A DNA stretch of 64,000 bases, taken from IMG/VR virus record IMGVR_UViG_3300025364_000003, positions 1 through 64,000 of that record. The stretch is one strand, 5' to 3'. Positions 1 to 64,000 of this stretch are shown piece after piece. Origin of the DNA: a virus. The notes beneath the pieces were generated by a model that saw nothing but the letters and a program-made list of their open reading frames with translations, was not told where the DNA came from and did no database searches. Position 1 is the first letter of the stretch. Every line of letters begins with the position of its first letter. The position numbers and the translations under genes were made by a program.

Positions 1-2
1 AT

Positions 3-95
3 TCACATTGGATGTTCCAAGAAGTTGTCCCTAATAAATTGAGGCAATGGTATATCCTCAGCATGTTGAGACTGACCGATAAGGTTGAAACATAA
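3..95 (+). CDS. 3' end of an upstream gene (partial)
   Basis: An open frame enters from the left edge and stops at TAA 93-95; about 30 residues are visible, with protein-like composition (Trp, Arg, Leu and Lys rich). No family can be named from so short a piece. It lies in the same frame as the DNA polymerase that follows, separated only by this TAA and 24 bases, so it could be the end of a separate gene or the N-terminal part of one interrupted polymerase gene. Confidence 0.45.
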   Translation, partial: SHWMFQEVVPNKLRQWYILSMLRLTDKVET

Positions 96-119
96 ACCAA
101 CAAGCCCTATACTTGTCTA

Positions 120-1403
120 GTGGAGCTTTTATTACAGAGGCGTTTTCTCGGTGTCAACAATTTTGACCTTCTGGTAAAGAGCCCAGGAGAGTTTGAAAAG
201 CGTCGTTCTACATTTGTAGGAAAAACATCGCAGGAGCGAATTGTTATTCCTAGTAGCGACTATTGGGAAATTTGCCAGCTTTATCGACGACCTTACAGAC
301 GTTTTCCACCAGCTCCATTCAGAAGAGCTTATGAAAAGGTTCTAAACCCGGAGGATGAAAAGGGTTTCTACCTTCCAAAAAATTTTCCGTGGCGCATGGT
401 GATGCCACCAAACATCTATAAAAAGGAACTTCAAGCAGTCGTCCAAGAACTTTGGGACGACTATCAAAACTTAGATCTGAGTTATTACTTCGGTCCCTTT
501 AAAAGACATTCTGTCATTTTTAAGTCCCTGGGACGTACAGCAGTCGATGTAAAAAAATACGAAGAATTTGTTTCCGATGGGAATGAAAGTTCCAGCAAGG
601 TCGTTTTACAAAGCTTTGCGCCTGCCAAGCAGCACAAGGGTATTTACTTTGCTTCAAAAATCAACTATGATCGATTTTCATCGATAACAGGTCGTTTGAC
701 TGTTAAGAATGGTCCAGGCATATTACATCTCCGCAAGGACTACCGCCAAGTCCTTACATCTCAATGGGGTGATGAAGGTGGGATATATTATGTTGATTTT
801 AAATCATTAGAACCAAGAATATTGCTTGCACTCAAAGACGATAAGCTCAAAGCGCCCAAAGACCTTTACATGTTTGTGGCTGAAGAAATGGGTCTTGATG
901 AAGATGTCGATCGAAAATCGATTAAGACCGCTATCATTTCCATGATTTATGGTGCTAGTGATGATGAGTTAATCAAAAAGCTCAGAGATAAAATTGATTA
1001 CCCTGAACAATTCGTAAACTCCATTAAGGAGCATTTTGGTGTAGAAGAACTTCGCAAAAAGCTACAAGAAGAGTACAAAAAAAATAACGGCAAGTTCATC
1101 TACAATATGTACAGACGTCCAATATTTGCAGAATCAACACCACCATACGTGCTTGTGAATTACTTCATTCAATCGACAGCGGTTGACGTTGCTCTAAATG
1201 GCTTTTCGAACATAATAGAAAGACTGATGGCATCGGATGGCTTTTCTTATGTTAGGCCACTGTTTGTATTGCACGATGCTCTAATATTAGATGTTCACAA
1301 CAAGGCCAAACACCTGTTGCCAAAGATGGCCAAAGCTGGCTCGATCAATATTCCAAAATTTGAAGGAACGAGATTTTGGCTGGATATTGAGCAATTAAGC
1401 TGA
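120..1403 (+). CDS. Family A DNA polymerase, polymerase (palm/fingers) domain
   Basis: Template-directed DNA synthesis, presumably phage genome replication. Pol I-type motifs are visible in order: a TGRLT-like segment near residue 190, motif A YVDFKSLEPRIL (about 224-235, catalytic Asp), motif B with K-T-A-I-I-S-M-I-Y-G (about 265-277) and motif C VLHDALILDV (about 383-392). In motif C the usual His-Asp-Glu reads His-Asp-Ala. At 427 aa it covers only the polymerase half; the 3'-5' exonuclease domain of full-length family members is not present in this frame. The GTG at 120 is the first plausible start after TAA 93-95, but no good Shine-Dalgarno precedes it, so the true N-terminus is uncertain. 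A separate exonuclease gene upstream of the window would fit a split polymerase. Confidence 0.88.
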   Translation: MELLLQRRFLGVNNFDLLVKSPGEFEKRRSTFVGKTSQERIVIPSSDYWEICQLYRRPYRRFPPAPFRRAYEKVLNPEDEKGFYLPKNFPWRMVMPPNIYKKELQAVVQELWDDYQNLDLSYYFGPFKRHSVIFKSLGRTAVDVKKYEEFVSDGNESSSKVVLQSFAPAKQHKGIYFASKINYDRFSSITGRLTVKNGPGILHLRKDYRQVLTSQWGDEGGIYYVDFKSLEPRILLALKDDKLKAPKDLYMFVAEEMGLDEDVDRKSIKTAIISMIYGASDDELIKKLRDKIDYPEQFVNSIKEHFGVEELRKKLQEEYKKNNGKFIYNMYRRPIFAESTPPYVLVNYFIQSTAVDVALNGFSNIIERLMASDGFSYVRPLFVLHDALILDVHNKAKHLLPKMAKAGSINIPKFEGTRFWLDIEQLS

Positions 1404-1476
1404 AGAAACTTTGTTCTTCTTTGGACAACCGAGTAATATCTCTACATGCTTTATTTGTCAGCTAAAGAGGTATGAA

Positions 1477-1749
1477 ATGAGTGAAGAAAACAAAAAAAAT
1501 CTAAGGCTTAGCGATGATGCGATTGCTCTTGTAAGAGAACTCGTACAGCTTTCAATTCTAACTGGCACGAACATTGTTGACCACATGCGTGCCATCCGCC
1601 TTGAACTTGTTGATGGCGCTGTGTATCCAACAGAGGAATATGTAAACGCTTACAATGCTCAGATTGAAGAGCTTACACGAAAAGCAGAAGAGGTACAACA
1701 GAAGATGCAAGAAAAGGTTGCAGATGACTCTGAGTCAAACGTCAACTGA
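1477..1749 (+). CDS. Hypothetical small acidic protein with C-terminal coiled coil
   Basis: 90 aa. The ATG at 1477 is preceded by AAGAGG about 6 bases upstream and is preferred over an earlier in-frame TTG at 1411 that lacks a ribosome site. The first 60 residues look helical; the last 30 (EELTRKAEEVQQKMQEK) look like a short coiled coil. No family recognised. Its 3' end overlaps the convergent minus-strand gene by 15 bp. Confidence 0.65.
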   Translation: MSEENKKNLRLSDDAIALVRELVQLSILTGTNIVDHMRAIRLELVDGAVYPTEEYVNAYNAQIEELTRKAEEVQQKMQEKVADDSESNVN

Positions 1750-2133
1750 CGGCTGCAATTCCTTTAATTCGTTCCAGAAAACGTAACCAATGCCTCTTGT
1801 GGTGAATACTTCAATTGCGTTTTGTTTCGATCGTTCTTCTTTGATTCTGAAATCAGCAACTCTACCCGTGGCAAATACATTTTCGCCGACGGGTATTGTT
1901 TTTTTATAGGTTCCAAGCCTTCCGACTTCTCTTTTAAAGAAATGAAGGTGAACGTAGTCCATATGACTATAGGTTGAACAAACCTGAAACAGTCTGCCTC
2001 TAAGCTTTGCTGAGAACTTAATCGAATACATTGGCAGAACTTTCATATCTTTAATGTTTTGGAATTTGGATGGCAGCCGGTTTTGGCGCCATCTTTTTAT
2101 GGCATTCCATACATTAGGTTTGTCTTTGTCCAT
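1735..2133 (-). CDS. Hypothetical protein
   Basis: 132 aa, basic at the N-terminus (WNAIKRWRQNR), otherwise mixed beta-like sequence; no family recognised. It is the only minus-strand gene in the first 6.8 kb. No Shine-Dalgarno is visible before ATG 2133, and a promoter-like element ends exactly 6 bases upstream of the start, so the mRNA may be leaderless. Convergent with the 90-aa gene to its left. Confidence 0.55.
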   Translation of the reverse strand: MDKDKPNVWNAIKRWRQNRLPSKFQNIKDMKVLPMYSIKFSAKLRGRLFQVCSTYSHMDYVHLHFFKREVGRLGTYKKTIPVGENVFATGRVADFRIKEERSKQNAIEVFTTRGIGYVFWNELKELQPSVDV

Positions 2134-2139
2134 AAGATG

Positions 2140-2168
2140 ATGATGTCATCCACATTTTAGAAAGTAAA
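2140..2168 (-). promoter_or_regulatory. Putative sigma70-type promoter for the minus gene at 2133
   Basis: Read on the minus strand: TTTACT (2168-2163), 17-base spacer, CATCAT (2145-2140). The -10 box is a 4/6 match. Only 6 bases separate it from the ATG at 2133, so the predicted transcript start falls on the start codon. Confidence 0.35.
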
Positions 2169-2172
2169 CAGG

Positions 2173-2201
2173 TTGAATGCATCAGGCCAACATGTTAGAT
2201 T
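2173..2201 (+). promoter_or_regulatory. Putative sigma70-type promoter
   Basis: TTGAAT (2173-2178), 17-base spacer, TAGATT (2196-2201). It drives the plus-strand gene at 2226, which has a GGAG ribosome site about 8 bases before its ATG. It is divergent from the minus-strand promoter just to its left. Confidence 0.45.
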
Positions 2202-2225
2202 GGCTCCGATTGTTTTGGAGTTGGT

Positions 2226-2551
2226 ATGGAAGTTATTGTGTTTTTGGTAACATTTTGCATATTTGCGATTCCTGCATACTTTGTTTTGCGAATGGTTGCA
2301 GGTGAACTCTTGTTGCTCCTAAATGGGAGCTGGTTTCTTGGGAAAAGAAGGGTATTGCTGATTACATCCTTACTGTTAAAGATCCAAAGAAATCTGAAAC
2401 GCTTCAAGTGAGAGGGTGGTCAACTATATGGCACCATTACCCCGACGGAGGTCGAGTCGGCGTATTTGGTGAAGATAAACTTTGTGAATTCTTCGAGAAA
2501 GTTATCTGGGAAGAGTCGGATAACAATGGCAATCTCTCAAACCGAAGGTGA
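2226..2551 (+). pseudogene. Membrane-anchored small protein, interrupted by a one-base frame change
   Basis: The frame from ATG 2226 gives a clean N-terminal membrane segment (MEVIVFLVTFCIFAIPAYFV) and then degenerates. From about 2306 the -1 frame carries clear coding sequence (KWELVSWEKKGIADYILTV, later WSTIWHHYPDGGRVGVFG) to TGA 2549-2551, four bases before the next ATG at 2555. One extra A in the GAAC at 2304-2307 would join both halves into a protein of about 108 aa. The second half has no start codon of its own. This is a real frameshift or a one-base sequence error; no canonical slippery heptamer is present. Confidence 0.6.
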
Positions 2552-2554
2552 TAT

Positions 2555-2929
2555 ATGTACACTGCAATAGTTCTCGACGAAGAAAGTAGAAAGCGGCTCA
2601 TAAATCGTTTTATTCATCTGGTCCCAGCAGGGTGGGACGTTATTGCTCATCACATGACCATCAACATGGGCCCGATTGGTAAGGGACCAGCAGACCCTAG
2701 TTTGCTCGGTACGCCGGCTGAATTAACCGTGGTGTCAGTTGCAGCCGATGATAAAGTTTTGGCCGTCGGGGTCACCTCTGACGTCCCCAGTAAGAATGAA
2801 AGACCCCACGTGACGGTTGCGGTAAATCGAGCTGGGGGTGGTAAGCCGTTTATGAGCAACAATTTAAAGGATTGGGAGCTGCTAACTGATCCATTTGATC
2901 TTTTTGGTACAGTCCAGGAGGTGGGATAG
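2555..2929 (+). CDS. 2H phosphoesterase-like protein (two HxT motifs)
   Basis: 124 aa. Two H-x-T motifs, H33-M-T35 (VIAHHMTINMG) and H85-V-T87 (PHVTVAV), about 50 residues apart are the signature of the 2H (LigT/CPDase-like) superfamily. Members hydrolyse 2',3'-cyclic phosphates or 2'-5' links in RNA repair or nucleotide signalling. The HHMT-x-NMG context resembles CPDase-type domains associated with tRNA splicing. With the RNA ligase at 53611 this could serve RNA repair. The phage anti-CBASS enzyme Acb1 also belongs to the 2H superfamily, so counter-defence is possible but not shown. Confidence 0.72.
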   Translation: MYTAIVLDEESRKRLINRFIHLVPAGWDVIAHHMTINMGPIGKGPADPSLLGTPAELTVVSVAADDKVLAVGVTSDVPSKNERPHVTVAVNRAGGGKPFMSNNLKDWELLTDPFDLFGTVQEVG

Positions 2930-2942
2930 TCTATTTATCCAT

Positions 2943-3161
2943 GTGAACATAGAACAGAGGAAAGAAACCTTACCTGAAAAAATCTTTCTTCTTTTCTTTT
3001 CTATTGTATTCATATTTGCCGCTGGACTGCTTATCGTAGCAATATATTCGTTCATATTTTTCTTGTTGTTGTGCAAAACTCTCTATGAGCTTTTTTTGTT
3101 TGCAATTAGAACTGTGTTTAGCCGTGAATCACAAAAAGAAACAAATAAGATCAAATTTTAG
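2943..3161 (+). CDS. Small membrane protein
   Basis: About 72 aa from GTG 2943. The middle holds one long or two short hydrophobic helices (IFLLFFSIVFIFAAGLLIVA, then YSFIFFLLLC), followed by a charged tail. AGGAGG lies at 2916-2921, about 20 bases before this GTG and overlapping the end of the upstream gene, so the exact start is uncertain. Function unknown. Confidence 0.5.
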   Translation: MNIEQRKETLPEKIFLLFFSIVFIFAAGLLIVAIYSFIFFLLLCKTLYELFLFAIRTVFSRESQKETNKIKF

Positions 3162-3255
3162 ATCGGCTGTTTTAAATGTGAATGATATTTGATTTCAATG
3201 AGAAAGTTAGCCTAAGCTATTAGGCATTGGAGTACAAACTAGCTATCATTTTCTA

Positions 3256-3470
3256 ATGAAAGAAGAACAAATTATTAAATTATACTTAGACGGATGCTCT
3301 ATTTCTCATATAAAAAATGAGCTTTCTACCAATTTGATAACACTAAAGGATATTTAGAAGGAAATGTTTGGTGGGTACATAAAGATGTCAATAAGATGAA
3401 ATTTGATTTGCCTTTAGAGAGATTTTTAACTTTATGTGACAAGGTGGTGCAGTGTCAAAAAAATCTATAA
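3256..3470 (+). pseudogene. Remnant of an HNH homing endonuclease (deleted core)
   Basis: An HTH-like N-terminal fragment (MKEEQIIKLYLDG...) runs from ATG 3256 to a stop at about 3354. In another frame from 3336 there is a typical HNH C-terminal segment, GYLEGNVWWVHKDVNKMK followed by ERFLTLCDKVV, to TAA 3468. In intact phage HNH enzymes these flank a catalytic core of about 80-100 residues, which is missing here. The simplest reading is an internal deletion in a homing endonuclease gene. Its 3' end overlaps the intact HNH gene at 3452. Confidence 0.6.
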
Positions 3471-3802
3471 GATACAATTTTCGGAAAGAGGTTTTTGTGC
3501 GTGATAATTTTTCTTGCAGAATTTGCGGCAAGCGAGATTTGGTTTTAAAACAAAACCCTCAAAAATATAATTTTGTTAGCGAAATATTAGATTGCCATCA
3601 CATAACAAATAGAAATGAAATAGAAAACGGTGGATACGTTAAAGAAAACGGTATTTCTCTCTGTAAAGATGTTTGTCACCTAAAAGCTGAAGAATATCTC
3701 CAAGGATCCACGCTTCACGAAGGTTTTTCTCCGGTAGAACTTTATTCTAAAATAGGCTCTAGTTATGAAAGAGCGGTTAAAGCAAGCCAAAGACTGGATT
3801 GA
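3452..3802 (+). CDS. HNH endonuclease domain protein
   Basis: 116 aa, GTG start at 3452 behind AAGGTGG. HNH features: RDNFSCRICGKRDL (zinc Cys pair), LDCHHITNRNEI (catalytic His), then N-G-I-S-L-C-K-D-V-C-H-L-K-A. This small HNH family is common in large phages and is probably a free-standing homing endonuclease or nicking enzyme. It directly follows the remnant of another HNH gene, so the locus appears to be an endonuclease insertion hotspot. Confidence 0.8.
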   Translation: MSKKSIRYNFRKEVFVRDNFSCRICGKRDLVLKQNPQKYNFVSEILDCHHITNRNEIENGGYVKENGISLCKDVCHLKAEEYLQGSTLHEGFSPVELYSKIGSSYERAVKASQRLD

Positions 3803-3833
3803 CAGGCTACTTAAGCCTTAGAGGGTTATTGTT

Positions 3834-4049
3834 ATGGAAATTGTACTCGCAGTATTTAGTTGGATTGTTACCATTTTGCTTCCACTTTTGATTCTTTCGG
3901 TTCCTGTTGATCTTATTGTTTCGAAAGTTAAAAAAGATTGGAAAGGTTCAAAAGCTCAAAAATGGTACCGAAGAGTTCAGCTCGTTTGTCTTGGGCTTTT
4001 TGTGCTAAGTTTATTGGTTGCCGTGGTGTTGATGACCGGAACATTTTAA
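3834..4049 (+). CDS. Small inner-membrane protein, two helices
   Basis: 71 aa with two predicted membrane helices (residues about 4-26 and 50-68) separated by a basic loop (SKVKKDWKGSKAQKWYRR). ATG 3834 follows AGAGGG. No family recognised; it precedes the tRNA/TyrRS transcription unit. Confidence 0.65.
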   Translation: MEIVLAVFSWIVTILLPLLILSVPVDLIVSKVKKDWKGSKAQKWYRRVQLVCLGLFVLSLLVAVVLMTGTF

Positions 4050-4052
4050 AGG

Positions 4053-4081
4053 TTTACAACTTAGAAGCTATATGCTATAGT
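4053..4081 (+). promoter_or_regulatory. Sigma70-type promoter of the tRNA-Arg/tyrS unit
   Basis: GGTTTACAA context: TTTACA (4053-4058), exact 17-base spacer, TATAGT (4076-4081). The same -35/-10 hexamers with the same spacing precede the tRNA-Ala gene at 42558. Confidence 0.7.
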
Positions 4082-4105
4082 GAGCATAGTTTGTAAAGTG
4101 TGAAT

Positions 4106-4180
4106 GGACCCATGGTGAAAGGGACATCACAGGAGCCTCCTAAGCTCTTATTCCAGGTTCGAGTCCTGGTGGGTCTGCCA
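4106..4180 (+). tRNA. tRNA-Arg (anticodon CCT)
   Basis: A full cloverleaf can be drawn by eye: acceptor GGACCCA with TGGGTCT (first pair G-U), D stem GTGA/TCAC, anticodon stem GGAGC/GCTCT with loop CTCCTAA (anticodon CCT, reads AGG), T stem CCAGG/CCTGG with loop TTCGAGT, discriminator G and an encoded CCA (4178-4180). It decodes AGG, a codon used heavily in the 61376 gene. Confidence 0.93.
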
Positions 4181-4183
4181 AAT

Positions 4184-4256
4184 GTCCCCGAAGCTCAATT
4201 GGAAGAGCAGTCGGCTTCTACCCGACCGGGTGTAGGTTCGAATCCTACCGGGGATG
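4184..4256 (+). tRNA. tRNA-Arg (anticodon TCT)
   Basis: Cloverleaf: acceptor GTCCCCG/CGGGGAT, D stem GCTC/GAGC with loop AATTGGAA, anticodon stem GTCGG/CCGAC with loop CTTCTAC (anticodon TCT, reads AGA/AGG), T stem GTAGG/CCTAC with loop TTCGAAT, discriminator G. The next bases are CTA, so the CCA end must be added by an enzyme. It lies 3 bases after tRNA-Arg(CCT), under the same promoter. Confidence 0.93.
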
Positions 4257-4290
4257 CTAACCTTTGTTTGGAGAATAAAGATGTTGAAGA

Positions 4291-5397
4291 ATGATCTACA
4301 GTGGAGGTGTCTTTACCTGTTTTCCTGAACGAACAGAATCTTTTGTAAAGGAATCAGTAAAGTCACTAAAAATAAAGTTTGGTATTGATCCAACAAGAAA
4401 TCGTCTTCATTTGGGACACTTTGTCCCTCTAAGAGTTTGTAGAAAACTCCAAGAACAAGGACATCATCTTGATCTCATTCTTGGAACTCTGACAGCCCAG
4501 CTTGGTGATCCGAGTGGACAGGACAAAACTCGTCCTATCCTTTCGGAAGAAGAGGTCGAGGAAAACGCAGAACAACTGCTTGCACAAGCAAGCAAAGTAT
4601 TGCTTCCTGGGTTCAAGGTTCATAAAAACCGTGACTTTGTCAACGGTATGTCTATTCCATTCTTTCTTGCTAATCTTGCTAGCAAGTTTACGGTTGCAAA
4701 TATGCTTGCACGTGATGGCTTTCGCAAGCGTCATGAAGCAGGCGCACCAATTTCATTACATGAGTTTTTGGTTCCCCTGCTGCAAGGTTGGGATTCTGTA
4801 GTGCTTGATTCTGACGTTGAAATTGGTGGAACAGACCAGTTGTTCAACTTTCAGGTGGCACGCAGTCTTCAGGAATCAGAAGGACAGTCACCCGAAGTTT
4901 GCATTATGACTCCCATCATTAGGGGCACCGATGGACGAAAGATGAGTAAAACCTTCAACAACACCATCTGGCTGGACGAGCCTCCAGAGGAGATGTTTGG
5001 AAAGGTGATGTCTATCCCGGATGATGTGACCGATGAGTGGATTTCACTATTGACTGATTTAATTGATCTTCCAGGTCATCCTATGGTAAAAAAGAAGAAG
5101 CTTGCTTGGGATATTGTAAATCAATTTCACGGTTCCGACAAGGCAGACGAAGCACAAGTTCATTTTGAATCACTTGTCCAACGCAAGGAAACACCAGATG
5201 AAATTCAAGTAATCGAGGCTGATCTTCTGCTGAAGATAGTGGCACTTGTCCGTGAAGTAAGCAACAACAGGGCTCGAAAGCTTGTTAGACAAGGTGGAGT
5301 CACCATCGCCGGCGAAAAGGTTTTAGACCCCCTGTTTTGGCCTGAGCCTGGAACAATCATCAAAATCGGAAAGCGAAATTTTGTAAAGGTAGCCTAG
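4291..5397 (+). CDS. tyrS: Tyrosyl-tRNA synthetase
   Basis: Class I aminoacyl-tRNA synthetase that charges tRNA-Tyr. GIDPTRNRLHLGH holds the HIGH-type motif (H39-L-G-H42); LGDPSGQDKTRP and IGGTDQLFN are typical of TyrRS active sites; GRKMSKT (K217-T221) is the KMSKS loop; the last 60 residues (about 308-368) form an S4-like RNA-binding domain (NNRARKLVRQGGVTIAG). At 368 aa with all motifs intact it looks functional. No tRNA-Tyr was found in the window, so it presumably charges host tRNA-Tyr. It is transcribed behind two tRNA-Arg genes. Phage-encoded TyrRS is uncommon. Confidence 0.95.
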   Translation: MIYSGGVFTCFPERTESFVKESVKSLKIKFGIDPTRNRLHLGHFVPLRVCRKLQEQGHHLDLILGTLTAQLGDPSGQDKTRPILSEEEVEENAEQLLAQASKVLLPGFKVHKNRDFVNGMSIPFFLANLASKFTVANMLARDGFRKRHEAGAPISLHEFLVPLLQGWDSVVLDSDVEIGGTDQLFNFQVARSLQESEGQSPEVCIMTPIIRGTDGRKMSKTFNNTIWLDEPPEEMFGKVMSIPDDVTDEWISLLTDLIDLPGHPMVKKKKLAWDIVNQFHGSDKADEAQVHFESLVQRKETPDEIQVIEADLLLKIVALVREVSNNRARKLVRQGGVTIAGEKVLDPLFWPEPGTIIKIGKRNFVKVA

Positions 5398-5467
5398 GTC
5401 ATATTTATAGGTGATGGCTACCTTTAAAAGGTAGCCTAGGTCATATTTATAGGTGATGGCTACCTTT
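5385..5467 (+). repeat. 42-bp tandem repeat, each copy a hairpin, spanning the tyrS end and the next gene's start
   Basis: Two copies (5385-5425 and 5427-5467, period 42). Each begins AAAGGTAGCC and ends GGCTACCTTT, so each copy alone can fold as a 10-bp stem. Copy 1 holds the tyrS stop codon (TAG 5395-5397) and a decoy start (ATG 5414) that terminates after six codons. Copy 2 holds the true start of the LamG gene (ATG 5456). TATTTATA sits in each loop. Confidence 0.9.
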
Positions 5468-6358
5468 CGTGGATTTATTGCGGCAAGTGGTTCTTGGGCC
5501 TTTTGGTCAACTGGCGATCCTGTGCCAGCAGGAATATCTTTTGTTACTCAGGTGGCTGGAGCTGCGGCTGGCACAACCATAAATTTTTCTAGCTCGCTTA
5601 CACCAGTTATTACAGACGGACTTTCTCATGCTTTTGATTTTACACAGGGCATAGCAAGGACAATTACAAACGTTACCGATTCTGTTTCCGGCTTCGTGAT
5701 AAATGGCGGTTCACAAGTGGCCGACGGCTGGGCACCGCTGCTAAGAGTTAGCACAGGAAGTATTGGAGGGGGTGGAGCACCATCGCTTTCACAATTTAGC
5801 TTTAAAGCTAACAACGGTAGGAAGTTTATTGCATCTGGTTCTAATTCTATTATTATCACCGGTAGTATGACCGTTGAATTTATCGCAAAGCATGATCTCA
5901 GTCTTGCCGCAACGTGGGATTTTTTGGTTGGCAATTACGATGATGCCTGTTTTAGAATTTGGAAGCAAGGAAGTGGTGCCCCTAACAGGATTAGGTTTGA
6001 TTTTGATGATGATGCAGGTACAAACCTTGCTACTAACAGTTCGTCATCTTTGCCTCTTGAACAATGGTTCCATGTGGTTTGCACCCGTGAGGTAACAGCC
6101 GCTTCTTCGGTTTTCATTACTCAGTCCATTTATATCAATGGTCAGTTTGACGCTGAAGGCAAGTACCAAATTGCCGGCGGGCCTTTCAGCGGCAGTCAAA
6201 CATTTTATGTTGGCGGCAACGGAACAATTAGTGACAATTGGGAAGGGGATTTGATTTTTGTTAGAATTTACACCGACAAGGTATTCACAGCTAGTGAAGT
6301 ACGTCAAACCTATTCTGCTTCCTTGGGTAAATGGCAAAATGAATGGTTTATCAATTAA
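5456..6358 (+). CDS. LamG/concanavalin-like virion protein (probable tail fibre or decoration)
   Basis: 300 aa from ATG 5456, with AGGTG just upstream; the GTG at 5453 is an alternative. The C-terminal 180 residues have the LamG-like jelly-roll pattern: SMTVEFIAKHDLS, W-F-H-V-V-C-T-R, IYINGQFDAEGKY, FYVGGNG, DLIFVRIYTDKVFTASEV. The N-terminal third is Ser/Thr/Gly/Ala rich, as in phage fibre proteins. LamG domains in phages usually bind glycans or other virion proteins. It lies next to the late operon but on the other strand; the 778-aa virion protein also has a LamG domain. Confidence 0.75.
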   Translation: MATFRGFIAASGSWAFWSTGDPVPAGISFVTQVAGAAAGTTINFSSSLTPVITDGLSHAFDFTQGIARTITNVTDSVSGFVINGGSQVADGWAPLLRVSTGSIGGGGAPSLSQFSFKANNGRKFIASGSNSIIITGSMTVEFIAKHDLSLAATWDFLVGNYDDACFRIWKQGSGAPNRIRFDFDDDAGTNLATNSSSSLPLEQWFHVVCTREVTAASSVFITQSIYINGQFDAEGKYQIAGGPFSGSQTFYVGGNGTISDNWEGDLIFVRIYTDKVFTASEVRQTYSASLGKWQNEWFIN

Positions 6359-6428
6359 TGATTGATGACGCAAACTAATTAACAGTTGTGAATATTAAGG
6401 TTAAGCTGTTTAGCAAAGTTTTCTTGAG

Positions 6429-6482
6429 CAAGGCAGCTTTAACCAAATGGGGTTTAATTGCTTTGCTGCCTTGGCCTATACT
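6429..6482 (+). promoter_or_regulatory. Nested inverted repeat overlapping a putative promoter
   Basis: CAAGGCAGC (6429-6437) pairs with GCTGCCTTG (6465-6473); inside it TTTAACC pairs with GGTTTAA. The right half coincides with a possible promoter, TTAATT (6454-6459), 17-base spacer, TATACT (6477-6482), for the gene at 6516. It could be an operator or attenuator. Confidence 0.4.
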
Positions 6483-6515
6483 GATGGTTGTGTTGACATA
6501 CATGGGTATCAGGAC

Positions 6516-6818
6516 ATGGAACAAAACAAAACAGAAATGAGTAAAAAACACAGACGAGCAGAGACCGGACCTATGGCTTTTGGTGATGATTGGCCAGGTG
6601 TATTCATTCGTGGCGACAACGCCGCATATTATGCAATGACCCTCAAGCAGTTCTTGGATGATCCTGATATGGTGAAAGACAATGTTATCATGTCATCAAT
6701 TCTGAATGGACTTGTTTCTACGTTGAACGGATGTATCGTTACGCCAGAAGGCGATCCGGTTGATTGTCAACGCATCAAGGATTTTAACGAGGTGGTAATC
6801 GACAAGCTTGAAGATTAG
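6516..6818 (+). CDS. Hypothetical protein
   Basis: 100 aa from ATG 6516, preceded by TCAGGA; ATG 6537 is a less likely start because it lacks a ribosome site. Acidic and mostly helical (YYAMTLKQFLDDPDMVKD, MSSILNGLVSTLNGCI). No family recognised. Its stop overlaps the convergent late operon end by 4 bp, closing the plus-strand block. Confidence 0.6.
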   Translation: MEQNKTEMSKKHRRAETGPMAFGDDWPGVFIRGDNAAYYAMTLKQFLDDPDMVKDNVIMSSILNGLVSTLNGCIVTPEGDPVDCQRIKDFNEVVIDKLED

Positions 6819-9151
6819 AAGTCCAACTTAAATTTGAACAAGAATTTGTCACCCGATCTCTTGAGAATAGGCTGCGCAAAATTTGTTCTTGCGATGACGT
6901 TCAGGTTGTCATCATGAATGTTGATACCAGTAATCCATACCGATTTCGGATCCGTTACGTTTGCCAACGACCCAGTTGTATTGAATGGCATATATGAAGG
7001 ATTTGAAGATGATGTTTCTTTCAATGCTTTTGCAAAAGCATTAATTGTTAGTACATGCACATTCTGTTCTCCTCTGAAGGAGACTTCATATTCACGCTCG
7101 CCCAAAAAGAACAATTGTGGATGCTTTACAAGCACAATGCCTTCATCGTAAAAGATGTTTCCAACAGAAGCCCAAGTTGCGTGTGAACCACTTACATCTG
7201 CCCTATAAAGGTTTCCACGTGAGTCATCTCTGAGAGTGATGCCAACTTTGCCACCAGAATAGGTAAGTGCAGTATCAACAAGTTTGAATGAACCTGGCTT
7301 GATTCGATTGCCGTAGTAAAGATTCGAAATATCGAAGAAAACAACCTGGTTAGATGATGGATCGCTTGTGCGGTGCAGAACAGCCAAACTATCGCCTGGA
7401 AGTGCGGTAATACTTCCGGATTCTGGCTGAGTGCCCAGAAGATCATCAAGTAATGAGCCTGAGGTCACTATTCCCCTGGTTTTCAGACTTTCGGTAATGA
7501 TGTTGTTTAGAGTAACAACACCTAATTCTCTTGCGCCCAGGTCATCAACGAAATTTGTTCCTGACAGTGGGGCAAGTAGATCAAAGTTAGGTAAGAATTT
7601 GCCATTGTCACAGGGCCACACTGTAAACAATCGCTGGCGAACAGAACCGGTTCCGTATAGAAACGCATTGGCGCTAAGTTCTGTCGTAGGAGGTGGCTCA
7701 AAGGTAGAACCAGTCAACTCCCAAAGTCTTGGGAAGTTACCGGTAGCAAAATCACGAACATAGTTTTCCAAATTGATATAGTGACCTCCAGCACCGAATG
7801 CCATTTCAGCCGCAAACGGTGTAAAAGTTTCACCATCACGAGTAAAGAAAGGTGTAACTAATATTCCACCAAACCCATTCAAAAATCTTCTGAATGGGCT
7901 TTCGTGAGTAAAAAATGGTGGAAGATAGAATTTCAGATTGCTCAGGGATCGTGGTCCAGAGCCGCTAAGTTCGCCTATTTCATCAAGAGTCAGGTACTTA
8001 TCATAGAATTTGATGTCATGAACCTCGGAATTTAATGGGTGGGTGAAATCAAAGTTTGTTGGACCAAATACACCAGGTGTCCCGTTTAATTCAATCAACC
8101 CCTCACGAGTTGCTGTATCGGATGCAAAGAAACGATCCATTGCGTCCAGACTGGTGTTGCTACCTTCATAATAGTTTCCAACCACCAGAACTGATGGGTC
8201 GCCAGGCCCTGGGTCTCTACGTCCAAGCAATAAAGATTCAGTAATTGTAAATGTCGTGCTAGTTTGGCCATCTACTATTATGGAACCAGAACCAAAGTTG
8301 TAGTTTTCTCCTCCCCATCTAAAGGTGATGTGATGCCACCTGTTTCTGTCAAGTGCATTGTCTGCTGTCCAGAACGTATACGGATCACTAGTAGTAAGCT
8401 GACTCGGGGGGATATTTGCCGACGAAGAAAGCGCAAGAGCTACTCTAAACCCAGACGGGAATCCATTTATGTCTTTTCTTGAACCAGTGTGAAGCGAAAT
8501 AGCATAGGCACCGCTGAGTTGCATCAAAGTCCCAGGCTTGTAATCAAGTTCGGGTGAATCTTGTACATATCTTGGCTTCATCCAGAAGTCGAAAGAAAAC
8601 GCCCCAGAAAGTTCGTAAGCCGACTGTGAAACGAAGCTTGTAATTGAAGCTGAGTTTGGGTAAAGAATGGCAGAGCCAGTAGGGTTTTGGCTGCTTGAAA
8701 AGAAATTCAAACAATGATAGTTTGCATAGTTGAACTGTGCTCTTGGATACACTGTTCTGTAGTACGGCATAAGCGTTTGCCTAACTACATTCTTTCTAAG
8801 AGTGTTAGAAGTAAATCTAAAACTTGGGGTAAATCGAATTACTTCTTGAGTTTGCCTTTTCCTTACAGAAGGTTGTTGATTATTTACTCCATTAATGTAA
8901 GCTTCTACGTTTGCTCTTATATTTGATTGGGTTGAATTTACCGCAATTGTTCTAAGCTCATCAAGATTTTCATCTCTGTAAAAAGATTCACTAAAAAGCG
9001 ACAGGGGCTGAACTTCTTTTTCAAAGTCAGAGCGTCTAGGGAAAACATTAACGACTCCTGTAAGCCCTGTAGAGCTTGATACAAAGGTTCTTTCTGGGTT
9101 GGTTACCAAAGTAAAAAACTCGAAGTTGTCTGGCGTGAGTCGTGTAATCAT
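6815..9151 (-). CDS. Large virion protein with LamG-like domain
   Basis: 778 aa, last gene of the minus-strand late block. Residues about 175-400 show a LamG-like fold (FSFDFWMKP, R-W-H-H-I-T-F-R-W, SIIVDGQTS, EVHDIKFYDKYLTLDEIGEL). The final 90 residues (VSFRGEQNVHVLTINAFAKA, DDNLNVIARTNFAQPILKR, FLFKFKLDF) resemble the end of the 389-aa protein encoded at 11474 (DAFDNLLAVAKLSRPVLKDD, ITFKVRLDY), so the two share a C-terminal domain. Probably a tail, fibre or baseplate component. Confidence 0.75.
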   Translation of the reverse strand: MITRLTPDNFEFFTLVTNPERTFVSSSTGLTGVVNVFPRRSDFEKEVQPLSLFSESFYRDENLDELRTIAVNSTQSNIRANVEAYINGVNNQQPSVRKRQTQEVIRFTPSFRFTSNTLRKNVVRQTLMPYYRTVYPRAQFNYANYHCLNFFSSSQNPTGSAILYPNSASITSFVSQSAYELSGAFSFDFWMKPRYVQDSPELDYKPGTLMQLSGAYAISLHTGSRKDINGFPSGFRVALALSSSANIPPSQLTTSDPYTFWTADNALDRNRWHHITFRWGGENYNFGSGSIIVDGQTSTTFTITESLLLGRRDPGPGDPSVLVVGNYYEGSNTSLDAMDRFFASDTATREGLIELNGTPGVFGPTNFDFTHPLNSEVHDIKFYDKYLTLDEIGELSGSGPRSLSNLKFYLPPFFTHESPFRRFLNGFGGILVTPFFTRDGETFTPFAAEMAFGAGGHYINLENYVRDFATGNFPRLWELTGSTFEPPPTTELSANAFLYGTGSVRQRLFTVWPCDNGKFLPNFDLLAPLSGTNFVDDLGARELGVVTLNNIITESLKTRGIVTSGSLLDDLLGTQPESGSITALPGDSLAVLHRTSDPSSNQVVFFDISNLYYGNRIKPGSFKLVDTALTYSGGKVGITLRDDSRGNLYRADVSGSHATWASVGNIFYDEGIVLVKHPQLFFLGEREYEVSFRGEQNVHVLTINAFAKALKETSSSNPSYMPFNTTGSLANVTDPKSVWITGINIHDDNLNVIARTNFAQPILKRSGDKFLFKFKLDF

Positions 9152-9175
9152 TTACTTTCCTAATGTAAGTAGAAC

Positions 9176-9194
9176 AATGCATAATTTATGCATT
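9176..9194. repeat. Perfect 9-bp palindrome between HNH gene and virion gene
   Basis: AATGCATAA, one central T, TTATGCATT. It lies 25 bp before the 778-aa virion gene (start 9151, minus strand) and after the HNH stop. It is a likely operator or a small mRNA hairpin; no T-run follows, so it is not a classic terminator. On the minus strand it contains CATAAATT, a partial (6/8) match to the T4-type late promoter box. Confidence 0.5.
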
Positions 9195-9209
9195 CGTCTC
9201 ACAGTGCGT

Positions 9210-9530
9210 TCAACGAGTCTTAACTTTTTTGTTATTTTTTATTAGCCAAAACTGTTCTTCCAAAGGTGGTAATTCGTCTTTGCGATGATGCATAACAATG
9301 CGCCCACCTGTGCTTTTATAGACACCTAGAACAATAATTTCGCCTGAGTGAATCAAATTATGGCATGAACCGCAAAGAATTGCCAAGTTACCATTGTTGT
9401 TATGACTTCTTGGATCATTCCGTGGAATAATATGATGTTCTTCAAGTGCACCGGGCTCTTTTAGACCGCAAATTTCGCACTTTTCTTTTTTAAGTTTGGG
9501 TTGACCTCTCACTCTTCTTATTGAAACCAT
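9210..9530 (-). CDS. HNH homing endonuclease
   Basis: 106 aa. Motifs: CEICGLKEPGALEEHHIIPR (zinc Cys pair and catalytic HH), NGNLAILCGSCHNLIHSGE (second Cys pair and final His). It is inserted between two virion genes with the large Vsr-type endonuclease, which is typical of selfish free-standing HNH enzymes. Its ATG (9530-9528) lies in the 3' arm of an 8-bp hairpin, suggesting expression is shut off on read-through transcripts. Confidence 0.88.
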   Translation of the reverse strand: MVSIRRVRGQPKLKKEKCEICGLKEPGALEEHHIIPRNDPRSHNNNGNLAILCGSCHNLIHSGEIIVLGVYKSTGGRIVMHHRKDELPPLEEQFWLIKNNKKVKTR

Positions 9531-9548
9531 AACATTAGATATGTTATG
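9528..9548 (-). promoter_or_regulatory. Hairpin sequestering the HNH start codon
   Basis: CATAACAT (9528-9535), 5-base loop, ATGTTATG (9541-9548), a perfect 8-bp inverted repeat. In the minus-strand mRNA the second arm ends in the HNH start codon ATG, so the folded RNA hides it. Analogous start-occluding stem-loops are known for T4 homing endonuclease genes. Confidence 0.6.
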
Positions 9549-9556
9549 ACATTTGA

Positions 9557-11410
9557 CTAATTAAGTTTAGTTTTCACATAAAGTCGCTGGCCTGCGTCGT
9601 AAATTTTAAACCAACCTAACTCATCTGCATGTTGTTGTTGAGTTAGGTTCCTGTTGTCCATATTTGCTTTGCACTTTAATCTGTTGTAAGTTTGATTAAA
9701 ATCCGTCCACTTCCAACCCAAGGTTTCTTTTTTGGCGACGAATTTCTTATCAAGTAAGTGCTTACCTGTGCCATAACGTAGGTCTACCCAATTGTGGATT
9801 TCCGTTATTTCTGGCTTTAGATAGTTTTTCTCTAAGTGAGACAACAATTTAGAAAATCCACCAACTACGTTGGTGTCCAAGATAGAGCAAAATCTTTCAA
9901 TTTTGCAAACATGTTTTCTTTGCTTATAAGACAACAAGCAGACAAGCTTGTTGTCATGATAAAGCCCCAAATGCTTTGCGTTTGTGTAACCCATCAAATG
10001 ATTTTCTTTAAGAAAATCTGTAGCTTCTGCCTGTTTAACAATTTGGACTTTACACTTTCGTGCAAAGACCTTGTTTTTGGTTTTTCCAAGAGAGTTGTTG
10101 ATAATAGATTTAATAATCAAAGGTTTATCTCTTAACTCATCTTCTCTAAATTGAAAAATCCTGAGATTGTGTTCTTCAAATTCTTTTCTTAGGTTAAAAT
10201 GATAACGTTTATTCTTTTGTTGATCAGAATGCCAATACAAACCATCTACATTAAGAAAAATTTGGGATGATAACTTAAAATCTGGTCGATAATATTTACC
10301 GATTTGCTTTGGTTTTTCATTGAAATGAGCTGTCTTAAATAATTTCTCACATGCAATTTCAAGCATTGTTTGTTGCTCCTTCCAAGAATGTACTATATCA
10401 AACAAGTCTGCTTCTTGAAAATAAGTCTGATCTTTGTATGATTGACAGTATCTTTGCAAAGTAAGTTTTGATGGCTTTGGCTCCGTCTGTCTTCCCAACC
10501 ACGAAACAACAGACTCGTTTGTTTCTTTAACCCGATATTTAATCAAATTTTCTGATGGGTTTACTGAACCATATCTACTCACAAGTGTTTTTTTAATTTT
10601 CGTCTTTACAACTTTTGCTTCCAAAGGAGACTTGGCGCCATAACGTTTGTTGCATGTCTTTTTTCGTTTTTCTTTAATAGCCTTAGCTTTCTGAGGATCC
10701 GCAAAATTAGCCAAATGTGATTTACTTATTTTGTCTCTAATCTCCTGTAGGTTTGAAGGATGGTTAACGCCGTATTTTTTTTGAAATGAGTGCTGAATTT
10801 TTTCCCGTACGACTTCTGAGGCTCCGATGCATTCAACCCCATATTTTTGATTTACTGTTTTTTTCAATCTGGCTTGAATTTCGGGAGACTTCATGACATT
10901 GTTTACACCATATTTTTCAATATTAGTTTTTTTAATTTTTTCCTGAACATCTTTTGATTGTGCTGGAACAGGCGCACCATATCGTTTTAAATTTGTCTTT
11001 ACGACTTTCTCCCTAACTTCTTCGGCTTTCGAGGCATTGTCAACGCCGTATTTTTTAATACAACCTTCCCTTCTCTTCTTTATAATTTCTTCTGCCTTTT
11101 CTGGATCCGCAAAATTTTCCAAATGAGATTTGCTTATTTTGTCTTTAACTTCTTTGAGTTGTGATTGGTGTTTGACACCATATCTTTTTAGAAGAGTTTC
11201 TTCTCTTTTTTTTGCGACTCTTTTTGGATGAACTATCTCTTCTTTCCAAACCCTATACGGAATAGACCAAAAATATTCACCTTGGACTTTATCAAAAAAC
11301 TTGGATTTCTTCTTCCAACCTTGAAAGTCATCTTCACAAATTTCTATGTCCGTTCGACCTTGATCAATAAATCGTTTTTTAATATCTTCGAATGTTAGTC
11401 TTTTAATCAT
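9557..11410 (-). CDS. Large homing endonuclease: KxYGV repeats, Vsr-like nuclease, C-terminal domain
   Basis: 617 aa. Residues about 60-300 carry eight K-x-Y-G repeats (KRYGVKH, KKYGVDN, KRYGAPV, EKYGVNN and others), each followed by a helical EVREKI-type segment; these look like NUMOD-type DNA-binding units. Residues about 360-450 (YYRPDFKLSSQIFLNVDGLY, then NLRIFQFREDEL) match the Vsr-like (EDxHD-type) nuclease of phage homing enzymes. The remaining C-terminus (ENHLMGYTNAKHLGLY, IERFCSILDTNVVGGFSKL) is the conserved tail domain of this phage family. It sits in the middle of the late operon with its own promoter-like element. Probably selfish. Confidence 0.85.
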   Translation of the reverse strand: MIKRLTFEDIKKRFIDQGRTDIEICEDDFQGWKKKSKFFDKVQGEYFWSIPYRVWKEEIVHPKRVAKKREETLLKRYGVKHQSQLKEVKDKISKSHLENFADPEKAEEIIKKRREGCIKKYGVDNASKAEEVREKVVKTNLKRYGAPVPAQSKDVQEKIKKTNIEKYGVNNVMKSPEIQARLKKTVNQKYGVECIGASEVVREKIQHSFQKKYGVNHPSNLQEIRDKISKSHLANFADPQKAKAIKEKRKKTCNKRYGAKSPLEAKVVKTKIKKTLVSRYGSVNPSENLIKYRVKETNESVVSWLGRQTEPKPSKLTLQRYCQSYKDQTYFQEADLFDIVHSWKEQQTMLEIACEKLFKTAHFNEKPKQIGKYYRPDFKLSSQIFLNVDGLYWHSDQQKNKRYHFNLRKEFEEHNLRIFQFREDELRDKPLIIKSIINNSLGKTKNKVFARKCKVQIVKQAEATDFLKENHLMGYTNAKHLGLYHDNKLVCLLSYKQRKHVCKIERFCSILDTNVVGGFSKLLSHLEKNYLKPEITEIHNWVDLRYGTGKHLLDKKFVAKKETLGWKWTDFNQTYNRLKCKANMDNRNLTQQQHADELGWFKIYDAGQRLYVKTKLN

Positions 11411-11423
11411 AAAACCTCGCCAG

Positions 11424-11461
11424 ATACTAAATAGTATAGCAAGGTTCTATAGGGCTGTATA
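11424..11461 (-). promoter_or_regulatory. Promoter with overlapping palindrome, upstream of the Vsr-type endonuclease
   Basis: On the minus strand: TATACA (11461-11456), 17-base spacer, TATACT (11438-11433). The palindrome ATACTA-AA-TAGTAT (11424-11437) overlaps the -10 box and predicted start point, as an operator would. Confidence 0.5.
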
Positions 11462-11473
11462 GTTTAGTTACCG

Positions 11474-12643
11474 CTAATAATCTAATCTTACTTTAAAAGT
11501 AATATCACGTTCGTCGTCCTTTAAAACAGGACGACTAAGTTTAGCAACAGCTAATAAATTATCAAAAGCATCATATAAACCAACGCTCGTAACAAACGTA
11601 AAACTTCTCTGAGTTTCTTCTTGGCCTTCGTCGATGACCACAATTCGACCATCTGAATCAAGATATGTTGGGTTTGAAGAGTAATTGAATTCATCAGCTG
11701 CTAGTCTTGCAAACAGTAGTGAACTATTAATGTTGGTAATATTTTGGAACGTGATTGCAGTTTGGTCTGCGGTTCCCGAAAGGAAGCGGGTGCTCGCCAT
11801 GTGGTCAATAAAATCATCAATGGAAGCTGACATCATGAAGAAATCAAGAGTGGCGCTTACATTGGTTAAACCAGTCGTAGTAACCGCATCAATAGAGCCA
11901 GTAATTTTTACCGACTGATCGAAACTTCTTGACAAATCAAGAACCAAAACACCCTTGTCTATAAACAGCAATCCAAGAGGATTGTTTGTGTTGGCTGAAT
12001 CAACTATAGTTGAAACTTGTCCACCAAAAGTAAATTGTTTATTTACAGTTGAATTAATATCAGTAAGAATCTTAGTAGTTGAATCTGGTGCCTTATTAAT
12101 ATTTGGACCAGTGGCCCCCTCTACGGCTGAAGCTGTTGGAAAATATTTGATAGCGAATGTCTCTCTTTTAATTTGGTCACGAGAAAACAGTCGTTTAAAA
12201 CAAATAAACATTGCTTCGTTGATGTTGAATGCGTTGGAACCGGACTGTGTTGTGAAGATAGCATTAGCATCACCTAAAAGGCTCTGGGCCATAAGCCGAT
12301 AGATATCAATTTTTTCCCTCATCATAACAGTTTCTGTTGGGAAAAGATACTTGCCATTGGCGTCAATAGTAAAACCTGCCTTGCTAACAACCTCCGAACC
12401 CGTAGAAAGGCCAAAAGTCATATCGAAAACAGGGTTAGCAGTCTGCAAGGTGAAGTCCTGGTCATATACCGTTTGGAATAAAGAACTAGTAACACCTGGT
12501 CCAACTCCACCAGTTACGAATACTTGATAAGGACGTCTGGTTGAAGGCGAGGAAATGTCAGTGTTGATGATATCCACCAACTGATTAAGGAAAGACCTAG
12601 AGGTCTTGATATCTTCTGCTGCGAATTCTTTAAAGGTTGCCAT
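11474..12643 (-). CDS. Virion structural protein (shares C-terminal domain with the 778-aa protein)
   Basis: 389 aa. It starts MATFKEFAAEDIKTSRSFLN, followed by Gly/Thr/Ser-rich beta segments (VFVTGGVGPGVTSSLFQTVY). The last 40 residues match the end of the 778-aa protein in pattern (DNLLAVAKLSRPVLK, FKVRLDY). I recall similar proteins from large myophages annotated as structural or baseplate-associated, but no exact function can be assigned. It is followed immediately by the two homing endonucleases, which separate it from the last gene of the block. Confidence 0.65.
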   Translation of the reverse strand: MATFKEFAAEDIKTSRSFLNQLVDIINTDISSPSTRRPYQVFVTGGVGPGVTSSLFQTVYDQDFTLQTANPVFDMTFGLSTGSEVVSKAGFTIDANGKYLFPTETVMMREKIDIYRLMAQSLLGDANAIFTTQSGSNAFNINEAMFICFKRLFSRDQIKRETFAIKYFPTASAVEGATGPNINKAPDSTTKILTDINSTVNKQFTFGGQVSTIVDSANTNNPLGLLFIDKGVLVLDLSRSFDQSVKITGSIDAVTTTGLTNVSATLDFFMMSASIDDFIDHMASTRFLSGTADQTAITFQNITNINSSLLFARLAADEFNYSSNPTYLDSDGRIVVIDEGQEETQRSFTFVTSVGLYDAFDNLLAVAKLSRPVLKDDERDITFKVRLDY

Positions 12644-12660
12644 GATTCTTTATTCCTAAA

Positions 12661-13374
12661 TTATGTGTTCTTGTTGATCTGTACTTCAAACTCAAGAACG
12701 GCGCCAGATTGAACGCCTGAGATTTTCACAAACGTGCTAATAAGGCTCTTGTTGAATGTTGCACCGAAGATTTGGAATTGTGATTCGGTGATAGCCTTTG
12801 TTGCGATGGTAAAAGTGAGGCGTGAACCACCAACAGAAGTTTCGCCAGCATCTCTGGTGAGGATGTATGTTGCACGTTGCTGACCATCAATATCGTCAGG
12901 AGACGAACCGACAATCTGAATGAACTGGTTGTTCATCTCAACGATGAATGCTTGGTCTCTAAGTTCAACATCAATAGAAGTTTCATCCTGAATAGTTTGA
13001 GAAATGGTGAGAGTTCTTTGTTTCTGGGTAGTGTTACCAATTGATATAATGTTGTTAACAGCGTCAACCCCTTCACCACTAAAGCCAAGAGTGGGCAGCC
13101 TGATGAGACTAGGGTTTGAAACAGAAACAAGGCGATACTTTTGAGCGAGGCTTTGGTTTGTAAGTGCTTCGAATACTGGAGTATTCTTTTCGATCTTTTC
13201 TTTGCCAACGGTTCGTCCAAACTTCTGAATGATAGTATAATCGATTTCATCGTCGCCTGGTGCAAACTTAACGATAGAAAAGCTGCCATCGTTTCTAGAA
13301 AGGAATTCTCTTCCCTTGTCTGTCAAAACGGCGTCCAAAATAATATTGTTTGTGTCTCCTTGCAGGAATCCCAT
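12661..13374 (-). CDS. Virion structural protein (LTDKGREFL-type N-terminus)
   Basis: 237 aa. The N-terminus (NIILDAVLTDKGREFLSRND, then FAPGDDEIDY) resembles a conserved opening of structural proteins in large marine and freshwater myophages. The remainder is beta-rich and Thr/Ser/Gln rich without catalytic motifs. Short 15-17 bp gaps to both neighbours indicate co-transcription. Confidence 0.65.
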   Translation of the reverse strand: MGFLQGDTNNIILDAVLTDKGREFLSRNDGSFSIVKFAPGDDEIDYTIIQKFGRTVGKEKIEKNTPVFEALTNQSLAQKYRLVSVSNPSLIRLPTLGFSGEGVDAVNNIISIGNTTQKQRTLTISQTIQDETSIDVELRDQAFIVEMNNQFIQIVGSSPDDIDGQQRATYILTRDAGETSVGGSRLTFTIATKAITESQFQIFGATFNKSLISTFVKISGVQSGAVLEFEVQINKNT

Positions 13375-13389
13375 TTGTAAACCTTCTTA

Positions 13390-15210
13390 CTACTCGTTAT
13401 TCTTTTGTGAAGTAGTCCTTTTGTCTTGCAGTCTTACCTTAACTACTTGTTGGTCTTGGATATCGATATTAATGAGCTGTAATCGATACTCTGAACCATT
13501 GTCCGTTTTAAGTAGGCGTAAATCATTATTTTGTGAATCGGTAACTTTTAAGAATTCAGGATTGAATACCACCTTTACCTTTTTATGCCCTGATGTCTTT
13601 ATTGTATCTACAAAAGTATCCTCTTCGAGGAATGCATTTGGATAAGGTTTCGGAGCACCTGGAAGGGATATCAATCTTTTTTCTAGTTTATTGGTAAACC
13701 TATTGAATGATACTTGAAATTGCGTTGTGTAGTTGGAGGAAAATCCGTGCGCATCTAAGCAGGCCACAGTATAAATGAAACTAGTATCCTTGGTGAATTC
13801 TTTATCAATAAAGTAATTTCTGGGTGAACTCAGATTTTCAACAAGTTCAGGGTCAGGTGTTTCATTAAATGGAGTCTTGATTGTGCTATTATCAAAACTA
13901 AACATTTTGATTAATTGAAAAGGCTCGTCGATTGATGAACGCCTAAAAACTTGGAAGTGTTTAATATCTCGCTGAGTGTTAACAGGAAAATTCCACATCA
14001 GCCTAGCAGCTTGACTGATGACGCACCAATCAACGTTGAAGTCTGCTGGTGGTGGTGGTGGAATAAATTCTTCTGTTAGAACTGTGATTTGCTTTGTTGG
14101 TTTGGATGAAACCAAAAAACTCAATGCTACGACCGAGTTTGTTTCCGAGTCTTCTACTTGAAGTTCAACATAGGCAATTGACCTAATTGAATAAACATAC
14201 CTGGTTCCATACCGTACTTGTAAGTCAACAGCAGAGTCAGCCCTTGGATTTTCAATAACAACAGGATCCATCGGAAGAAGATTTCCTTCTTCATTAAGTT
14301 CCCATTTGTCAATTATGTACCCAATCACTTGAACTGTAGAATCGAAAGCATTAGGATCTACTTTTCTAAAATTGATGAATTCAAGAACTTCAAAATCGTA
14401 ATCCCTGCCATCAATAAGAGAAGAATTTTTGGCGTCAACAGCCTCTTCCTGTATTTGCCTGGCCTTTTCAAGCATTCTAGAAGATTCATCATTGTAAATG
14501 TTAAGACTGTTTTCAGATGTAGTCCTAAGCATTTTTTGAATAACTTTATTATTAATTTGAGTTCGGACTCGAATATTTGAAATTTCATCTAAAACAGATT
14601 CAACAAGCATCTGCTGGCCGTCTCTGTCAAGAAAACGGTATCCTTCTCTGGTGAAATTAAGAAAGACCTCTGTGAGGAATCTGGGATCGATGGAACTTCC
14701 AGTTTTTGTTCGACCAAATTTATTTGTTAAAAATTTGATGACATCAAGCGGAGATTCATCCTCCTCGGGCTCTTGCCCTTCACGTATTTCTTCCAAGATA
14801 CGTTTAATAAAGAAATTAAGTTTCTTTTCAGAATCGCTATTTTGGAAGTACATGTTTGTAAAATCGTCGGTTGTAAATGTTTGTTCGTTATGAATTTTGT
14901 CTATATTGTCACCAATGCTTATTGCATTGATTTCTGGATTGCTAACAAATTCTGATCGACCTTCATCTATAGTTGGTTTCCAACCAAATCTCACAAATCT
15001 TGGTACAAAGCGTTGAAAATTAATAGAGTCGATAAAGAAATTGTCAAATGAATCGGCAGGTCTTCTTTGAATAAATCTTGGCGAATCCAGTCCTGAATCA
15101 TTTTCTCTTTCGTCTGGCACAAAGAAGTTGTAATCGAAATTAGCAGTAAACTCAGTTACTTCTGGTACGTCTACGTTTGCAAATCGTTTTGATGGCAAGG
15201 ATTCAGCCAT
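13390..15210 (-). CDS. Virion structural protein with Fn3-like domain
   Basis: 606 aa. The N-terminal half is acidic and helical. A five-proline linker near residue 385 leads into a beta-sandwich that reads like a fibronectin type III domain (ARLMWNFPVNTQRDIKHFQV, FIYTVACLDAHGFSSNYTTQ). The end is Lys/Asp rich. Such domains are common in phage tail and baseplate proteins. Third gene of the late operon in transcription order. Confidence 0.6.
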   Translation of the reverse strand: MAESLPSKRFANVDVPEVTEFTANFDYNFFVPDERENDSGLDSPRFIQRRPADSFDNFFIDSINFQRFVPRFVRFGWKPTIDEGRSEFVSNPEINAISIGDNIDKIHNEQTFTTDDFTNMYFQNSDSEKKLNFFIKRILEEIREGQEPEEDESPLDVIKFLTNKFGRTKTGSSIDPRFLTEVFLNFTREGYRFLDRDGQQMLVESVLDEISNIRVRTQINNKVIQKMLRTTSENSLNIYNDESSRMLEKARQIQEEAVDAKNSSLIDGRDYDFEVLEFINFRKVDPNAFDSTVQVIGYIIDKWELNEEGNLLPMDPVVIENPRADSAVDLQVRYGTRYVYSIRSIAYVELQVEDSETNSVVALSFLVSSKPTKQITVLTEEFIPPPPPADFNVDWCVISQAARLMWNFPVNTQRDIKHFQVFRRSSIDEPFQLIKMFSFDNSTIKTPFNETPDPELVENLSSPRNYFIDKEFTKDTSFIYTVACLDAHGFSSNYTTQFQVSFNRFTNKLEKRLISLPGAPKPYPNAFLEEDTFVDTIKTSGHKKVKVVFNPEFLKVTDSQNNDLRLLKTDNGSEYRLQLINIDIQDQQVVKVRLQDKRTTSQKNNE

Positions 15211-15219
15211 TGGTGGTCC

Positions 15220-18200
15220 TCATACTACGTTTTCTATGGTTACGAAATAATCTTCAAATACAAGTTCATTACTGAGTTTTGGTCTAAAGAAAACTCGGTC
15301 GCCTATTCTAACAAGCCTTTCTTGCACAAATGACTGTTCAAGTGCGAGTTTCCCACTTTCGGTTTCCCTCGTTAGTTCTTCATCGATTTCAAATTCCTCG
15401 GTATTCAGAGCAATGTGGAAAACTCTGTCAAAAAGTTTTGGACTGGTTACTTGATTACGCAAGCGTTCTGGTTCGAAAATAATATCACCAAATATAAACA
15501 GTCTAAGAATATCCTTGGCTTCTTCATCGACTTCTGGGTCCACCAAAAGTTCCAAAATCGGTCTTTCAGGAACGTCTATATCCAAAACATCTCTAATGTA
15601 AGTAAAGACAATGTTGGTAAATTCTTCATCCAGAGCTGTGCCTGGATTAATTTCTCTTTTGACGAAAGTGCTTTCTTCAACTCTCATTCCAGTTAACAAT
15701 CTGAGATATAGTTCAATTAAATTGCTGGACGTAATGTTTCTTATTAGATTTCTTTTCTGTTCATTTGTTAAAAAGTCATATTTGTCATTGTTTATAATGT
15801 CTTGATAGGAAACTTTTTTAGGACTATTGATGTTTTCGTAATCTTTAGCGGAAATTCTATTGACAATTCTGTCATAGGATTCATTGTCTCTTGGTTGCGT
15901 GGCATCAATTCGGTCTTCATCTTGAAAGAGACTTAAATCAAACAAGAAAGACTGTGGCTTAAAGATTATATCATCGAAACGTTGGTCTCGTTTAAAAACA
16001 TTGACAGATACGACATCTATTTGTTTGGTTTTGAATGTGTCTGCGTTAATTGCACTTTGCTGAATGCGATCCGAAAGTTGTCTTGAAAACCCGGCAGGAA
16101 CACCTACAGATACAAGCTTAATTCTTTTGTCGGCCTGATTTTGCAATAGGAAATCATTTTGCGACAAATAAGAATACAAAACAGTTCTGGTTTGTGGTTG
16201 AATGATTTCTGTATCCAAGAAATAGGTGAAATTTGCTCGACCAACTCGACCAAAATTCCTTGTTCTGTTCACAAAACTTTCAATTGCAAACGCAGCTGCA
16301 CGAACTTGGGCTGGGTTGCGAACAATTTCAAGATCATCTAATGTATTCTCTCTCAAGAACGCTTGTAGTGTATTTTGGTTGTAAACGTTAAGCAATCTAG
16401 TTTTTGCGTTTCTAACTCGTCGGTCAACAACTTGAAGAATATTCAGAATGTTATTAATGATCGCATCTTCGGTTGAAATTTTGCTTCTAATTGCAAACAA
16501 TGCGTTTCTTAGGTTCACTGAAGTTTTGCTGAAAAATAGAGGTGTGAAACGAGTTAAGCCTATCCGACGAATAGATTGATTGCCCAAGAATGCGGAACCT
16601 AAATTGTTTTGTATGAGCGTTCTTTCATTAGAATTTCTTACTCGACTTAGAAAACCACCAGCAAAAGATGTTGGGTTGGAAGATCTTGTGGACGCACCAG
16701 AACGTCTAACTGTAATACGAGTAGGACGAAGCAGGTTATTAACGGCAGAAGTTGATTGACGAATGGCGGTTGTAGCAGTGGCTTGTCTGCCGTAGACTAT
16801 ATTAGGAACCGTTCTTGCCAATCTTGTTGCGTAATCTGCTGGCACAATAACCGGTACAGATTTTTCTCCTATCATATCATCAATTACACTTTCTACAAAG
16901 TCATTTTTTTCACCATCAATTGTAATAAGAGTATTGAAGATAGAGGGAGAACGATCAAAGCTGGCAAAGCTATACTTTGCAACATAACTTGACAATATTT
17001 CAAAAACAATCAAAAGTTGAGTTGAGGTACTGATAAAATTGTATCTAGTTCTTCCTGTCTGATCGGGCAGCAGGTAATTGGTTTCACCATTATAGGCCGC
17101 AGCTTGTGCAAAATCATTTGCAATATTTACGTATTCTTTGATGAAATTTGAAATAGAGGAGCTTCTTGGATCTATATTTGATAGCAATACACGTCTAATA
17201 ACAAACCTTTCGATATTAATTGTTGTTTGGTTGTTTCTTAATGCAGAAACGCTTAAACGTGAAAAGGCCGATACAGAAGCAGTACGTTGACTAGTTCTTG
17301 TTCGCAATCTGGTAAACTGTGGATTTGCTCTAAGGGTTAGACCTAAAGAAAATCGGGGCGTTGGTGTTGTCAGTGCAAGTACACGATTTTCTATGTCGGC
17401 AGCTAGGCGCTCAATGAAAGGTCTTAAGGTTTGCAACCCCCCAAACAAGCTGGGTGTTGAACCTGGTGAAACTCGCACTTCTGACAAGTTGTTTATTGTT
17501 CTAAGTTCAGACGCAAGTTGTCGAAATATTGGCTTTAAGTCTGAAGAACTGTTTGTAGCTAAGCCGACCAACAAGCAAAATTGAAACAGTTTGCTTTTTA
17601 GTTCGTTGTCATTGTTTGCAAGTTTAAAAATGGCAGCTACAATAGCCTGGTCTCTATTAAGAGAGAAAATGTTGGTTGTGTTTTCGATTGAGTTTCTGAA
17701 CGATGCTAGAAATCTGTCATTCATTGTTGAAGGAGAGATTGCCGACTCACGTCCAAGGCTAAACAAGTTGTAAATAACTCCATTGGCGGTTGAAAATTTC
17801 CTAGCAAATTGGTTTGCATATTCTTCAAATGGAGTGGTGTTAAAGTCGTTGTTGGTAATGTTTAGTAGGCTATCTACGAAATATGAACTACCAGGGACGT
17901 ATGTTTTCTTATAATCATCAGTATCAACGTATTTCCTCTCAAATGGAAGAACTGATGTGTTTTCATCTATACCCAAAGTTGTAAGCGAAAGTAATGATTC
18001 TGGACCAAGTGGCGATTCAAAAATATTATCTCCAACAACTCCAATAATGTTGTCAAAAGGAGAACCCGTATCTCCACTTGCAAAAATTTCGCTAAGTTGC
18101 TTTTGATTACTTGGAACACCAAGTCCTCTAGAAACACGATATTCTTTGCTTAAGACCGTAATGAGAAGTTTAATTCTATCGTCAGAATTACTCGGCAAAG

Positions 18201-19395
18201 AATTCAAAAACGTATTAAAGAATGCACGTTCACTTGCATTCACAGCCGCATCACTTGATCTGATTTGGTCAATAGTAAATGTAAAACCATCATTCAACGT
18301 ATAGGTTCTATCGAGCAAGACAGGACTGTCATCCGTGTCTCGATCAGTGTCAATTAAACCAAGTAGGTTGGTAGAATAGTTTTCAGCAATTTCTTTGAAA
18401 TCAGCAAGGAGCTGTTGGATGATTTTAGTATCAGAAAAGATTTTAAATTGTTCTGATGTGTATTGCATTCTGCGCTGGAAAAAATCCTCTAATGTAAGAA
18501 ACTGTCGATCAAAACTAGCCTTGGGAATGTTCTTTAGGTCCAACAACGTTTTGAATACTTCAGCAGCCCCAATGAATTGTCGATAATAATTGACTGTTCT
18601 GCCGGTTCTTTGCAATTCGCTAAGAATTTTTTGCTCAAATTTATCAATTTGAAAGTTCAATTCTCTCTGTGAGCGACCCTGCCGACCTCTGCGTTGAGTA
18701 TTTGTTCTCCGGCTTTCAGCCATGTTGGTTAGTAGGTCATTTATGGTTTCTCGTCTGAGCAATAAGGTGTTGTACTGAACGTCAATTAAACGACCGGTCG
18801 CATTAAAATCCTGAAAAAACCGACGGTTTTGTACATTTTTACCCCAAATGGGAAGGAAGTCTGTTATTTGAAGAACTTCAGGTACAAAAGAAGAAATGCC
18901 ATCCGCTTCAACCGGAACAAAACTGTCGTTTTGAATTTTAGTTTCTGAAACATCGAGCGTGTCTTCAGAATACCTTTGTGACGGCGGGCGAATAATAAGC
19001 GGAACTTGGAATCGAATTCTGGGAGTCGGGATTTGCACTCTGAGCGGCACACGAATTCTTGTAATGGTAGTGGTGAGCGGCACCCTTACTCGTGTGGCAG
19101 CAACTTTAAGAACTGGTTTTGCCGCCCTAACAGCCAGTGCTGAATTGCTTCTGACGGCCGTTATAGCTTGAATTGTTCCTCTTCTTTTAGCTCTTCTTGT
19201 TGTTCCGCCAGTACGTATGACCACCCGACCAGAGGCACTGCGTCCCACCCTTCTTCGATTGTTTGAAGAAGGGTTTACAGTTACGACTGTACGCCTTTGA
19301 GTGGAAGTAACCGGAACCGCTTGAACGCTCAAGCCTCCAAGTCTTTTACAACTGCTGTTGGCACTTCTTCTTAATCTGCGTACTCTTGTTGCCAT
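15220..19395 (-). CDS. Very large virion protein with basic N-terminal region
   Basis: 1391 aa, the largest virion gene here. The first 150 residues are extremely Arg/Thr/Val/Ser rich (TRRAKRRGTIQAITAVRSNS and a later RVRVPL-TRIRVPL repeat) and could bind DNA or an acidic partner. The rest is Asn, Arg, Phe, Ile and Ser rich without enzymatic motifs or membrane segments. It is separated from its upstream neighbour by a single base, so the two are almost certainly co-translated. Function unknown; baseplate or tail is the likely location. Confidence 0.6.
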   Translation of the reverse strand: MATRVRRLRRSANSSCKRLGGLSVQAVPVTSTQRRTVVTVNPSSNNRRRVGRSASGRVVIRTGGTTRRAKRRGTIQAITAVRSNSALAVRAAKPVLKVAATRVRVPLTTTITRIRVPLRVQIPTPRIRFQVPLIIRPPSQRYSEDTLDVSETKIQNDSFVPVEADGISSFVPEVLQITDFLPIWGKNVQNRRFFQDFNATGRLIDVQYNTLLLRRETINDLLTNMAESRRTNTQRRGRQGRSQRELNFQIDKFEQKILSELQRTGRTVNYYRQFIGAAEVFKTLLDLKNIPKASFDRQFLTLEDFFQRRMQYTSEQFKIFSDTKIIQQLLADFKEIAENYSTNLLGLIDTDRDTDDSPVLLDRTYTLNDGFTFTIDQIRSSDAAVNASERAFFNTFLNSLPSNSDDRIKLLITVLSKEYRVSRGLGVPSNQKQLSEIFASGDTGSPFDNIIGVVGDNIFESPLGPESLLSLTTLGIDENTSVLPFERKYVDTDDYKKTYVPGSSYFVDSLLNITNNDFNTTPFEEYANQFARKFSTANGVIYNLFSLGRESAISPSTMNDRFLASFRNSIENTTNIFSLNRDQAIVAAIFKLANNDNELKSKLFQFCLLVGLATNSSSDLKPIFRQLASELRTINNLSEVRVSPGSTPSLFGGLQTLRPFIERLAADIENRVLALTTPTPRFSLGLTLRANPQFTRLRTRTSQRTASVSAFSRLSVSALRNNQTTINIERFVIRRVLLSNIDPRSSSISNFIKEYVNIANDFAQAAAYNGETNYLLPDQTGRTRYNFISTSTQLLIVFEILSSYVAKYSFASFDRSPSIFNTLITIDGEKNDFVESVIDDMIGEKSVPVIVPADYATRLARTVPNIVYGRQATATTAIRQSTSAVNNLLRPTRITVRRSGASTRSSNPTSFAGGFLSRVRNSNERTLIQNNLGSAFLGNQSIRRIGLTRFTPLFFSKTSVNLRNALFAIRSKISTEDAIINNILNILQVVDRRVRNAKTRLLNVYNQNTLQAFLRENTLDDLEIVRNPAQVRAAAFAIESFVNRTRNFGRVGRANFTYFLDTEIIQPQTRTVLYSYLSQNDFLLQNQADKRIKLVSVGVPAGFSRQLSDRIQQSAINADTFKTKQIDVVSVNVFKRDQRFDDIIFKPQSFLFDLSLFQDEDRIDATQPRDNESYDRIVNRISAKDYENINSPKKVSYQDIINNDKYDFLTNEQKRNLIRNITSSNLIELYLRLLTGMRVEESTFVKREINPGTALDEEFTNIVFTYIRDVLDIDVPERPILELLVDPEVDEEAKDILRLFIFGDIIFEPERLRNQVTSPKLFDRVFHIALNTEEFEIDEELTRETESGKLALEQSFVQERLVRIGDRVFFRPKLSNELVFEDYFVTIENVV

Positions 19396-19396
19396 A

Positions 19397-21865
19397 TTAA
19401 ATCAATACCGAGTTTGTTTTAAGTTCAGGTCCACGGCTATAGTCAAAAAATACCGGAACAATAAAATAAGTCAGTTCGCCACTTTCTTTATTTGTTAGAT
19501 TGTCTATAAACTGAAAGTAATTTGAGCTGGTAATATTGTGTGATTTACCAACGATGGTTCTCATCCCCAAAATCTCTAGGATAACTATAAAGTGGTCAAT
19601 TTTATTGACATCACCTTGCACTTTCCACTGAACTAAAACTTTATTTTCCCCAAATCGAACAGCTTTGCCAGAAAGCAAGGAAGGTTGTATGTCTGCCAAA
19701 GACACTGTTAGAGACCGATTGTCAACGACTCGACCAAATGTAAATGTGCTTTTAGCATGATTTCTAACCAAAGTTCTGCTGGTAACCACGTTACCCCTGA
19801 GAAGGGTAATCGGGTGTCGCCAACGGCTAGGTGAAAAGCTGTAGCTTACATTTGTTCGTGGGTTGACGAGCTTATTTAGTGTAGGAAATAGGGTCTCTGT
19901 GTCTCTCGCATGTGCGGTAATGTTATATTTGTAGTCAAGTCCACCTTGTAAGGGTTTTACAGATCTTACTCTTCCAAATCGTTTGTCTGAGAAATTTGGA
20001 CTTGAAATAATCCCAAAGTCTTCCAGCTCTCCGGTGGTAAGATTTCTTCTAGTGACTCTCACCCCAAACAAATTTTGCAATTGTTCCCTGTTGGCGAGAA
20101 GTTGTTCTTGGAATTCGGTTGTAATACCTTGTTCTTCTAAAAATGACTTTATTAAATCGCCCTGAGTTTGAATGATGTTTTTTTCAATTGAAAAACTTAC
20201 ATCAATTTCATCTCCTGATTGTTCAACATTCGGCTCTCCAATTTCTAGTTCGAGAATGTTTGCTGAAACTGGCAAGAACTCAACAATGACATTATTTGCT
20301 GCAATTTCTTCTGTCCCACTGTCAAAAATGAATAAAGCCTTGTATTCATAGATCCTTCCTTCTTTTACCTGGTTGTCTTCAATAACAATTGGAGCGTTGG
20401 AATCAACTTCAATTAGTATAGTTTCGCTTCCTTGGCCACTTGGTTGAACAATAGAAAAATTTTGTTGGTTAATAGACAAATCTTTTCTTAATAAACGCAT
20501 GGCAATAGGGCCGGGCGCAATATCTCTAATCGTTATTACAACACTTCTGCCTTGTACTTCATGATCTAAACTTGCAAAATACGGCTGTCTTTTAAATTTA
20601 CCCCTGCTAAAAGGTGGTGACTTTTGTTCAATTACCGTAGAAGAAAATTCGGCTCCAAGAATTTCATCTCCGTTCACTGGAACCGCTCTGTAAATGATTG
20701 GGTTTGTGGAAGCGTACAAATCATCTATTTTCTTGAAGTCTTCTCCAAAATCTGCTTCTACCTCACCAACAAAGTCATATTGCGCATCAATTGCTGGATT
20801 GCCCTTGTTTAATTCTCGTCGAAATATTCTTATTTTTGTTGCATTTCGGTCTTTTTGCTTGACGCTAAGTGTCGTTCTTCCCAGAGCCCCCACAGAAAAG
20901 GCGACAATCTCTGGAGGTTCAGTAGGAATTTGTAACTTTGCAATATTTTCACTATGGGGAATTGAACGAGTTAGAGTTTGAACATCAAGCTCTCGATTGT
21001 TTCTCAACTCAAATGTAAGGAAAAATTCTTCTGATAAAAGACTTCCAACTGGGAGCCTGAGCGTTTCTTCGATTTCAATCCATGTTGATTCTTCTCGTAG
21101 AGGAACATTGAAATACGCAGAATTTCGAAGTTGAAATTGATTGGCGTAATTTTTTTGATTCAACAGTGTTGATACCAAGGGCGTTCCAAGTCTAATATTT
21201 GTTTGAGCCGCTGGTGACTTCAGCGACACTGTTCCGTTGATAGCTCTTGTGGCGGACGCAATAGAATTTGTTTTCGCACCAACAAATGAAGCTGGATCTC
21301 TTTTGCGATCTAATGCAAGACGACTTGAACGAAGTCTCACACTTCTTTTGGCGTCAGCCAAAGTATCGGACTGTACTATACTTGGAATCCTGGTAGTATT
21401 CCTATCCAGAATCGGCAATGCTAAATTCTGCTGTCTGATCGTGTTGACCAAAGCCGGCCTGACACGTTGAACTCTTGTTATTGTTGGGGGCGAGGTAAAT
21501 GTAGCTCTCGCCAAAGAAATTGTTTGATTGTTTGGGATTTTTCGAGTAATGTCACTAATGATTGTAACAATTCTATCGGCTGCTTCTTGACGTAAAATAT
21601 CTTTTGTAAGCGCCCTTCTCATACGAAGTCGTTTGTTGATCAAAACAGGATTGAAATTTGTAAAAGTTCTAACCTGCCTTCGCACTTGAGGTTTTTCAGT
21701 TGCGGAAATAACGGTCATGAAGGCTCGAGACCTTACTGCCTTAACAGGATCAACCCTGTACCTAATTTTGTAGATGAAATAACCGTCTTGAGTGATGGAT
21801 TCAAGTCTTGCAAAATCGTCAGGCACCTCAATAATATTTGCATCTCTTTTGAGTAAAGCTCGCAT
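19397..21865 (-). CDS. Large virion protein with Fn3-like domain(s), first gene of the late operon
   Basis: 822 aa. The region around residues 312-410 (EPPEIVAFSVGALGRTTLSV, TKIRIFRREL, NPIIYRAVPVNGDEILGAEF) has the strand pattern of fibronectin type III domains, and later segments near 440-540 and 690-800 look similar. The N-terminal 200 residues are basic. It stands at the upstream end of a seven-gene same-strand block and probably marks the start of the late transcript. Confidence 0.6.
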   Translation of the reverse strand: MRALLKRDANIIEVPDDFARLESITQDGYFIYKIRYRVDPVKAVRSRAFMTVISATEKPQVRRQVRTFTNFNPVLINKRLRMRRALTKDILRQEAADRIVTIISDITRKIPNNQTISLARATFTSPPTITRVQRVRPALVNTIRQQNLALPILDRNTTRIPSIVQSDTLADAKRSVRLRSSRLALDRKRDPASFVGAKTNSIASATRAINGTVSLKSPAAQTNIRLGTPLVSTLLNQKNYANQFQLRNSAYFNVPLREESTWIEIEETLRLPVGSLLSEEFFLTFELRNNRELDVQTLTRSIPHSENIAKLQIPTEPPEIVAFSVGALGRTTLSVKQKDRNATKIRIFRRELNKGNPAIDAQYDFVGEVEADFGEDFKKIDDLYASTNPIIYRAVPVNGDEILGAEFSSTVIEQKSPPFSRGKFKRQPYFASLDHEVQGRSVVITIRDIAPGPIAMRLLRKDLSINQQNFSIVQPSGQGSETILIEVDSNAPIVIEDNQVKEGRIYEYKALFIFDSGTEEIAANNVIVEFLPVSANILELEIGEPNVEQSGDEIDVSFSIEKNIIQTQGDLIKSFLEEQGITTEFQEQLLANREQLQNLFGVRVTRRNLTTGELEDFGIISSPNFSDKRFGRVRSVKPLQGGLDYKYNITAHARDTETLFPTLNKLVNPRTNVSYSFSPSRWRHPITLLRGNVVTSRTLVRNHAKSTFTFGRVVDNRSLTVSLADIQPSLLSGKAVRFGENKVLVQWKVQGDVNKIDHFIVILEILGMRTIVGKSHNITSSNYFQFIDNLTNKESGELTYFIVPVFFDYSRGPELKTNSVLI

Positions 21866-22071
21866 TTATTCGAAGACTCCGTTTGTTCTGATAAGTAGAG
21901 GTTGTGCCAAGTTTCAAGTATAACGCAACCTATGTATGAAGAATGGATAAATAATCTAGCACGCCAAAATGAATAAAAACATTATTGATAAACTTGTTTG
22001 TTTTCCCGTCGGAATAGGGTTTATGACGCAAATCAACCTATGTAGTCTGTCTCAGACGAAGGAGTTGCCAC
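21866..22071. other. Divergent intergenic region between late operon and replication genes
   Basis: 206 bp without a gene. On the minus side there is a TATACT-like -10 near 21917 but no good -35. On the plus side a small hairpin GTCTG-TCT-CAGAC (22045-22057) directly precedes the AAGGAG ribosome site of the 22072 gene. No T4-type TATAAATA late promoter was found. Confidence 0.4.
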
Positions 22072-22503
22072 GTGAAAGATATCGAAGAGCACCTACACCA
22101 ATATTTGTTACAGGCTGGACAAACAGTTTATTTGCAAAACACTAAAATACATGGGCGCCGAAATAAAAAAGTAAGTGTTGTTTCTTATTCCCAAGAAGGC
22201 GTTGTTGATTTCTTTATAAAATGTCATGCGAAGCTCGTTACCAATGATGATTTTAGTCATTTGGTTGAAAAATATGGCGTTGATGGCAAGCTGGGAAATG
22301 AAATTATGATAACCAATGGTCAAATGGCTATTGTGCTTGCTTCTTTCCACTGGGGCCATACTGAAAAAGAGATCAAAGCTCTCCTGGAGAAGAACGTCAT
22401 TAAAAAGCCCGAAGAAGCAACACCATCAGTAACTTGTTTCTTGCTTGTTGATGATCAATTTGTAATCGCTAGTCATGATAAGTGTAATCCTGTAGACTTA
22501 TGA
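22072..22503 (+). CDS. Hypothetical protein, first gene of the replication block
   Basis: 143 aa, GTG start at 22072 behind GAAGGAG. Mixed alpha/beta sequence (KKVSVVSYSQEGVVDFFIKC, MAIVLASFHWGHTEKEIKAL) with no recognised motif. Its stop overlaps the start of the chimeric endonuclease (ATGA-type overlap), so it is co-translated with the primase genes. Confidence 0.65.
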   Translation: MKDIEEHLHQYLLQAGQTVYLQNTKIHGRRNKKVSVVSYSQEGVVDFFIKCHAKLVTNDDFSHLVEKYGVDGKLGNEIMITNGQMAIVLASFHWGHTEKEIKALLEKNVIKKPEEATPSVTCFLLVDDQFVIASHDKCNPVDL

Positions 22504-23405
22504 GTTCAAAGTTTTTTACACAAGGGCAAGCCATTACCTTTATCGAAAAAGTTTTCGACAAGGGGCGGTTGTCTAATGGTGGAAAAAACATCTCAGTTGT
22601 TTGCCCTATGTGCAAATCTGTTAAGAATGACAGATATGAAAAACAAAAACTGGTGATAAGAACTGACAACTTTAATACTAAAAATAATAAAATTTATATT
22701 GGTCGAGCTGTATGCCTTCGACGAAGATATTTGAGGCATTTGTCTAATTTATTCGCTAAAAAATATCGTAATAAATATCTTGAAAGAGAATATTGGAAAT
22801 ACGGAGAGGATGTTTTTGAATTTGCTTTACTAAAACATGTGCCCAAAGATAAATTGGTTATTGTCGAACAACAGTATCTTAATAAATTGAAACCATTGAA
22901 TGGCAAAAAGACGTACAATCTAACATTGCATGCAGAAGGACCGGGCAATTGTTTAACAGAGTATAGTAAAATGAAAATAAGTCAAACCTTGACTGGGAGG
23001 AGACATTCTAAAAACCGCATAGAGAAGATTAAGAAATCTTGTGCCTGGCGGAAAAAACAAATAAAATTAATGTCACCCAATGGGAAGCTGGTAAAAATAA
23101 ATGGCATCGTCGATTTTTGCAAAGAATATAATCTTGCCAGAAGCGGCATTGCTAAAGTAATCAACGGCAAGAGATTACATTATAAACGTTGGTGTTTGTC
23201 AAAAAATTATGATATCGTCCTAAAAAACCAAGGTAACGTTGGTAAAAATAAACTAAAAAGAGTGTTACTCTCTCCTCAGGGTGTTTCTTATGAAGAAATA
23301 CGAAATATTAGAGACTTTTCAAAGCAAAAAAAATTATCATACTCAAGATTTTGTATGTTGTTACGTGAAGAAATAACCGAATATAAAGGCTGGAGATATA
23401 GATGA
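22500..23405 (+). CDS. Chimera: primase zinc-finger N-terminus fused to a GIY-YIG homing endonuclease
   Basis: 301 aa. Residues 1-55 (FTQGQAITFIEKVFDKGRLS, VVCPMCKSVKN, KQKLVIRT) align by eye with the start of the primase encoded immediately after (YTEGQFISFIQRSFGDGKL, LVCPFCRNAKG, KRKLAIKT), including the first zinc Cys pair but not the second. Then comes a GIY-YIG nuclease lacking its first strand: NNKIYIGRAVCLRRRYLRHL, YWKYGEDVFEFALLK, EQQYLNKLKP, YNLTLHAEG. A helical NUMOD-like tail follows (SKMKISQTLTGRRHSKNRIE). It looks like an endonuclease gene that landed in a primase gene or captured part of one. The two N-termini are diverged, so this is not a fresh duplication. Confidence 0.75.
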   Translation: MSSKFFTQGQAITFIEKVFDKGRLSNGGKNISVVCPMCKSVKNDRYEKQKLVIRTDNFNTKNNKIYIGRAVCLRRRYLRHLSNLFAKKYRNKYLEREYWKYGEDVFEFALLKHVPKDKLVIVEQQYLNKLKPLNGKKTYNLTLHAEGPGNCLTEYSKMKISQTLTGRRHSKNRIEKIKKSCAWRKKQIKLMSPNGKLVKINGIVDFCKEYNLARSGIAKVINGKRLHYKRWCLSKNYDIVLKNQGNVGKNKLKRVLLSPQGVSYEEIRNIRDFSKQKKLSYSRFCMLLREEITEYKGWRYR

Positions 23406-24418
23406 GTCATTATACTGAAGGACAATTTATATCTTTTATTCAAAGGTCTTTTGGGGATGGTAAATTAGATGGTCGTAAAAACAATATACAGTTAGTTTGT
23501 CCTTTCTGTAGAAATGCAAAAGGTGGTAGTTATTCAAAAAGAAAATTAGCTATAAAAACTACCAAGCCACATTTTGTTCATTGCTGGGTCTGTGGATACA
23601 AAAATAGGAACATCTACAAATTGTTAGCAAGGTGGGCTCCTGAACATTTGTCAGAATATAAAGATTCGTTCCTCGATGCTGAGGAGCTGAAAGCGAGCGA
23701 AGCTGAGGTCACACAAACATATAAGCCAATAGTCCTTCCAAAAGGGTTTACCTTGTTGGCCGACGCTTCAGCTCGTTTGACTTCTTTCGATACCTATCAG
23801 AGAAGATATTTTGAAAAGGCTATTGAATATCTCAACAGTCGTGGAATTAAAACTCAGGCCGAACTTTGGTATTGGAAAATTGGCATAACAACATTTTATA
23901 AAGAAGGCTGCAAGGATAGAATTATTATTCCATCTTTTGATTGTGATGGTACACTATCTTATTGGACGGGCAGAAGCTGGCGCCGAAACCCTAACAAGAA
24001 ATACAATAACCCATACTGCAACCGAAAAAACGTCATATTCAATGAACTGAATATTGATTGGAAAGAAGCACTCACAATTGTCGAAGGACCATTTGATCTT
24101 TTGAAGTGTAATGCAAATGCAACTTGCGTTTTAGGATCAGAACTAACGCTCGAATATGAACTTCTTCAAAAGATTATCAAAAATCGTACGCCGGTTATTT
24201 TAGCTTTTGATCCCGACAAAGAAGGTCAGAGTAAACAACTTGAATTAGCCAATCGATTTCTAGAATTTGATATACCAGTGAAAATTGTTGAACATAGGGA
24301 TAAAACCAAAGATGTCGGTGATCTATCGAAATCAGAGTTTATCGATCTATTAAATTCTGCTAAGACATATTCGACAAACTATCATCTTAGACTGAAAATT
24401 GCATCGATAATGCAATGA
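23402..24418 (+). CDS. DNA primase (zinc-binding plus TOPRIM)
   Basis: 338 aa. Synthesises RNA primers for replication. N-terminal zinc motif CPFC (about 35-38) and HCWVCG (about 60-65); catalytic TOPRIM pieces IVEGPFDLLK (about 224) and LAFDPDKEGQ (about 270). It is shorter than bacterial DnaG, with no helicase-binding C-terminus, as is common in phages. ATG 23402 overlaps the stop of the chimeric GIY-YIG gene, and SbcCD follows 32 bp later. Confidence 0.88.
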   Translation: MSHYTEGQFISFIQRSFGDGKLDGRKNNIQLVCPFCRNAKGGSYSKRKLAIKTTKPHFVHCWVCGYKNRNIYKLLARWAPEHLSEYKDSFLDAEELKASEAEVTQTYKPIVLPKGFTLLADASARLTSFDTYQRRYFEKAIEYLNSRGIKTQAELWYWKIGITTFYKEGCKDRIIIPSFDCDGTLSYWTGRSWRRNPNKKYNNPYCNRKNVIFNELNIDWKEALTIVEGPFDLLKCNANATCVLGSELTLEYELLQKIIKNRTPVILAFDPDKEGQSKQLELANRFLEFDIPVKIVEHRDKTKDVGDLSKSEFIDLLNSAKTYSTNYHLRLKIASIMQ

Positions 24419-24450
24419 CGTTTATTTGAGAAAGATTTACGGAACATATT

Positions 24451-27400
24451 ATGCGCATAATTCATATCTCGGACATACATTGGCGAGGTATTCAAAGGCA
24501 TAGGGAATATAATAAAGCTTTTGAAGAACTTTACAGGCAATTGAGAGAACTCAATGTTGATCTAATCGTTAACACTGGAGATACTTTTCATACCAAAACT
24601 CAGGGCATCACTCCTGAAATTATTGAACGACTTGCTTGGATGTTTCGCTCTCTTGCGGACATTGCTCCGACATATACCCTTCTTGGCAACCATGATGGCA
24701 ACCTTACTAATTTGCATCGTAAGGACATTATTACCCCGATTCATGAATCGATTGATCATCCCAAAGCACATCTGCTTCGTAAGTCGGGCGTTTACAAAGT
24801 CGATGATCTTAAAGATCAAGATGTTTATATCGGAGCTTTTTCACCCTTTGACCAAAAAGGTTGGCCAAGTGTAAAGCCAGTAGAGGGAGCAATCAACATA
24901 GCTCTTTATCACGGTTCTGTTGCGGGCTCGGTAATGGACAATAATTGGACATTGCCTTGGGAAAACTGCGAAGCTGAGGTTTCGGACTTTACTAAGTTTG
25001 ATTTTGCGCTTCTGGGCGACATTCACAAACAGCAGTATTTGGCAAAACGCAAAGATAAGAATGGTGTTGAAAAGCCATGGATGGGCTATCCTGGCTCTCT
25101 TATCCAACAAAACTTTGGTGAAACTGAGACTAAAGGTTATCTTGTTTGGGACATCCGCACACGAGACGATTGGGATGTTTCTTTTAAGAAATTGGAGAAT
25201 TATAGCCCGTTTGTTACCATACATTGGGAAGGAACCGTAGACGAAACAATCAAGAAGGTTGTTGAAAGCAGGGGTGAAAAAGCTTTTTTGCCAGGCGCTC
25301 GTTTTAGAGTTTCTTCTTCATTTGCTATCCCTTCTATCGAAGCTAGAAAGTTAGTACATGATCTAAGAGAAGTTAGAAAAGCAAGCGAAGTAACTTTCAA
25401 ATATGACATCATTTCAAAGATGGATCATGTTGAATCCAACTCGCTGAAGATCTCCAAAAAGGGATTGAGGCAAGACCCAGATGCAGTAGTTCGTCTTTAT
25501 CTTGACTATATCAGAGCACATGCTCAAAACTATCATTTTGATATTGACCAACTAGATGAGGCTGAAAATTTGATTAGAGGCTACATGTCCAAGCTAATGG
25601 TCAGAGAGGCTGACAGTCTTACGAAGAATTGCAATTGGTCAATCAAGTCACTTGAGTTTGATAATATTTTCAGGTATGGGGAAGGAAATAGGATTAACTT
25701 CAACGATCTTGAAGGCGTGGTTGGAGTATTCGGTCCTAATCGAATCGGAAAAGCACTAGACATTAATACGCCCATACCAACAATAAATGGATGGAAAACA
25801 ATTGAGTCGATCACTACGAACGATTTTGTGTTTGATTCTAATGGTAGGCCATGTCGTGTTACTGCAAAAAGTCCAATTTATACAGAGCATAAATGCTATG
25901 AACTTGTATTTTCAGATGGAACTAAGGTGGTGGCTGATGCAGATCATCAATGGATCGTTAATGATCACAAGGCAATGGCCAAACAGAGAAAACTTACAAA
26001 ATCACATAAAAAAGTTGTTACCACCAAACAAATGTTTGAGTCTCAAACCTTTTCTGTGGGTAAAAACAAAGTAAACCATTGGTCAATTACAAATTGTTCA
26101 CCAGTACAATACCCAAAACGATTTTTACCCCTTGATCCATACGTGTTAGGTTGCTGGCTTGGTGATGGCCATTCGCACAGTTCAGAAATTACTTGTTTCG
26201 ATGAAGAAATTCTTGAAAACATAAAAAAATCTGGTGAAACGATCCTTGAGAAGAAACGACCAGGTTCATTTACGGTAAAGTTGTTGTCACCCCGCCTCCG
26301 TAGTCTAGGTGTGCTTGGAAACAAGCATATTCCCAGTATGTATATGATTGCTTCTGTACCTGAAAGAATTTCCTTATTGCAAGGTCTTATGGACACAGAT
26401 GGCAGTTGTTCCAAGTCAGGGTTGGTGGAATTTTGCCAATGTGACGAAAAACTTGCTCATCAGGTAAAAGAACTAGCATGCAGTCTAGGATTTAAAACAA
26501 CCATCAGAGTTGAAGACGCTAAGCTTTATGGCAAAACAATCAGCAAAAGATATAGAGTTTCCTTTACGCCACATAAAAATGATATTTGTCCTTTCAGACT
26601 TTCAAGAAAAGCAAACAGAATTAGGGCAGTAAAAAATGCTTTTGCAGACAGAACAAAGCGACGTTATGTTGTTGACATTAAACCGGTTCCTTCGATTCCA
26701 GTCCAATGTTTGGTGGTAGATAGCCCAGACCACTCTTTTTTGTTTGGTCGAAATTATGTTCCAACTCACAATTCTTCGATAGTGGGCGCCATTATGTACG
26801 CACTTTACAATACGACTGATCGTGGCCCAATGAAAACTGCCCACATAATCAACAAAAACAAAAACTACTGCAAAGCAAAGGTACGAATTAGTGTTGGTGG
26901 CACTGATTATATAATTGAACGTCAAAGTCAAAGAGTCATTCCCAAGAGGAATAAGAGAAAATATGACCCTGACAAAACAACCACTACTTTGAATTTCTGT
27001 CGGATTGAATGGGATGAAGAGCATGGTGTTGAGAAGAAAATTTCTGAGAACTCTATCAGTAGAGACGATACCGACAAGCAAATCAGAAACCTTATTGGCA
27101 CATCGAATGATTTTTTGCTGACGGCTCTTTCTTCGCAAGGCTCAGTTGACAAGTTTATCAAAGAGGGGCCGACAGACAGAAAAAAGATTCTAGCAAGATT
27201 CCTCGAACTTGACATTTTTGAAAAACTTTATTCGCTTTGCAAAGATGATTACAATAGCCTAAATTCAAAGGGCAGTTATCTATCGCCTGAATCTATCGTG
27301 AATCAAATCAAAAAGGCTCGTAAAAGAGCTAGCGACCTTGAGAAGAGTATTGAGGTTCTCACAGAGAGAATTTTCAAGCATCGAGAACAAAAGGATGAGA

Positions 27401-28716
27401 TCAAGCTTTGGCTAATGCATCATGAGAAGAGTGCAGCCGAAGTTGATTTGGCACAAATAGATGCACTTGAAAAGAAAATCAAGGAACTTGAAGATAAGTA
27501 CATGGCCAAGTCAACTGAACTGGAAAAAACGAGAAAAACAGTTCGAGACACAGGCAAAGCTTTGAAAACAACAACTTCTGCCAAGCGTAAGTACAACATT
27601 GATGTTCTGAACGCTGAACTCGAAAGCTTTGAAGCTTTAAAAGCAACCATGCATGAGTTAAAGCATGAGTTGAATTCGCAGAAAGCAATTTTGGAAAACC
27701 AGAAAAAGAATGTAAAAAAATTAAACGTTGTACCTTGTGGCGATCAATTTCCAGATTGTCATTATATTCGTGATGGTCACCGAGATAAGAAAAAGGTTGC
27801 CAAACAAGCAGAAACCGTAAACAAGCTTTCAGAACAGTATTCTAATGCTGAAGCTACCTTTGAGGAGTACATCGCCAAAAGGATCAAGGAAAGCATTGAG
27901 GAGTACAGAAAGCTCGATCGGGAGGAATTTGAACTTTCTTCTAAGTTAGAGTCTGCCCGAAATAACCGAAATCACATACGCTCTCAAATTACCAGTATCA
28001 AAGCTGAAATCAAGAAAACCAAGAAAGAGCTTGTCAGGCTCCAAAAGACGGTTGATATTCTTGAAGGTAAAGAATTTGAACGAAAGAAAGAATCGCTCGA
28101 CAGAATAAGAGATACTATTCATTCCTTAGAGTCTAAGAAAACCGACATTATTAGAGAGCTTGGCGGCCAACAAGAATCATTGAAGCGGCTTCTTTTAGAA
28201 GAAGAGGAAACCAAATCTCTTATCAAAAAGCTTAAGATTTACGATTCTATTGTAGCGGCTTTTTCGAAGACAGGAATTCCTGCAATGGTTTTGAAGTCGC
28301 AACTTCCCGCTATCAATCAAGAGTTGAATAAAATTCTTGAAGGAATTGTTGAATTCAAAATATCACTGGAAACTGATGTTAAATCAAATGTAATGGACGT
28401 CTATATTGAAGACGGACATAGTTCAAGAATTATTGAATTGGCTTCTGGAATGGAAAAAACTTTGGCAAGCCTTGCACTGAGAGTTGCCCTGAGTAATCTT
28501 TCCTCACTTCCAAAATCCGACATCCTCATCATTGATGAAGGTTTTGGCGCTTTAGACGAAGAAAATATTCAAAGTTCCATGGAAATGCTTACGTTTCTTA
28601 GGGGATACTTTAAAACAATTTTGGTGATTTCTCATGTTACCCAAATTAAAGAAGTGGCTGATAGAATAATTGAAGTTAAGAATGATGGTACCGAATCTAA
28701 AGTTACAACATTCTAA
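24451..28716 (+). CDS. SbcD-SbcC (Mre11-Rad50 type) fusion nuclease/ATPase with intein
   Basis: 1421 aa precursor. Residues 1-400 are an SbcD/Mre11-type metallophosphoesterase (IIHISDIHWRG, NTGDTFH, LLGNHDGN). From residue 405 an SbcC/Rad50-type ATPase begins: Walker A GPNRIGK-S (split by an intein, residues 435-774), a long coiled coil (about 880-1300) with a central C1096-x6-C1103 pair in the zinc-hook position, signature LASGMEKTLASLALRVAL, and Walker B ILIIDEGFGALD. In T4 and bacteria these are two proteins (gp47/gp46, SbcD/SbcC); here they are one chain. The spliced product would be 1081 aa. Role: DNA end processing and recombination-dependent replication. Confidence 0.93.
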   Translation: MRIIHISDIHWRGIQRHREYNKAFEELYRQLRELNVDLIVNTGDTFHTKTQGITPEIIERLAWMFRSLADIAPTYTLLGNHDGNLTNLHRKDIITPIHESIDHPKAHLLRKSGVYKVDDLKDQDVYIGAFSPFDQKGWPSVKPVEGAINIALYHGSVAGSVMDNNWTLPWENCEAEVSDFTKFDFALLGDIHKQQYLAKRKDKNGVEKPWMGYPGSLIQQNFGETETKGYLVWDIRTRDDWDVSFKKLENYSPFVTIHWEGTVDETIKKVVESRGEKAFLPGARFRVSSSFAIPSIEARKLVHDLREVRKASEVTFKYDIISKMDHVESNSLKISKKGLRQDPDAVVRLYLDYIRAHAQNYHFDIDQLDEAENLIRGYMSKLMVREADSLTKNCNWSIKSLEFDNIFRYGEGNRINFNDLEGVVGVFGPNRIGKALDINTPIPTINGWKTIESITTNDFVFDSNGRPCRVTAKSPIYTEHKCYELVFSDGTKVVADADHQWIVNDHKAMAKQRKLTKSHKKVVTTKQMFESQTFSVGKNKVNHWSITNCSPVQYPKRFLPLDPYVLGCWLGDGHSHSSEITCFDEEILENIKKSGETILEKKRPGSFTVKLLSPRLRSLGVLGNKHIPSMYMIASVPERISLLQGLMDTDGSCSKSGLVEFCQCDEKLAHQVKELACSLGFKTTIRVEDAKLYGKTISKRYRVSFTPHKNDICPFRLSRKANRIRAVKNAFADRTKRRYVVDIKPVPSIPVQCLVVDSPDHSFLFGRNYVPTHNSSIVGAIMYALYNTTDRGPMKTAHIINKNKNYCKAKVRISVGGTDYIIERQSQRVIPKRNKRKYDPDKTTTTLNFCRIEWDEEHGVEKKISENSISRDDTDKQIRNLIGTSNDFLLTALSSQGSVDKFIKEGPTDRKKILARFLELDIFEKLYSLCKDDYNSLNSKGSYLSPESIVNQIKKARKRASDLEKSIEVLTERIFKHREQKDEIKLWLMHHEKSAAEVDLAQIDALEKKIKELEDKYMAKSTELEKTRKTVRDTGKALKTTTSAKRKYNIDVLNAELESFEALKATMHELKHELNSQKAILENQKKNVKKLNVVPCGDQFPDCHYIRDGHRDKKKVAKQAETVNKLSEQYSNAEATFEEYIAKRIKESIEEYRKLDREEFELSSKLESARNNRNHIRSQITSIKAEIKKTKKELVRLQKTVDILEGKEFERKKESLDRIRDTIHSLESKKTDIIRELGGQQESLKRLLLEEEETKSLIKKLKIYDSIVAAFSKTGIPAMVLKSQLPAINQELNKILEGIVEFKISLETDVKSNVMDVYIEDGHSSRIIELASGMEKTLASLALRVALSNLSSLPKSDILIIDEGFGALDEENIQSSMEMLTFLRGYFKTILVISHVTQIKEVADRIIEVKNDGTESKVTTF
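25753..26772 (+). mobile_element. Class 3-like intein with LAGLIDADG endonuclease, inserted in the SbcC Walker A motif
   Basis: 340 aa, precursor residues 435-774, between the Lys and Ser of GPNRIGK/S. It starts with Ala (ALDINTPIPTINGWKTIESI) instead of Cys or Ser. It has the class 3 triplet: Trp in block B (DADHQW), an internal Cys in block F (VQCLVVDSPDHSFLFG), and Thr in block G (PTHN), followed by Ser +1. In class 3 inteins the block F Cys is the first nucleophile. LAGLIDADG-type motifs LGCWLGDGH and LLQGLMDTDGS mark a homing endonuclease domain. Without splicing the ATPase would be inactive because the P-loop is split. Confidence 0.9.
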
Positions 28717-28729
28717 GAAGGGAAATAAA

Positions 28730-29290
28730 ATGACAAAAGAAAAAGCCGTGGTAATTTTAAGTGAGTGGAAATGGACCAGGTTGGTCCTGTATGTTGCGAG
28801 CATTTCAAATGATATTTTTGGATGGCTTGCAGTTTTGGGCGCTTACCTTCTCTGGGGAGAAAAGGGGACTTTAAAGTGGGAAGCTGGAGTTCTTCGAGCA
28901 AAACTTAAAAAAGACAGTTGGCTTGACAAGCGCTCGTGGTGGGGTGGTCTTACCATAACTGCTCATGCCATGCTATACAGGCAAATTGATCTGTGGCCAG
29001 AAGAAAGAGAAGTTCCTCACCCAACACAAATACATGAACATGTACACACAGAACAGGCCGAAGGTGCAAATCTGCTTTCGCTTGTTCAAGCACTCATTCT
29101 TTTACCAATTACATTAGTTTTAATGGGTGGCTGGTCTGTGCTCTTTTGTGTGCTATGGTGGATTTTGATGGGTCACCTAGGAAAAGGTTTGGCCAATAAG
29201 CTAACTGCGATTTGTCGAGGCGAAGATCATTATTGGGGTTCTACACACGAGGAAGCTGCAAGGGCCTTGGCTAAAAACCCTAGAGTTTAA
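28730..29290 (+). CDS. Membrane protein with HExxH motif
   Basis: 186 aa from ATG 28730, which follows AAGGGAAA; an upstream in-frame ATG lies inside sbcCD and is not used. Hydrophobic segments lie at about 18-42 and 113-145. Between them is IHEHVHTEQAEG (H102-E-x2-H106), the zinc-metallopeptidase signature, on a soluble loop. It could be a small membrane-bound peptidase, but the third zinc ligand is not evident. It directly follows sbcCD and closes the replication block. Confidence 0.6.
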   Translation: MTKEKAVVILSEWKWTRLVLYVASISNDIFGWLAVLGAYLLWGEKGTLKWEAGVLRAKLKKDSWLDKRSWWGGLTITAHAMLYRQIDLWPEEREVPHPTQIHEHVHTEQAEGANLLSLVQALILLPITLVLMGGWSVLFCVLWWILMGHLGKGLANKLTAICRGEDHYWGSTHEEAARALAKNPRV

Positions 29291-29379
29291 ACTCCGACAC
29301 GGTTACGATAACCTAAAAAAGGTTCGAGATTTGGTTTGATGAGCCTTTATAACTTGTCTTTTACAAACAGAATGAGCGT

Positions 29380-29847
29380 ATGTCAGAAGAACACGAATCA
29401 TCCGAAAATTTTTTTACTCCCATCGAGGCTGGCAAAACTTTTCATCTGCCAGAGCCAGTTGAAGAAGGTCGGCAGTCGTTCTACGATCATTATCGTTTAA
29501 AGTGCGATCATATTGATATCCAACCCAAAAGCATTGTCCTTCCTAAATTTATCTTCAATCCAGGAGTGGGGTACAAGGAAAAGGGTCTTTTGTTGTTAGG
29601 GTTTGCAAGTGATCACAAAAATGATCTGTTCGTGAAGGTTCTTACGGCTGCTGAAAAAGGATTTAAGAAGTTTGAAATCGCTTTCTTGGATGACGATGAA
29701 AAGGAAGTTTTATCCACTTGGCGATTCGTCGGTGCCAGAATTCAAGCTGTTGATTTTGGATTTGTTGCTAAGGAGCGACCTTCTCCCGCTGAATTGGCAA
29801 TTGAAATTGATTATCAGCATCTCGCCATTGGAGATATGATCATTTGA
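29380..29847 (+). CDS. Hypothetical protein
   Basis: 155 aa, no membrane segment. Mostly beta-like with several Phe/Lys patches (KNDLFVKVLTAAEKGFKKFE, STWRFVGARIQAVDFGF). No family recognised. The upstream 89-bp gap contains TATAAC but no convincing -35 box. Confidence 0.6.
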   Translation: MSEEHESSENFFTPIEAGKTFHLPEPVEEGRQSFYDHYRLKCDHIDIQPKSIVLPKFIFNPGVGYKEKGLLLLGFASDHKNDLFVKVLTAAEKGFKKFEIAFLDDDEKEVLSTWRFVGARIQAVDFGFVAKERPSPAELAIEIDYQHLAIGDMII

Positions 29848-29916
29848 CAAACTAGCAATTAGGATCATTAATGTCTGTCAACCGTAAGTCCATGGTCGTT
29901 TGGCTATTTAGTATAT

Positions 29917-30234
29917 GTGGATATTCGGCCCGGCCAACTGGTACTTGCGAAATCAGATTTTGAGGCTAGTGAAATTTCTATTGATTGGCATGTCGAACAA
30001 TCTCTTCCTAGGGATCAACGAAAAACTTTAAGACATGTTCGAATAAAGAAAAATGAAATACTGTTTATAACGAACAGTCCAACAGAAGACACTTTTTTTC
30101 TACAATATGGGCATGGTACACAAATAAAAAGACACATGGTTACATTCCTTCGAGGTAAGTCATTGTGTTTTATGGTGACCGTGGTTGGACTAGAAGAGTA
30201 TATTGAACCAGTTGACTATTCAGAGCATGTCTAA
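29917..30234 (+). CDS. Small Gly-turn (PGxL) family protein
   Basis: 105 aa, GTG start. It opens MDIRPGQLVLAKSD, the short N-terminal motif (hydrophobic, Lys/Arg, Pro/Val, Gly, x, Leu, hydrophobic) shared by about 20 proteins of this window. The rest reads as alternating beta strands (NEILFITNSP, LCFMVTVVGLEEYIEPVDY), compatible with a small beta-barrel. Function unknown. Its stop overlaps the next start. Confidence 0.6.
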   Translation: MDIRPGQLVLAKSDFEASEISIDWHVEQSLPRDQRKTLRHVRIKKNEILFITNSPTEDTFFLQYGHGTQIKRHMVTFLRGKSLCFMVTVVGLEEYIEPVDYSEHV

Positions 30235-30523
30235 AATCTTACAATCGTGGGATACCATACCCGATGGTTCGCTAGTCAAATTTAAAGTACGTTCGACACA
30301 GATACAGAATTTTTCTGAAACGTATCTTTGGGATTCCCCAAAAGAGCCATACGAACAAACTAAAATCAACAAAGAAAGAATTTATTTGGTGGTTTCCTCC
30401 GCTCCAGAATATTATGAATGCCGACTCACCGGTCGAATTATATTCACTTTGCTCGACGCCGACAAAGTCAGATATTTTTTCTGCGCTACCAACCCCTTGA
30501 ATATTTTTAATATCTTATTATAG
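30227..30523 (+). CDS. Small Gly-turn family protein
   Basis: 98 aa from ATG 30227, overlapping the stop of the preceding family member. IPDGSLVKFKVRS is a variant of the family motif, and beta strands dominate (RIYLVVSSAPEYYECRL). Unknown function. Confidence 0.55.
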   Translation: MSKILQSWDTIPDGSLVKFKVRSTQIQNFSETYLWDSPKEPYEQTKINKERIYLVVSSAPEYYECRLTGRIIFTLLDADKVRYFFCATNPLNIFNILL

Positions 30524-30538
30524 AGCAGCCTCAATTGG

Positions 30539-30567
30539 TTTACAAGCATTAGCTTGGATGATATTCT
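30539..30567 (+). promoter_or_regulatory. Sigma70-type promoter (GGTTTACA type)
   Basis: TTTACA (30539-30544), 17-base spacer, TATTCT (30562-30567), in the same GGTTTACAA context as the two tRNA promoters. It drives the gene at 30621, whose transcript ends at the terminator at 31031-31060. Confidence 0.6.
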
Positions 30568-30620
30568 TCCTAAGTGGCTCAAGCCACAAAACTAACCCTA
30601 AACATTTACATGGTGATATA

Positions 30621-30971
30621 ATGAGCAAGGATTCTGTTAAAAACAGCGATAGTCAATCCAAAGATAGTGATAAGACAACAAGGCGCCGTCGTCGGGCAGA
30701 ACGCAATAAAATGCGTACCATTAAGCACATTCACAAACTCCTGGATTCCTTCCAGGAAGGTGTGCTTAGTGGGTTTTCAAATGATAGCTGGGTTGAACTT
30801 GCTGGTACCTACCGTCAGCTTTCTCCCTTTTTGGCAACAAACGAGTATGAAGCTCTCGGCTATGTTTGGCGCACGGCTTGGACGCAGAATCCTGATCAAG
30901 ATTCCGTGGAACAGCTAATTGGTGCAATTAAAGACCGGGTGGAGGGAAAGACCCAGCCTACCATTGGATAG
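30621..30971 (+). CDS. Hypothetical basic protein, monocistronic
   Basis: 116 aa from ATG 30621 with GGTG upstream. The N-terminus is Ser/Asp/Lys rich followed by TTRRRRRAERNKMR, suggesting nucleic-acid or acidic-surface binding. The C-terminal half is helical (ANEYEALGYVWRTAWTQ-like, with Asn before Glu). It has its own promoter and strong terminator, unusual among its operon-packed neighbours, so it may be expressed at a distinct time. Confidence 0.65.
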   Translation: MSKDSVKNSDSQSKDSDKTTRRRRRAERNKMRTIKHIHKLLDSFQEGVLSGFSNDSWVELAGTYRQLSPFLATNEYEALGYVWRTAWTQNPDQDSVEQLIGAIKDRVEGKTQPTIG

Positions 30972-31030
30972 GTGCTATTACCTATTCTTTATCCTGATAG
31001 CCAAGCCTTAGTTTGCCTATAAAGACAAAA

Positions 31031-31060
31031 AACCCCCTCCGGTTTCCGGGGGGGGTTTTT
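31031..31060 (+). terminator. Rho-independent terminator
   Basis: AACCCCCTCCGG, TTT loop, CCGGGGGGGG, then T-run. The stem is very GC-rich and flanked by A- and T-runs. It ends the 30621 transcript. Confidence 0.9.
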
Positions 31061-31071
31061 ATTTATTGTGG

Positions 31072-31100
31072 TTGAATCTGGCTTGACTATTTGTTATATT
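31072..31100 (+). promoter_or_regulatory. Sigma70-type promoter close to a start codon
   Basis: TTGAAT (31072-31077), 17-base spacer, TATATT (31095-31100). A GTG start codon follows exactly 6 bases later at 31107, so the message may be leaderless. It lies just after the terminator at 31031. Confidence 0.5.
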
Positions 31101-31106
31101 CTTCAT

Positions 31107-31459
31107 GTGGGATACAAAAGAAAACATAGACGTATGCCGACGCCGAAACATGACCAAAGAGTAGGAAAGGTGTATATTCTGCGGACAGGGCAGACTTTGG
31201 ACATCAAGACCGATGATGGAATTAGAACAAACCAAAGTTTTGAAGATGATACCAAATTCTTGTTTTTGGGCGTTGGTAAATCGCTCGGAAGACCCTTCAA
31301 GGGAAGATATTTCGGGAAAGGTGCTTCCCAAAAGGTGCTTCCCAAAAGGTTCATCGGTTTCTAGCAGGGGAAAAAATTATCAAAGTGGTAATGTTTTCTT
31401 GTGAGTTTGGGCACAAGTTTAGGCTTTTATATCAACCAAACATGGAAGCAAAATGTTAA
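31107..31459 (+). pseudogene. Small Gly-turn family gene frameshifted by a 14-bp tandem duplication
   Basis: From GTG 31107 (or ATG 31134) the product contains RVGKVYILRTGQTLDIK and GRPFKGRYFGKGASQK, then hits the duplicated AAAGGTGCTTCCCA and stops at 31364. Removing one 14-bp copy gives a longer frame, VHRFLAGEKIIKVVMFSCEF and on to TAA 31457-31459, which overlaps the ATG of the deaminase gene at 31453 as neighbouring genes do. The intact protein would be about 112 aa. The duplication therefore looks like a recent inactivating or switching event. Confidence 0.65.
31317..31350. repeat. 14-bp tandem duplication inside a gene
   Basis: AAAGGTGCTTCCCA at 31317-31330 and again at 31331-31344, followed by a third partial AAAGGT. 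The AAAGGT shared at the unit ends would support slippage between short direct repeats. Confidence 0.9.
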
Positions 31460-31878
31460 AGTATCTAAAGTCCGCAGAAAAGCTTGCACTTGAACACGAG
31501 TATGATGAATTGTTGGGGTATTACCTCTGTGCCCTTATCGTAAAGGGTGGCAACATCTTGAGTGTTGGCTTCAACAAGAAGTCTACCAATGGATTTGTTG
31601 AGCATTTTGCAGACCTCGTTCGAGGTGAGCGTGACTACTGCCTCTCCACCCATGCTGAGATGGATGCTGTTTTGAGGGCACGAGGCAAGCTTGATCTTCG
31701 GGGAACCAAGATTTATGTGGTTCGTATTAAGCCCTCTGGTGGGCTTGGCATGGCAAAGCCGTGTGAAATTTGCGAACATGTACTTTTCAACTATGGCATC
31801 CGTCGTGCTTATTATTCGATCAATGACAACGAGTACGGTGTTATGAAGGTTGTCAATCCTGCAAAGAGGTATCAGTGA
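31453..31878 (+). CDS. Cytidine/deoxycytidylate deaminase-like enzyme
   Basis: 141 aa. The zinc-dependent deaminase signature H67-A-E69 (LSTHAEMDAVLRA) and P-C104-E-I-C107 is intact, with the usual spacing. Such phage enzymes deaminate dCMP or cytidine-type substrates for nucleotide supply; the exact substrate cannot be told. It overlaps the next gene by 4 bp. Confidence 0.8.
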   Translation: MLKYLKSAEKLALEHEYDELLGYYLCALIVKGGNILSVGFNKKSTNGFVEHFADLVRGERDYCLSTHAEMDAVLRARGKLDLRGTKIYVVRIKPSGGLGMAKPCEICEHVLFNYGIRRAYYSINDNEYGVMKVVNPAKRYQ

Positions 31879-32264
31879 CATTGTCCCTAGACATAGGAAG
31901 CGTTGCATATCTAGACGAGAATGGATGCTTTCATAAAGCAATAACAGTAGTTTTCAACAATCCAATTATTTTGGCTGGCAAGGGAAGTTTGTGGACAGTT
32001 GTTGATGACGATCCGCTTGAACGGATATTGAGGTTTGTTTCAAACCCAAAAAGCTACTATGTTAGTAACTTTCGTTCTTATGAACAAGAAGGCAATAGCG
32101 CACACTATGCTCGTTATGGTGATACGCTACTATTTCTTGGTGATGTTTTCGAAACTGAAAAAGATAGATTTCTGAAAATGCTGCTTACTCTCAATGAAGA
32201 AAAAACAAGTTATGTACTATGGGGTAATGAAATAGAGTGCTGCAAGTATTTGATGCCCCTGTAA
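31875..32264 (+). CDS. Small Gly-turn family protein (divergent)
   Basis: 129 aa, GTG start overlapping the deaminase stop. LDIGSVAYLDENG near the N-terminus is a divergent form of the family motif. Beta strands and short helices follow (YARYGDTLLFLGDVFETEKD, TSYVLWGNEIEC). Unknown function. Confidence 0.55.
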   Translation: MTLSLDIGSVAYLDENGCFHKAITVVFNNPIILAGKGSLWTVVDDDPLERILRFVSNPKSYYVSNFRSYEQEGNSAHYARYGDTLLFLGDVFETEKDRFLKMLLTLNEEKTSYVLWGNEIECCKYLMPL

Positions 32265-32321
32265 GAATATGCCAAAGCGGATCGAAATCGAAATAAATAA
32301 CCCTCCGACCTGGGAAAGAAA

Positions 32322-32468
32322 ATGCTTGTTCGTATACTTGACTTTCTATCTAATGTTGCCGAAGTTGCCTTTTGGGTGGGAATTGTTCTTATTGTACTTT
32401 CAATCGTCAGCTTTTGCCTAATTGCGTTAGGAGCTTTTGCTCTAATTGCTTTGCTTGCAACTTTCTAA
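32322..32468 (+). CDS. Very small membrane protein
   Basis: 48 aa. After MLVRILDFLSNVAEVAFW nearly the whole chain is one or two hydrophobic helices (VGIVLIVLSIVSFCLIALGA...). ATG follows GGGAAAG. An overlapping frame from ATG 32269 (50 aa) is less convincing. Confidence 0.5.
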   Translation: MLVRILDFLSNVAEVAFWVGIVLIVLSIVSFCLIALGAFALIALLATF

Positions 32469-32497
32469 AATTAAAATGAAAAACAAATAGAGCAATA

Positions 32498-32773
32498 ATG
32501 ATTAGAGTTGGTGATTTAGTAAAACTAAAAAAGAACAGTCGCAATTTTATTTCAATTCGATTAGTTCACAAAGACAAGTATTCTTATGAAGAAAAAGCCT
32601 ATTTTGTTTCTGAGCCACCTCTTTTGGTTTTGGACATATTCCAGTTGAAACCAGCTCCGCATTTGCATTATGATAGACCTTATAGAGTGAAGGTTCTACA
32701 CGAGGGTAAGATTTGGCTCCTTCGATTCGGCAAGGCTGATTCATTCACTCGTTTCTTTAGAAAGGTAACATAA
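32498..32773 (+). CDS. Small Gly-turn family protein
   Basis: 91 aa. It starts MIRVGDLVKLKKNSRNF, a clear family motif at the very N-terminus. Later strands (YRVKVLHEGKIWLLRF) resemble those of the other members. Predicted small beta-barrel, unknown ligand. Confidence 0.65.
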   Translation: MIRVGDLVKLKKNSRNFISIRLVHKDKYSYEEKAYFVSEPPLLVLDIFQLKPAPHLHYDRPYRVKVLHEGKIWLLRFGKADSFTRFFRKVT

Positions 32774-32774
32774 A

Positions 32775-32852
32775 ATGGGTAAAAAGGCTCCGCTACAGAT
32801 GCGCTGGTCAAAGCAAGAGGAGGAATCCGAGCAAGGTAACAATAATTTATAA
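32775..32852 (+). CDS. Possible 25-aa peptide
   Basis: ATG 32775 to TAA, directly after the upstream stop, preceded by AAAGGTAAC. Charged and Gln/Asn rich. Weakly supported because of its size. Confidence 0.25.
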   Translation: MGKKAPLQMRWSKQEEESEQGNNNL

Positions 32853-32856
32853 GCGG

Positions 32857-32885
32857 TTCAGAGAGTCTCTGGTCAATGCTATACT
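32857..32885 (+). promoter_or_regulatory. Putative promoter of the non-coding region
   Basis: TTCAGA (32857-32862), 17-base spacer, TATACT (32880-32885). The -35 context GGTTCAG resembles GGTTTAC of the tRNA promoters. Confidence 0.5.
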
Positions 32886-32891
32886 GAACAT

Positions 32892-33198
32892 GTCCTCGAA
32901 ACGAGGTTGAGATTGAAACGCTTGAATCAGCGACACTCTATTAGAGTGTAATGCTAACTGTTATCCTCAAAATAATAATGAAGGAAGGCGATCGCAATGA
33001 AGTAGTTATTTTCCGACTTGGAGTGATTTAATTTTGGAATAGCATTGAATATTTTAGACACTAAACGAGTAAGAAAATGGCAAGAGATTCGCCTTAAGAT
33101 GTTCTTTTTGTTTTATAAAAAACCGGAGCAGTCCTACTGTGGGGTTTCTACTGTGAAGGTTCTATTGATGCTTATGAAGCCCCACTAAAATAAAATCG
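32892..33198 (+). ncRNA. Gene-poor region with a series of hairpins (candidate structured RNA)
   Basis: No convincing gene. From the 5' end: CCTCG-AAA-CGAGG, CGCT...AGCG, and the perfect 7-bp stem ACACTCT-ATT-AGAGTGT. Later GGGGTTTC pairs with GAAGCCCC around a 27-base loop. Two short frames (from ATG near 32998 and near 33077) have 17 codons or fewer. With the promoter at 32857 and tRNA-like sequences downstream, this looks like the 5' part of a processed RNA transcript. Confidence 0.4.
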
Positions 33199-33271
33199 AA
33201 GCCAGTAGTTTACAACAGGAAAAATACCTCATTTTTATGAGGAGACTCCGGTTCAAATCCGGGCTGGTTTC
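33199..33271 (+). tRNA. tRNA-like sequence, anticodon uncertain (possibly TTT)
   Basis: 73 bases. Acceptor AAGCCAG pairs with CTGGTTT (one G-U) and the T arm TCCGG-TTCAAAT-CCGGG is perfect, with correct spacing. The D arm is weak (three A-U pairs). The anticodon stem CCTCA/TGAGG leaves an unusual 6-base loop TTTTTA, or an 8-base loop with 4 pairs. Either an aberrant tRNA or a decayed one. Confidence 0.45.
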
Positions 33272-33275
33272 CTAA

Positions 33276-33349
33276 GATAGCATCATTGGTTATATCATGG
33301 TTTCTTCTAAAAACTCATGATTAACGGTTCAAATCCGTTAGTGCTATCT
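33276..33349 (+). tRNA. tRNA-like sequence, anticodon TCT (Arg)
   Basis: 74 bases. Acceptor GATAGCA/TGCTATC, anticodon stem GGTTT/AAACT with a proper 7-base loop CTTCTAA (anticodon TCT at 33306-33308), T arm AACGG-TTCAAAT-CCGTT. Two extra bases separate the T stem from the acceptor, the variable loop is long and the D stem is minimal. It would duplicate the well-formed tRNA-Arg(TCT) at 4184. Confidence 0.45.
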
Positions 33350-33486
33350 AAATTTACCCCTGGAAACAGGGCAAGAGCGATCTCAAGTAAGTGTCTGAAC
33401 CTATTCTTGAGACATTTCTGTAAGGCGACACCAGGCAGAACGCTCAAAATCTCCGTGTGAAGGTGGTTGTTGGTGGGCTCAAATTG
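33350..33486. other. Non-coding stretch with hairpins
   Basis: Contains CCCTG-GAAA-CAGGG (GNRA-type tetraloop hairpin, just after 33356) and a TCTCAAG/CTTGAGA pairing around an 18-base loop. No gene is supported. It continues the structured region that starts at 32892. Confidence 0.35.
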
Positions 33487-33615
33487 ATGCAGAGGGCGAA
33501 AGAATGCAAGCATTCTTGGGTGTTGCATCAAAAATTTTGCAGGCAAAACTCTACAAACGCTGGTGCGATGGGAGAAAAGCGAGCACCTGCCTGTAATCGA
33601 GAGGTCAAATGGTAA
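33487..33615 (+). CDS. Possible 42-aa Cys/His-containing peptide
   Basis: ATG 33487 to TAA 33613-33615; the stop overlaps the next ATG (33609) as in neighbouring genes. The sequence KECKHSWVLHQKFCRQ has a C-x-H...C pattern seen in small zinc-binding phage proteins. A second frame is also open here, so support is weak. Confidence 0.3.
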   Translation: MQRAKECKHSWVLHQKFCRQNSTNAGAMGEKRAPACNREVKW

Positions 33616-33974
33616 AGCGAAACGATAATTTTTCTTTGGAACCGCAAGAAGCAACGCTTTTGTATGCTGCAAGCGAATGCTATAAAAAGGTGACTTCTCG
33701 TCATCTTGCGAAACATTCTGGCGCCGGGAGTCGTCCCAGGGACGACACTTACGATTCAAACATGAGTCTGTGCGAAGAACTTGGGCGTTTTGCCGGGCTT
33801 ACTTTCCGAGCAGCTGAAAAGTTTTATCCTTGGCCCGGAGCTTCAATTACAGAAGAACTCAGAGAAGAAGAATCTAATAATTGGTCTCAAAAAATTATCA
33901 TCACATTCCTAAAAATCCTCGTTTCACTTTTATTGCTAGGCGTTGCAGGATTAGCTTTTTTGTTGTTGGCCTAG
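33609..33974 (+). CDS. Tail-anchored membrane protein
   Basis: 121 aa, ATG behind GAGAGG. A soluble N-terminal domain is followed by one hydrophobic helix at the very C-terminus (IIITFLKILVSLLLLGVAGL...), typical of C-tail-anchored proteins. No family recognised. Confidence 0.6.
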   Translation: MVKRNDNFSLEPQEATLLYAASECYKKVTSRHLAKHSGAGSRPRDDTYDSNMSLCEELGRFAGLTFRAAEKFYPWPGASITEELREEESNNWSQKIIITFLKILVSLLLLGVAGLAFLLLA

Positions 33975-33987
33975 TTTAAGTCAGTAA

Positions 33988-34350
33988 ATGAAATTAATTC
34001 CTGGAAAGCTATACAAGCCCAAAGAAGGCTTAATTGGGCCTAAAAGCTCCAAATATCCCTCTAACAGGGAGGCAATTATCTTATTTACACAGGCGAGCCA
34101 AAATCCAGAAAGACCACTGCATCATTACTATCTTTATGCGACCACAGAAAAACCGCCCATTTTGTTTGTTGAAATGGACGAGCTTACTGAGTTGCGTTTA
34201 GAATATTTGGGTTCAAGATATTATCATAATTTTCCCAGGGCTAAGCCGGACATGCACATTAAAATAAATGCTGGAAAGTTTCTTCACGAGGATCGATTTG
34301 TTTGGGTACTTGAAGACGTGCTTCCAGTATTGGAGATTGTAAACAAATGA
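33988..34350 (+). CDS. Small Gly-turn (PGxL) family protein
   Basis: 120 aa. It starts MKLIPGKLYKPKEGLIGPKS, one of the clearest family motifs, with typical later strands (HYYLYATTEKPPILFVEMDE, FVWVLEDVLPVLEIV). Stop and next start overlap. Unknown function. Confidence 0.65.
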   Translation: MKLIPGKLYKPKEGLIGPKSSKYPSNREAIILFTQASQNPERPLHHYYLYATTEKPPILFVEMDELTELRLEYLGSRYYHNFPRAKPDMHIKINAGKFLHEDRFVWVLEDVLPVLEIVNK

Positions 34351-34808
34351 CTCTGCGTGGAAAAGCCTGTGACAATCCCGATTGCTCGGTTTCCTATGGA
34401 ATCTGTGGACGACTTACTTTTGGTTGTGGCAAGTTGGATTCTCATGGCTATTGGGAAAAACCTTGTTATACTTGTGCTCGCAATCACGAGCTTTGTCAAT
34501 ACAAAGATACTGGTGTTCATTTTGAATCTGCATGGCCGCCAATGACAGGAAAAGATTTTTTTCAGCTTTGCAGGAATGCGACTACGTTTTCCACGTTTAT
34601 TGCAAACGTTGGAAATAGCATTGTTGAATATAATCAAGATTATTTTTGGGCTTGTGCCGGATATGCTGTTTTAGCAAAAAAAGGACAAGTCATCTTTGCG
34701 AAAATTCAGGGCAATCTCGTCATGAGAAGTTTTGTAGAAAAAGTGATTAAAATTATGGATGAACACAATTGGCACATTGCAAACTGGCCTGGGGAAGTGT
34801 ATGAGTAA
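34347..34808 (+). CDS. Cys-rich zinc-binding hypothetical protein
   Basis: 153 aa. Eight or more Cys in the first 55 residues (CDNPDCSVSYGIC, TFGCGKLD, PCYTCARNHELC) suggest one or two zinc sites. The C-terminal half is hydrophobic and helical (YAVLAKKGQVIFAKIQGNLV). Unknown function. Confidence 0.6.
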   Translation: MTLRGKACDNPDCSVSYGICGRLTFGCGKLDSHGYWEKPCYTCARNHELCQYKDTGVHFESAWPPMTGKDFFQLCRNATTFSTFIANVGNSIVEYNQDYFWACAGYAVLAKKGQVIFAKIQGNLVMRSFVEKVIKIMDEHNWHIANWPGEVYE

Positions 34809-35280
34809 CAAACAAAAAAGCAGGCGCCGAACCAGTGCAGTTTCGGGTTTTGTCAATTTCCCAGTAAATGATCCTGACTTGCCCTCGGATGGTCAAGGTG
34901 GAATGTTTGTTAGGTTGGTTGTTTATGATGCCAAAGCCGACAAAAACTACTATGACAAGTGGGGTTGCTGCTGTGGTGGTACTCAAAGTTTTATCTATGA
35001 TGAGTGTTACATTGGCGATGACCACTCTGATGAAAATTGCAATGATCAGACCGAAGAAGATTTTCATTTCCCCTGGTTGCACCTGGTCGAAGAACATCCC
35101 GCCAAGCATAGAAGTAGAGAGTATCTTTGCATTATGACCATTGGCTCAACTGGCTGGTCTAATACAGAGTGGACTTGCACTTACGACAGTTTAACCGAAA
35201 AGGGAAAAAGCCTTTATAAGTTAATCCAAGAGCTGTATCCTGGATGCAAGATTTTCCTACAAACATGGCTTGATACATAG
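34801..35280 (+). CDS. Hypothetical protein with Cys cluster
   Basis: 159 aa from ATG 34801, overlapping the previous stop. It contains WGCCCGGTQSF and further Cys (DECYIGDDHSDENC), then an alpha/beta C-terminus (GKSLYKLIQELYPGCKIFLQ). No family recognised. Confidence 0.6.
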   Translation: MSNKQKSRRRTSAVSGFVNFPVNDPDLPSDGQGGMFVRLVVYDAKADKNYYDKWGCCCGGTQSFIYDECYIGDDHSDENCNDQTEEDFHFPWLHLVEEHPAKHRSREYLCIMTIGSTGWSNTEWTCTYDSLTEKGKSLYKLIQELYPGCKIFLQTWLDT

Positions 35281-35305
35281 CGAAAACAGCGAGACTCCTG
35301 ATTTG

Positions 35306-35329
35306 TTGTAAATTACAACATGATATACT
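35306..35329 (+). promoter_or_regulatory. Palindrome and -10-like box upstream of 35353
   Basis: TTGTAA-A-TTACAA (35306-35318) followed by TATACT (35324-35329). The palindrome occupies the region between possible -35 and -10, as an operator would; the -35 itself is poor. Confidence 0.4.
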
Positions 35330-35352
35330 ATTGAGCGCCTGGGGAAACTGCC

Positions 35353-35583
35353 TTGTCAAAAACTCGCAAAATAAATATAGAATTCGTTAAATCCCTTTTG
35401 AAAAAGGGGTTTAATGGCGATGCTCATGTGCTCGGAAATTATTGGTGCCAGTTTCTGGACGATTTCGAGCGTGAAAACGATGTAAAGATTACAGATGTCA
35501 ACTTTTCCGGAGAGGTGCTTTCAATTACTGTTGACGATGAAAAACATGTTAACTTCAGGATCAAGGTTGAAAAAATAAGGTAG
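35353..35583 (+). CDS. Hypothetical small protein
   Basis: 76 aa with TTG start at 35353 behind GGGGAAA. Alpha then beta layout (FVKSLLKKGFNGDAHVLGNY, VLSITVDDEKHVNFRIKVE). No family recognised. Confidence 0.55.
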   Translation: MSKTRKINIEFVKSLLKKGFNGDAHVLGNYWCQFLDDFERENDVKITDVNFSGEVLSITVDDEKHVNFRIKVEKIR

Positions 35584-35684
35584 GCCACCAGTCAAAATTG
35601 AATCAAAAATATTTTAAGACAAATCACTACAAAAAAATTTACTTTGATAGTGTGAATCATACATAGTCCTTGGAGGCTGTGGTC

Positions 35685-36194
35685 ATGCTTGAACTTTTAT
35701 TGGGGTTTGTTCTTTTTTTACTGGGCTGTCTTTATGGTAATTTTGTTGAATGGTTTGTGCACAGATACATTCTTCATGCACTTGCCAAACGCATGAAAAA
35801 TTTTCGCCCTCTCTCTTTTCATTTGCAAGAACATCATGTTGCAACATTGAAAAATGATTATAGAGATCCGTCGTATACAAACGACCCCATGTGGACAGTA
35901 AATCCAAAAACTCTTGAATTTTTTGGAATATTGGGAATGGCATTGCCACATGTCGTTCTTTTTTGGGTCTCAATTCCTTTTGCAATAGGCACGCTTTTTT
36001 GGATCGCATTTCATTATTTTGCTCACGTTATTTCTCATGTCAGGCCAGATATTGGGAAAAAATATTTTCGAGTTCATTATGACCACCACATGGGTGGCGA
36101 CATGGAAAAGAACTTCACTGTAACTGTACCTGTCATGGATTACCTTTTTGGCACTCGAAAAAAGTTCAGTGGCTCCAAATCCACAAATAAATAA
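35685..36194 (+). CDS. Fatty-acid hydroxylase/sterol desaturase superfamily protein
   Basis: 169 aa from ATG 35685, with GGAGG upstream. A membrane di-iron oxygenase: the histidine clusters H26-x4-H31, H46-x3-H50-H51, H110-x3-H114-x3-H118 and H131-x2-H134-H135 match the eight-His signature of the superfamily, and hydrophobic segments at about 2-24 and 80-112 anchor it. Such enzymes hydroxylate or desaturate lipids. In a phage this would point to modification of host membrane lipid or of a lipid-linked molecule. Length is close to the smallest bacterial members. Confidence 0.85.
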   Translation: MLELLLGFVLFLLGCLYGNFVEWFVHRYILHALAKRMKNFRPLSFHLQEHHVATLKNDYRDPSYTNDPMWTVNPKTLEFFGILGMALPHVVLFWVSIPFAIGTLFWIAFHYFAHVISHVRPDIGKKYFRVHYDHHMGGDMEKNFTVTVPVMDYLFGTRKKFSGSKSTNK

Positions 36195-36311
36195 GTGAAA
36201 CCAAGCAAAGCAGAAATGTGGTTTAAATCTTCTTTTGAGTCATGACATCAATAAGTTGTTCTCTGTTTGGAACGCTAGAGGTATAGCGCTCAAAGAGAAA
36301 AATAGGTGCAA

Positions 36312-36959
36312 ATGTCCATGCAAATGAAAGCTGAAGAAACTGATATATTTCTTCATTTCCCCAATTTTCTGTCTACTAAAACAGCGGATGGGTTATTTAA
36401 GACGATTCGCAGTCAAACTGACTGGAATTGGGTAAAGTATCAAAAGCCTTGGGGAGAAATTAAAACTCCTCGGCTAAGCGCTGCATATGGCTTTCATGAC
36501 TGGAACAATCCAGAACCAGTATCGGGTTGCGAACCCCGGCCTTGGCCTAAGCATTTGCTTGAGCTGAAAAATGAAATCCAATTGGTGTTCAATGCAGACT
36601 TTAACTTTGCGCTTTGCTTTCTTTATCGAAGTGGAAAGGATTCAATCTCATATCATTCTGACAATGAAAAGTTTTTGGGACCCGAACCAATAATCGCTTC
36701 TTTGTCTTTAGGTTCTTCCCGGAAGTTTGTCCTTAGGAATAAAAATGATAAAAAACGCAAACACGTGTTTGAAACCGGCCATGGCTCTTTGCTGATAATG
36801 AAAGGTCGTTGTCAGCATGAATGGGAGCACAGCGTAACCAAAACACAAAAAACCGTAGGGGAGCGCATCAATGTGACCATGCGCAGAGGTTACGGCATTG
36901 AAGCATCCAAAAATTATTACAAATATAATGTTGGTGTAGGAAATAATATTACACTGTAA
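36312..36959 (+). CDS. AlkB-like 2-oxoglutarate/Fe(II) dioxygenase
   Basis: 215 aa from ATG 36312 (GTG 36306 also possible). Iron ligands H115-x-D117 (ISYHSDNE) and a distal His in CQHEWEHSV (H173), and the 2OG-binding Arg in GERINVTMR. TPRLSAAYGFHDW is the typical AlkB substrate-side strand. Likely oxidative demethylation of alkylated DNA or RNA, fitting the UV endonuclease nearby. The last 20 residues (KNYYKYNVGVGNNITL) are also seen in small ALKBH2-type proteins. Confidence 0.9.
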   Translation: MSMQMKAEETDIFLHFPNFLSTKTADGLFKTIRSQTDWNWVKYQKPWGEIKTPRLSAAYGFHDWNNPEPVSGCEPRPWPKHLLELKNEIQLVFNADFNFALCFLYRSGKDSISYHSDNEKFLGPEPIIASLSLGSSRKFVLRNKNDKKRKHVFETGHGSLLIMKGRCQHEWEHSVTKTQKTVGERINVTMRRGYGIEASKNYYKYNVGVGNNITL

Positions 36960-36960
36960 A

Positions 36961-37371
36961 ATGCATTACGAGGATAATATAGTTGGCAAGCTTTTTGTGC
37001 CTAGCGACCCTTGGAAAAAGATGTCTTCAAGGTATTCGGGATCTCTTTTTAATAAAGCAATTGATTCCTACATGCCTGTACTTCTTAGGGCCCACGAGGG
37101 CAATCCTGCGTTATATGGGCCAAACGATGATGTTTGGGTTGATATGGTTATGAGACGGTTCCGTTTTGATTCTCCTGCATTGTGCGTCGCAAAAAGAGAA
37201 ATGTTTTTCGATGGTCGTGACAGGAGATTTTATCTTGAACCGAGAGGACAAGCCTATTCAAAATTTATCGTTTATGAGTTTTTCCTAAATGGAAAATATT
37301 TTTGCGTTAAGAACTCACATATGCAGATGGTAAAAATGGTCAAAAACTTGGTGAATTGTGAAGCTACTTGA
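36961..37371 (+). CDS. Small Gly-turn family protein
   Basis: 136 aa, starting one base after the AlkB stop. NIVGKLFVPSDPWKKM is the family motif; strands such as RRFYLEPRGQAYSKFIVYEF follow. Unknown function. Confidence 0.6.
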   Translation: MHYEDNIVGKLFVPSDPWKKMSSRYSGSLFNKAIDSYMPVLLRAHEGNPALYGPNDDVWVDMVMRRFRFDSPALCVAKREMFFDGRDRRFYLEPRGQAYSKFIVYEFFLNGKYFCVKNSHMQMVKMVKNLVNCEAT

Positions 37372-37431
37372 TTTACAAGAGAAATGTTGGATTGGCATTG
37401 GTACGCTTGACTGTGATGTTTAGGTGAAAAT

Positions 37432-38313
37432 ATGTCTCATTTTAGTGTAATTGTTATCGGTCCCGATCCTGAGGAACAGCTCGAACCTTATAACGAACAT
37501 ACAAGGGTCGAGCCTTACTTTAGACCCTCCAATGATTGGTCAATCAACTTTGCCAAAGAAAAGCTGCAATTAATTGGCAATAGGGATCCTACTCCTGAGG
37601 AAATAGCTGAATTCCTCTCTGAAAAATGGGACGACGAGCATCTCGTAGAGAATGGCGTGGTTGGCCAAATGTCGACCTATAATCCACTTTCCAAGTGGGA
37701 TTGGTATGTTCTTGGCGGACGCTGGACCGGTTATTTTCCACTAAAGCCTGGGACTTCTGGAAAGGCTGGTTCGCCCGGACTCATGACAAATCCTGCGCCA
37801 AGTGGATATGCCGATGCTGCCTTATTAAGGGATATTGACGTTGAGCGTGCTCGAAGTGAAGCAGTTGCCGAGGCCAGGGAGCAATTTGCAAAATGGCGCA
37901 CCTGTTTTGAACAGTTTAGCAAGCGGCCCGAATCCTGGGAACAAATTCGTGACCGCATTTGCGGTGTTGGGGATAACTTTGATCCGAAGCAGGTGGACGT
38001 AGCCCGTGAGAAGTACCATGATCAACCAGTGATCAAAAAGTGGGAACAGGTTTCTGGAGGTCATTTCTGGGGCTGCCCAGTAGACGACTATGGGTTTTAC
38101 GAAGAAGTATACGTTGACAAGTGCCGAAATGGTGCTCTTGTTCCTCTTGCCATTGTTCGCAATGGTGAATGGTTTGAACGTGGCAAAATGGGCTGGTGGG
38201 GTGTCATGCGTGGTGAAAATCTTTCGTACGAAGATTGGTGCGTCAAGTTTCAGGAAATGCTTGATGAACTTCCGGACGACACCCTGCTTTCCATGTATGA
38301 TTGTCATATTTGA
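37432..38313 (+). CDS. Conserved phage/bacterial protein of unknown function (MSHF-type)
   Basis: 293 aa. It opens MSHFSVIVIGPDPEEQLEPY and contains SKWDWYVLGGRWTGYFPLK and WWGVMRGENLSYEDW, a pattern I recognise from a conserved unknown family in phages and actinobacteria. No catalytic motif identified. GC content is slightly higher than in neighbouring genes. Confidence 0.7.
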   Translation: MSHFSVIVIGPDPEEQLEPYNEHTRVEPYFRPSNDWSINFAKEKLQLIGNRDPTPEEIAEFLSEKWDDEHLVENGVVGQMSTYNPLSKWDWYVLGGRWTGYFPLKPGTSGKAGSPGLMTNPAPSGYADAALLRDIDVERARSEAVAEAREQFAKWRTCFEQFSKRPESWEQIRDRICGVGDNFDPKQVDVAREKYHDQPVIKKWEQVSGGHFWGCPVDDYGFYEEVYVDKCRNGALVPLAIVRNGEWFERGKMGWWGVMRGENLSYEDWCVKFQEMLDELPDDTLLSMYDCHI

Positions 38314-38342
38314 TTGCGCTTATTCGCAAGCAAGAAAAGAAA

Positions 38343-38684
38343 ATGCTTGGACCTTATAGAAACAAGGAAAAAATGCCAATGAAACCTGAACTCTTTTTCG
38401 AAGAAAAGATCATTCAAGCTCGTATGCGAGTCCCTGGACCTATTCGTCGAATAGCTGGAATTGTGCTATTTGTTCCTGTCGTGGCTATTTCTTTTTTGTT
38501 GGCAGTTTTGATCGCACCTTTTTGTTGGATTGCAACAGGTTCTTTAAAGGTTTTTTGGGATTATGGCAATGAGCGATATTTGTACCAAGAGTCATTGTGT
38601 CGCAATCCTTTTTTGCGAGGAACAACGTCTCTTTTTTTTGACAATAGAGAAGTCTATGAAAAGATAAGGCAGCTCAATGTTTGA
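38343..38684 (+). CDS. Membrane protein with one or two helices
   Basis: 113 aa from ATG 38343. One long hydrophobic stretch (IAGIVLFVPVVAISFLLAVL and on) sits between basic and aromatic flanks. Unknown function. Confidence 0.55.
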   Translation: MLGPYRNKEKMPMKPELFFEEKIIQARMRVPGPIRRIAGIVLFVPVVAISFLLAVLIAPFCWIATGSLKVFWDYGNERYLYQESLCRNPFLRGTTSLFFDNREVYEKIRQLNV

Positions 38685-38859
38685 ATGTAACACATGTGGA
38701 CAAGATGACGACAATTGCGTTTGTGATGAAATAGCAGAAGGCTACGAATGTGGCAAATGTGGATATGAGCCAACATATCGTGAGCTTCACCAAGGTTCTT
38801 GTGTGCAGTGTCGGGAAATAAAAAAAGAAAAAGAATTTAAATCAAATAATGAGTTTTAA
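38677..38859 (+). CDS. Small zinc-ribbon protein
   Basis: 60 aa. Four Cys pairs: CNTCG, CVCD, CGKCG, CVQC. Two zinc ribbons are likely. It overlaps both neighbours by a few bases, so translation is coupled. Confidence 0.65.
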   Translation: MFECNTCGQDDDNCVCDEIAEGYECGKCGYEPTYRELHQGSCVQCREIKKEKEFKSNNEF

Positions 38860-39340
38860 TTTTTCACACAAGACTGAGGATAGCGAAGAGTTGAGAGCTT
38901 TAGCTCTTCGATTTTCTTCATTTGAAGACAAGTGGCAACTTGCCAAAACTGAAAAATTTATGCAACTGTCTTCTTCACTAAAAGCTATTCAAGATCATGT
39001 TGATGAAATGCTCAAAATAATGCAAAGCGGAAAACCTTTTTCTTCGCTGGAAGTGGAAGACAAGAAGTTTGGCATCAGCAGCTATGAACCACCAGTTGAA
39101 GCAGCTAGGATAATGCTGAACGAATATTCAATGGAGTCGATTTTTAGAGAGGTGCTCAGGGCAGCTTTTAGGGCTGCTGATTGGGGCCGTAAGAACAGTT
39201 TTAGAAAAATGCCGCATGCCGAGGCATTGGCATGGATAACATATTTCTCAAAATATGACGAAACCAAAGATGCTTATGTCATGAATGACAATTGGATTTC
39301 TTATTACAAAACCCACTTTCCTGTATCAAAACACAATTAA
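38849..39340 (+). CDS. Hypothetical helical protein
   Basis: 163 aa, mostly alpha-helical (ELRALALRFSSFEDKWQLAK, MLKIMQSGKPF, FREVLRAAFRAADWGRKN). No family recognised. Confidence 0.6.
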   Translation: MSFNFSHKTEDSEELRALALRFSSFEDKWQLAKTEKFMQLSSSLKAIQDHVDEMLKIMQSGKPFSSLEVEDKKFGISSYEPPVEAARIMLNEYSMESIFREVLRAAFRAADWGRKNSFRKMPHAEALAWITYFSKYDETKDAYVMNDNWISYYKTHFPVSKHN

Positions 39341-39376
39341 GTTTATCAGTTATTTCAAATCCGGTAGAGTCACTTC

Positions 39377-40357
39377 ATGTCAAATGTCACCAAATGGCCG
39401 ACGCTGGGCTATGCCTGCATCAATTTGACGCTTTCAAACGTCAAGCCCAAGAAAAATGCAAACATGACCAACAGGTCTATGATTCGTAAAACCTTTGATG
39501 CCAAAGGAATCAAATACGCTTCAGAACTTGCTCTAAAAAATGTCAAGGATCTTGAAAAAATCATTCGCTGGAATGAAAAGCACGGGTTCAAATATTTCCG
39601 TGTATCATCCGACATTTTTCCTTGGGCATCCGAATATCAACTCACCGATCTCCCAGACTTTGAAGAAATCTCCAAAAGTTTAAAACGTTCTGGTGATTTT
39701 GTTACTCAGCATGGCCAGCGTCTAACATCACACCCTGGTCCTTTCAATAAACTTTGCGCAAACAAAGAGCAAGTGGTTTTGAATACGATCCGGGATCTGG
39801 AGATCCACGGTGAACTGTTTGACCTCATGGGCCTGTCTAGAAGCGTCTACAACTGCATCAACATTCATGTTGGTGCTGCATATGGTGATAAACCTAAGGC
39901 CCTTGCAGCTTTTTGTAAAAACTTTGAGAGGCTATCTGAGTCGGTTAAGACACGCTTGACCGTAGAGAATGATGATAGACCAAGTCTATATTCTACCAAG
40001 GATCTATACGAGGGTGTTTACAAGTCTATCGGCGTTCCTATCGTATTTGACTATCATCATCACAAGTTTTGTGATGGTGGACAAACCGAGTCTGAGGCTC
40101 TGGCTCTAGCTGCGTCTACATGGGGAAAGATTAGGCCAGAAACGCATTACTCAGAAACCAAGCGTAATGCAGATGGTTCCGATTACTATAAGCCTCAAGC
40201 ACACTCAGACTATGTCTTCAATTACATTGACCCGCACGGTCATGATATTGATGTGATGATTGAAGCTAAAGCCAAAGAGCTTGCAGTCATCCGCTATGTT
40301 AACGATTGGCACAGAGAGGTGGTTTTCAGTGAAAGTATTGTTTTACCCAAGCTCTAA
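39377..40357 (+). CDS. uvsE: UV damage endonuclease (UVDE family)
   Basis: 326 aa TIM-barrel nuclease that nicks 5' to UV photoproducts. Characteristic pieces: LGYACINLTL near the N-terminus, FRVSSDIFPWAS, NINIHVGAAYGDKPKAL, LTVENDDRPSLYS (metal-binding Glu), and FDYHHHKFCDGG. Full length for the family. It overlaps the following GNAT gene. Confidence 0.95.
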   Translation: MSNVTKWPTLGYACINLTLSNVKPKKNANMTNRSMIRKTFDAKGIKYASELALKNVKDLEKIIRWNEKHGFKYFRVSSDIFPWASEYQLTDLPDFEEISKSLKRSGDFVTQHGQRLTSHPGPFNKLCANKEQVVLNTIRDLEIHGELFDLMGLSRSVYNCINIHVGAAYGDKPKALAAFCKNFERLSESVKTRLTVENDDRPSLYSTKDLYEGVYKSIGVPIVFDYHHHKFCDGGQTESEALALAASTWGKIRPETHYSETKRNADGSDYYKPQAHSDYVFNYIDPHGHDIDVMIEAKAKELAVIRYVNDWHREVVFSESIVLPKL

Positions 40358-40727
40358 GATTTATAAGCGTCCTGAAGTTTTAAAGCGACTAAAGTTTCTA
40401 ACTAACGGAGGCTGGGGTAGGCATGCAGTTGGTTCAGGACTGCTTGACTCAATTCGCCATGAGAAAACCGGGTGGATGCTTCTTGCTTGGGAGCAAGGGC
40501 AAATTATTGGATGGGCTTTCATTAATCGACGACGATTTGACAGCAAGCTACAAATTGGTGTTTATGTGGCCAGGTCTTGGCGAAGAAAGGGCGTCGGCTC
40601 TAAGCTTTTAGAGAAAGCAAGGCAGTTTGCCAAAGAAGAAGGAAGAGAACTCGTGTGCCAACCTTGGAACAACGCAGGATATTCTTTCTACGAAAAGCAC
40701 AGCGTCTCATACACTTGGGAATTCTAA
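40329..40727 (+). CDS. GNAT-family acetyltransferase
   Basis: 132 aa from GTG 40329 behind GAGAGGTGG. Motif A for acetyl-CoA binding is clear: IGVYVARSWRRKGVGSKLLE (R-x2-G-x-G). It is followed by FYEKHSV, the usual C-terminal strand. Substrate unknown. Last gene before a strong terminator. Confidence 0.85.
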   Translation: MKVLFYPSSKIYKRPEVLKRLKFLTNGGWGRHAVGSGLLDSIRHEKTGWMLLAWEQGQIIGWAFINRRRFDSKLQIGVYVARSWRRKGVGSKLLEKARQFAKEEGRELVCQPWNNAGYSFYEKHSVSYTWEF

Positions 40728-40754
40728 ACTAACTAAACTGATGGTGGTTTTCAC

Positions 40755-40790
40755 AAAATGCGGGCATGACTAAATCATGCCCGCATTTCT
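40755..40790 (+). terminator. Rho-independent terminator
   Basis: AAATGCGGGCATGA, CTAAA loop, TCATGCCCGCATTT, then TCTTATT. A 14-bp stem ending the UVDE-GNAT unit; A- and T-rich flanks mean it could act both ways. Confidence 0.88.
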
Positions 40791-40864
40791 TATTAAGTTC
40801 TTGGTGTGCGCCTACACGCTCAAAATGAACATGGATCATAATTAATATTTTACAATGGAAACAA

Positions 40865-41056
40865 ATGACTGAAACAGATGAATCTAAGATAACAATTAAA
40901 TTTGTCACTACTGGGTCCACCTTTAACAAGTTTATGTGGGTGGACAAAAGACAAAAAAATGGTCAGTGGGCACCAGCGTTTCCGCCTCCTTCTGTTGAAA
41001 AGGAAGAACAGTATATAAAAAAAATGATCCAAAGAGACAGGGAAAGTGATTGTTGA
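40865..41056 (+). CDS. Hypothetical small protein
   Basis: 63 aa, first gene after the terminator. Charged, with WAPAFPPPSVEKEEQYIKKM at the end. No family recognised. Confidence 0.5.
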   Translation: MTETDESKITIKFVTTGSTFNKFMWVDKRQKNGQWAPAFPPPSVEKEEQYIKKMIQRDRESDC

Positions 41057-41066
41057 TTTGGTTACA

Positions 41067-41094
41067 CTGTTGACACAGTACACTGACGGTGTAC
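41067..41094. promoter_or_regulatory. Overlapping inverted repeats with a TTGACA box
   Basis: ACTGT-TGAC-ACAGT and GTACAC-TGACG-GTGTAC (41078-41094) overlap, with TTGACA inside the first. No good -10 follows at 17 bases, so this is more likely an operator for regulators of the downstream unit than a promoter on its own. Confidence 0.45.
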
Positions 41095-41127
41095 GTTGTG
41101 TATCTCAAAAGAATAATCGATATTCGG

Positions 41128-41156
41128 TTGAGATGTTTCTTAGAATACCATATGCT
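41128..41156 (+). promoter_or_regulatory. Putative promoter
   Basis: TTGAGA (41128-41133), 17-base spacer, TATGCT (41151-41156), upstream of the gene at 41203. Confidence 0.45.
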
Positions 41157-41202
41157 AATGGTGTACTCCACGATTGAGTGGCGTGACACCACAAACAACT
41201 AC

Positions 41203-41457
41203 ATGAAAATAGAGATAAGTTATCAATCAAAGACAAGAGATATAGACGCAGAAGCATTCGTGGCTCTCATAGCCCATGCTATTGATGGCGCCTCCCTAAA
41301 ATTGAAAGAAAAGAAAGATAATAAAAATCATCTAACAGAATTAGTTTTCATCATTCCCAATATAGTAAAAAGTAATTCTACTGTTAGAATTTTTTGTCAA
41401 ATAATATACGAAGCGCTTGAAGATTTTGGTTATCAGCCAATTATTGGAATTGCATAG
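41203..41457 (+). CDS. Hypothetical small protein
   Basis: 84 aa from ATG 41203; an earlier ATG at 41158 would lie on the promoter. Alternating strand/helix pattern (ELVFIIPNIVKSNSTVRIFC). No family recognised. Confidence 0.5.
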   Translation: MKIEISYQSKTRDIDAEAFVALIAHAIDGASLKLKEKKDNKNHLTELVFIIPNIVKSNSTVRIFCQIIYEALEDFGYQPIIGIA

Positions 41458-41462
41458 AAACT

Positions 41463-41999
41463 ATGGAAAATTTACCAAAAAAAACTCAAGAAGAGTATTA
41501 CATCGACCTGTCTATCGATGAAGATACAGAAGACAAAACTTTAGTTGAAGAAACACCAATTGAACTTTGTAATATAAAATCTACCAAAGCAGAAAGAAAT
41601 TTGCAAAAGAAGTTAGGTTCATCAACAGCTTATCTTTCGGTGCCCCCGCAAACAACCAATTCCAGTGGATTCAGACTAAAAACCATTTCAAAAGAAAGAA
41701 AAGTTACCCCAAATTTTCTTCGGAGTCCTAAACAGTTTTCTGTAACAGTAAAGTATCACTATCCGCTAATATATTTTCCGGCAGCGTTGGAAAACGAACT
41801 AAAGGAACTGCAAAGTTTTTTCAAAATTCCAAATCGAGGTTCGGGTTCGATGGTGCATCGTGGTAAGATGGTATCTACGATCGGTTATCGAGTTAATTTT
41901 GATTTGGAGACGACTCGTTGTTTTTCTAGAACCGTAGTTGAAATTCTTGATCGTTATGGAGTAGAAATATTAGCTAACGAAATTGTTCGTATTGGGTGA
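41463..41999 (+). CDS. Hypothetical protein
   Basis: 178 aa. The acidic N-terminal 60 residues are followed by a likely alpha/beta domain (FSVTVKYHYPLIYFPAALEN, YRVNFDLETTRCFSRTVVEI). No family recognised. Confidence 0.55.
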   Translation: MENLPKKTQEEYYIDLSIDEDTEDKTLVEETPIELCNIKSTKAERNLQKKLGSSTAYLSVPPQTTNSSGFRLKTISKERKVTPNFLRSPKQFSVTVKYHYPLIYFPAALENELKELQSFFKIPNRGSGSMVHRGKMVSTIGYRVNFDLETTRCFSRTVVEILDRYGVEILANEIVRIG

Positions 42000-42000
42000 C

Positions 42001-42231
42001 ATGATTAAAAAGAAAAAGCCAAAAGGTCGATCATTAGCAGAAAGACTTTCTAAAAAGAAGCATGATAAAGCTATCAGGCTCGGAAAGTTTCTTTACGAGT
42101 GTGTCGGCGGTGCTCATCAGCCTGAAGGTTGTGGAAACAAATGGTCTTCCAATCCTCTAAAAGGACACCCAGAAAAATGTCCACGTTGTGGAAACAAATA
42201 CTATAAATGGTTGAATTACCCAAATGTTTAA
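42001..42231 (+). CDS. Small zinc-ribbon protein
   Basis: 76 aa from ATG 42001. Lys-rich start, then YECVGGAHQPEGCGNKW and KCPRCGNKYYKW, i.e. two Cys pairs for one zinc. It may bind nucleic acid or the transcription machinery; function not shown. Confidence 0.65.
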   Translation: MIKKKKPKGRSLAERLSKKKHDKAIRLGKFLYECVGGAHQPEGCGNKWSSNPLKGHPEKCPRCGNKYYKWLNYPNV

Positions 42232-42511
42232 ACCTGGACAGCTCATTGGGCCAATGAACCAACATCATTTCCGGTTTGATTGTTATCGTTTAGAAGAGCT
42301 TGATAAGGTGTCCAATATTTGGACATCGGGAGCACCTCATGTGCTGCTTGGTGACAGCAATGTAGTTATGTTTGTGAAATTGATCACAAGAGAATTCCCT
42401 AACGTATATAAATTGCACAAGATGGTTATATTTCACAGTGAAAGACTTTGGACTTCTTCGGATTGGCTTCAAACAGAAGAAATTAAAGGTGGTTGGAAGC
42501 TAAAACCGTAG
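42224..42511 (+). CDS. Small Gly-turn (PGxL) family protein
   Basis: 95 aa. It begins MFKPGQLIGPMNQHHFRFD, a strong family motif. Beta strands (VVMFVKLITREFPNVYKLHK) follow. It overlaps the zinc-ribbon gene by 8 bp. Confidence 0.65.
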   Translation: MFKPGQLIGPMNQHHFRFDCYRLEELDKVSNIWTSGAPHVLLGDSNVVMFVKLITREFPNVYKLHKMVIFHSERLWTSSDWLQTEEIKGGWKLKP

Positions 42512-42516
42512 AACGG

Positions 42517-42545
42517 TTTACAACTCTAGCTGTTTGAACTATAGT
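42517..42545 (+). promoter_or_regulatory. Sigma70-type promoter of the tRNA-Ala unit
   Basis: GGTTTACAACT context: TTTACA (42517-42522), 17-base spacer, TATAGT (42540-42545). Identical hexamers and spacing to the tRNA-Arg promoter at 4053. Confidence 0.7.
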
Positions 42546-42557
42546 TAAGAACATCTT

Positions 42558-42629
42558 GGGGACTTGGTGCTAACGGGAACACGCCGGCTTTGCACGCCGG
42601 AGTTAAGGGTTCGATTCCCTTAGTCTCCA
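42558..42629 (+). tRNA. tRNA-Ala (anticodon TGC)
   Basis: Acceptor GGGGACT/AGTCTCC with the G3-U70 wobble that identifies tRNA-Ala; D stem GTG/CAC; anticodon stem CCGGC/GCCGG with loop TTTGCAC (anticodon TGC); T stem AAGGG/CCCTT with loop TTCGATT; discriminator A. CCA is not encoded. Confidence 0.93.
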
Positions 42630-42654
42630 TAACCTTCTTCTTCGAAACAAAAAC

Positions 42655-43110
42655 GTGATTGAAGATTTGTCTCGCAAAAATGCGGTTATAGCCTTATCAG
42701 GAGCCTTTGACCCCCTGCATATAGGGCACATTAGAATGTGTCAAGGTGCAAGGCACTTTGGTAAAGTTGTAATCATTCTTAATTCAGATCGATGGGTTTT
42801 TGAACGCAAAGGCTATGTTTTAATGCCTTTTGAGCAGCGAAGAGAACTGCTGCTCGCTCTGAGAGATGTTGACGAAGTAGTTGGCGTCGATGATTCGGAT
42901 GGGACTGTTGTCGAAGCTTTAAAACGCATAATGCCAACCGTTTTTGGAAATGGCGGAATTAGAACAAAGGGTAATACGCCCGAGCGACAGTTTTGTTTGG
43001 AGCACGGCATTAAGCTAGTATATGGCATCGGCGGTGGCGAGCGAGAACATATTTCGCTCAACATCGAAGAGAAGATCAGGAATGTCAGCAAACAAGAATG
43101 TCTAAGCTAG
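42655..43110 (+). CDS. Cytidylyltransferase-like nucleotidyltransferase
   Basis: 151 aa, GTG start. The H22-I-G-H25 motif in SGAFDPLHIGHIRMCQ is that of the nucleotidyltransferase superfamily (glycerol-3-P cytidylyltransferase, RfaE/HldE, PPAT, NadD). KVVIILNSDRW and MPFEQRRELLLAL follow as in RfaE-type enzymes. It transfers a nucleotide to a phosphorylated sugar, alcohol or cofactor; the acceptor is unknown. Co-transcribed with tRNA-Ala and IF-1. Confidence 0.8.
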   Translation: MIEDLSRKNAVIALSGAFDPLHIGHIRMCQGARHFGKVVIILNSDRWVFERKGYVLMPFEQRRELLLALRDVDEVVGVDDSDGTVVEALKRIMPTVFGNGGIRTKGNTPERQFCLEHGIKLVYGIGGGEREHISLNIEEKIRNVSKQECLS

Positions 43111-43373
43111 AAAAGCTCATGCGACCCATCTTTCCAGCTTGCACTTGGGAGCCAGAGTTTGATCTGGGCTACATAAGTTTTTTTGGCAGAGAACTTTCAA
43201 AGAAACTTTATTCGCATGCTGTAGAAGTTCAAGTAGAAGGTCTTGGTAGGCTAATAATTGATGTTGGCATCAATGAAGAAATTTTAGGCATTGAGTCATT
43301 GAATGCAACAAAACATTTTCCCAAATGGGTAATTGCCCAGGCTCAAATCTTGGGTAAGTATCCAAATAAATGA
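43098..43373 (+). CDS. Hypothetical protein, DUF2283-like
   Basis: 91 aa. LIIDVGINEEILGIESLNAT resembles the DUF2283 core (short antiparallel strands with an E-I-L-G-I-E motif). No function known. Confidence 0.5.
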   Translation: MSKLEKLMRPIFPACTWEPEFDLGYISFFGRELSKKLYSHAVEVQVEGLGRLIIDVGINEEILGIESLNATKHFPKWVIAQAQILGKYPNK

Positions 43374-43414
43374 AAAGGGTTGAAATCCCAGAAAGGTTGT
43401 GGTATAAAACAAAC

Positions 43415-43660
43415 ATGAGCAGTGATCACGTTGAAATGGAAGGTACTATCATTGATAGCACCAAGGGCATTTTTCGGGTAGAGCTTGAGCAGTTGCAGCC
43501 GAACGGCGAACCAACCGTTATCCTCTGCACAATTGCAGGAAAACTTCGAAAAAATAAAATCAATTTGCTGGTAGGAGACAATGTCAAGATCAAGATCAGC
43601 CCATATGACCTCTCCCGAGGAATCATCTTCTACCGAAACAAGAAACAGCGACAGCGTTGA
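43415..43660 (+). CDS. infA: Translation initiation factor IF-1 homologue
   Basis: 81 aa from ATG 43415. The whole chain follows bacterial IF-1: EMEGTIIDSTKGIFRVELE, IAGKLRKNKINLLVGDNVKI, SPYDLSRGIIFYR (E. coli IF-1 has ISGKMRKNYIRILTGDKV and TPYDLSKGRIVFR). It is a single OB fold; a short insertion after residue 27 (LQPNGEPTV) and a basic tail are extra. It would bind the A site of the 30S subunit during initiation. It overlaps the next gene, and tRNA-Ala lies 0.8 kb upstream. Confidence 0.9.
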   Translation: MSSDHVEMEGTIIDSTKGIFRVELEQLQPNGEPTVILCTIAGKLRKNKINLLVGDNVKIKISPYDLSRGIIFYRNKKQRQR

Positions 43661-44075
43661 AGTTAATACCAATCCTCTTGCAGTTTGCCTCCAATTTGGA
43701 ACAAAGATAGACTTTGCTGTAGGTCAAGTCTATTATGACTTCTCTGGCGAAGAGACGAAGTATTGGCTTGAGGTTGAAAAACCTGGCGATGACATTTCCA
43801 ACGTTATACCAGGCGGCGGGGTGCTCGTCAAGCCCAGGGTATCCAATAGGTTTGGTACCCCACTCTTGTTTCTAGGATGGAAGAACGGAAAACATTTTAT
43901 TACCGAGACCTCGCAACGCCCGGTGAACTATCTTTATTTTTTGTCTGAAGACAAAATCGTAGGCGTTGTTGCTAAGCTGTTACCAATGATGTTTATCACA
44001 CATGTTCAGCTTTGGCCTCACGATGAAACGTTAGTGCATAAAAATGTCTACTATTATAACAAAAAAAATCCGTAG
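43605..44075 (+). CDS. Small Gly-turn family protein (divergent)
   Basis: 156 aa from ATG 43605, overlapping the IF-1 gene by 56 bp. A Ser/Thr/Glu-rich start precedes FAVGQVYYDFSGEE, a variant of the family motif. Later PLLFLGWKNGKHFITET looks like the beta portion of other members. Start uncertain (43581 also possible). Confidence 0.5.
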   Translation: MTSPEESSSTETRNSDSVEVNTNPLAVCLQFGTKIDFAVGQVYYDFSGEETKYWLEVEKPGDDISNVIPGGGVLVKPRVSNRFGTPLLFLGWKNGKHFITETSQRPVNYLYFLSEDKIVGVVAKLLPMMFITHVQLWPHDETLVHKNVYYYNKKNP

Positions 44076-44297
44076 GAAGGTTGGAGCACTCTATAAACTT
44101 GCCAATCCCGATGGCGCCCCCTACCTTTTCGTTTTTCCAAAAGCGCAAATGGAACGTATGGAAAGTTGCAAAAAGCCAATGAGGGCGATCTTGTGCTTTA
44201 CCTTGGAAAACATTCCAAATTTAAGATCAGAGCCATTTGGAATGATTACGTGTGCGCCATAGACGAATTTTTTGTGTCAGAATCAAAGGTAATTTAA
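44044..44297 (+). pseudogene. Small Gly-turn family gene with a one-base frame change
   Basis: ATG 44044 gives RRKVGALYKLANPDGAPYLF, a good family N-terminus. At the T-runs near 44125-44140 the coding signal moves to the -1 frame: NEGDLVLYLGKHSKFKIRAI and DYVCAIDEFFVSESKVI, to TAA 44295-44297. That TAA overlaps the next ATG (44297) exactly. One extra T in the run would restore a protein of about 84 aa. Either a true frameshift or a homopolymer sequence error. Confidence 0.6.
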
Positions 44298-44890
44298 TGA
44301 CTACGCCTCCCGATCTAAGTGACTTCACTAAGGAAGAAATTCGTGAAACTCTTGATGAGGTTCGTCATCCTTTTGATGTGGCGATTTACTCGTCTGAGAA
44401 TTATTTTAATATGGCATCCATTGTCCGCACCTGTCACGCAAATTTATGTGCCAAAATTTGGCAGGTGGATTTTACCAAAATGTATAAAAGAGCTACAATG
44501 GGCACTCATAAATGGGAAAATTTGTCTAAAGTTACCCTGAATGAATTTCTTGAACAAAACACCGATCGAAACATTGTGGTTTTTGAGCGAAATGACCAAC
44601 TTGATACAGAGGATATTAGATATTTTCAATATCCCGAAAATCCGATTTTATTTTTTGGTTCTGAGAAATTTGGTGTTCCTGACGAAGTGTTAAATACAGC
44701 GTCAAACATTGTTTCAATTCCCATGTTTGGAATTCACAACGATCTAAACATTAGCGTCGCTGCCGGAATTGTGATGTATGATTTCATTCTTAAGATGAGT
44801 CGTGAGAATATATTTAACTTTGATGCAACAAAAGAAAAGATGGACCAAGAAAGAAGAGCAGTTAGTCTTAAAACTGTACGGGAAGGTTAG
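44297..44890 (+). CDS. SpoU/TrmH-family RNA 2'-O-methyltransferase
   Basis: 197 aa from ATG 44297. SPOUT fold motifs: NMASIVRTCHA, ILFFGSEKFGVPDEVL (motif 2, SAM knot), VSIPMFGIHNDLNISVAAGI (motif 3). Methylates ribose in tRNA or rRNA, like TrmH/TrmL. Fits the translation genes around it. Its last 68 bp are overlapped by the LAGLIDADG gene. Confidence 0.88.
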   Translation: MTTPPDLSDFTKEEIRETLDEVRHPFDVAIYSSENYFNMASIVRTCHANLCAKIWQVDFTKMYKRATMGTHKWENLSKVTLNEFLEQNTDRNIVVFERNDQLDTEDIRYFQYPENPILFFGSEKFGVPDEVLNTASNIVSIPMFGIHNDLNISVAAGIVMYDFILKMSRENIFNFDATKEKMDQERRAVSLKTVREG

Positions 44891-45584
44891 TAACAAATTT
44901 TTAGCAGAAAAATTACCTAATAGGTCAATTTATGCTATAAAACACAAAGCTAAAAATTTGAGTGTGAGCCAAAAGGCAAAAATAAATTTTTGCAATGAAG
45001 ACTTTTTCAACAGAGACACTTTATGTTCATGTTATTGGGCCGGGTTTATTGCAGCGGATGGAACAATAGTAAAAACCAAATATCAAACAAGCTTAATTCT
45101 TTGGCTTGCAGCAAAAGATAAAATTCATTTAGAGAAATTTAAATCTTCTTTAAATTTCTCTGGAGAGGTGTTGGAATACAATTACAACAACAAACCAAGT
45201 GCCAGAGTGATTATCAACTCTGCAAAAATCGCAACAGTGTTGAAAAATAGATACAATATTATTCCAAACAAATCATTGGTTTTAAAACCTCCCAAAAGAT
45301 TGCGTGCTAAAAAGTCACTGGCTTGGATTAAAGGCTATATAGATGGTGATGGTTCAATTATCAAATATAAAGGTAAATACAAAATAAATGTTATTGAAAC
45401 AGAGCAAATCTTAGACTGGATCCAGTCTTGTCTTTCCAGCCAAATTAAGGTCAATATAAATAATAAAATTGCGCCAAGAGGGAATGTTTTTTTGTGGCAA
45501 GTTGCTGGTTTGAAAGCTTCAAAAATCTATGAACTCCTCAAAAGTCTTGACACGCCCCAAATAAAACGTAAGTGGTGTTTATAA
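44823..45584 (+). CDS. LAGLIDADG homing endonuclease with HTH N-terminus
   Basis: 253 aa from ATG 44823 (GTG 44802 possible). The N-terminal QQKKRWTKKEEQLVLKLYGK with RSIYAIKHKAKNL is a Myb/SANT-like helix-turn-helix. Two LAGLIDADG helices follow: CYWAGFIAADGTI and AWIKGYIDGDGSI, each with the catalytic acidic residue. A free-standing homing enzyme inserted at the 3' end of the SpoU gene, overlapping it. Confidence 0.85.
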   Translation: MQQKKRWTKKEEQLVLKLYGKVSNKFLAEKLPNRSIYAIKHKAKNLSVSQKAKINFCNEDFFNRDTLCSCYWAGFIAADGTIVKTKYQTSLILWLAAKDKIHLEKFKSSLNFSGEVLEYNYNNKPSARVIINSAKIATVLKNRYNIIPNKSLVLKPPKRLRAKKSLAWIKGYIDGDGSIIKYKGKYKINVIETEQILDWIQSCLSSQIKVNINNKIAPRGNVFLWQVAGLKASKIYELLKSLDTPQIKRKWCL

Positions 45585-45609
45585 TCAATTAATTTTAAAA
45601 GGTAAGGCA

Positions 45610-45966
45610 ATGAACAAACCTGCTAATAAACTTGAACCTGGAGACCTTTTTTTATTCCATGGAGTAGGAATGGTTTTTGGCACATTCCATTTTCGGGTGA
45701 TCGATTGGGAATACAAAGAAGGCCATAAAGCTGCCTTTAGAGCAAAGCTTGAAGAAATTGTCAAGTCTGGTTCTGGAGATTATGATCGTTTAGGTGGTGT
45801 TGGGCTTGTTGAAACTTTCCGTGTAACCAAAGGTTCTTTTGGGCGGCCGCAATTTAATGTTATTGAACAGGGAAATTGTGGTAGAGGATACTGCAAAGAG
45901 TGTGCCGAACCTCTTGAGTGGGCTGCTTTGGCTCTGCGCTGTCCTCAATGCTGGAAAGTTTATTAA
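45610..45966 (+). CDS. Small Gly-turn family protein with zinc ribbon
   Basis: 118 aa. The N-terminal NKLEPGDLFLFHGVGM motif is followed by strands. The last 35 residues form a zinc ribbon (GYCKECAEPLEWAALALRCP then QC). This fusion suggests the family contacts nucleic acid or the transcription or translation machinery, but that is inference. Confidence 0.65.
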   Translation: MNKPANKLEPGDLFLFHGVGMVFGTFHFRVIDWEYKEGHKAAFRAKLEEIVKSGSGDYDRLGGVGLVETFRVTKGSFGRPQFNVIEQGNCGRGYCKECAEPLEWAALALRCPQCWKVY

Positions 45967-46154
45967 TGAAACAATGGCAATATAAAGAAGTAACAGTTCA
46001 TAGACCAACATTGCCACATGATTTAACAGTTGAGAAACAGTTAAATAAATTTGGTAATGAAGGCTGGGAATTAGCAGCTGCCAGTTATGAGCAGCATGTT
46101 ATAAAAGCTATCTTCAAAAAAGAGGTTTTTAATGGAGAAGGTCCATACAGATAA
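45966..46154 (+). CDS. DUF4177-like small protein
   Basis: 62 aa; TAATG overlap with the previous stop. WQYKEVTV at the start and LNKFGNEGWELAAASYEQ match the DUF4177 pattern. Function unknown. Confidence 0.6.
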   Translation: MKQWQYKEVTVHRPTLPHDLTVEKQLNKFGNEGWELAAASYEQHVIKAIFKKEVFNGEGPYR

Positions 46155-46452
46155 ATACGAATTTGTCAAACAAGAAGATGGCTACTTTTCTTCTGGGCAT
46201 ATTTACGCACCAGGCTGGCTAAGCGCCCGATTGTCGGCCGTCGGCCATGAAGGCAAGCTTGGGTTTGGGAGAGATGCGAATACAAGAATAATGTTTGTAG
46301 GGTATGTGCGGTTTTATCTTTCTGATGGCACCTTAGACAAGTTTGTCCAGCCATTGTTTTTAACTGAACGTGGACTATATACTTGGGGTTCTGACGTTAT
46401 TCAGATCAATGAGAGATTTGTAGATATTTGGTCAGGAAAAGGCAATGGATAG
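46132..46452 (+). CDS. Hypothetical protein
   Basis: 106 aa, overlaps neighbours on both sides. Beta-rich (RIMFVGYVRFYLSDGTLDKF). No family recognised. Confidence 0.55.
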   Translation: MEKVHTDKYEFVKQEDGYFSSGHIYAPGWLSARLSAVGHEGKLGFGRDANTRIMFVGYVRFYLSDGTLDKFVQPLFLTERGLYTWGSDVIQINERFVDIWSGKGNG

Positions 46453-46711
46453 AGTTTTTAGAATTAGGCAGTGGAAATCTGGCGGCAGCATAATGCCTAA
46501 CCACTTTCGTGAATTTAAAAGCGGAAATCGCCTTCTTTATGATGAAGAAAGGCTTTATAACAACAAGATTAAGCTGCTAAAAAGACGAGCAGACATGCTC
46601 AACTCGGAATACATGCGTTTTGCCATTACGGGCGAGGAATTCCTTGACGGGCAATGGGTTGTACTGAGTCACTATCCAGAAGAATTCGACTATAAACAAC
46701 ACATTGATTAA
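46445..46711 (+). CDS. Hypothetical protein
   Basis: 88 aa, basic helical centre (LYNNKIKLLKRRADMLNSEY) and an acidic end. No family recognised. Confidence 0.55.
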   Translation: MDRVFRIRQWKSGGSIMPNHFREFKSGNRLLYDEERLYNNKIKLLKRRADMLNSEYMRFAITGEEFLDGQWVVLSHYPEEFDYKQHID

Positions 46712-46715
46712 TGCA

Positions 46716-47102
46716 ATGAAAATGACGCACAAAATTAAAATTGACAACCAAGCTCTGTGGCAAAAACCAGGTTGCCATCGTTCTATTTCTTTTTCTATTG
46801 CATATGTTCGTGTTTGTGAGTGGGTTCGGGAGCCTCATAACTACTCACGGCCCAAGCCAGACACTTTAGAAAAGGCCAAGGACCACGCCAAAAGATTAAA
46901 TGACGCATACATCCTCGCAAAGATTCAAGAGTGTTACAAATACTATAAAAAGGTTGAAATAACTCCCACACCTAAGCTGCCAGAGGCTACAAATGTAGCC
47001 AATAGGGTTTCCAGGGAAGTGACTCGAAAAATTCGCCAGGCAACTCAACCTTATTCTGCGCCGACTTTGACTGAACAAACAGATAAAGAACTTGATGGTT
47101 AA
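46716..47102 (+). CDS. Hypothetical basic protein
   Basis: 128 aa from ATG 46716. Basic, with LEKAKDHAKRLNDAYILAKI helix and a Pro/Thr/Arg-rich tail. No family recognised. Confidence 0.5.
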   Translation: MKMTHKIKIDNQALWQKPGCHRSISFSIAYVRVCEWVREPHNYSRPKPDTLEKAKDHAKRLNDAYILAKIQECYKYYKKVEITPTPKLPEATNVANRVSREVTRKIRQATQPYSAPTLTEQTDKELDG

Positions 47103-47193
47103 TAACCAATATGTGAAAGATGCTTATAAAGTAAATGTTGAATCTTAAAATAGATTCGAAGACTTGTTCATCTATTTATGATAGTGAGGTAAC

Positions 47194-47394
47194 ATGGCAC
47201 ACTTGAATGACCCAAGGTTTTGGGAATGGCTTAAGGAAAAAGGGCGAGAGCAAACCAAAAATCAAGAGTTTGAACCAATACCTCTTTACATCTCTATCGA
47301 CCAACCACAAAAGAAAAATGAAATCGAAAAAGAAGATTCAGCTGAAGGCGAAATTGATTATAGCATTGAAGATAATATAGTTTATCAGCTATGA
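47194..47394 (+). CDS. Hypothetical acidic protein
   Basis: 66 aa, ATG behind GTGAGG. Begins MAHLNDPRFWEWLKEKGREQ and ends in an acidic region. No family recognised. Confidence 0.55.
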   Translation: MAHLNDPRFWEWLKEKGREQTKNQEFEPIPLYISIDQPQKKNEIEKEDSAEGEIDYSIEDNIVYQL

Positions 47395-47406
47395 TGGAGT
47401 TACAAA

Positions 47407-47757
47407 TTGTATACTGAGCAACAAATGGTTGAAATGACAATGGAGATTGATGCAATTGTCGATTTGATGAATGCAACCGAACGGATTCTCAATGAAGAAA
47501 AATCAGGTGGAAACACCATGCCGCTCGGCAACATAGTGCATGTCGATTTCTTCATTCTACCTGAATTTAAAAGGCTTGCAAAAGCCAAGCTAAAACTTCC
47601 ACAAATTTTAGCAGTTTATCATGATTGGGCTGAAAGAACCTATATGCTTGCGGTTAAAAACCGAGGCAGGCTTCAGCGAGGCAAGCTTCGAAAATATATT
47701 GAAAGTAGCTTAGCTCAAGTTCAAACACTGCAAAAGTTACTTCCCAATGCTATGTAA
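47407..47757 (+). CDS. Hypothetical helical protein
   Basis: 116 aa from TTG 47407, nine bases after GGAG; ATG 47425 is the alternative. Helical (MTMEIDAIVDLMNATERILN, RGKLRKYIESSLAQVQTLQK). Ends just before a terminator. Confidence 0.55.
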   Translation: MYTEQQMVEMTMEIDAIVDLMNATERILNEEKSGGNTMPLGNIVHVDFFILPEFKRLAKAKLKLPQILAVYHDWAERTYMLAVKNRGRLQRGKLRKYIESSLAQVQTLQKLLPNAM

Positions 47758-47760
47758 TAA

Positions 47761-47789
47761 AAAAGCTCCCGAGTGGGAGCTTTGTTTTT
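47761..47789. terminator. Bidirectional Rho-independent terminator
   Basis: AAAAGCTCCC-GAGT-GGGAGCTTT followed by GTTTTT, with AATAAAAAA on the other side. Lies between convergent gene blocks and can serve both. Confidence 0.88.
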
Positions 47790-48180
47790 ACCAGGAAATT
47801 TTTTTCTTTTGCCGATGAAACTCCTCAAGCAAGAGGAGTCCAAAAGTATCACTGGAATTGCAAATCACATGTGAAAGTCTGGACCTTGCAAAATTTGCAT
47901 AACTGTCGTTAGGGCCAACTTCAACCCATTTTTTTGAACGAGCATCCCACTCATCTTCGCTGATTTGTTCTGGACCGTCGGTATTATTCCAATACCCATA
48001 TTCTTCAATCCAGTCAATCTGGTCTATCAGCTCTGACAACGAGTCAGAAATGGATGATCGACCCCAGGGGATTATGTAAACATATCCATCATCATGGAAC
48101 CAAACATTTAATCCGCATTCCACAAGATCCATTTGAAACTCCTTGCAGAAGTCTTTTAGAAACTTTGAGGTAATAAACAT
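47788..48180 (-). CDS. Hypothetical acidic protein
   Basis: 130 aa, Trp/Asp/Glu rich (VWFHDDGYVYIIPWGRSSIS, WDARSKKWVEVGPND). Its N-terminal 30 residues overlap the end of the upstream gene by 89 bp in another frame; the two may be halves of one gene split by a one-base change. Last gene of the minus block. Confidence 0.55.
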   Translation of the reverse strand: MFITSKFLKDFCKEFQMDLVECGLNVWFHDDGYVYIIPWGRSSISDSLSELIDQIDWIEEYGYWNNTDGPEQISEDEWDARSKKWVEVGPNDSYANFARSRLSHVICNSSDTFGLLLLEEFHRQKKKISW

Positions 48181-48379
48181 GCGAATCCGACCTAAGGTCT
48201 GTATCTGGAACTGTTAAACCCTTTGTTCTCTTTTCGATTAATTCGGCTACTTCTGATGAATTCATAGTCTCTTCATAAATCTCATAAGTTTGCTCAAGAA
48301 GAAAGCGATGCATGAGCTTGAGAGACTCTGAGAATCTTAGTTGGGGCACTCGGGCAGCTACATAAATTTTGGTGCTCAT
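48092..48379 (-). CDS. Hypothetical protein (possibly frameshifted 5' part of a longer gene)
   Basis: 95 aa. The first 65 residues look coding (MSTKIYVAARVPQLRFSESL, NSSEVAELIEKRTKGL). The last 30 are poorer, while the overlapping frame (MFITSKFLKDFCKEF) looks better, so a single gene of about 195 aa with a frame change near 48180 is possible. Confidence 0.5.
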   Translation of the reverse strand: MSTKIYVAARVPQLRFSESLKLMHRFLLEQTYEIYEETMNSSEVAELIEKRTKGLTVPDTDLRSDSHVYYLKVSKRLLQGVSNGSCGMRIKCLVP

Positions 48380-48759
48380 ATGTCCTCTTCATCTGCGAAA
48401 CGCTCGGAATAAACTGCATCCGGGCCTTCGTTTTTGACTCGTCGAGCCAGGCTGGGGTCTAGTTTTTGCAAAACGTCATAAAGGGCCGTACGATTGTGCT
48501 TATCATTAGCATTATAAAGGTATAGTGTTCGCACAATTTCGCCCTTTACGGCTTCAAGATCTGGATTTGCTGCAATAGCATCTTCTTCAAGGCGCTGTCG
48601 AATCTTATCTTCAACACCAAGATAGAAAGCATCAAGATGACCTTTGTTTTTTATGAGTTTTTCTACATTTGCAGCCAATCCTTCAGGGCTGTGTTGCCAG
48701 GATTTTCGAATTTTTTCGAGTTCCTCATTGGTCACAATAAAATCAAGCGTAATTTTCAT
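48376..48759 (-). CDS. Hypothetical helical protein
   Basis: 127 aa, ATG overlaps the next gene's start by 4 bp. Helical and charged (EELEKIRKSWQHSPEGLAAN, TALYDVLQKLDPSLARRVKN). No family recognised. Confidence 0.6.
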   Translation of the reverse strand: MKITLDFIVTNEELEKIRKSWQHSPEGLAANVEKLIKNKGHLDAFYLGVEDKIRQRLEEDAIAANPDLEAVKGEIVRTLYLYNANDKHNRTALYDVLQKLDPSLARRVKNEGPDAVYSERFADEEDI

Positions 48760-49066
48760 CTTTCACCATTTCAAGTTCTTGAGCAAACACCCAAAAGGAA
48801 CGAACATGACCTTCGATAACAACAATTAGCTTTACTAGGAAAAACTTGCTGCCATCAAATGAAAACTCAAGCGTGTCAACAACTTGACCAAGTAAATTCT
48901 TGGGGATGATATTACACAGATAAAGCATTTCTGGGTTTGAAACCCATTGCTTCTTACTTGTGTTTCCGCACCAACACTGAATTGTCGTCGGTTCATGCGT
49001 AGTTTGCATTGGTTTGGTAAGAACCAAACTGCCTGCTGACAATTGCTCTAAAATGTTATCAGGCAT
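48743..49066 (-). CDS. Small Gly-turn family protein
   Basis: 107 aa from ATG 49066, which overlaps the TGA of the upstream gene. EQLSAGSLVLTKPMQTTHEP carries the family motif, the only clear minus-strand member apart from the one at 62113. Strands FSFDGSKFFLVKLIVVIEGH follow. Confidence 0.6.
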   Translation of the reverse strand: MPDNILEQLSAGSLVLTKPMQTTHEPTTIQCWCGNTSKKQWVSNPEMLYLCNIIPKNLLGQVVDTLEFSFDGSKFFLVKLIVVIEGHVRSFWVFAQELEMVKDENYA

Positions 49067-49369
49067 CTTCTTCGAGAATGGGTACAAGATTGTGGTAATG
49101 CGTCCAGCAAATGCGTGGGTCCACATCTTTTGAAATGATAATTTGAGCAGCCATTACTTGGCCTTTTATTTTAAGCACTTGACCAGTGGTCATTACATTA
49201 GGAGGTGCTGAATCAGTTGTGAACCTGGCAGCGTAATAGCACTGCTCTGGCTTCTCAAAAAGCGTGTATGGACCATCTATTTTATGGATGCCGACGTAGT
49301 TGCTATTTTATGGATGCCGACGTAGTTGGAATCGTATTCTACAACTTCATAAGATGTTGCTTTAGACAT
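49059..49369 (-). pseudogene. Small gene frameshifted by a 26-bp tandem duplication
   Basis: ATG 49369 opens MSKATSYEVVEYDSNYVGIH, then meets a perfect 26-bp duplication and stops after 30 codons. Removing one copy gives a continuous 94-aa protein (KIDGPYTLFEKPEQCYYAAR, VMTTGQVLKIKGQVMAAQII, to EEDA) ending at TGA 49061-49059, which overlaps the next gene's ATG. 26 bp is not a multiple of three, so the duplication breaks the gene. Confidence 0.7.
49277..49328. repeat. 26-bp tandem duplication
   Basis: Two identical adjacent copies, 49277-49302 and 49303-49328, beginning CTATTTTATGG and ending CGTAGTTG. Confidence 0.95.
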
Positions 49370-49460
49370 CTCTATCTCCGGGTGGCTTGAAGCCTTTGAC
49401 CACCATCCAAAATATAAACGAAACACAAACTACTGACAATATTGGAATTACAAGTTCCAT
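49362..49460 (-). CDS. 32-aa membrane peptide
   Basis: ATG 49460, MELVIPILSVVCVSFIFWMV then a basic tail; stop overlaps the next ATG (49369). Single membrane helix. Confidence 0.5.
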   Translation of the reverse strand: MELVIPILSVVCVSFIFWMVVKGFKPPGDRDV

Positions 49461-49462
49461 GA

Positions 49463-49678
49463 TCAGTAAGGTGCGTAAATAACAAAACCATTACTGGTTT
49501 TGTCCCATTGAATGTTTTTTTGTCGAAAAGAAATAGACTTCATGGAATTAACATGAACTGCTGGGCATTTCATTCCCTTTTCAAAGCGATTGGAATAATT
49601 GTAATCGATTTGGTAACCCTTGCTCTGCGCTTCGGCTACAAATTCTTCTTGTTCTTTGCTTAGTTCGTAATGGGGCAT
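49463..49678 (-). CDS. Hypothetical protein, paralogue of the 50676 gene
   Basis: 71 aa. Shares with the 74-aa protein at 50676 the pattern Y-x-L-x3-Q-x2-FV-x-EA, (I/V)DY-x-YS, CPAV and a final VIYA/VVYA. Predicted alpha then beta. Function unknown. Confidence 0.6.
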   Translation of the reverse strand: MPHYELSKEQEEFVAEAQSKGYQIDYNYSNRFEKGMKCPAVHVNSMKSISFRQKNIQWDKTSNGFVIYAPY

Positions 49679-49704
49679 ACTTCACCTTCCTATCGAACAA
49701 GCTA

Positions 49705-49956
49705 CTACAAATCGGAAGCAGATTGAACCGCAAGGGCTTTGAGAGCCTTTTTGTACTTATTGCTTCGCATGCAACTTTTACATGTTACCTTTACAGGATC
49801 CTCTGTCCCATAATAAAATGGAGCAACACCTGGCAAGTATTCGGGTGGCTCACATTTCTCTTCAAAGATGTGGTAATCGCAAGCTGCAACATATTGGTCA
49901 GGTCCGCCCGCATATTCTCGCTTGAGTTTTTCAAACGTGAAAAAATGAATAATCAC
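49705..49956 (-). CDS. Hypothetical protein with Cys motif
   Basis: 83 aa from GTG 49956, which has GGAG at the right distance; ATG 49977 is the alternative. C-terminal VTCKSCMRSNKYKKALKA suggests a zinc site with an earlier Cys pair. Confidence 0.5.
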   Translation of the reverse strand: MIIHFFTFEKLKREYAGGPDQYVAACDYHIFEEKCEPPEYLPGVAPFYYGTEDPVKVTCKSCMRSNKYKKALKALAVQSASDL

Positions 49957-50459
49957 TATTTTCTCCAACCAACCCATGTCTTAGGTGCTTTTTCTTCTTT
50001 TTCGGGTCTTTTAGTGAAGCAATCAAAACAAGGATTGCTCGGCCTATGCCCTTCTTCAAGGCAAATATTTTTCCAAGCTTCCGATTTGTTATAGTAATCA
50101 AGACGCTTGTGACGCTCACAATAATGAATTACGGCATGATACCTATCTACAAAATCAGGCCGAAAAGGAATTGGCGCATAAATGCCTTGAGCAACATCAT
50201 ACCAAATATTTTCATGCTCGTCATTCCAACTCCAAGATGGAGTCATCGAATCATCTGGAAAACTCGACCAATTGCAATAGTAATGGACACCGTCTTCGCC
50301 AAGAGCTTTCCAGCCCTCATAAGTCTTGTCGGGCTCCCAAACGGCTGGAACTTGTCGAGTTTCAACAATTTCAATCAATACAAACTCATCCTCTTCCTCT
50401 GATTGATAAGGAAAGGGCACCTTGTGCAGGATGATCAACCGGCCGATTTGGCTAGACAT
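49956..50459 (-). CDS. Hypothetical protein
   Basis: 167 aa from ATG 50459 (MSSQIGRLIILHKVPFPYQS). Trp/Asp rich middle (DDSMTPSWSWNDEHENIWYD) and a C-terminal Cys/His cluster (HYCERHKRLDYYNKS, NPCFDCFTKRP) that may bind zinc. Confidence 0.55.
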   Translation of the reverse strand: MSSQIGRLIILHKVPFPYQSEEEDEFVLIEIVETRQVPAVWEPDKTYEGWKALGEDGVHYYCNWSSFPDDSMTPSWSWNDEHENIWYDVAQGIYAPIPFRPDFVDRYHAVIHYCERHKRLDYYNKSEAWKNICLEEGHRPSNPCFDCFTKRPEKEEKAPKTWVGWRK

Positions 50460-50673
50460 TCTTGTTATCTCCATTTTCCATAATTTTTTTAATTGTTTCT
50501 TCTTGGCGAACACGGTTATTTTTTTCAAGTGTGAGCATTTCACGGATAACACCGTTTTCAACGCTTCCGAACAACATGGCAATCGGAATTGCTGCAATGT
50601 ATGCCCAAGCACCACCAGAAGAAATCATAGCAATAGCGAGTATACAAAGAAAAGTGCGCCAAAGAAAAAACAT
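50452..50673 (-). CDS. Small membrane protein
   Basis: 73 aa from ATG 50673 with AAGGA upstream. One or two hydrophobic helices (FLWRTFLCILAIAMISSGGA, WAYIAAIPIAMLFGSV) and a charged tail. Confidence 0.6.
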   Translation of the reverse strand: MFFLWRTFLCILAIAMISSGGAWAYIAAIPIAMLFGSVENGVIREMLTLEKNNRVRQEETIKKIMENGDNKNV

Positions 50674-50675
50674 TG

Positions 50676-50900
50676 TCAAATCCTTGCGTAAACAACCATA
50701 CCAAGACCCAAACTGTCCCTGGCCACTGCTGCCGTGAACTTATACCGAAGAAGATCCTCAGCTTCGAGGCGAACAGCAGGGCAGTATGCACCATACATGC
50801 CACGGCCACTATAAGTGTAGTCAACCTCAAGCTCCTGTTCCTCGGCCTCCCGAACAAAGAGCATTTGATTTGCAGTAAGCGTATATCGTTCGTCAGTCAT
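50676..50900 (-). CDS. Hypothetical protein, paralogue of the 49463 gene
   Basis: 74 aa. RYTLTANQMLFVREAEEQEL, VDYTYSGRG, YCPAVRLE and GMVVYARI match the paralogue at 49463 position by position. Function unknown. Confidence 0.6.
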   Translation of the reverse strand: MTDERYTLTANQMLFVREAEEQELEVDYTYSGRGMYGAYCPAVRLEAEDLLRYKFTAAVARDSLGLGMVVYARI

Positions 50901-51114
50901 CTCTATTTACCTTCCTTAAAGCAGCGACTGCCCAATCAGCAAGTGTTGCTGCGTCTTCTGCGGCTCCAAGCGCAGAATCAGTTTCGCCACCAACCCATTC
51001 TTGCCAACCGTAACCTTTTGTTTCAGCACGGTCCTTAGCGTCAGCAACAAATTTTGCTGCGAACACAGCAGCCCAAACTTGTTCATCGGTTGGTTTAATT
51101 TTCGGTTCGCTCAT
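50893..51114 (-). CDS. Hypothetical small protein
   Basis: 73 aa, Ala-rich helical (VWAAVFAAKFVADAKDRAET, LGAAEDAATLADWAVAALRK). No family recognised. Confidence 0.55.
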   Translation of the reverse strand: MSEPKIKPTDEQVWAAVFAAKFVADAKDRAETKGYGWQEWVGGETDSALGAAEDAATLADWAVAALRKVNRDD

Positions 51115-51115
51115 T

Positions 51116-51265
51116 TCATTTTCTCAAAAGCTTTGACAGCCAGAAAAGACCCCCAAGGAACAAGGCTGCACCAATAACAACCTTGGATCTTTTTGGGAAG
51201 CGCCTATTTGGACGGAAATCTATTCCTCCGTGAGGGTGGATAATATCTCTGGCCGCAAGCTTCAT
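51116..51265 (-). CDS. 49-aa membrane protein
   Basis: ATG 51265, just after the zinc-knuckle stop. A basic segment (FRPNRRFPKRSK) precedes one helix (VVIGAALFLGGLFWLSKLL). A longer frame upstream overlaps the zinc-knuckle gene and is rejected. Confidence 0.5.
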   Translation of the reverse strand: MKLAARDIIHPHGGIDFRPNRRFPKRSKVVIGAALFLGGLFWLSKLLRK

Positions 51266-51266
51266 T

Positions 51267-51788
51267 TCATGTTCCGCAAGTTCTGGTGTTGTGCCCAAGG
51301 CCACCACATTTGCCGCATTTATATTGCTTTCGTCGAGAACCTTTGGAAATCTTTCGTTTGACCGTTTCCTTCTCATGGGGGCTGGATATCCCTCCAAGAG
51401 TTTTTGATTTTTTTCGCCCACAAGTGCGAGCATTGTGTCCAGCACAACCGCAATTGCTACAGGTCCGAGTACCTCTCCTGGAGGATTTTACAGTCCTTGT
51501 AGCGCTATTGTTGGCCGAAGACGTCAAGGGCCCGATACGGGCCAAATCCTTTTCTTCGAAGATTCCCTTGGTTTTAGCCTCGTCAAGCATTTCTTTTGGA
51601 CATGGGCCCTCGTCACACATGAAAGCCGACCATTCCCTGCTTGGTCGGCTACTTTCTTCAATTTTGGCCTGACAGGCATCATGACACTTCTTATCACACC
51701 AGAAAAAATACTTGTTTTCTGTGAACTTAGAACGCTTGCTTCCAAGCAAATTTTTATTGCAAAAGAAGCAATGAAAAATATCGATCAT
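51267..51788 (-). CDS. Zinc-knuckle (CCHC) protein
   Basis: 173 aa. Two CX2CX4HX4C knuckles: C110, C113, H118, C123 (CSNCGCAGHNARTC) and C158, C161, H166, C171 (CGKCGGLGHNTRTC), joined by a basic linker. The N-terminal half has another Cys set (HCFFCNKN, FWCDKKCHDAC). CCHC knuckles typically bind single-stranded RNA or DNA and are unusual in phages. Second gene of the minus block in transcription order. Confidence 0.75.
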   Translation of the reverse strand: MIDIFHCFFCNKNLLGSKRSKFTENKYFFWCDKKCHDACQAKIEESSRPSREWSAFMCDEGPCPKEMLDEAKTKGIFEEKDLARIGPLTSSANNSATRTVKSSRRGTRTCSNCGCAGHNARTCGRKKSKTLGGISSPHEKETVKRKISKGSRRKQYKCGKCGGLGHNTRTCGT

Positions 51789-51964
51789 GCCTCCTCCAAA
51801 ATCTTCAACATTTTGAGCGAATGCTCCAATTCGCTAACAATGTTAGCTCGACAATTCTCGCTGTGGATGTCATCCTCTTGAAAACTCATATCATTGGCGC
51901 ATTCAAGAGCCAGCGTCAACGCCTGGCGAACATCTTCGAGAATTTTGGTTTCTCCCTTGGTCAT
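51785..51964 (-). CDS. Hypothetical small helical protein
   Basis: 59 aa, MTKGETKILEDVRQALTLAL..., ends HSLKMLKILEEA; stop overlaps the zinc-knuckle ATG (ATGA). First gene of the minus block. No Shine-Dalgarno, and a promoter-like element ends 6 bases before the ATG. Confidence 0.6.
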   Translation of the reverse strand: MTKGETKILEDVRQALTLALECANDMSFQEDDIHSENCRANIVSELEHSLKMLKILEEA

Positions 51965-51970
51965 GAACCA

Positions 51971-51999
51971 AATCTATCACAGGAATATGGTGTTTTCAA
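51971..51999 (-). promoter_or_regulatory. Putative promoter of the minus block, 6 bases before the start codon
   Basis: On the minus strand: TTGAAA (51999-51994), 17-base spacer, TAGATT (51976-51971), then 6 bases to ATG 51964. Leaderless message suspected. Confidence 0.45.
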
Positions 52000-52025
52000 C
52001 CCATTTTAAAAAAGTCTGTTCGGAG

Positions 52026-52054
52026 TTTAAACCGAGGTCGAAATACGATATATT
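52026..52054 (+). promoter_or_regulatory. Putative promoter of the SprT unit
   Basis: TTTAAA (52026-52031), 17-base spacer, TATATT (52049-52054); the ribosome site GGGAAAGGAAG precedes GTG 52081. Confidence 0.5.
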
Positions 52055-52080
52055 CTGTATGTAGGGAAAGGAAGCATACA

Positions 52081-52683
52081 GTGACCATTGCACCGCCAAA
52101 GGCGATGAATGCCCGAGGATCCAAGTCCAAAGGTCGTTCTCGAAATACAAAGCGACCGAAAAAGGTTCCTCGCCAGACTTCTGGCCTTCGTGGTCAGATT
52201 AATACTTGGATGGCTGAAGCATTTGAAGCCATGGGCGCACCCGAGTTAATTGATCAGGTTCCGTGGAATTTGAACAAGCGGATGACTTCCGCAAGAGGTC
52301 GTGCAGGATGCACTTGGAAGGACGGCAAGGCTTGCGAGCTTTTCATGGAATTTTCGTTGAGCCTGTTCAAGCTTTCGGACGAAGATGGTCGGCGTCAGTG
52401 TGTATTTCACGAGTGCGCACATATTGTCGACTATCACAAGGGAACTTATGTTAAAGGTCAGCCGCACGGGATTTCTTGGAAATCCTACATGGCAAGTGTT
52501 GGCGTCGAGGCCAAGCGTTGTCATAACGTTCAGCCTGTGAAGCAACGCAGAACGAAAAAATGGAAAGCATCTTGTGCTTGTAAGGTGTGGGAAATCTCCT
52601 CTCAACGCCGACGAAAGATGAAGTTGGGCGAAGCTTCTTACAAATGTAAGAAGTGTGGTGAAAAACTAGCCCTGGAAAGGTAA
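52081..52683 (+). CDS. SprT-like zinc metalloprotease
   Basis: 200 aa, GTG start. Basic N-terminus, then the protease motif H110-E-C-A-H114 (FHECAHIVDYHKGTYVKGQP) with a downstream His (HGISWKSYM), as in SprT/Spartan proteins. C-terminal zinc ribbon (CACKVWEIS, YKCKKCGEKL). Spartan-type enzymes cut proteins crosslinked to DNA; a DNA-repair role is likely. Confidence 0.85.
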   Translation: MTIAPPKAMNARGSKSKGRSRNTKRPKKVPRQTSGLRGQINTWMAEAFEAMGAPELIDQVPWNLNKRMTSARGRAGCTWKDGKACELFMEFSLSLFKLSDEDGRRQCVFHECAHIVDYHKGTYVKGQPHGISWKSYMASVGVEAKRCHNVQPVKQRRTKKWKASCACKVWEISSQRRRKMKLGEASYKCKKCGEKLALER

Positions 52684-52691
52684 AATGCGTC

Positions 52692-53129
52692 ATGCCTGCC
52701 GAGAAAAATGATGAGCTTATTTTCAAGCATCCGGTTCTTGCTGATCTCCGAGACATCTCGGAGATTGATCGAGTCAAAATTAAGCATGCTGACTTCAACA
52801 CGGGCTGCATTATCGTTACGATTGACGGCGAAGATATTTCGTTTGAGGGGGTAATGCGCTCATTGAGGTTTGTTGATCTTCTGGAAAAGATGGAAGTTCA
52901 GGCTGTGGATTTTGAGACGGGTGAAATTACTGTCCGTTGGCATCCCAAGGGCGCACCTAAGGTGTACGCCCACCTCAATATTAGCCAGGCCGAGATTGAT
53001 TCCATCAAGGCTGGAAACAAGATTTATGCAATCAAGTTAGCTAGGGCCCGAACTGGTTTGGGGCTAGCGGATGCTAAGAAGCTCATCGAGGATGCCGCTG
53101 ATGAACTTAGGCGACGAGGACTGTTGTAA
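52692..53129 (+). CDS. Protein with ribosomal bL12 C-terminal-like domain
   Basis: 145 aa. The last 40 residues (NKIYAIKLARARTGLGLADA KKLIEDA) match the bL12 (L7/L12) C-terminal core, consensus KI-x2-IK-x2-R-x2-TGLGL-x2-AK-x-LVE, which recruits translation factors to the ribosome. The first 100 residues are unlike ribosomal bL12. Phage genomes carrying bL12-like genes have been described. It could act as a factor decoy or recruiter, but only the domain is supported. Confidence 0.7.
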   Translation: MPAEKNDELIFKHPVLADLRDISEIDRVKIKHADFNTGCIIVTIDGEDISFEGVMRSLRFVDLLEKMEVQAVDFETGEITVRWHPKGAPKVYAHLNISQAEIDSIKAGNKIYAIKLARARTGLGLADAKKLIEDAADELRRRGLL

Positions 53130-53188
53130 TAGCTTCAAAAAGGCTATGCAGCCTTGTAGGCTTGACTTCCTATAACGTAGGAGATAAA

Positions 53189-53614
53189 ATGCGCAAGGCT
53201 GCATGTATATTACTAATTCGACCAGATGGCCGAATTTTAGGCGCCTCTCGGCGGAATAGCCTGATTGACTTCAATCTTGTTGGGGGTAAGGTCGATTCTG
53301 GCGAATCTGTCAGGGAAGCTGCTGTCAGAGAGTTTGCCGAAGAAACGGGGACTTATCTATCTACAAATAATCTAATAGAGGTTTTCACTCATCCGTGTTA
53401 TGGTGAAGCTGACTACGAAACTACTACATTTTTAGTTTATCAACAGCTCGATTTGGCAGCCCAGCAAATTCCTGAAAATCCCAATTGCCCTGAGGATGGC
53501 ATACTAATCAAGTGGATCACTTGGAACGACCTACTGGGACCCAATTCTTCATTTAGAGAATATAATCAGTTGCTTTATAATAAGATTTCTCATTTATTAG
53601 AGGATAAACCATGA
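53189..53614 (+). CDS. Nudix hydrolase
   Basis: 141 aa from ATG 53189 (TAGGAG upstream). Complete Nudix box G33-x5-E-x7-R47-E-x2-E51-E52-x-G54 (GGKVDSGESVREAAVREFAE). Hydrolyses nucleoside diphosphate-linked compounds; substrate unknown. It overlaps the RNA ligase start. Confidence 0.9.
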   Translation: MRKAACILLIRPDGRILGASRRNSLIDFNLVGGKVDSGESVREAAVREFAEETGTYLSTNNLIEVFTHPCYGEADYETTTFLVYQQLDLAAQQIPENPNCPEDGILIKWITWNDLLGPNSSFREYNQLLYNKISHLLEDKP

Positions 53615-54231
53615 AACAGTATCCTTCAATTCCAACCAAACCCAAAGGCAATTGTACTGCCTTTTGGGTTTTTGATAAATTGGATGGTTCCAATATTAGA
53701 GTTGAGTGGACTTCCAAGCGTGGTTTTAATAAGTTTGGAACTCGCAAGCGACTACTTGGTTCAGATCAGGGAATCCTTACACGAGCTGAGGTGCTCGCAA
53801 ACACTCAGGAAAAGACCTTCAGGAGCATTTTTACTCAAAACAAGATTGATAAAGCAATTTGTTTTTTTGAGTTTTGGGGACCTAATTCTTTTGCTGGTTC
53901 ACACAAGGAAAACGACGATCATAAGCTTACACTGATTGATGTTGACGTTTATAAGCAAGGCATGATTCCTCCAAATAGGTTTTTAGAGCTGTTCGATCCG
54001 ACTCCAGTCAACACACCAAATTTCATCCATTATGGGCTTGTTGATGAAGAATTTAAGAATCAAGTTCGCAAAGGTGAGGTTAACGGTGTAACCTTTGAAG
54101 GTGTCGTTTGCAAAGCTTATAACAAGCGTAAACGCAACACCGAAATGTTTAAAATCAAATCCGAAGCATGGATCGCAGCTGTTAAAGCCAAGTATGGGCA
54201 CAATCCAAATCTCTTGGAACAAATTCTATAA
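53611..54231 (+). CDS. RNA ligase-like nucleotidyltransferase
   Basis: 206 aa. Ligase motifs: I, K23-L-D-G-S-N (adenylated Lys); III, FFEFWGPNSF; IV, FEGVVCK; V, MFKIKSEAW. Small, nucleotidyltransferase domain only. Likely joins RNA ends, for example after host tRNA cleavage; the 2H enzyme at 2555 could heal the ends. Confidence 0.85.
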   Translation: MKQYPSIPTKPKGNCTAFWVFDKLDGSNIRVEWTSKRGFNKFGTRKRLLGSDQGILTRAEVLANTQEKTFRSIFTQNKIDKAICFFEFWGPNSFAGSHKENDDHKLTLIDVDVYKQGMIPPNRFLELFDPTPVNTPNFIHYGLVDEEFKNQVRKGEVNGVTFEGVVCKAYNKRKRNTEMFKIKSEAWIAAVKAKYGHNPNLLEQIL

Positions 54232-54254
54232 CAATCCCAGAAGAAACCCCTAAT

Positions 54255-55385
54255 ATGAAAGATTTTTATCAAATTTTAGGCGTCTCAAAAGATGCCTCGG
54301 AAAAGGAAATAAAAAAAGCTTACCGAGCCAAAGCTATGGAATTTCATCCGGATCGCAATCCAAATGATCCAGAAGCCGAAGAAAGATTTAAAGAAGTTCA
54401 AACGGCTTACGAGACTCTCAAAGATCCACAAAAGCGTCAAGTTTACGATATGGGTGGTTCACACCCTAGAGCCGGGTGGAATGTTGGCGGATTTGACCCT
54501 TTCAATCCTTTTGATTTTGGAATGGGAGACAATGAAATCAATGATGTGATTAATGATTTCTTTAGACGGGGAGGTGCTCAAGCGCATAGAAAAGCTAGAC
54601 GAACCATGCCTGGCAAAGATATTGGTTTAACTGTTTCACTCACGCTCGAAGAAGTCCTCACGGGTTGTTCCAAAAATATAACTATCACCCGCAAGGAACG
54701 TTGCGGCACTTGTGATGGCTCGGGTGCCAAAAATGAACCTGGGGGGATGGCGAAGTGCATGCAATGTCATGGTTCGGGTCAAGTTGGTCGTAGAAATGGA
54801 TTTATGCACGTCATTACCACCTGCCCTCACTGTTCTGGCCTTGGCGAATATATCGCCAAACCTTGTAATTCCTGTTTGGGAAATAAGACATTTGACAAAA
54901 ACGAACAGATCAACATAAAGATCCCCAAGGGGGTTCGTTCAGGCAACACGCTTCGTATTTCAAACAAGGGACATGATTCCACTGATAAAGACGAAAAACC
55001 TGGCCACCTTTATGTAGAAATTTCGGTTCTTGAACATCCTGTGTTCAAACATGATAATGATGAATTATATCTCGAACTAAAGATTCCTTACACCGTTGCA
55101 GTTCTTGGCGGTGAGATCAATGTTCCAGTTCTTGGTAAAAAGCCCGGAGAACGGTCAACCATCAAGGTTAACCTACCAAATGGCATTTCACAAAAAAAGG
55201 TTTTGGAAATAGAGGAAAGAGGGCTTCCGAACATCAGATCGGGCAAACGTGGCTTGCAGATTGTCAATCTAACGGTTCACATTCCATCCGCTGATGAACT
55301 CAATGATCGTCAAAAGGAGCTTTTGCAAGAATTGCATGAAAGCGTAGATAGCTCATGGTTAGAAGATTGGTTAGAAAATGAGTGA
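54255..55385 (+). CDS. dnaJ: DnaJ (Hsp40) co-chaperone
   Basis: 376 aa, full length. J domain with H31-P-D (EFHPDRNPND), Gly/Phe linker (NPFDFGMGDN), four CxxCxGxG-type zinc repeats (CGTCDGSG, CMQCHGSG, CPHCSGLG, CNSCLGN), and two substrate-binding domains. It stimulates host DnaK, perhaps for virion folding or replication complexes. No dnaK or grpE in the window. Confidence 0.96.
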   Translation: MKDFYQILGVSKDASEKEIKKAYRAKAMEFHPDRNPNDPEAEERFKEVQTAYETLKDPQKRQVYDMGGSHPRAGWNVGGFDPFNPFDFGMGDNEINDVINDFFRRGGAQAHRKARRTMPGKDIGLTVSLTLEEVLTGCSKNITITRKERCGTCDGSGAKNEPGGMAKCMQCHGSGQVGRRNGFMHVITTCPHCSGLGEYIAKPCNSCLGNKTFDKNEQINIKIPKGVRSGNTLRISNKGHDSTDKDEKPGHLYVEISVLEHPVFKHDNDELYLELKIPYTVAVLGGEINVPVLGKKPGERSTIKVNLPNGISQKKVLEIEERGLPNIRSGKRGLQIVNLTVHIPSADELNDRQKELLQELHESVDSSWLEDWLENE

Positions 55386-55579
55386 AAAATTCAATCTAGA
55401 TATTACTATACCTTTAGGCTCCATGGGCCTCGACTCACGCATGGGACGACGTTTGGTATTATCACCACTACCATCTTCTACACGAAGAGACTCTTTATGA
55501 GATTACATTTAAAACCATCGGAACCGATTTCCATCCTGATGACTTTCTAAAAGTGCTCAAACGAGCTAAAGATAATTGA
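55378..55579 (+). pseudogene. Small gene with a one-base frame change
   Basis: ATG 55378 (overlapping the DnaJ stop) gives MSEKFNLDITIPLGSMGLDS, then a poor frame. From about 55430 the +1 frame is clearly coding: THAWDDVWYYHHYHLLHEET and FHPDDFLKVLKRAKDN to TGA 55577-55579, four bases before the next ATG. The second half lacks a start. One base too many near 55430 would explain it; true mutation or sequence error. Confidence 0.55.
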
Positions 55580-55582
55580 GCG

Positions 55583-56074
55583 ATGAATCTATCAGAAAAA
55601 TTCAAACCTGGCGTCTTGATTAAGCCCAAAGAAGACAGACTTCATAATACGCTAGAGACTCAGCAAGCAGTATTTGAAACTGGAAGGGTGTTATACAAAA
55701 CACATGAAACAGCCTTGGGCAAAATTTGGGTTGCCGATGGTTATCGATACACATTGGAGGATGAGCACAAGGGAAGCGATTGGAAAAACTTTTTACACCG
55801 AGTTGAACCCAATGATGTTTATATGATTTTAAAAGCTCCTGCGTTTTGTATGATACCAAAATATTTCAGACGCACATATGCCGAACTTGAAAAGAAACAT
55901 CCTATTTGTTTTCTTAATATGATGGTTTCTTACGGTCAAAACAATTGGGAAATACCCATTGTTGTGTCAGAGGCATCTTCACTGTCACGTAAATTGATGT
56001 ATGAAAAAGAACTTGGTGTACTGTTTTCCGATCCAGATATTTGGTATTCACAGATTTTCGAACCAGTTGGGTGA
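55583..56074 (+). CDS. Small Gly-turn (PGxL) family protein
   Basis: 163 aa. SEKFKPGVLIKPKEDRLHNT is a classic family start. Long variant with strands GKIWVADGYRYTLED and VYMILKAPAFCMIPKYF. First of seven family members between 55.5 and 60 kb. Confidence 0.65.
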   Translation: MNLSEKFKPGVLIKPKEDRLHNTLETQQAVFETGRVLYKTHETALGKIWVADGYRYTLEDEHKGSDWKNFLHRVEPNDVYMILKAPAFCMIPKYFRRTYAELEKKHPICFLNMMVSYGQNNWEIPIVVSEASSLSRKLMYEKELGVLFSDPDIWYSQIFEPVG

Positions 56075-56077
56075 TCT

Positions 56078-56527
56078 ATGGCAAAACATACACATATCAA
56101 ATTGTTTAAGCCCGGAACGTTGATAATACCAGAAATCGGCTTCTGGCTCAACATCAATTCAGCAGCCTGGAAAATCCGAGTAGAAAACCCATCGGCAAAA
56201 CTGCGTCCCCTTATCCGAGATGCAGACAAAATGCTGCTTGGGGCACTGCTTGATGAGGCTCATGTTGGACTTGTACTTCTTGATGAAATTGAGGAGTTTC
56301 CATATCAACAAGTATTACCACCAATCTTTTGGTGGGAACACTTGTTGATTCTGATTCGAGGTCTATACTCTGAGCAAGTTGTAAGAGTACGAAAGACAAC
56401 ATTGCTATTTGGCCAAAGGAAAGCAGTTGTGGAAGTAAACGAATCTTTACTGGAAAGCACTTTGTCGATTTCCAATCAAGCCTGGAAAGTAGTTTCCAAC
56501 CCAAAATCGGAGGACTCAAATGAGTGA
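56078..56527 (+). CDS. Small Gly-turn (PGxL) family protein
   Basis: 149 aa. IKLFKPGTLIIPEIGFWLNI is very similar to the start of the preceding gene. Beta strands VGLVLLDEIEEFPYQQVLPP follow. Overlaps the next gene. Confidence 0.65.
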   Translation: MAKHTHIKLFKPGTLIIPEIGFWLNINSAAWKIRVENPSAKLRPLIRDADKMLLGALLDEAHVGLVLLDEIEEFPYQQVLPPIFWWEHLLILIRGLYSEQVVRVRKTTLLFGQRKAVVEVNESLLESTLSISNQAWKVVSNPKSEDSNE

Positions 56528-56888
56528 CAAATTTGACAAATACATGAAGACATATAGCGCTAAGATGCTGCTTGAAAAGCACTCCCTTGAAGAAACCAAT
56601 ACCTGGGAAGTCCGGGGAGAAGATCCGAATTGTGATTTCGGTGGACCTCATCACCAGCCGCTCCTTGGCATTTTTGAGGGCGTGCTTTACGATGTCATCG
56701 AGCACGCAGTAGAACTTCCAGGATTTTGGCAATGGGGTGCTGGTGGTGACATCAAAGCTCGCAGAGTTACAAAAGTTGTCAAAATCAACCCTCAAACAAG
56801 AGCAAAACGTCAGGAAATCCGCAATAGAATCCAAGCGCTGGAATCTGAGCTTGCCTCCCTTAAAAAGCAACTTGACGATTTGACATGA
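56520..56888 (+). CDS. Hypothetical protein with C-terminal coiled coil
   Basis: 122 aa; residues about 92-122 form a heptad coiled coil (RIQALESELASLKKQLDDL). The N-terminal part contains CDFGGPHHQPLLGIFEG and an acidic strand. No family recognised. ATGA overlap with the next gene. Confidence 0.6.
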   Translation: MSDKFDKYMKTYSAKMLLEKHSLEETNTWEVRGEDPNCDFGGPHHQPLLGIFEGVLYDVIEHAVELPGFWQWGAGGDIKARRVTKVVKINPQTRAKRQEIRNRIQALESELASLKKQLDDLT

Positions 56889-57385
56889 ATAACGAACTCA
56901 AATGTCGCTTCCCGCCTCATTGGGAAGGAATGGATCGGGCAAGGGAAAAAACAGAGTTAGTTAGAAAAGAAAACAGCATTTTCATGGATAGCCTAGAGCC
57001 CGGAATGTTGTTTCGTCCTGTGACGAAAAATGGAATGTTGTTTAATAGTGAACAACTTTTGAAATTGTTTGACGACAACAACCGTGATTTTAGTGACATA
57101 ACCCTTTTTGAACTTGAAAAGTTGTTGCTTAAAACCAAGGATTCACTCGTTCTAATCAACGAGTATAAGAATTTTAATGAGGCCAAAGACTGGTTCTTCT
57201 TGTTAAGCACATCTTTTCAAACAGTGTGGACGGCTGGTGTCTATCTCGAACAATATTTTCCAAATCCTGACAGCACCGAGGGTTATAGATTCATCGAATC
57301 TCTTTGGGGGGAAACACGAGTCTTTGTGTGTTATCCTACCAATAGGCACAAGTTAATAAAAAATGAAATCGAATTCAAGACATAA
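56885..57385 (+). CDS. Small Gly-turn (PGxL) family protein
   Basis: 166 aa. DSLEPGMLFRPVTKNGMLFN motif at residues 35-54 behind a charged leader. Helical middle (ITLFELEKLLLKTKDSLVLI) and C-terminal strands. Overlaps the next gene by 23 bp. Confidence 0.6.
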   Translation: MNNELKCRFPPHWEGMDRAREKTELVRKENSIFMDSLEPGMLFRPVTKNGMLFNSEQLLKLFDDNNRDFSDITLFELEKLLLKTKDSLVLINEYKNFNEAKDWFFLLSTSFQTVWTAGVYLEQYFPNPDSTEGYRFIESLWGETRVFVCYPTNRHKLIKNEIEFKT

Positions 57386-57755
57386 GCTAGAAAAGGGTTG
57401 CCTGATAAAACTGTCAGGTTCATATCTCCGATTTGATCGGAAGAAAAAAAAGCTTTTGTTTCCAGGAGTTATAAAAGACTTTTTCATCAAACGTGTAGCC
57501 AATGATAACGAATTTCATTCGCATGATGATCATAAAGAGGAATCGTTAGTTGGCTATTGGTTTGTATGTGAAAATGAGAATGCTCCTTTCTTGTATTTGG
57601 ACTATTGGAGCATCCCTCTAGGTAAAAAGACTCATGGAGCAGACCCCATTATAGAGCACCACTTTAGAGTATTATTTGAAGAAAAAATGCTTGATCTCAT
57701 TTTTGTAACAGAAATGGGCTTTTCGGCACCAGAGTTATTCGAGGTAATTCAATGA
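57363..57755 (+). CDS. Small Gly-turn family protein
   Basis: 130 aa. HKLEKGCLIKLSGSYLRFDR, a Gly-turn variant without Pro. YWFVCENENAPFLYLDYWSI strands follow. Unknown function. Confidence 0.6.
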   Translation: MKSNSRHKLEKGCLIKLSGSYLRFDRKKKKLLFPGVIKDFFIKRVANDNEFHSHDDHKEESLVGYWFVCENENAPFLYLDYWSIPLGKKTHGADPIIEHHFRVLFEEKMLDLIFVTEMGFSAPELFEVIQ

Positions 57756-58087
57756 AAATAAGAGATGTCGATTCCAGGTTTGTTGAAGTCCCAATGGAAA
57801 TACTGACATCTTATTCTGAAGTCAATTCGGAAATATTTAGGGATTGGCTTCAACTGCGAGATTGTAAAGCAGGTAGTTTGTTTTCATCAAAAGATGAGTT
57901 GCGCTTTAATCAACGCCATATTGGTAAAGGTGACATAGTCATGATTATAAGCGCTACGTTTACGGTGGTGAAAGCACAAAAAGTTTGGGCCGAATTTATC
58001 TTCCTGCATGAAGATCATGTTCATACCATAGAGATTCCGGTAACAAACTGGCAAGCTTGGTTCACTCCTCTTAAAAATGAAGCCTGA
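57752..58087 (+). CDS. Small Gly-turn family protein (divergent)
   Basis: 111 aa. The motif (DCKAGSLFSSKDELRFNQ) is internal at about residue 38. Strands IVMIISATFTVVKAQKVWAE are typical. Overlaps neighbours. Confidence 0.55.
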   Translation: MKIRDVDSRFVEVPMEILTSYSEVNSEIFRDWLQLRDCKAGSLFSSKDELRFNQRHIGKGDIVMIISATFTVVKAQKVWAEFIFLHEDHVHTIEIPVTNWQAWFTPLKNEA

Positions 58088-58307
58088 AGTAAAAATAGGC
58101 AAGATTTACGAACTAAGAATTCCTCCTCACGAATCACATGAAGGCAAATATGTGATCGTAACGGAAATTATTCCTTGTTCAGTGACATTCGACAAGCGGC
58201 CAACTTATAATTTTCATTTGCTTTAGGGCGAAAAAATTATTGTCAAACACACGACTGAAGATTTTTTCTTTGCATGGTTTAAAGAAGCGAGTAATAGTAA
58301 TGATTAA
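58077..58307 (+). pseudogene. Small Gly-turn family gene with an in-frame TAG
   Basis: ATG 58077: EVKIGKIYELRIPPHESHEG (family motif), then a TAG at 58224-58226 after TYNFHLL. Coding resumes in the same frame (GEKIIVKHTTEDFFFAWFKE) to TAA 58305-58307, which overlaps the next ATG at 58300. TAG is used as an ordinary stop elsewhere, so this is probably a nonsense mutation. Full length would be 76 aa. Confidence 0.65.
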
Positions 58308-58581
58308 AGTTGGACAACTTTGGCAGGCTCTCGAAAATATCGAAGTCAATGACTACACCTACTACTTTACAACAGTCGATTTCAAACCCGCTGTTGTTCT
58401 CAGACATGAAATTGTTATGATAACAAAGGTCATCGAAGTAATGAAGAGCGACCCCACTTCATTTTATTGGATTGAGTTCCTTTCAAGAGATAAAAGGTGC
58501 TTTGTTCACAATGTCACATATATGTGGATGCAAAAACATTTCTTGCAAATGCAACCAGAGGTTTATCAGGAAACTTTATAA
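58300..58581 (+). CDS. Small Gly-turn family protein
   Basis: 93 aa from ATG 58300. It starts MIKVGQLWQALENIEVND; later strands AVVLRHEIVMITKVIEVM. Last of a run of adjacent family members before the zinc-motif family begins. Confidence 0.65.
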   Translation: MIKVGQLWQALENIEVNDYTYYFTTVDFKPAVVLRHEIVMITKVIEVMKSDPTSFYWIEFLSRDKRCFVHNVTYMWMQKHFLQMQPEVYQETL

Positions 58582-58618
58582 GTTTTATTCGTTTTCTCAT
58601 ATGTGCTATGGTTTGAGC

Positions 58619-58942
58619 ATGGGCATTTCATCCGAAAATTGGTTCCCTCCTTCGTATTCATCTGAGCTGGTAACTAAGCTAAAAGCTAAAAATCAAGATT
58701 CTTGTTTTGCTCCACCATGGAAGAAAACACACTGTTATCATCGAGCTGTTCCTGGTTTTAGTCCAGAATTACAATGCAAGAGAAATCCAGTTTGGTGGCA
58801 CCCAGATTGCGTGGATGCCTATTGTGATTTTCATGTGACCACAAGAATGAAAAAGTACATGCGGGCAAAGTGGGCTCGTAGCTTATATCAAATGACAATA
58901 GATGAAATCTGTTTAGCCTATCCTCATATCACGCTTTTCTAA
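58619..58942 (+). CDS. W-PP/zinc tandem family, member 1
   Basis: 107 aa from ATG 58619. SENWFPPSYSSELVTKLK, then CYHRAVPGFSPELQCKRNPV, WWHP, and AYCDFHV: the family pattern W-x-PP-x-W/Y-S-x-E-L, Cys/His, W-W-x-P, Y-C-x2-H, ending with a helical tail (KYMRAKWARSLYQMTIDEIC). A zinc-binding fold is likely. Function unknown. Confidence 0.65.
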   Translation: MGISSENWFPPSYSSELVTKLKAKNQDSCFAPPWKKTHCYHRAVPGFSPELQCKRNPVWWHPDCVDAYCDFHVTTRMKKYMRAKWARSLYQMTIDEICLAYPHITLF

Positions 58943-59298
58943 TGAATAAAAAATACAAATCATCTGTAAACTTTTCCCCGCCCAATTTTTGGACCCCTCC
59001 CAGGTATACAAGAGAGTATGCACAACATATTGCTGAAAGAATTAGCTATTACCACGACGTGGTACTGCATTCCAAAATAGAGTTTCCGTTGTACAGGGGT
59101 ACAAAACTAACATGCAGCAACGGTTATTGTAAATCAAATTCGGATGACATTTGGTGGACCCCGATAAAAAGCGAAAGCTCATACTGTTCAGCATGTGCAA
59201 CACCAAATTATAAATCTAGCGTATATCGCCAATGGCTAATAACCAGCTATTTCTACTTTCTGGACAATAAAGGCTTATTAGAGAAGTTTGTCAAATAA
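58942..59298 (+). CDS. W-PP/zinc tandem family, member 2
   Basis: 118 aa, start overlaps the previous stop. NFWTPPRYTREYAQHIAERI, CSNGYCKSNSDDIWWTPIKS, SYCSACA, then a helical tail (SVYRQWLITSYFYFLDNK). Here the last His of the pattern is Cys. Same family as member 1. Confidence 0.65.
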   Translation: MNKKYKSSVNFSPPNFWTPPRYTREYAQHIAERISYYHDVVLHSKIEFPLYRGTKLTCSNGYCKSNSDDIWWTPIKSESSYCSACATPNYKSSVYRQWLITSYFYFLDNKGLLEKFVK

Positions 59299-59318
59299 AC
59301 ACTAAGGAGATAAACGAG

Positions 59319-59713
59319 ATGACGCAAACAAGCCAAGTGACCAAATTGGTTCCAGAAAATTGGTCACCTCCCAAGTGGTCCAAGGAATTAATGAAAGAGT
59401 TTCATGATTTAATGTTGCCACATATGAAATATGATAACCACAGACACAAAATTCAATTCTTAAATCAAAAGCCTCTTTGCGTCGTCAAAAAAGCAAAAAC
59501 CTCGCCACTGGTATCATTTGAGTACAATTACATTCCTTGTAACAAGGACCTTGTAACAAGGATGGAGTTTGGTGGGCTCCTGTTGTTACAGATACTTATT
59601 GCGAAGAGTGTATTGATTATTTTCTCAAAGATATTTTTTACACCATTTGGCAGCAAATAAAAGTGGAGCTTACCTATTGTCGTCTTAACAAATTTTGGCG
59701 GCTCCATGAGTAA
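59319..59713 (+). pseudogene. W-PP/zinc tandem family, member 3, broken by a 14-bp duplication
   Basis: ATG 59319 after AAGGAG: ENWSPPKWSKELMKEFHDLM and later NYIPCNKD, then the duplicated CCTTGTAACAAGGA shifts the frame. With one copy removed the family core reappears, VWWAPVVTDTYCEECIDYFL, and runs to TAA 59711-59713, overlapping the next ATG (59706). Intact length would be about 126 aa. Confidence 0.75.
59535..59562. repeat. 14-bp tandem duplication with near-palindromic unit
   Basis: CCTTGTAACAAGGA at 59535-59548 and 59549-59562. The unit itself is almost self-complementary (CCTTGT/ACAAGG), which may favour polymerase slippage. Confidence 0.95.
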
Positions 59714-59984
59714 GCAAGATTTAGCAACCAAACGAATGGATATATACAAAGCCAAGCCTGGTATGTTGGTTGTAAACCAAACATGGCTTTCGTGTCTTGA
59801 TCATAACAATTTGAAAATTCAGCTCACCCCCTACAAACTTATGCTTCTGGTCAGTGTTGAGGTTTTCATATATAAAAATCGCTGTTACGTTCGAAGCGAC
59901 ATTCTGTTAGAAGAAAAAGTTTATCGGCTTCTCGAACTAAGCAAAGAAAAATGGAATGAAAGTTTTAGAATAGTCTTACCATGA
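59706..59984 (+). CDS. Small Gly-turn (PGxL) family protein
   Basis: 92 aa. YKAKPGMLVVNQTWLSCLDH motif at residues 14-33, strands MLLVSVEVFIYKNRCYVRSD. It is embedded between W-PP family genes, so the two families intermix. Confidence 0.6.
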   Translation: MSKQDLATKRMDIYKAKPGMLVVNQTWLSCLDHNNLKIQLTPYKLMLLVSVEVFIYKNRCYVRSDILLEEKVYRLLELSKEKWNESFRIVLP

Positions 59985-60184
59985 ACAAAGAAATGACTAT
60001 GGATTTTAAAATCAAATGCAATGCCGATGGATGCAATCATAGTGCAGACTTCTTCCAAATAAAAAAAACTTGTACTAGCTTTTATTGCTCTGAGCACGCC
60101 CCTTCAAAACTAAGACGACAATACCAACGAAAAAAGAGATATAATTTGATTCTAAGCAGAATTAATGAAGGTACAATAAAATAA
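59981..60184 (+). CDS. Small Cys/His protein related to the zinc family
   Basis: 67 aa. CNADGCNHSADFFQIKKTC then FYCSEHA and a basic helical tail (KLRRQYQRKKRYNLILSRI). It has the Cys/His core of the neighbouring family but lacks the W-PP start and W-W-x-P, so it may be a minimal relative. Confidence 0.6.
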   Translation: MNKEMTMDFKIKCNADGCNHSADFFQIKKTCTSFYCSEHAPSKLRRQYQRKKRYNLILSRINEGTIK

Positions 60185-60225
60185 ATGATATTAGCACCAA
60201 TATGCTTGATTGAAAAAAGATAATC

Positions 60226-60534
60226 ATGGATATTCTCTCAGAACCAGATTGGAGACCACCAAAAATAAGCAGTGAACTGCTTATCAAAATAAAGCCGTTC
60301 ATCCATGATTATGAATATTTCATGGCTACCGAACATAAATGCCAACACTTTGTCTCTACCGTAGATGAAAAATATGAATGTCACAATGAAATAACTTGGT
60401 GGTGCCCACAGTCAGGCGATTGCTTTTGCGAAGAACATGTCACCTCAGGATTAACCAATTTTCTAAAACAACAATGGCGATGGATTCGATATCAATACTT
60501 TATCAAAGAAATCTTTCCTAAACTTAAGAAATAA
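60226..60534 (+). CDS. W-PP/zinc tandem family, member 4
   Basis: 102 aa. EPDWRPPKISSELLIKIKPF, HKCQHFVSTVDEKYECHNEI, TWWCPQSGDCFCEEHVTS, helical tail (FLKQQWRWIRYQYFIKEIF). All family elements present. Confidence 0.68.
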   Translation: MDILSEPDWRPPKISSELLIKIKPFIHDYEYFMATEHKCQHFVSTVDEKYECHNEITWWCPQSGDCFCEEHVTSGLTNFLKQQWRWIRYQYFIKEIFPKLKK

Positions 60535-60565
60535 CCATTTCTTATAAGTTTTTGGCGCCCCCCAT

Positions 60566-60889
60566 ATGACATATCATCCCAATATCCTCCAGAAAAATAA
60601 ACACAACATATGGACCCCTCCCAAGTGGTCCAATGAACTAATACTCTGGTGTGAACAATACTCCTCCATCTCAGATTACCTAAAGTTCTCCCCACCCCAC
60701 TGCTCAGCTTGTAACTCATACCCCATATGGTGGTTCCCACAGACTTATATCGCCTACTGCCAAAAACACGCAGACAAAGGTTGGGTCTCCCTATGTTCCA
60801 AAGTCTGGTTCCAAACCCTCTATGAATTCAACCTCTTCCTACTAACAAAAGAAGGGAAAATACCACATGACCCATATGCCAAACTGTAA
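60566..60889 (+). CDS. W-PP/zinc tandem family, member 5 (C-rich codons)
   Basis: 107 aa. NIWTPPKWSNELILWCEQYS, HCSACNSYPIWWFPQTYIAY, CQKHADKGW, tail (KVWFQTLYEFNLFLLTK). Synonymous sites here are strongly C-ending and G-poor on the coding strand, unlike members 1-4 and unlike the G-rich gene at 61376. Confidence 0.68.
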   Translation: MTYHPNILQKNKHNIWTPPKWSNELILWCEQYSSISDYLKFSPPHCSACNSYPIWWFPQTYIAYCQKHADKGWVSLCSKVWFQTLYEFNLFLLTKEGKIPHDPYAKL

Positions 60890-60900
60890 ACTGCACACAA

Positions 60901-61167
60901 ATGAAAATTGCACTTATAAGTTTCATCAAATACAACATACTAAACCCTAACAATAGACCACTAGTAGAACTACCCTCCTGTATCAATAAACTTAGCCTCA
61001 CTAAACATATAGGTCACATTTGGTGGCAACCCTTCTCAGATATCGCTGTATGACAAAATCATCTCGATAACGTCCATAAATCCTGGTTCTATACCAAATG
61101 GTTACTACTCAAATATCATAGAACTCTAACACATATTCAAGAAATATTCCACTCCTACTACCAATAA
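60901..61167 (+). pseudogene. W-PP/zinc tandem family, member 6, broken by TGA at a Cys codon
   Basis: ATG 60901 leads to HIGHIWWQPFSDIAV, then TGA 61051-61053, then in the same frame QNHLDNVHKSWFYTKWLLLK to TAA 61165-61167. Compared with member 5 (IAYCQKHADKGW) the TGA replaces the zinc Cys of Y-C-x2-H, i.e. TGC/TGT changed to TGA. The W-PP start is also degenerate. Decayed copy. Confidence 0.6.
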
Positions 61168-61375
61168 CTTCTCTAACAAAAGACACATAATTTTTTTCAT
61201 AACAATTTCTATATTCCGTCAGATGAGGTTTTTTAAAGAATGTTTACTTTTGGCCTGTTATGTGCGATTATGAGGCAAGAGAGGGTACTGAGGGGGTTTT
61301 GAGAGAGCTTTAGGGGTGCTTTAGGGGTAATACCCCTTCACGGAACGATTCTCATGGGAAAACGAAAACGTTGAT
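61168..61375. other. Intergenic region with skew switch, 11-bp tandem repeat and hairpin
   Basis: No gene. Base usage flips from C-rich to G-rich across this gap. GCTTTAGGGGT is repeated (61307-61317, 61318-61328) and AGGGGT-AAT-ACCCCT (61323-61337) can fold. A weak promoter (TTTACT, 17 bases, GATTAT) lies near 61247. This could be a recombination junction or an origin or terminus, but that is inference. Confidence 0.45.
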
Positions 61376-62020
61376 ATGGATACAAAAACGCACATTTTGA
61401 CTCGATCTCTCCCTAAGGGGGAAACAACTTTGGGGGAGTCATCTTCTGGGGGATTTGCATCAACTAGTAGTTCTGGTTCTACTGTGGTATTGAAGGATTA
61501 TCGTCCTAGGTGGTCCAATCATCTTTTTGGTCCGGGTACATTGGTAGAGACGAGGCACAGTTATGGTGGTAAGGGATTGGTTAGGAGGGTGAGTCAGTAT
61601 CCTGGGTTAATGAAGAGGGGGTATGGGACTGAACATGCTATTGAGTTTAGTTGGTATGTGAGGATGGACTCATCTGTTCTACCTGAGGGAGAAGAGATGT
61701 TGTTGGGCAGGATAAGGGAAATTGCGTATCAGGATGGTGGTCGGGAGCCATTGAGGTTTCCTGATTCTCCTTATAGTGCGAAGTTGGTACCGGTTGGTGC
61801 CCTGGGTATGGTGGTGACTTATGTTAGGGTGGGGAGAACATTTACATTTCTTGAAGAAGAATTTCTTCCTTCGTTGGATGACCCAAATTTCTATATTGTT
61901 TACTTTCAGGAATACCTTGACATTGTTAAAGCAGGACTTTATTTGGTTCCTGTAAAAGAAACAAAAAAAGCGAAAGAAAGAACTTCTTATGAAGAAGGTT
62001 TAGAGATTAGTGTTTGGTAA
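61376..62020 (+). CDS. Gly-turn family protein with G-rich codons
   Basis: 214 aa. A Ser/Thr/Gly-rich leader, then NHLFGPGTLVETRHSYGGKG (family motif at about residue 57), strands AIEFSWYVRMDSSVLPEGEE, VGALGMVVTYVRVG. About ten AGG codons and many GGG/GTG/TTG codons make it unlike its neighbours; the phage tRNA-Arg(CCT) reads AGG. No clear ribosome site before ATG 61376. Confidence 0.65.
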   Translation: MDTKTHILTRSLPKGETTLGESSSGGFASTSSSGSTVVLKDYRPRWSNHLFGPGTLVETRHSYGGKGLVRRVSQYPGLMKRGYGTEHAIEFSWYVRMDSSVLPEGEEMLLGRIREIAYQDGGREPLRFPDSPYSAKLVPVGALGMVVTYVRVGRTFTFLEEEFLPSLDDPNFYIVYFQEYLDIVKAGLYLVPVKETKKAKERTSYEEGLEISVW

Positions 62021-62045
62021 ACAAAAGAAAGAATATTAAAGAAAA

Positions 62046-62101
62046 AAGCATGACAACCAATTAAGGTGTCATGCAATTAAGGTGTCATGCTTTTCTTTTG
62101 T
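62046..62101. terminator. Terminator with duplicated 16-bp unit
   Basis: GCATGACA (62048-62055) can pair with TGTCATGC at 62067-62074 or at 62083-62090, the second followed by TTTTCTTTT. The unit CAATTAAGGTGTCATG is tandemly repeated (62058-62073, 62074-62089), giving two alternative 3' arms. Between convergent genes. Confidence 0.75.
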
Positions 62102-62112
62102 GTCAAGTCACT

Positions 62113-62475
62113 TTAGTTATTTTTCATACGAAACTTTTTTATGTATCGAAGATCTTTTTTTTCGATCCAAATTTTTGCTTCTTGATTGAAGAAAGAAAAG
62201 TAAGTGTAAGGAGAGAACATTCCATCTGTTCTCTGAACAATTGTTTCGCCAATGTAAACAAAGGGAGGAGAGCCTACCCATCTCCAGGCCCAGGCCCCTG
62301 TAATCTTACGGTCATCTTCAGAAGAGTAAGCAACAGGTTCCGTGTTCTTTCTTCTGGTATAGAGCTTACCTACCTGTAGTAGGATAGGCTTACCAGGATA
62401 AGTGTGAAAATATGAAGGAGCCTGACCTTGTGAGAATTCCCCAGGGTTGTAGATGTAACGATCAGGCTCCCTCAT
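62113..62475 (-). CDS. Small Gly-turn family protein
   Basis: 120 aa. ILLQVGKLYTRRKNTEPVAY holds the family motif at about residue 35; strands PPFVYIGETIVQRTDGMFSP follow. Minus strand, convergent with the 61376 gene. Confidence 0.6.
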   Translation of the reverse strand: MREPDRYIYNPGEFSQGQAPSYFHTYPGKPILLQVGKLYTRRKNTEPVAYSSEDDRKITGAWAWRWVGSPPFVYIGETIVQRTDGMFSPYTYFSFFNQEAKIWIEKKDLRYIKKFRMKNN

Positions 62476-62543
62476 TTTTCTTTTTTCTCCGTAGCGCTTG
62501 ACCTGCTTTAGTTTATTAACGTCGTTTTCTAAAATAGAACAGT

Positions 62544-63995
62544 CTAATACCTTTTGAAAGCTTTGTCTCGCTTCATCTGAACTGCGAGGTCGCCCTTACG
62601 GACGGCATCCATGGTACCATGCTCGGTGATGACCCAGATCACACGGGTTCCGATGATCTGACCCATGGTCGGAGCATAGCCATCGGTGAGCATAACGATG
62701 CCGGCCCACTTGCCTCGGTTCTCGGGGAGGTTCATGAAATTCCGAACGCAGTCAAAATCGGTACCACCGCAGCGGGTACGATGGGCAGGAGGGAAGGGAC
62801 GCCCCTTCTTCCAGACCGTGTGACTCCTCTCGTCCACCTGAGTATCGAAGTGATAGACATCGAGGTCGGTTTCACCAGCGAAGGACTCAAGCTCAGAGAA
62901 CAACATTGCGATATCGTCATCGCTCATGGAACCCGACTGGTCGATGAAGCAAGCAAAGTTGGCCTTGTACTTGCGCTTGTAGCCTGGGAACATGTAAGGC
63001 GCCTTCTTGTTGATGCGCTTGATGGTGCTGTTACGCTCCATGGAACGACAACGACCGATGAACTGACGAAGGATGGAACGCCAGTCGATTTCCCTGGAAA
63101 GAATCTTACGAATGATTTCCGCAATTTCCAACGGAACCGAGCCCCAATCGTTGGTACGATCGGCACGCTTCACAGCCTTTTCGAGAACGTCACGGACCTT
63201 GTCACGAATCTGCTCCTTGACTTCCTCAGGGAGTTCGCCCCATTTTCCGTGGTCATCGATCGATGACATGCCCTTACCGACAGCGACGGTAACGGAATTT
63301 CCGTTCCCATTCTTCTTCTGCTCTTCTTCGATTTCTCGGAGCTTCTCGAAATAGAAGTCTGAGGACTCCATCTTTGGAGCGTTGGCGATAAACTCTGCGT
63401 AGGGACCATCAATTTCCTTGCCGGTAGCAGGATCAATGGGGTTCTTGCCGGGGATCAAGCAAGCGTCTGGGAGATTCTTTTCTCCAATGATGGAGTTGAT
63501 TGCAAGGTCGGTTGCCCAATTCCAAAGGACCTGATAATCCTTATCACCGGGAGCACGCTCGAAAATGTGCTGGAAAATCAGGTGGTACATCTCGTGCTTG
63601 ATGACGCCCTGTCGCTGACTCGGGGAGAGCGACTTGAAGAAATTCGGGTTGAAGCCCATGACCACCTCATGACGACGCCCGTTAGGACGAACGCCCACGT
63701 AAGCGGTAGGCATGTCATAGTCCGAGATCTTGGTAACTTCTGCGGACACCGTTCCGATGAACGGATCATTCATGTAGACCTTAAGGAAGTCGTGGTCGAA
63801 CTCACGGGCGCCTACGGTGCGCTCTTCCTCAGCCTTCTTAGCGATCTCACCAATTGCGGCATCGGCAGCAGCCTCGGCTTCCTGCCGAGACATGCCTTGT
63901 TCCTTCATGCGACGTTCGATGATCTGCTCACGGACCTGAGCCTTGATATCGTTCAGTTTTTCTGGAGAGACACCTGCGGTCTTCTTCTCCGACAT
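62544..63995 (-). CDS. Metallopeptidase/VWA protein (DUF2201-like)
   Basis: 483 aa. A zinc-peptidase-like N-terminal domain with H134-E-M-Y-H138 (VIKHEMYHLIFQHIFERAPG) is followed by a VWA domain with MIDAS motif D-Q-S-G-S (FACFIDQSGSMSDDDIAMLF, about 352) and its distal Thr/Asp elements (RCGGTDFDCV, VMLTDGYAP). This two-domain layout (VWA-like metallopeptidase) often accompanies a MoxR-type AAA ATPase; none is in the window, which ends 5 bp upstream of the ATG. Codons are more GC-rich than average here. Confidence 0.85.
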   Translation of the reverse strand: MSEKKTAGVSPEKLNDIKAQVREQIIERRMKEQGMSRQEAEAAADAAIGEIAKKAEEERTVGAREFDHDFLKVYMNDPFIGTVSAEVTKISDYDMPTAYVGVRPNGRRHEVVMGFNPNFFKSLSPSQRQGVIKHEMYHLIFQHIFERAPGDKDYQVLWNWATDLAINSIIGEKNLPDACLIPGKNPIDPATGKEIDGPYAEFIANAPKMESSDFYFEKLREIEEEQKKNGNGNSVTVAVGKGMSSIDDHGKWGELPEEVKEQIRDKVRDVLEKAVKRADRTNDWGSVPLEIAEIIRKILSREIDWRSILRQFIGRCRSMERNSTIKRINKKAPYMFPGYKRKYKANFACFIDQSGSMSDDDIAMLFSELESFAGETDLDVYHFDTQVDERSHTVWKKGRPFPPAHRTRCGGTDFDCVRNFMNLPENRGKWAGIVMLTDGYAPTMGQIIGTRVIWVITEHGTMDAVRKGDLAVQMKRDKAFKRY

Positions 63996-64000
63996 TTCCT

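Follow-up and report, generated by a model that had tools for sequence, protein, structure and literature searches.

A putative class 3 intein with a LAGLIDADG endonuclease interrupts the Walker A motif of a phage Mre11-Rad50 fusion protein

Class 3 inteins are defined by a Trp at B:12, a Cys at F:4 and a Thr at G:5 (the WCT set), together with Ser or Thr at position +1 (PMC5222942), and a structural account of the class is available (PMC7664689). In the DnaB1 intein of M. smegmatis (Msm DnaB1), the +1 Ser doubles as the P-loop Ser of the host protein, and a redox-dependent disulfide between Cys48 and the block F Cys has been reported (PMC6195587). Class 3 inteins in the P-loops of phage terminases (TerL) and DnaB-type proteins, for example in Brevibacterium phage Rousseau, mycobacteriophage Eureka and Escherichia phage MIZ4, additionally carry a LAGLIDADG endonuclease. 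Mre11/Rad50 fusions are themselves published: they are described as abundant in aquatic viruses, with Mimivirus R555 among them, and the available text of that source mentions no intein (PMC3175470).

Here, we analyzed a stretch of 64,000 nucleotides (the window) contained in a 206,528-base virus record, a metagenomic contig of a large environmental phage. On the plus strand, an intein-containing SbcD/Mre11-SbcC/Rad50 fusion gene (24451–28716) encodes a precursor of 1421 aa in one uninterrupted frame, with the SbcD-SbcC order in one chain that it has in common with the fusions covered by the available text of PMC3175470. The N-extein (434 aa, 24451–25752), delimited by domain matches and by alignment with intein-less relatives, comprises the Mre11/SbcD phosphoesterase, with the motifs DIHW (24472), GDTF (24577), GNHD (24685), YHGS (24907) and GDIH (25015), and the start of the Rad50 N-lobe. 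It ends with the first part of Walker A, GPNRIGK (25732–25752). The motif resumes at the Ser starting at 26773 with the C-extein (647 aa, residues 775–1421, 26773–28713), which holds the remainder of Walker A, the coiled coil and the rest of Rad50/SbcC, including a C-x6-C hook-like motif (27736–27759), the signature motif ELASGMEK (28435–28458) and the Walker B/D-loop (28519–28560). Metallophos (residues 1–192) and SbcC_Walker_B scored above the Pfam cut-offs in the 1421-aa ORF, and a PHROG scan matched it to phrog_77 (SbcC) at 1.9e-47. With metallophosphoesterase motifs, Walker A, signature and Walker B in a single chain, the SbcD-SbcC fusion proposed in an earlier sequence-only reading of the window is borne out.

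The insert itself (340 aa, residues 435–774, 25753–26772) splits Walker A exactly after its Lys and before its Ser, GPNRIGK|S. The Ala codon following GPNRIGK opens at 25753, and 26770–26772 encode the Asn of PTHN; the coordinates and insertion point given in that reading were exact to the base, and both the Ala start and the Ser at +1 are read in the ORF. Subtracting the insert from the 1421-aa ORF leaves an extein of 1081 aa, the product length it had predicted, and the extein motifs look complete after removal. From its start at Ala1 (25753–25755), where an N-terminal nucleophile is lacking, the insert runs through Cys48 (25894–25896), block B GTKVVADADHQW with Asp62, His65 (B:10) and Trp67 (B:12) (25918–25953), block F PVQCLVVDSPDHSFLF (26698–26745) with Cys319 (F:4, in PVQC, 26707–26709), and block G NYVPTHN|S with Thr338 (G:5), His339, Asn340 and Ser+1 (26752–26775). 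Between blocks B and F are two LAGLIDADG motifs, VLGCWLGDG with Asp138 (block C, 26143–26169) and LLQGLMDTDG with Asp214 and Asp216 (block E, 26374–26403), and both LAGLIDADG_3 and Hom_end exceed the Pfam cut-offs in this part of the protein. Since both motifs keep their acidic residues, the endonuclease looks intact. An AlphaFold2 model of the insert with five extein residues per side, built with 48 relatives, folds as a Hint domain carrying a LAGLIDADG endonuclease (pLDDT 92.9, pTM 0.92). The top PDB matches of this model are PI-SceI structures, which represent a whole intein with endonuclease; lower in the list stand the class 3 splicing domains 6bs8 and 6riy/6rix, with TM-scores of 0.81–0.87 by target length.

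Several lines of comparison place the insert in class 3 and speak against a chance resemblance. The absence of Cys, Ser or Thr from position 1 departs from class 1, and Trp67, Cys319, Thr338 and Ser+1 complete the class 3 set. When PDB sequences were searched with phmmer, the class 3 inteins Mch DnaB1 (6rix, 6riy) and Msm DnaB1 (6bs8) ranked first, with E-values of about 1e-21 to 1e-22 (reaching 6e-22) and alignments over intein residues 1–72 and about 307–340, i.e. both splicing halves. The insert has in common with these DnaB1 inteins the Hint fold, Ala1, the Cys F:4, PTHN, Ser+1 and the insertion after the P-loop Lys, and even the numbering of Cys48, Asp62, His65 and Trp67 agrees with Msm DnaB1 (PMC6195587). 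The two differ in architecture and host: the DnaB1 elements are mini-inteins that lack an endonuclease and interrupt a replicative helicase, whereas the insert carries a full LAGLIDADG domain and resides in a Rad50-type ABC ATPase. Altogether, 755 phage records match the intein, and we assembled a set of 176 complete, homologous inteins drawn from phages and from contigs of IMG/VR and GTDB. These relatives were found mainly via endonuclease and N-terminal patterns, the WCT residues being used only as THN for six loci. No variation (176/176 each) is seen at His B:10, Trp B:12, Cys F:4, Thr G:5 and Asn G:7, a count that describes the phage family rather than all inteins, since the starting profile contained WCT sequences. 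Ala occupies position 1 in 148 of the 176. The Trp, Cys and Thr that the sequence-only reading had placed in blocks B, F and G thus stand in the defining columns of those blocks, and the assignment of 25753–26772 to class 3 is strong at the sequence level.

Very probably, the insert belongs to the phage P-loop family of class 3 inteins as a full-length member that splices the fusion to 1081 aa and homes by its endonuclease. As judged from homologues, Cys319, the predicted first nucleophile, would attack the Lys-Ala bond after translation, and the N-extein would travel via the block F thioester to Ser+1. Cyclisation of Asn340 would then allow the extein halves to join into the Mre11-Rad50 fusion, restoring Walker A to GPNRIGKSS. 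In the precursor, the intein separates the phosphate-binding Lys of Walker A from its Mg-binding Ser, and the protein is predicted to be inactive as an ATPase; since the +1 Ser of the intein is also the P-loop Ser, the precursor should be without a working ATP site. By analogy with its relatives, the endonuclease would cut intein-less copies of the K|S site, spreading the element by homing, while the essential P-loop codons may guard against imprecise intein loss.

This class 3 splicing route could also be conditional: under oxidative stress, a disulfide between Cys48 and Cys319 might keep the repair nuclease as an inactive precursor. Such a switch would add to class 3 splicing and not replace it, and it is suggested by Cys48, Cys319 and Asp62/His65/Trp67, which occupy the positions described for Msm DnaB1. 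Cys48 is, however, present in 155 of the 176 relatives and may be kept for catalysis alone, and its mutation stops splicing in Msm DnaB1 (PMC6195587), so we regard the switch as unlikely. If it existed, the state of the infected cell would time DNA-end processing by the phage Mre11-Rad50 protein.

A less probable reading still is that the element follows the class 2 route, in which Ser+1 attacks directly, or that it is a decayed, non-splicing intein leaving a dead protein. Ala1 by itself would be compatible with class 2, and the available text of PMC3196547 describes an inactive class 3 pseudogene intein. Against both stand the WCT set in the correct columns, a single frame in which the splicing residues, the two endonuclease motifs and the extein motifs are all intact, and a structure model that is confident nearly throughout. 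It is hardly credible that the assembly is chimeric here or that the insert is an ordinary domain, even for a single copy on a metagenomic contig: the insertion is exact and in frame at a canonical site for inteins, both junction residues are canonical, the intein GC (0.37–0.40) equals that of the remaining gene, and closely similar DNA is absent from the rest of the collections searched.

The class 3 intein thus falls into a known and common phage family, whose habitual site is the P-loop Lys|Ser/Thr: Gly-Lys precedes the intein in 149 of the 176 relatives, and Ser or Thr follows in 164 (Ser in 96, Thr in 68). Among the hosts are terminases, DnaB and primase-helicases, as well as an ATPase similar to those of type IV secretion and a dCTP-deaminase-like protein, the names other than DnaB and terminase being assigned by reading the sequences. 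The last of these hosts, in which L129, L136 and about 20 others hold related class 3-type inteins at LEGK|SSLGRLGL, reads as a protein that is no P-loop ATPase. The phage TerL and DnaB inteins, including the IMG/VR relatives, share the LAGLIDADG architecture, the WCT columns and the GK|S/T junction with the intein of the window; their hosts are terminases, RecA-like/DnaB-like helicases and others, with no Rad50 among those checked. The highest overall identity of the Rad50-fusion intein to any relative is 44%. In the tree, it clusters, at a weak SH-aLRT of 86, with inteins of terminase type (SRQIGK and similar), and no clade reaches 95 or more, so no donor is claimed. A donor was also sought in the target DNA, where 48 bases around the site were compared with 176 other hosts; nothing beyond P-loop conservation emerged, and the weak tree neighbours rank 39th to 132nd in this comparison. 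The GC content gives no compositional sign of recent arrival, and no second intein of the class 3 family was found in the same phage record.

What appears to be new is the host. A Rad50/fusion profile, applied at E-values up to 10, matched only the extein of the window and none of the hosts of the 175 other inteins. With no Rad50-like extein among these, Rad50 appears, within the data searched, to be a new host protein for class 3 inteins, which would add a Rad50/SMC-type ATPase to their known range. Further class 3 inteins in Rad50 were found neither with three N-junction patterns and one C-junction pattern in IMG/VR, all of which require set residues, nor with profile searches, which gave the best 80 of a larger number of candidates. 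Matches to one of the N-junction patterns in IMG/VR were judged to be due to chance. In GTDB, none of 84,980 prokaryote genomes matched the N-junction pattern, and among the titles and abstracts listed by text searches of open-licence papers, none deals with a class 3 intein in Rad50, SbcC, Mre11 or gp46. In BFVD, the model A0A8S5MMH7 (Siphoviridae sp. ctxc31), named structural maintenance of chromosomes protein, contains an intein of similar fold. Compared by structure alone, this entry is the main threat to the present element's priority among class 3 inteins of SMC/Rad50 ATPases. The sequence-only reading had called a class 3 intein in an Mre11-Rad50 type phage protein unusual. This holds insofar as no other class 3 intein in a Rad50-type protein was found, but class 3 inteins in phage P-loops are common and the K|S site of phage Rad50 often holds inteins of class 1.

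These class 1 inteins came to light with a looser IMG/VR pattern, which retrieved phage SbcC/gp46-type proteins (phrog_77) interrupted at the identical Lys|Ser. Three contiguous class 1 mini-inteins at Walker A (L271 = L298, L274 and L285) lack the WCT set and instead have Cys1, Phe or Leu at B:12, Asp at F:4 and Ser at G:5. At 13 further loci, the sequences point to naturally split class 1 inteins, all beginning with Cys and some being near-copies of one another (L270, L273, L277, L278, L284, L286, L287, L290, L295, L299, L300, L305 and L308). Here, an N-intein of 27–40 aa is complemented by a C-intein half of about 125 aa on a separate ORF, about 1 kb away in most loci and with almost no gap in L284, L286 and L300. 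The gaps of L270, L278, L290 and L299 hold an endonuclease-like ORF (IEFDGTYWHG type, as read from the sequence). The class 1 gp46/SbcC inteins and the intein of the window occupy the same K|S point in the same kind of ATPase; the former differ in being mini or split, often with a separate endonuclease-like ORF, and in having exteins unfused to Mre11. Since class 1 inteins occur at K|S in many phage Rad50 loci, the site itself is repeatedly used by inteins, and the novelty in this sample lies in an occupant of class 3. One P-loop position of a repair ATPase would consequently have been invaded by mechanistically different inteins, and this matched set, with the same extein type and site in class 1 and class 3, allows splicing chemistry, rate and redox control to be compared.

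Finally, the site is empty in the aligned relatives of the fusion. Searches with the joined protein revealed that Microcystis phage Mel-JY01 and two uncultured huge phages carry the fusion in full length, and IMG/VR yielded six fusion relatives at about 50% identity. A larger IMG/VR sample covers 80 loci, including repeated and partial contigs, out of at least 531 candidates; the closest among the 80 are L019 (67% identical) and L052 (65%). All 80 give one uninterrupted match without an intein gap, which spans about 3.1 kb in complete genes. In part of them, the P-loop spelling was missed by the motif search, and the uninterrupted match is still seen. The aligned relatives all read through the site as GPNKIGK|SS and similar, a bare GxNxxGK|S(T). 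Another kind of interruption is seen in L005 (4672–5578, LR756508), where, past the GDIHK motif, about 900 bases containing an ORF with Cys pairs and a nuclease-like PDFF...EVKG motif interrupt the fusion gene. Rfam identified no intron in either the window or L005. Upstream of the fusion gene in the window, a GIY-YIG ORF (22500–23405) resembles in its first part the N-terminus of the next, primase-like ORF (blastp E 1e-12, 34% over 106 aa), as if a primase N-terminus and an endonuclease had been fused. In Mel-JY01, a GIY-YIG gene likewise directly precedes the primase gene.
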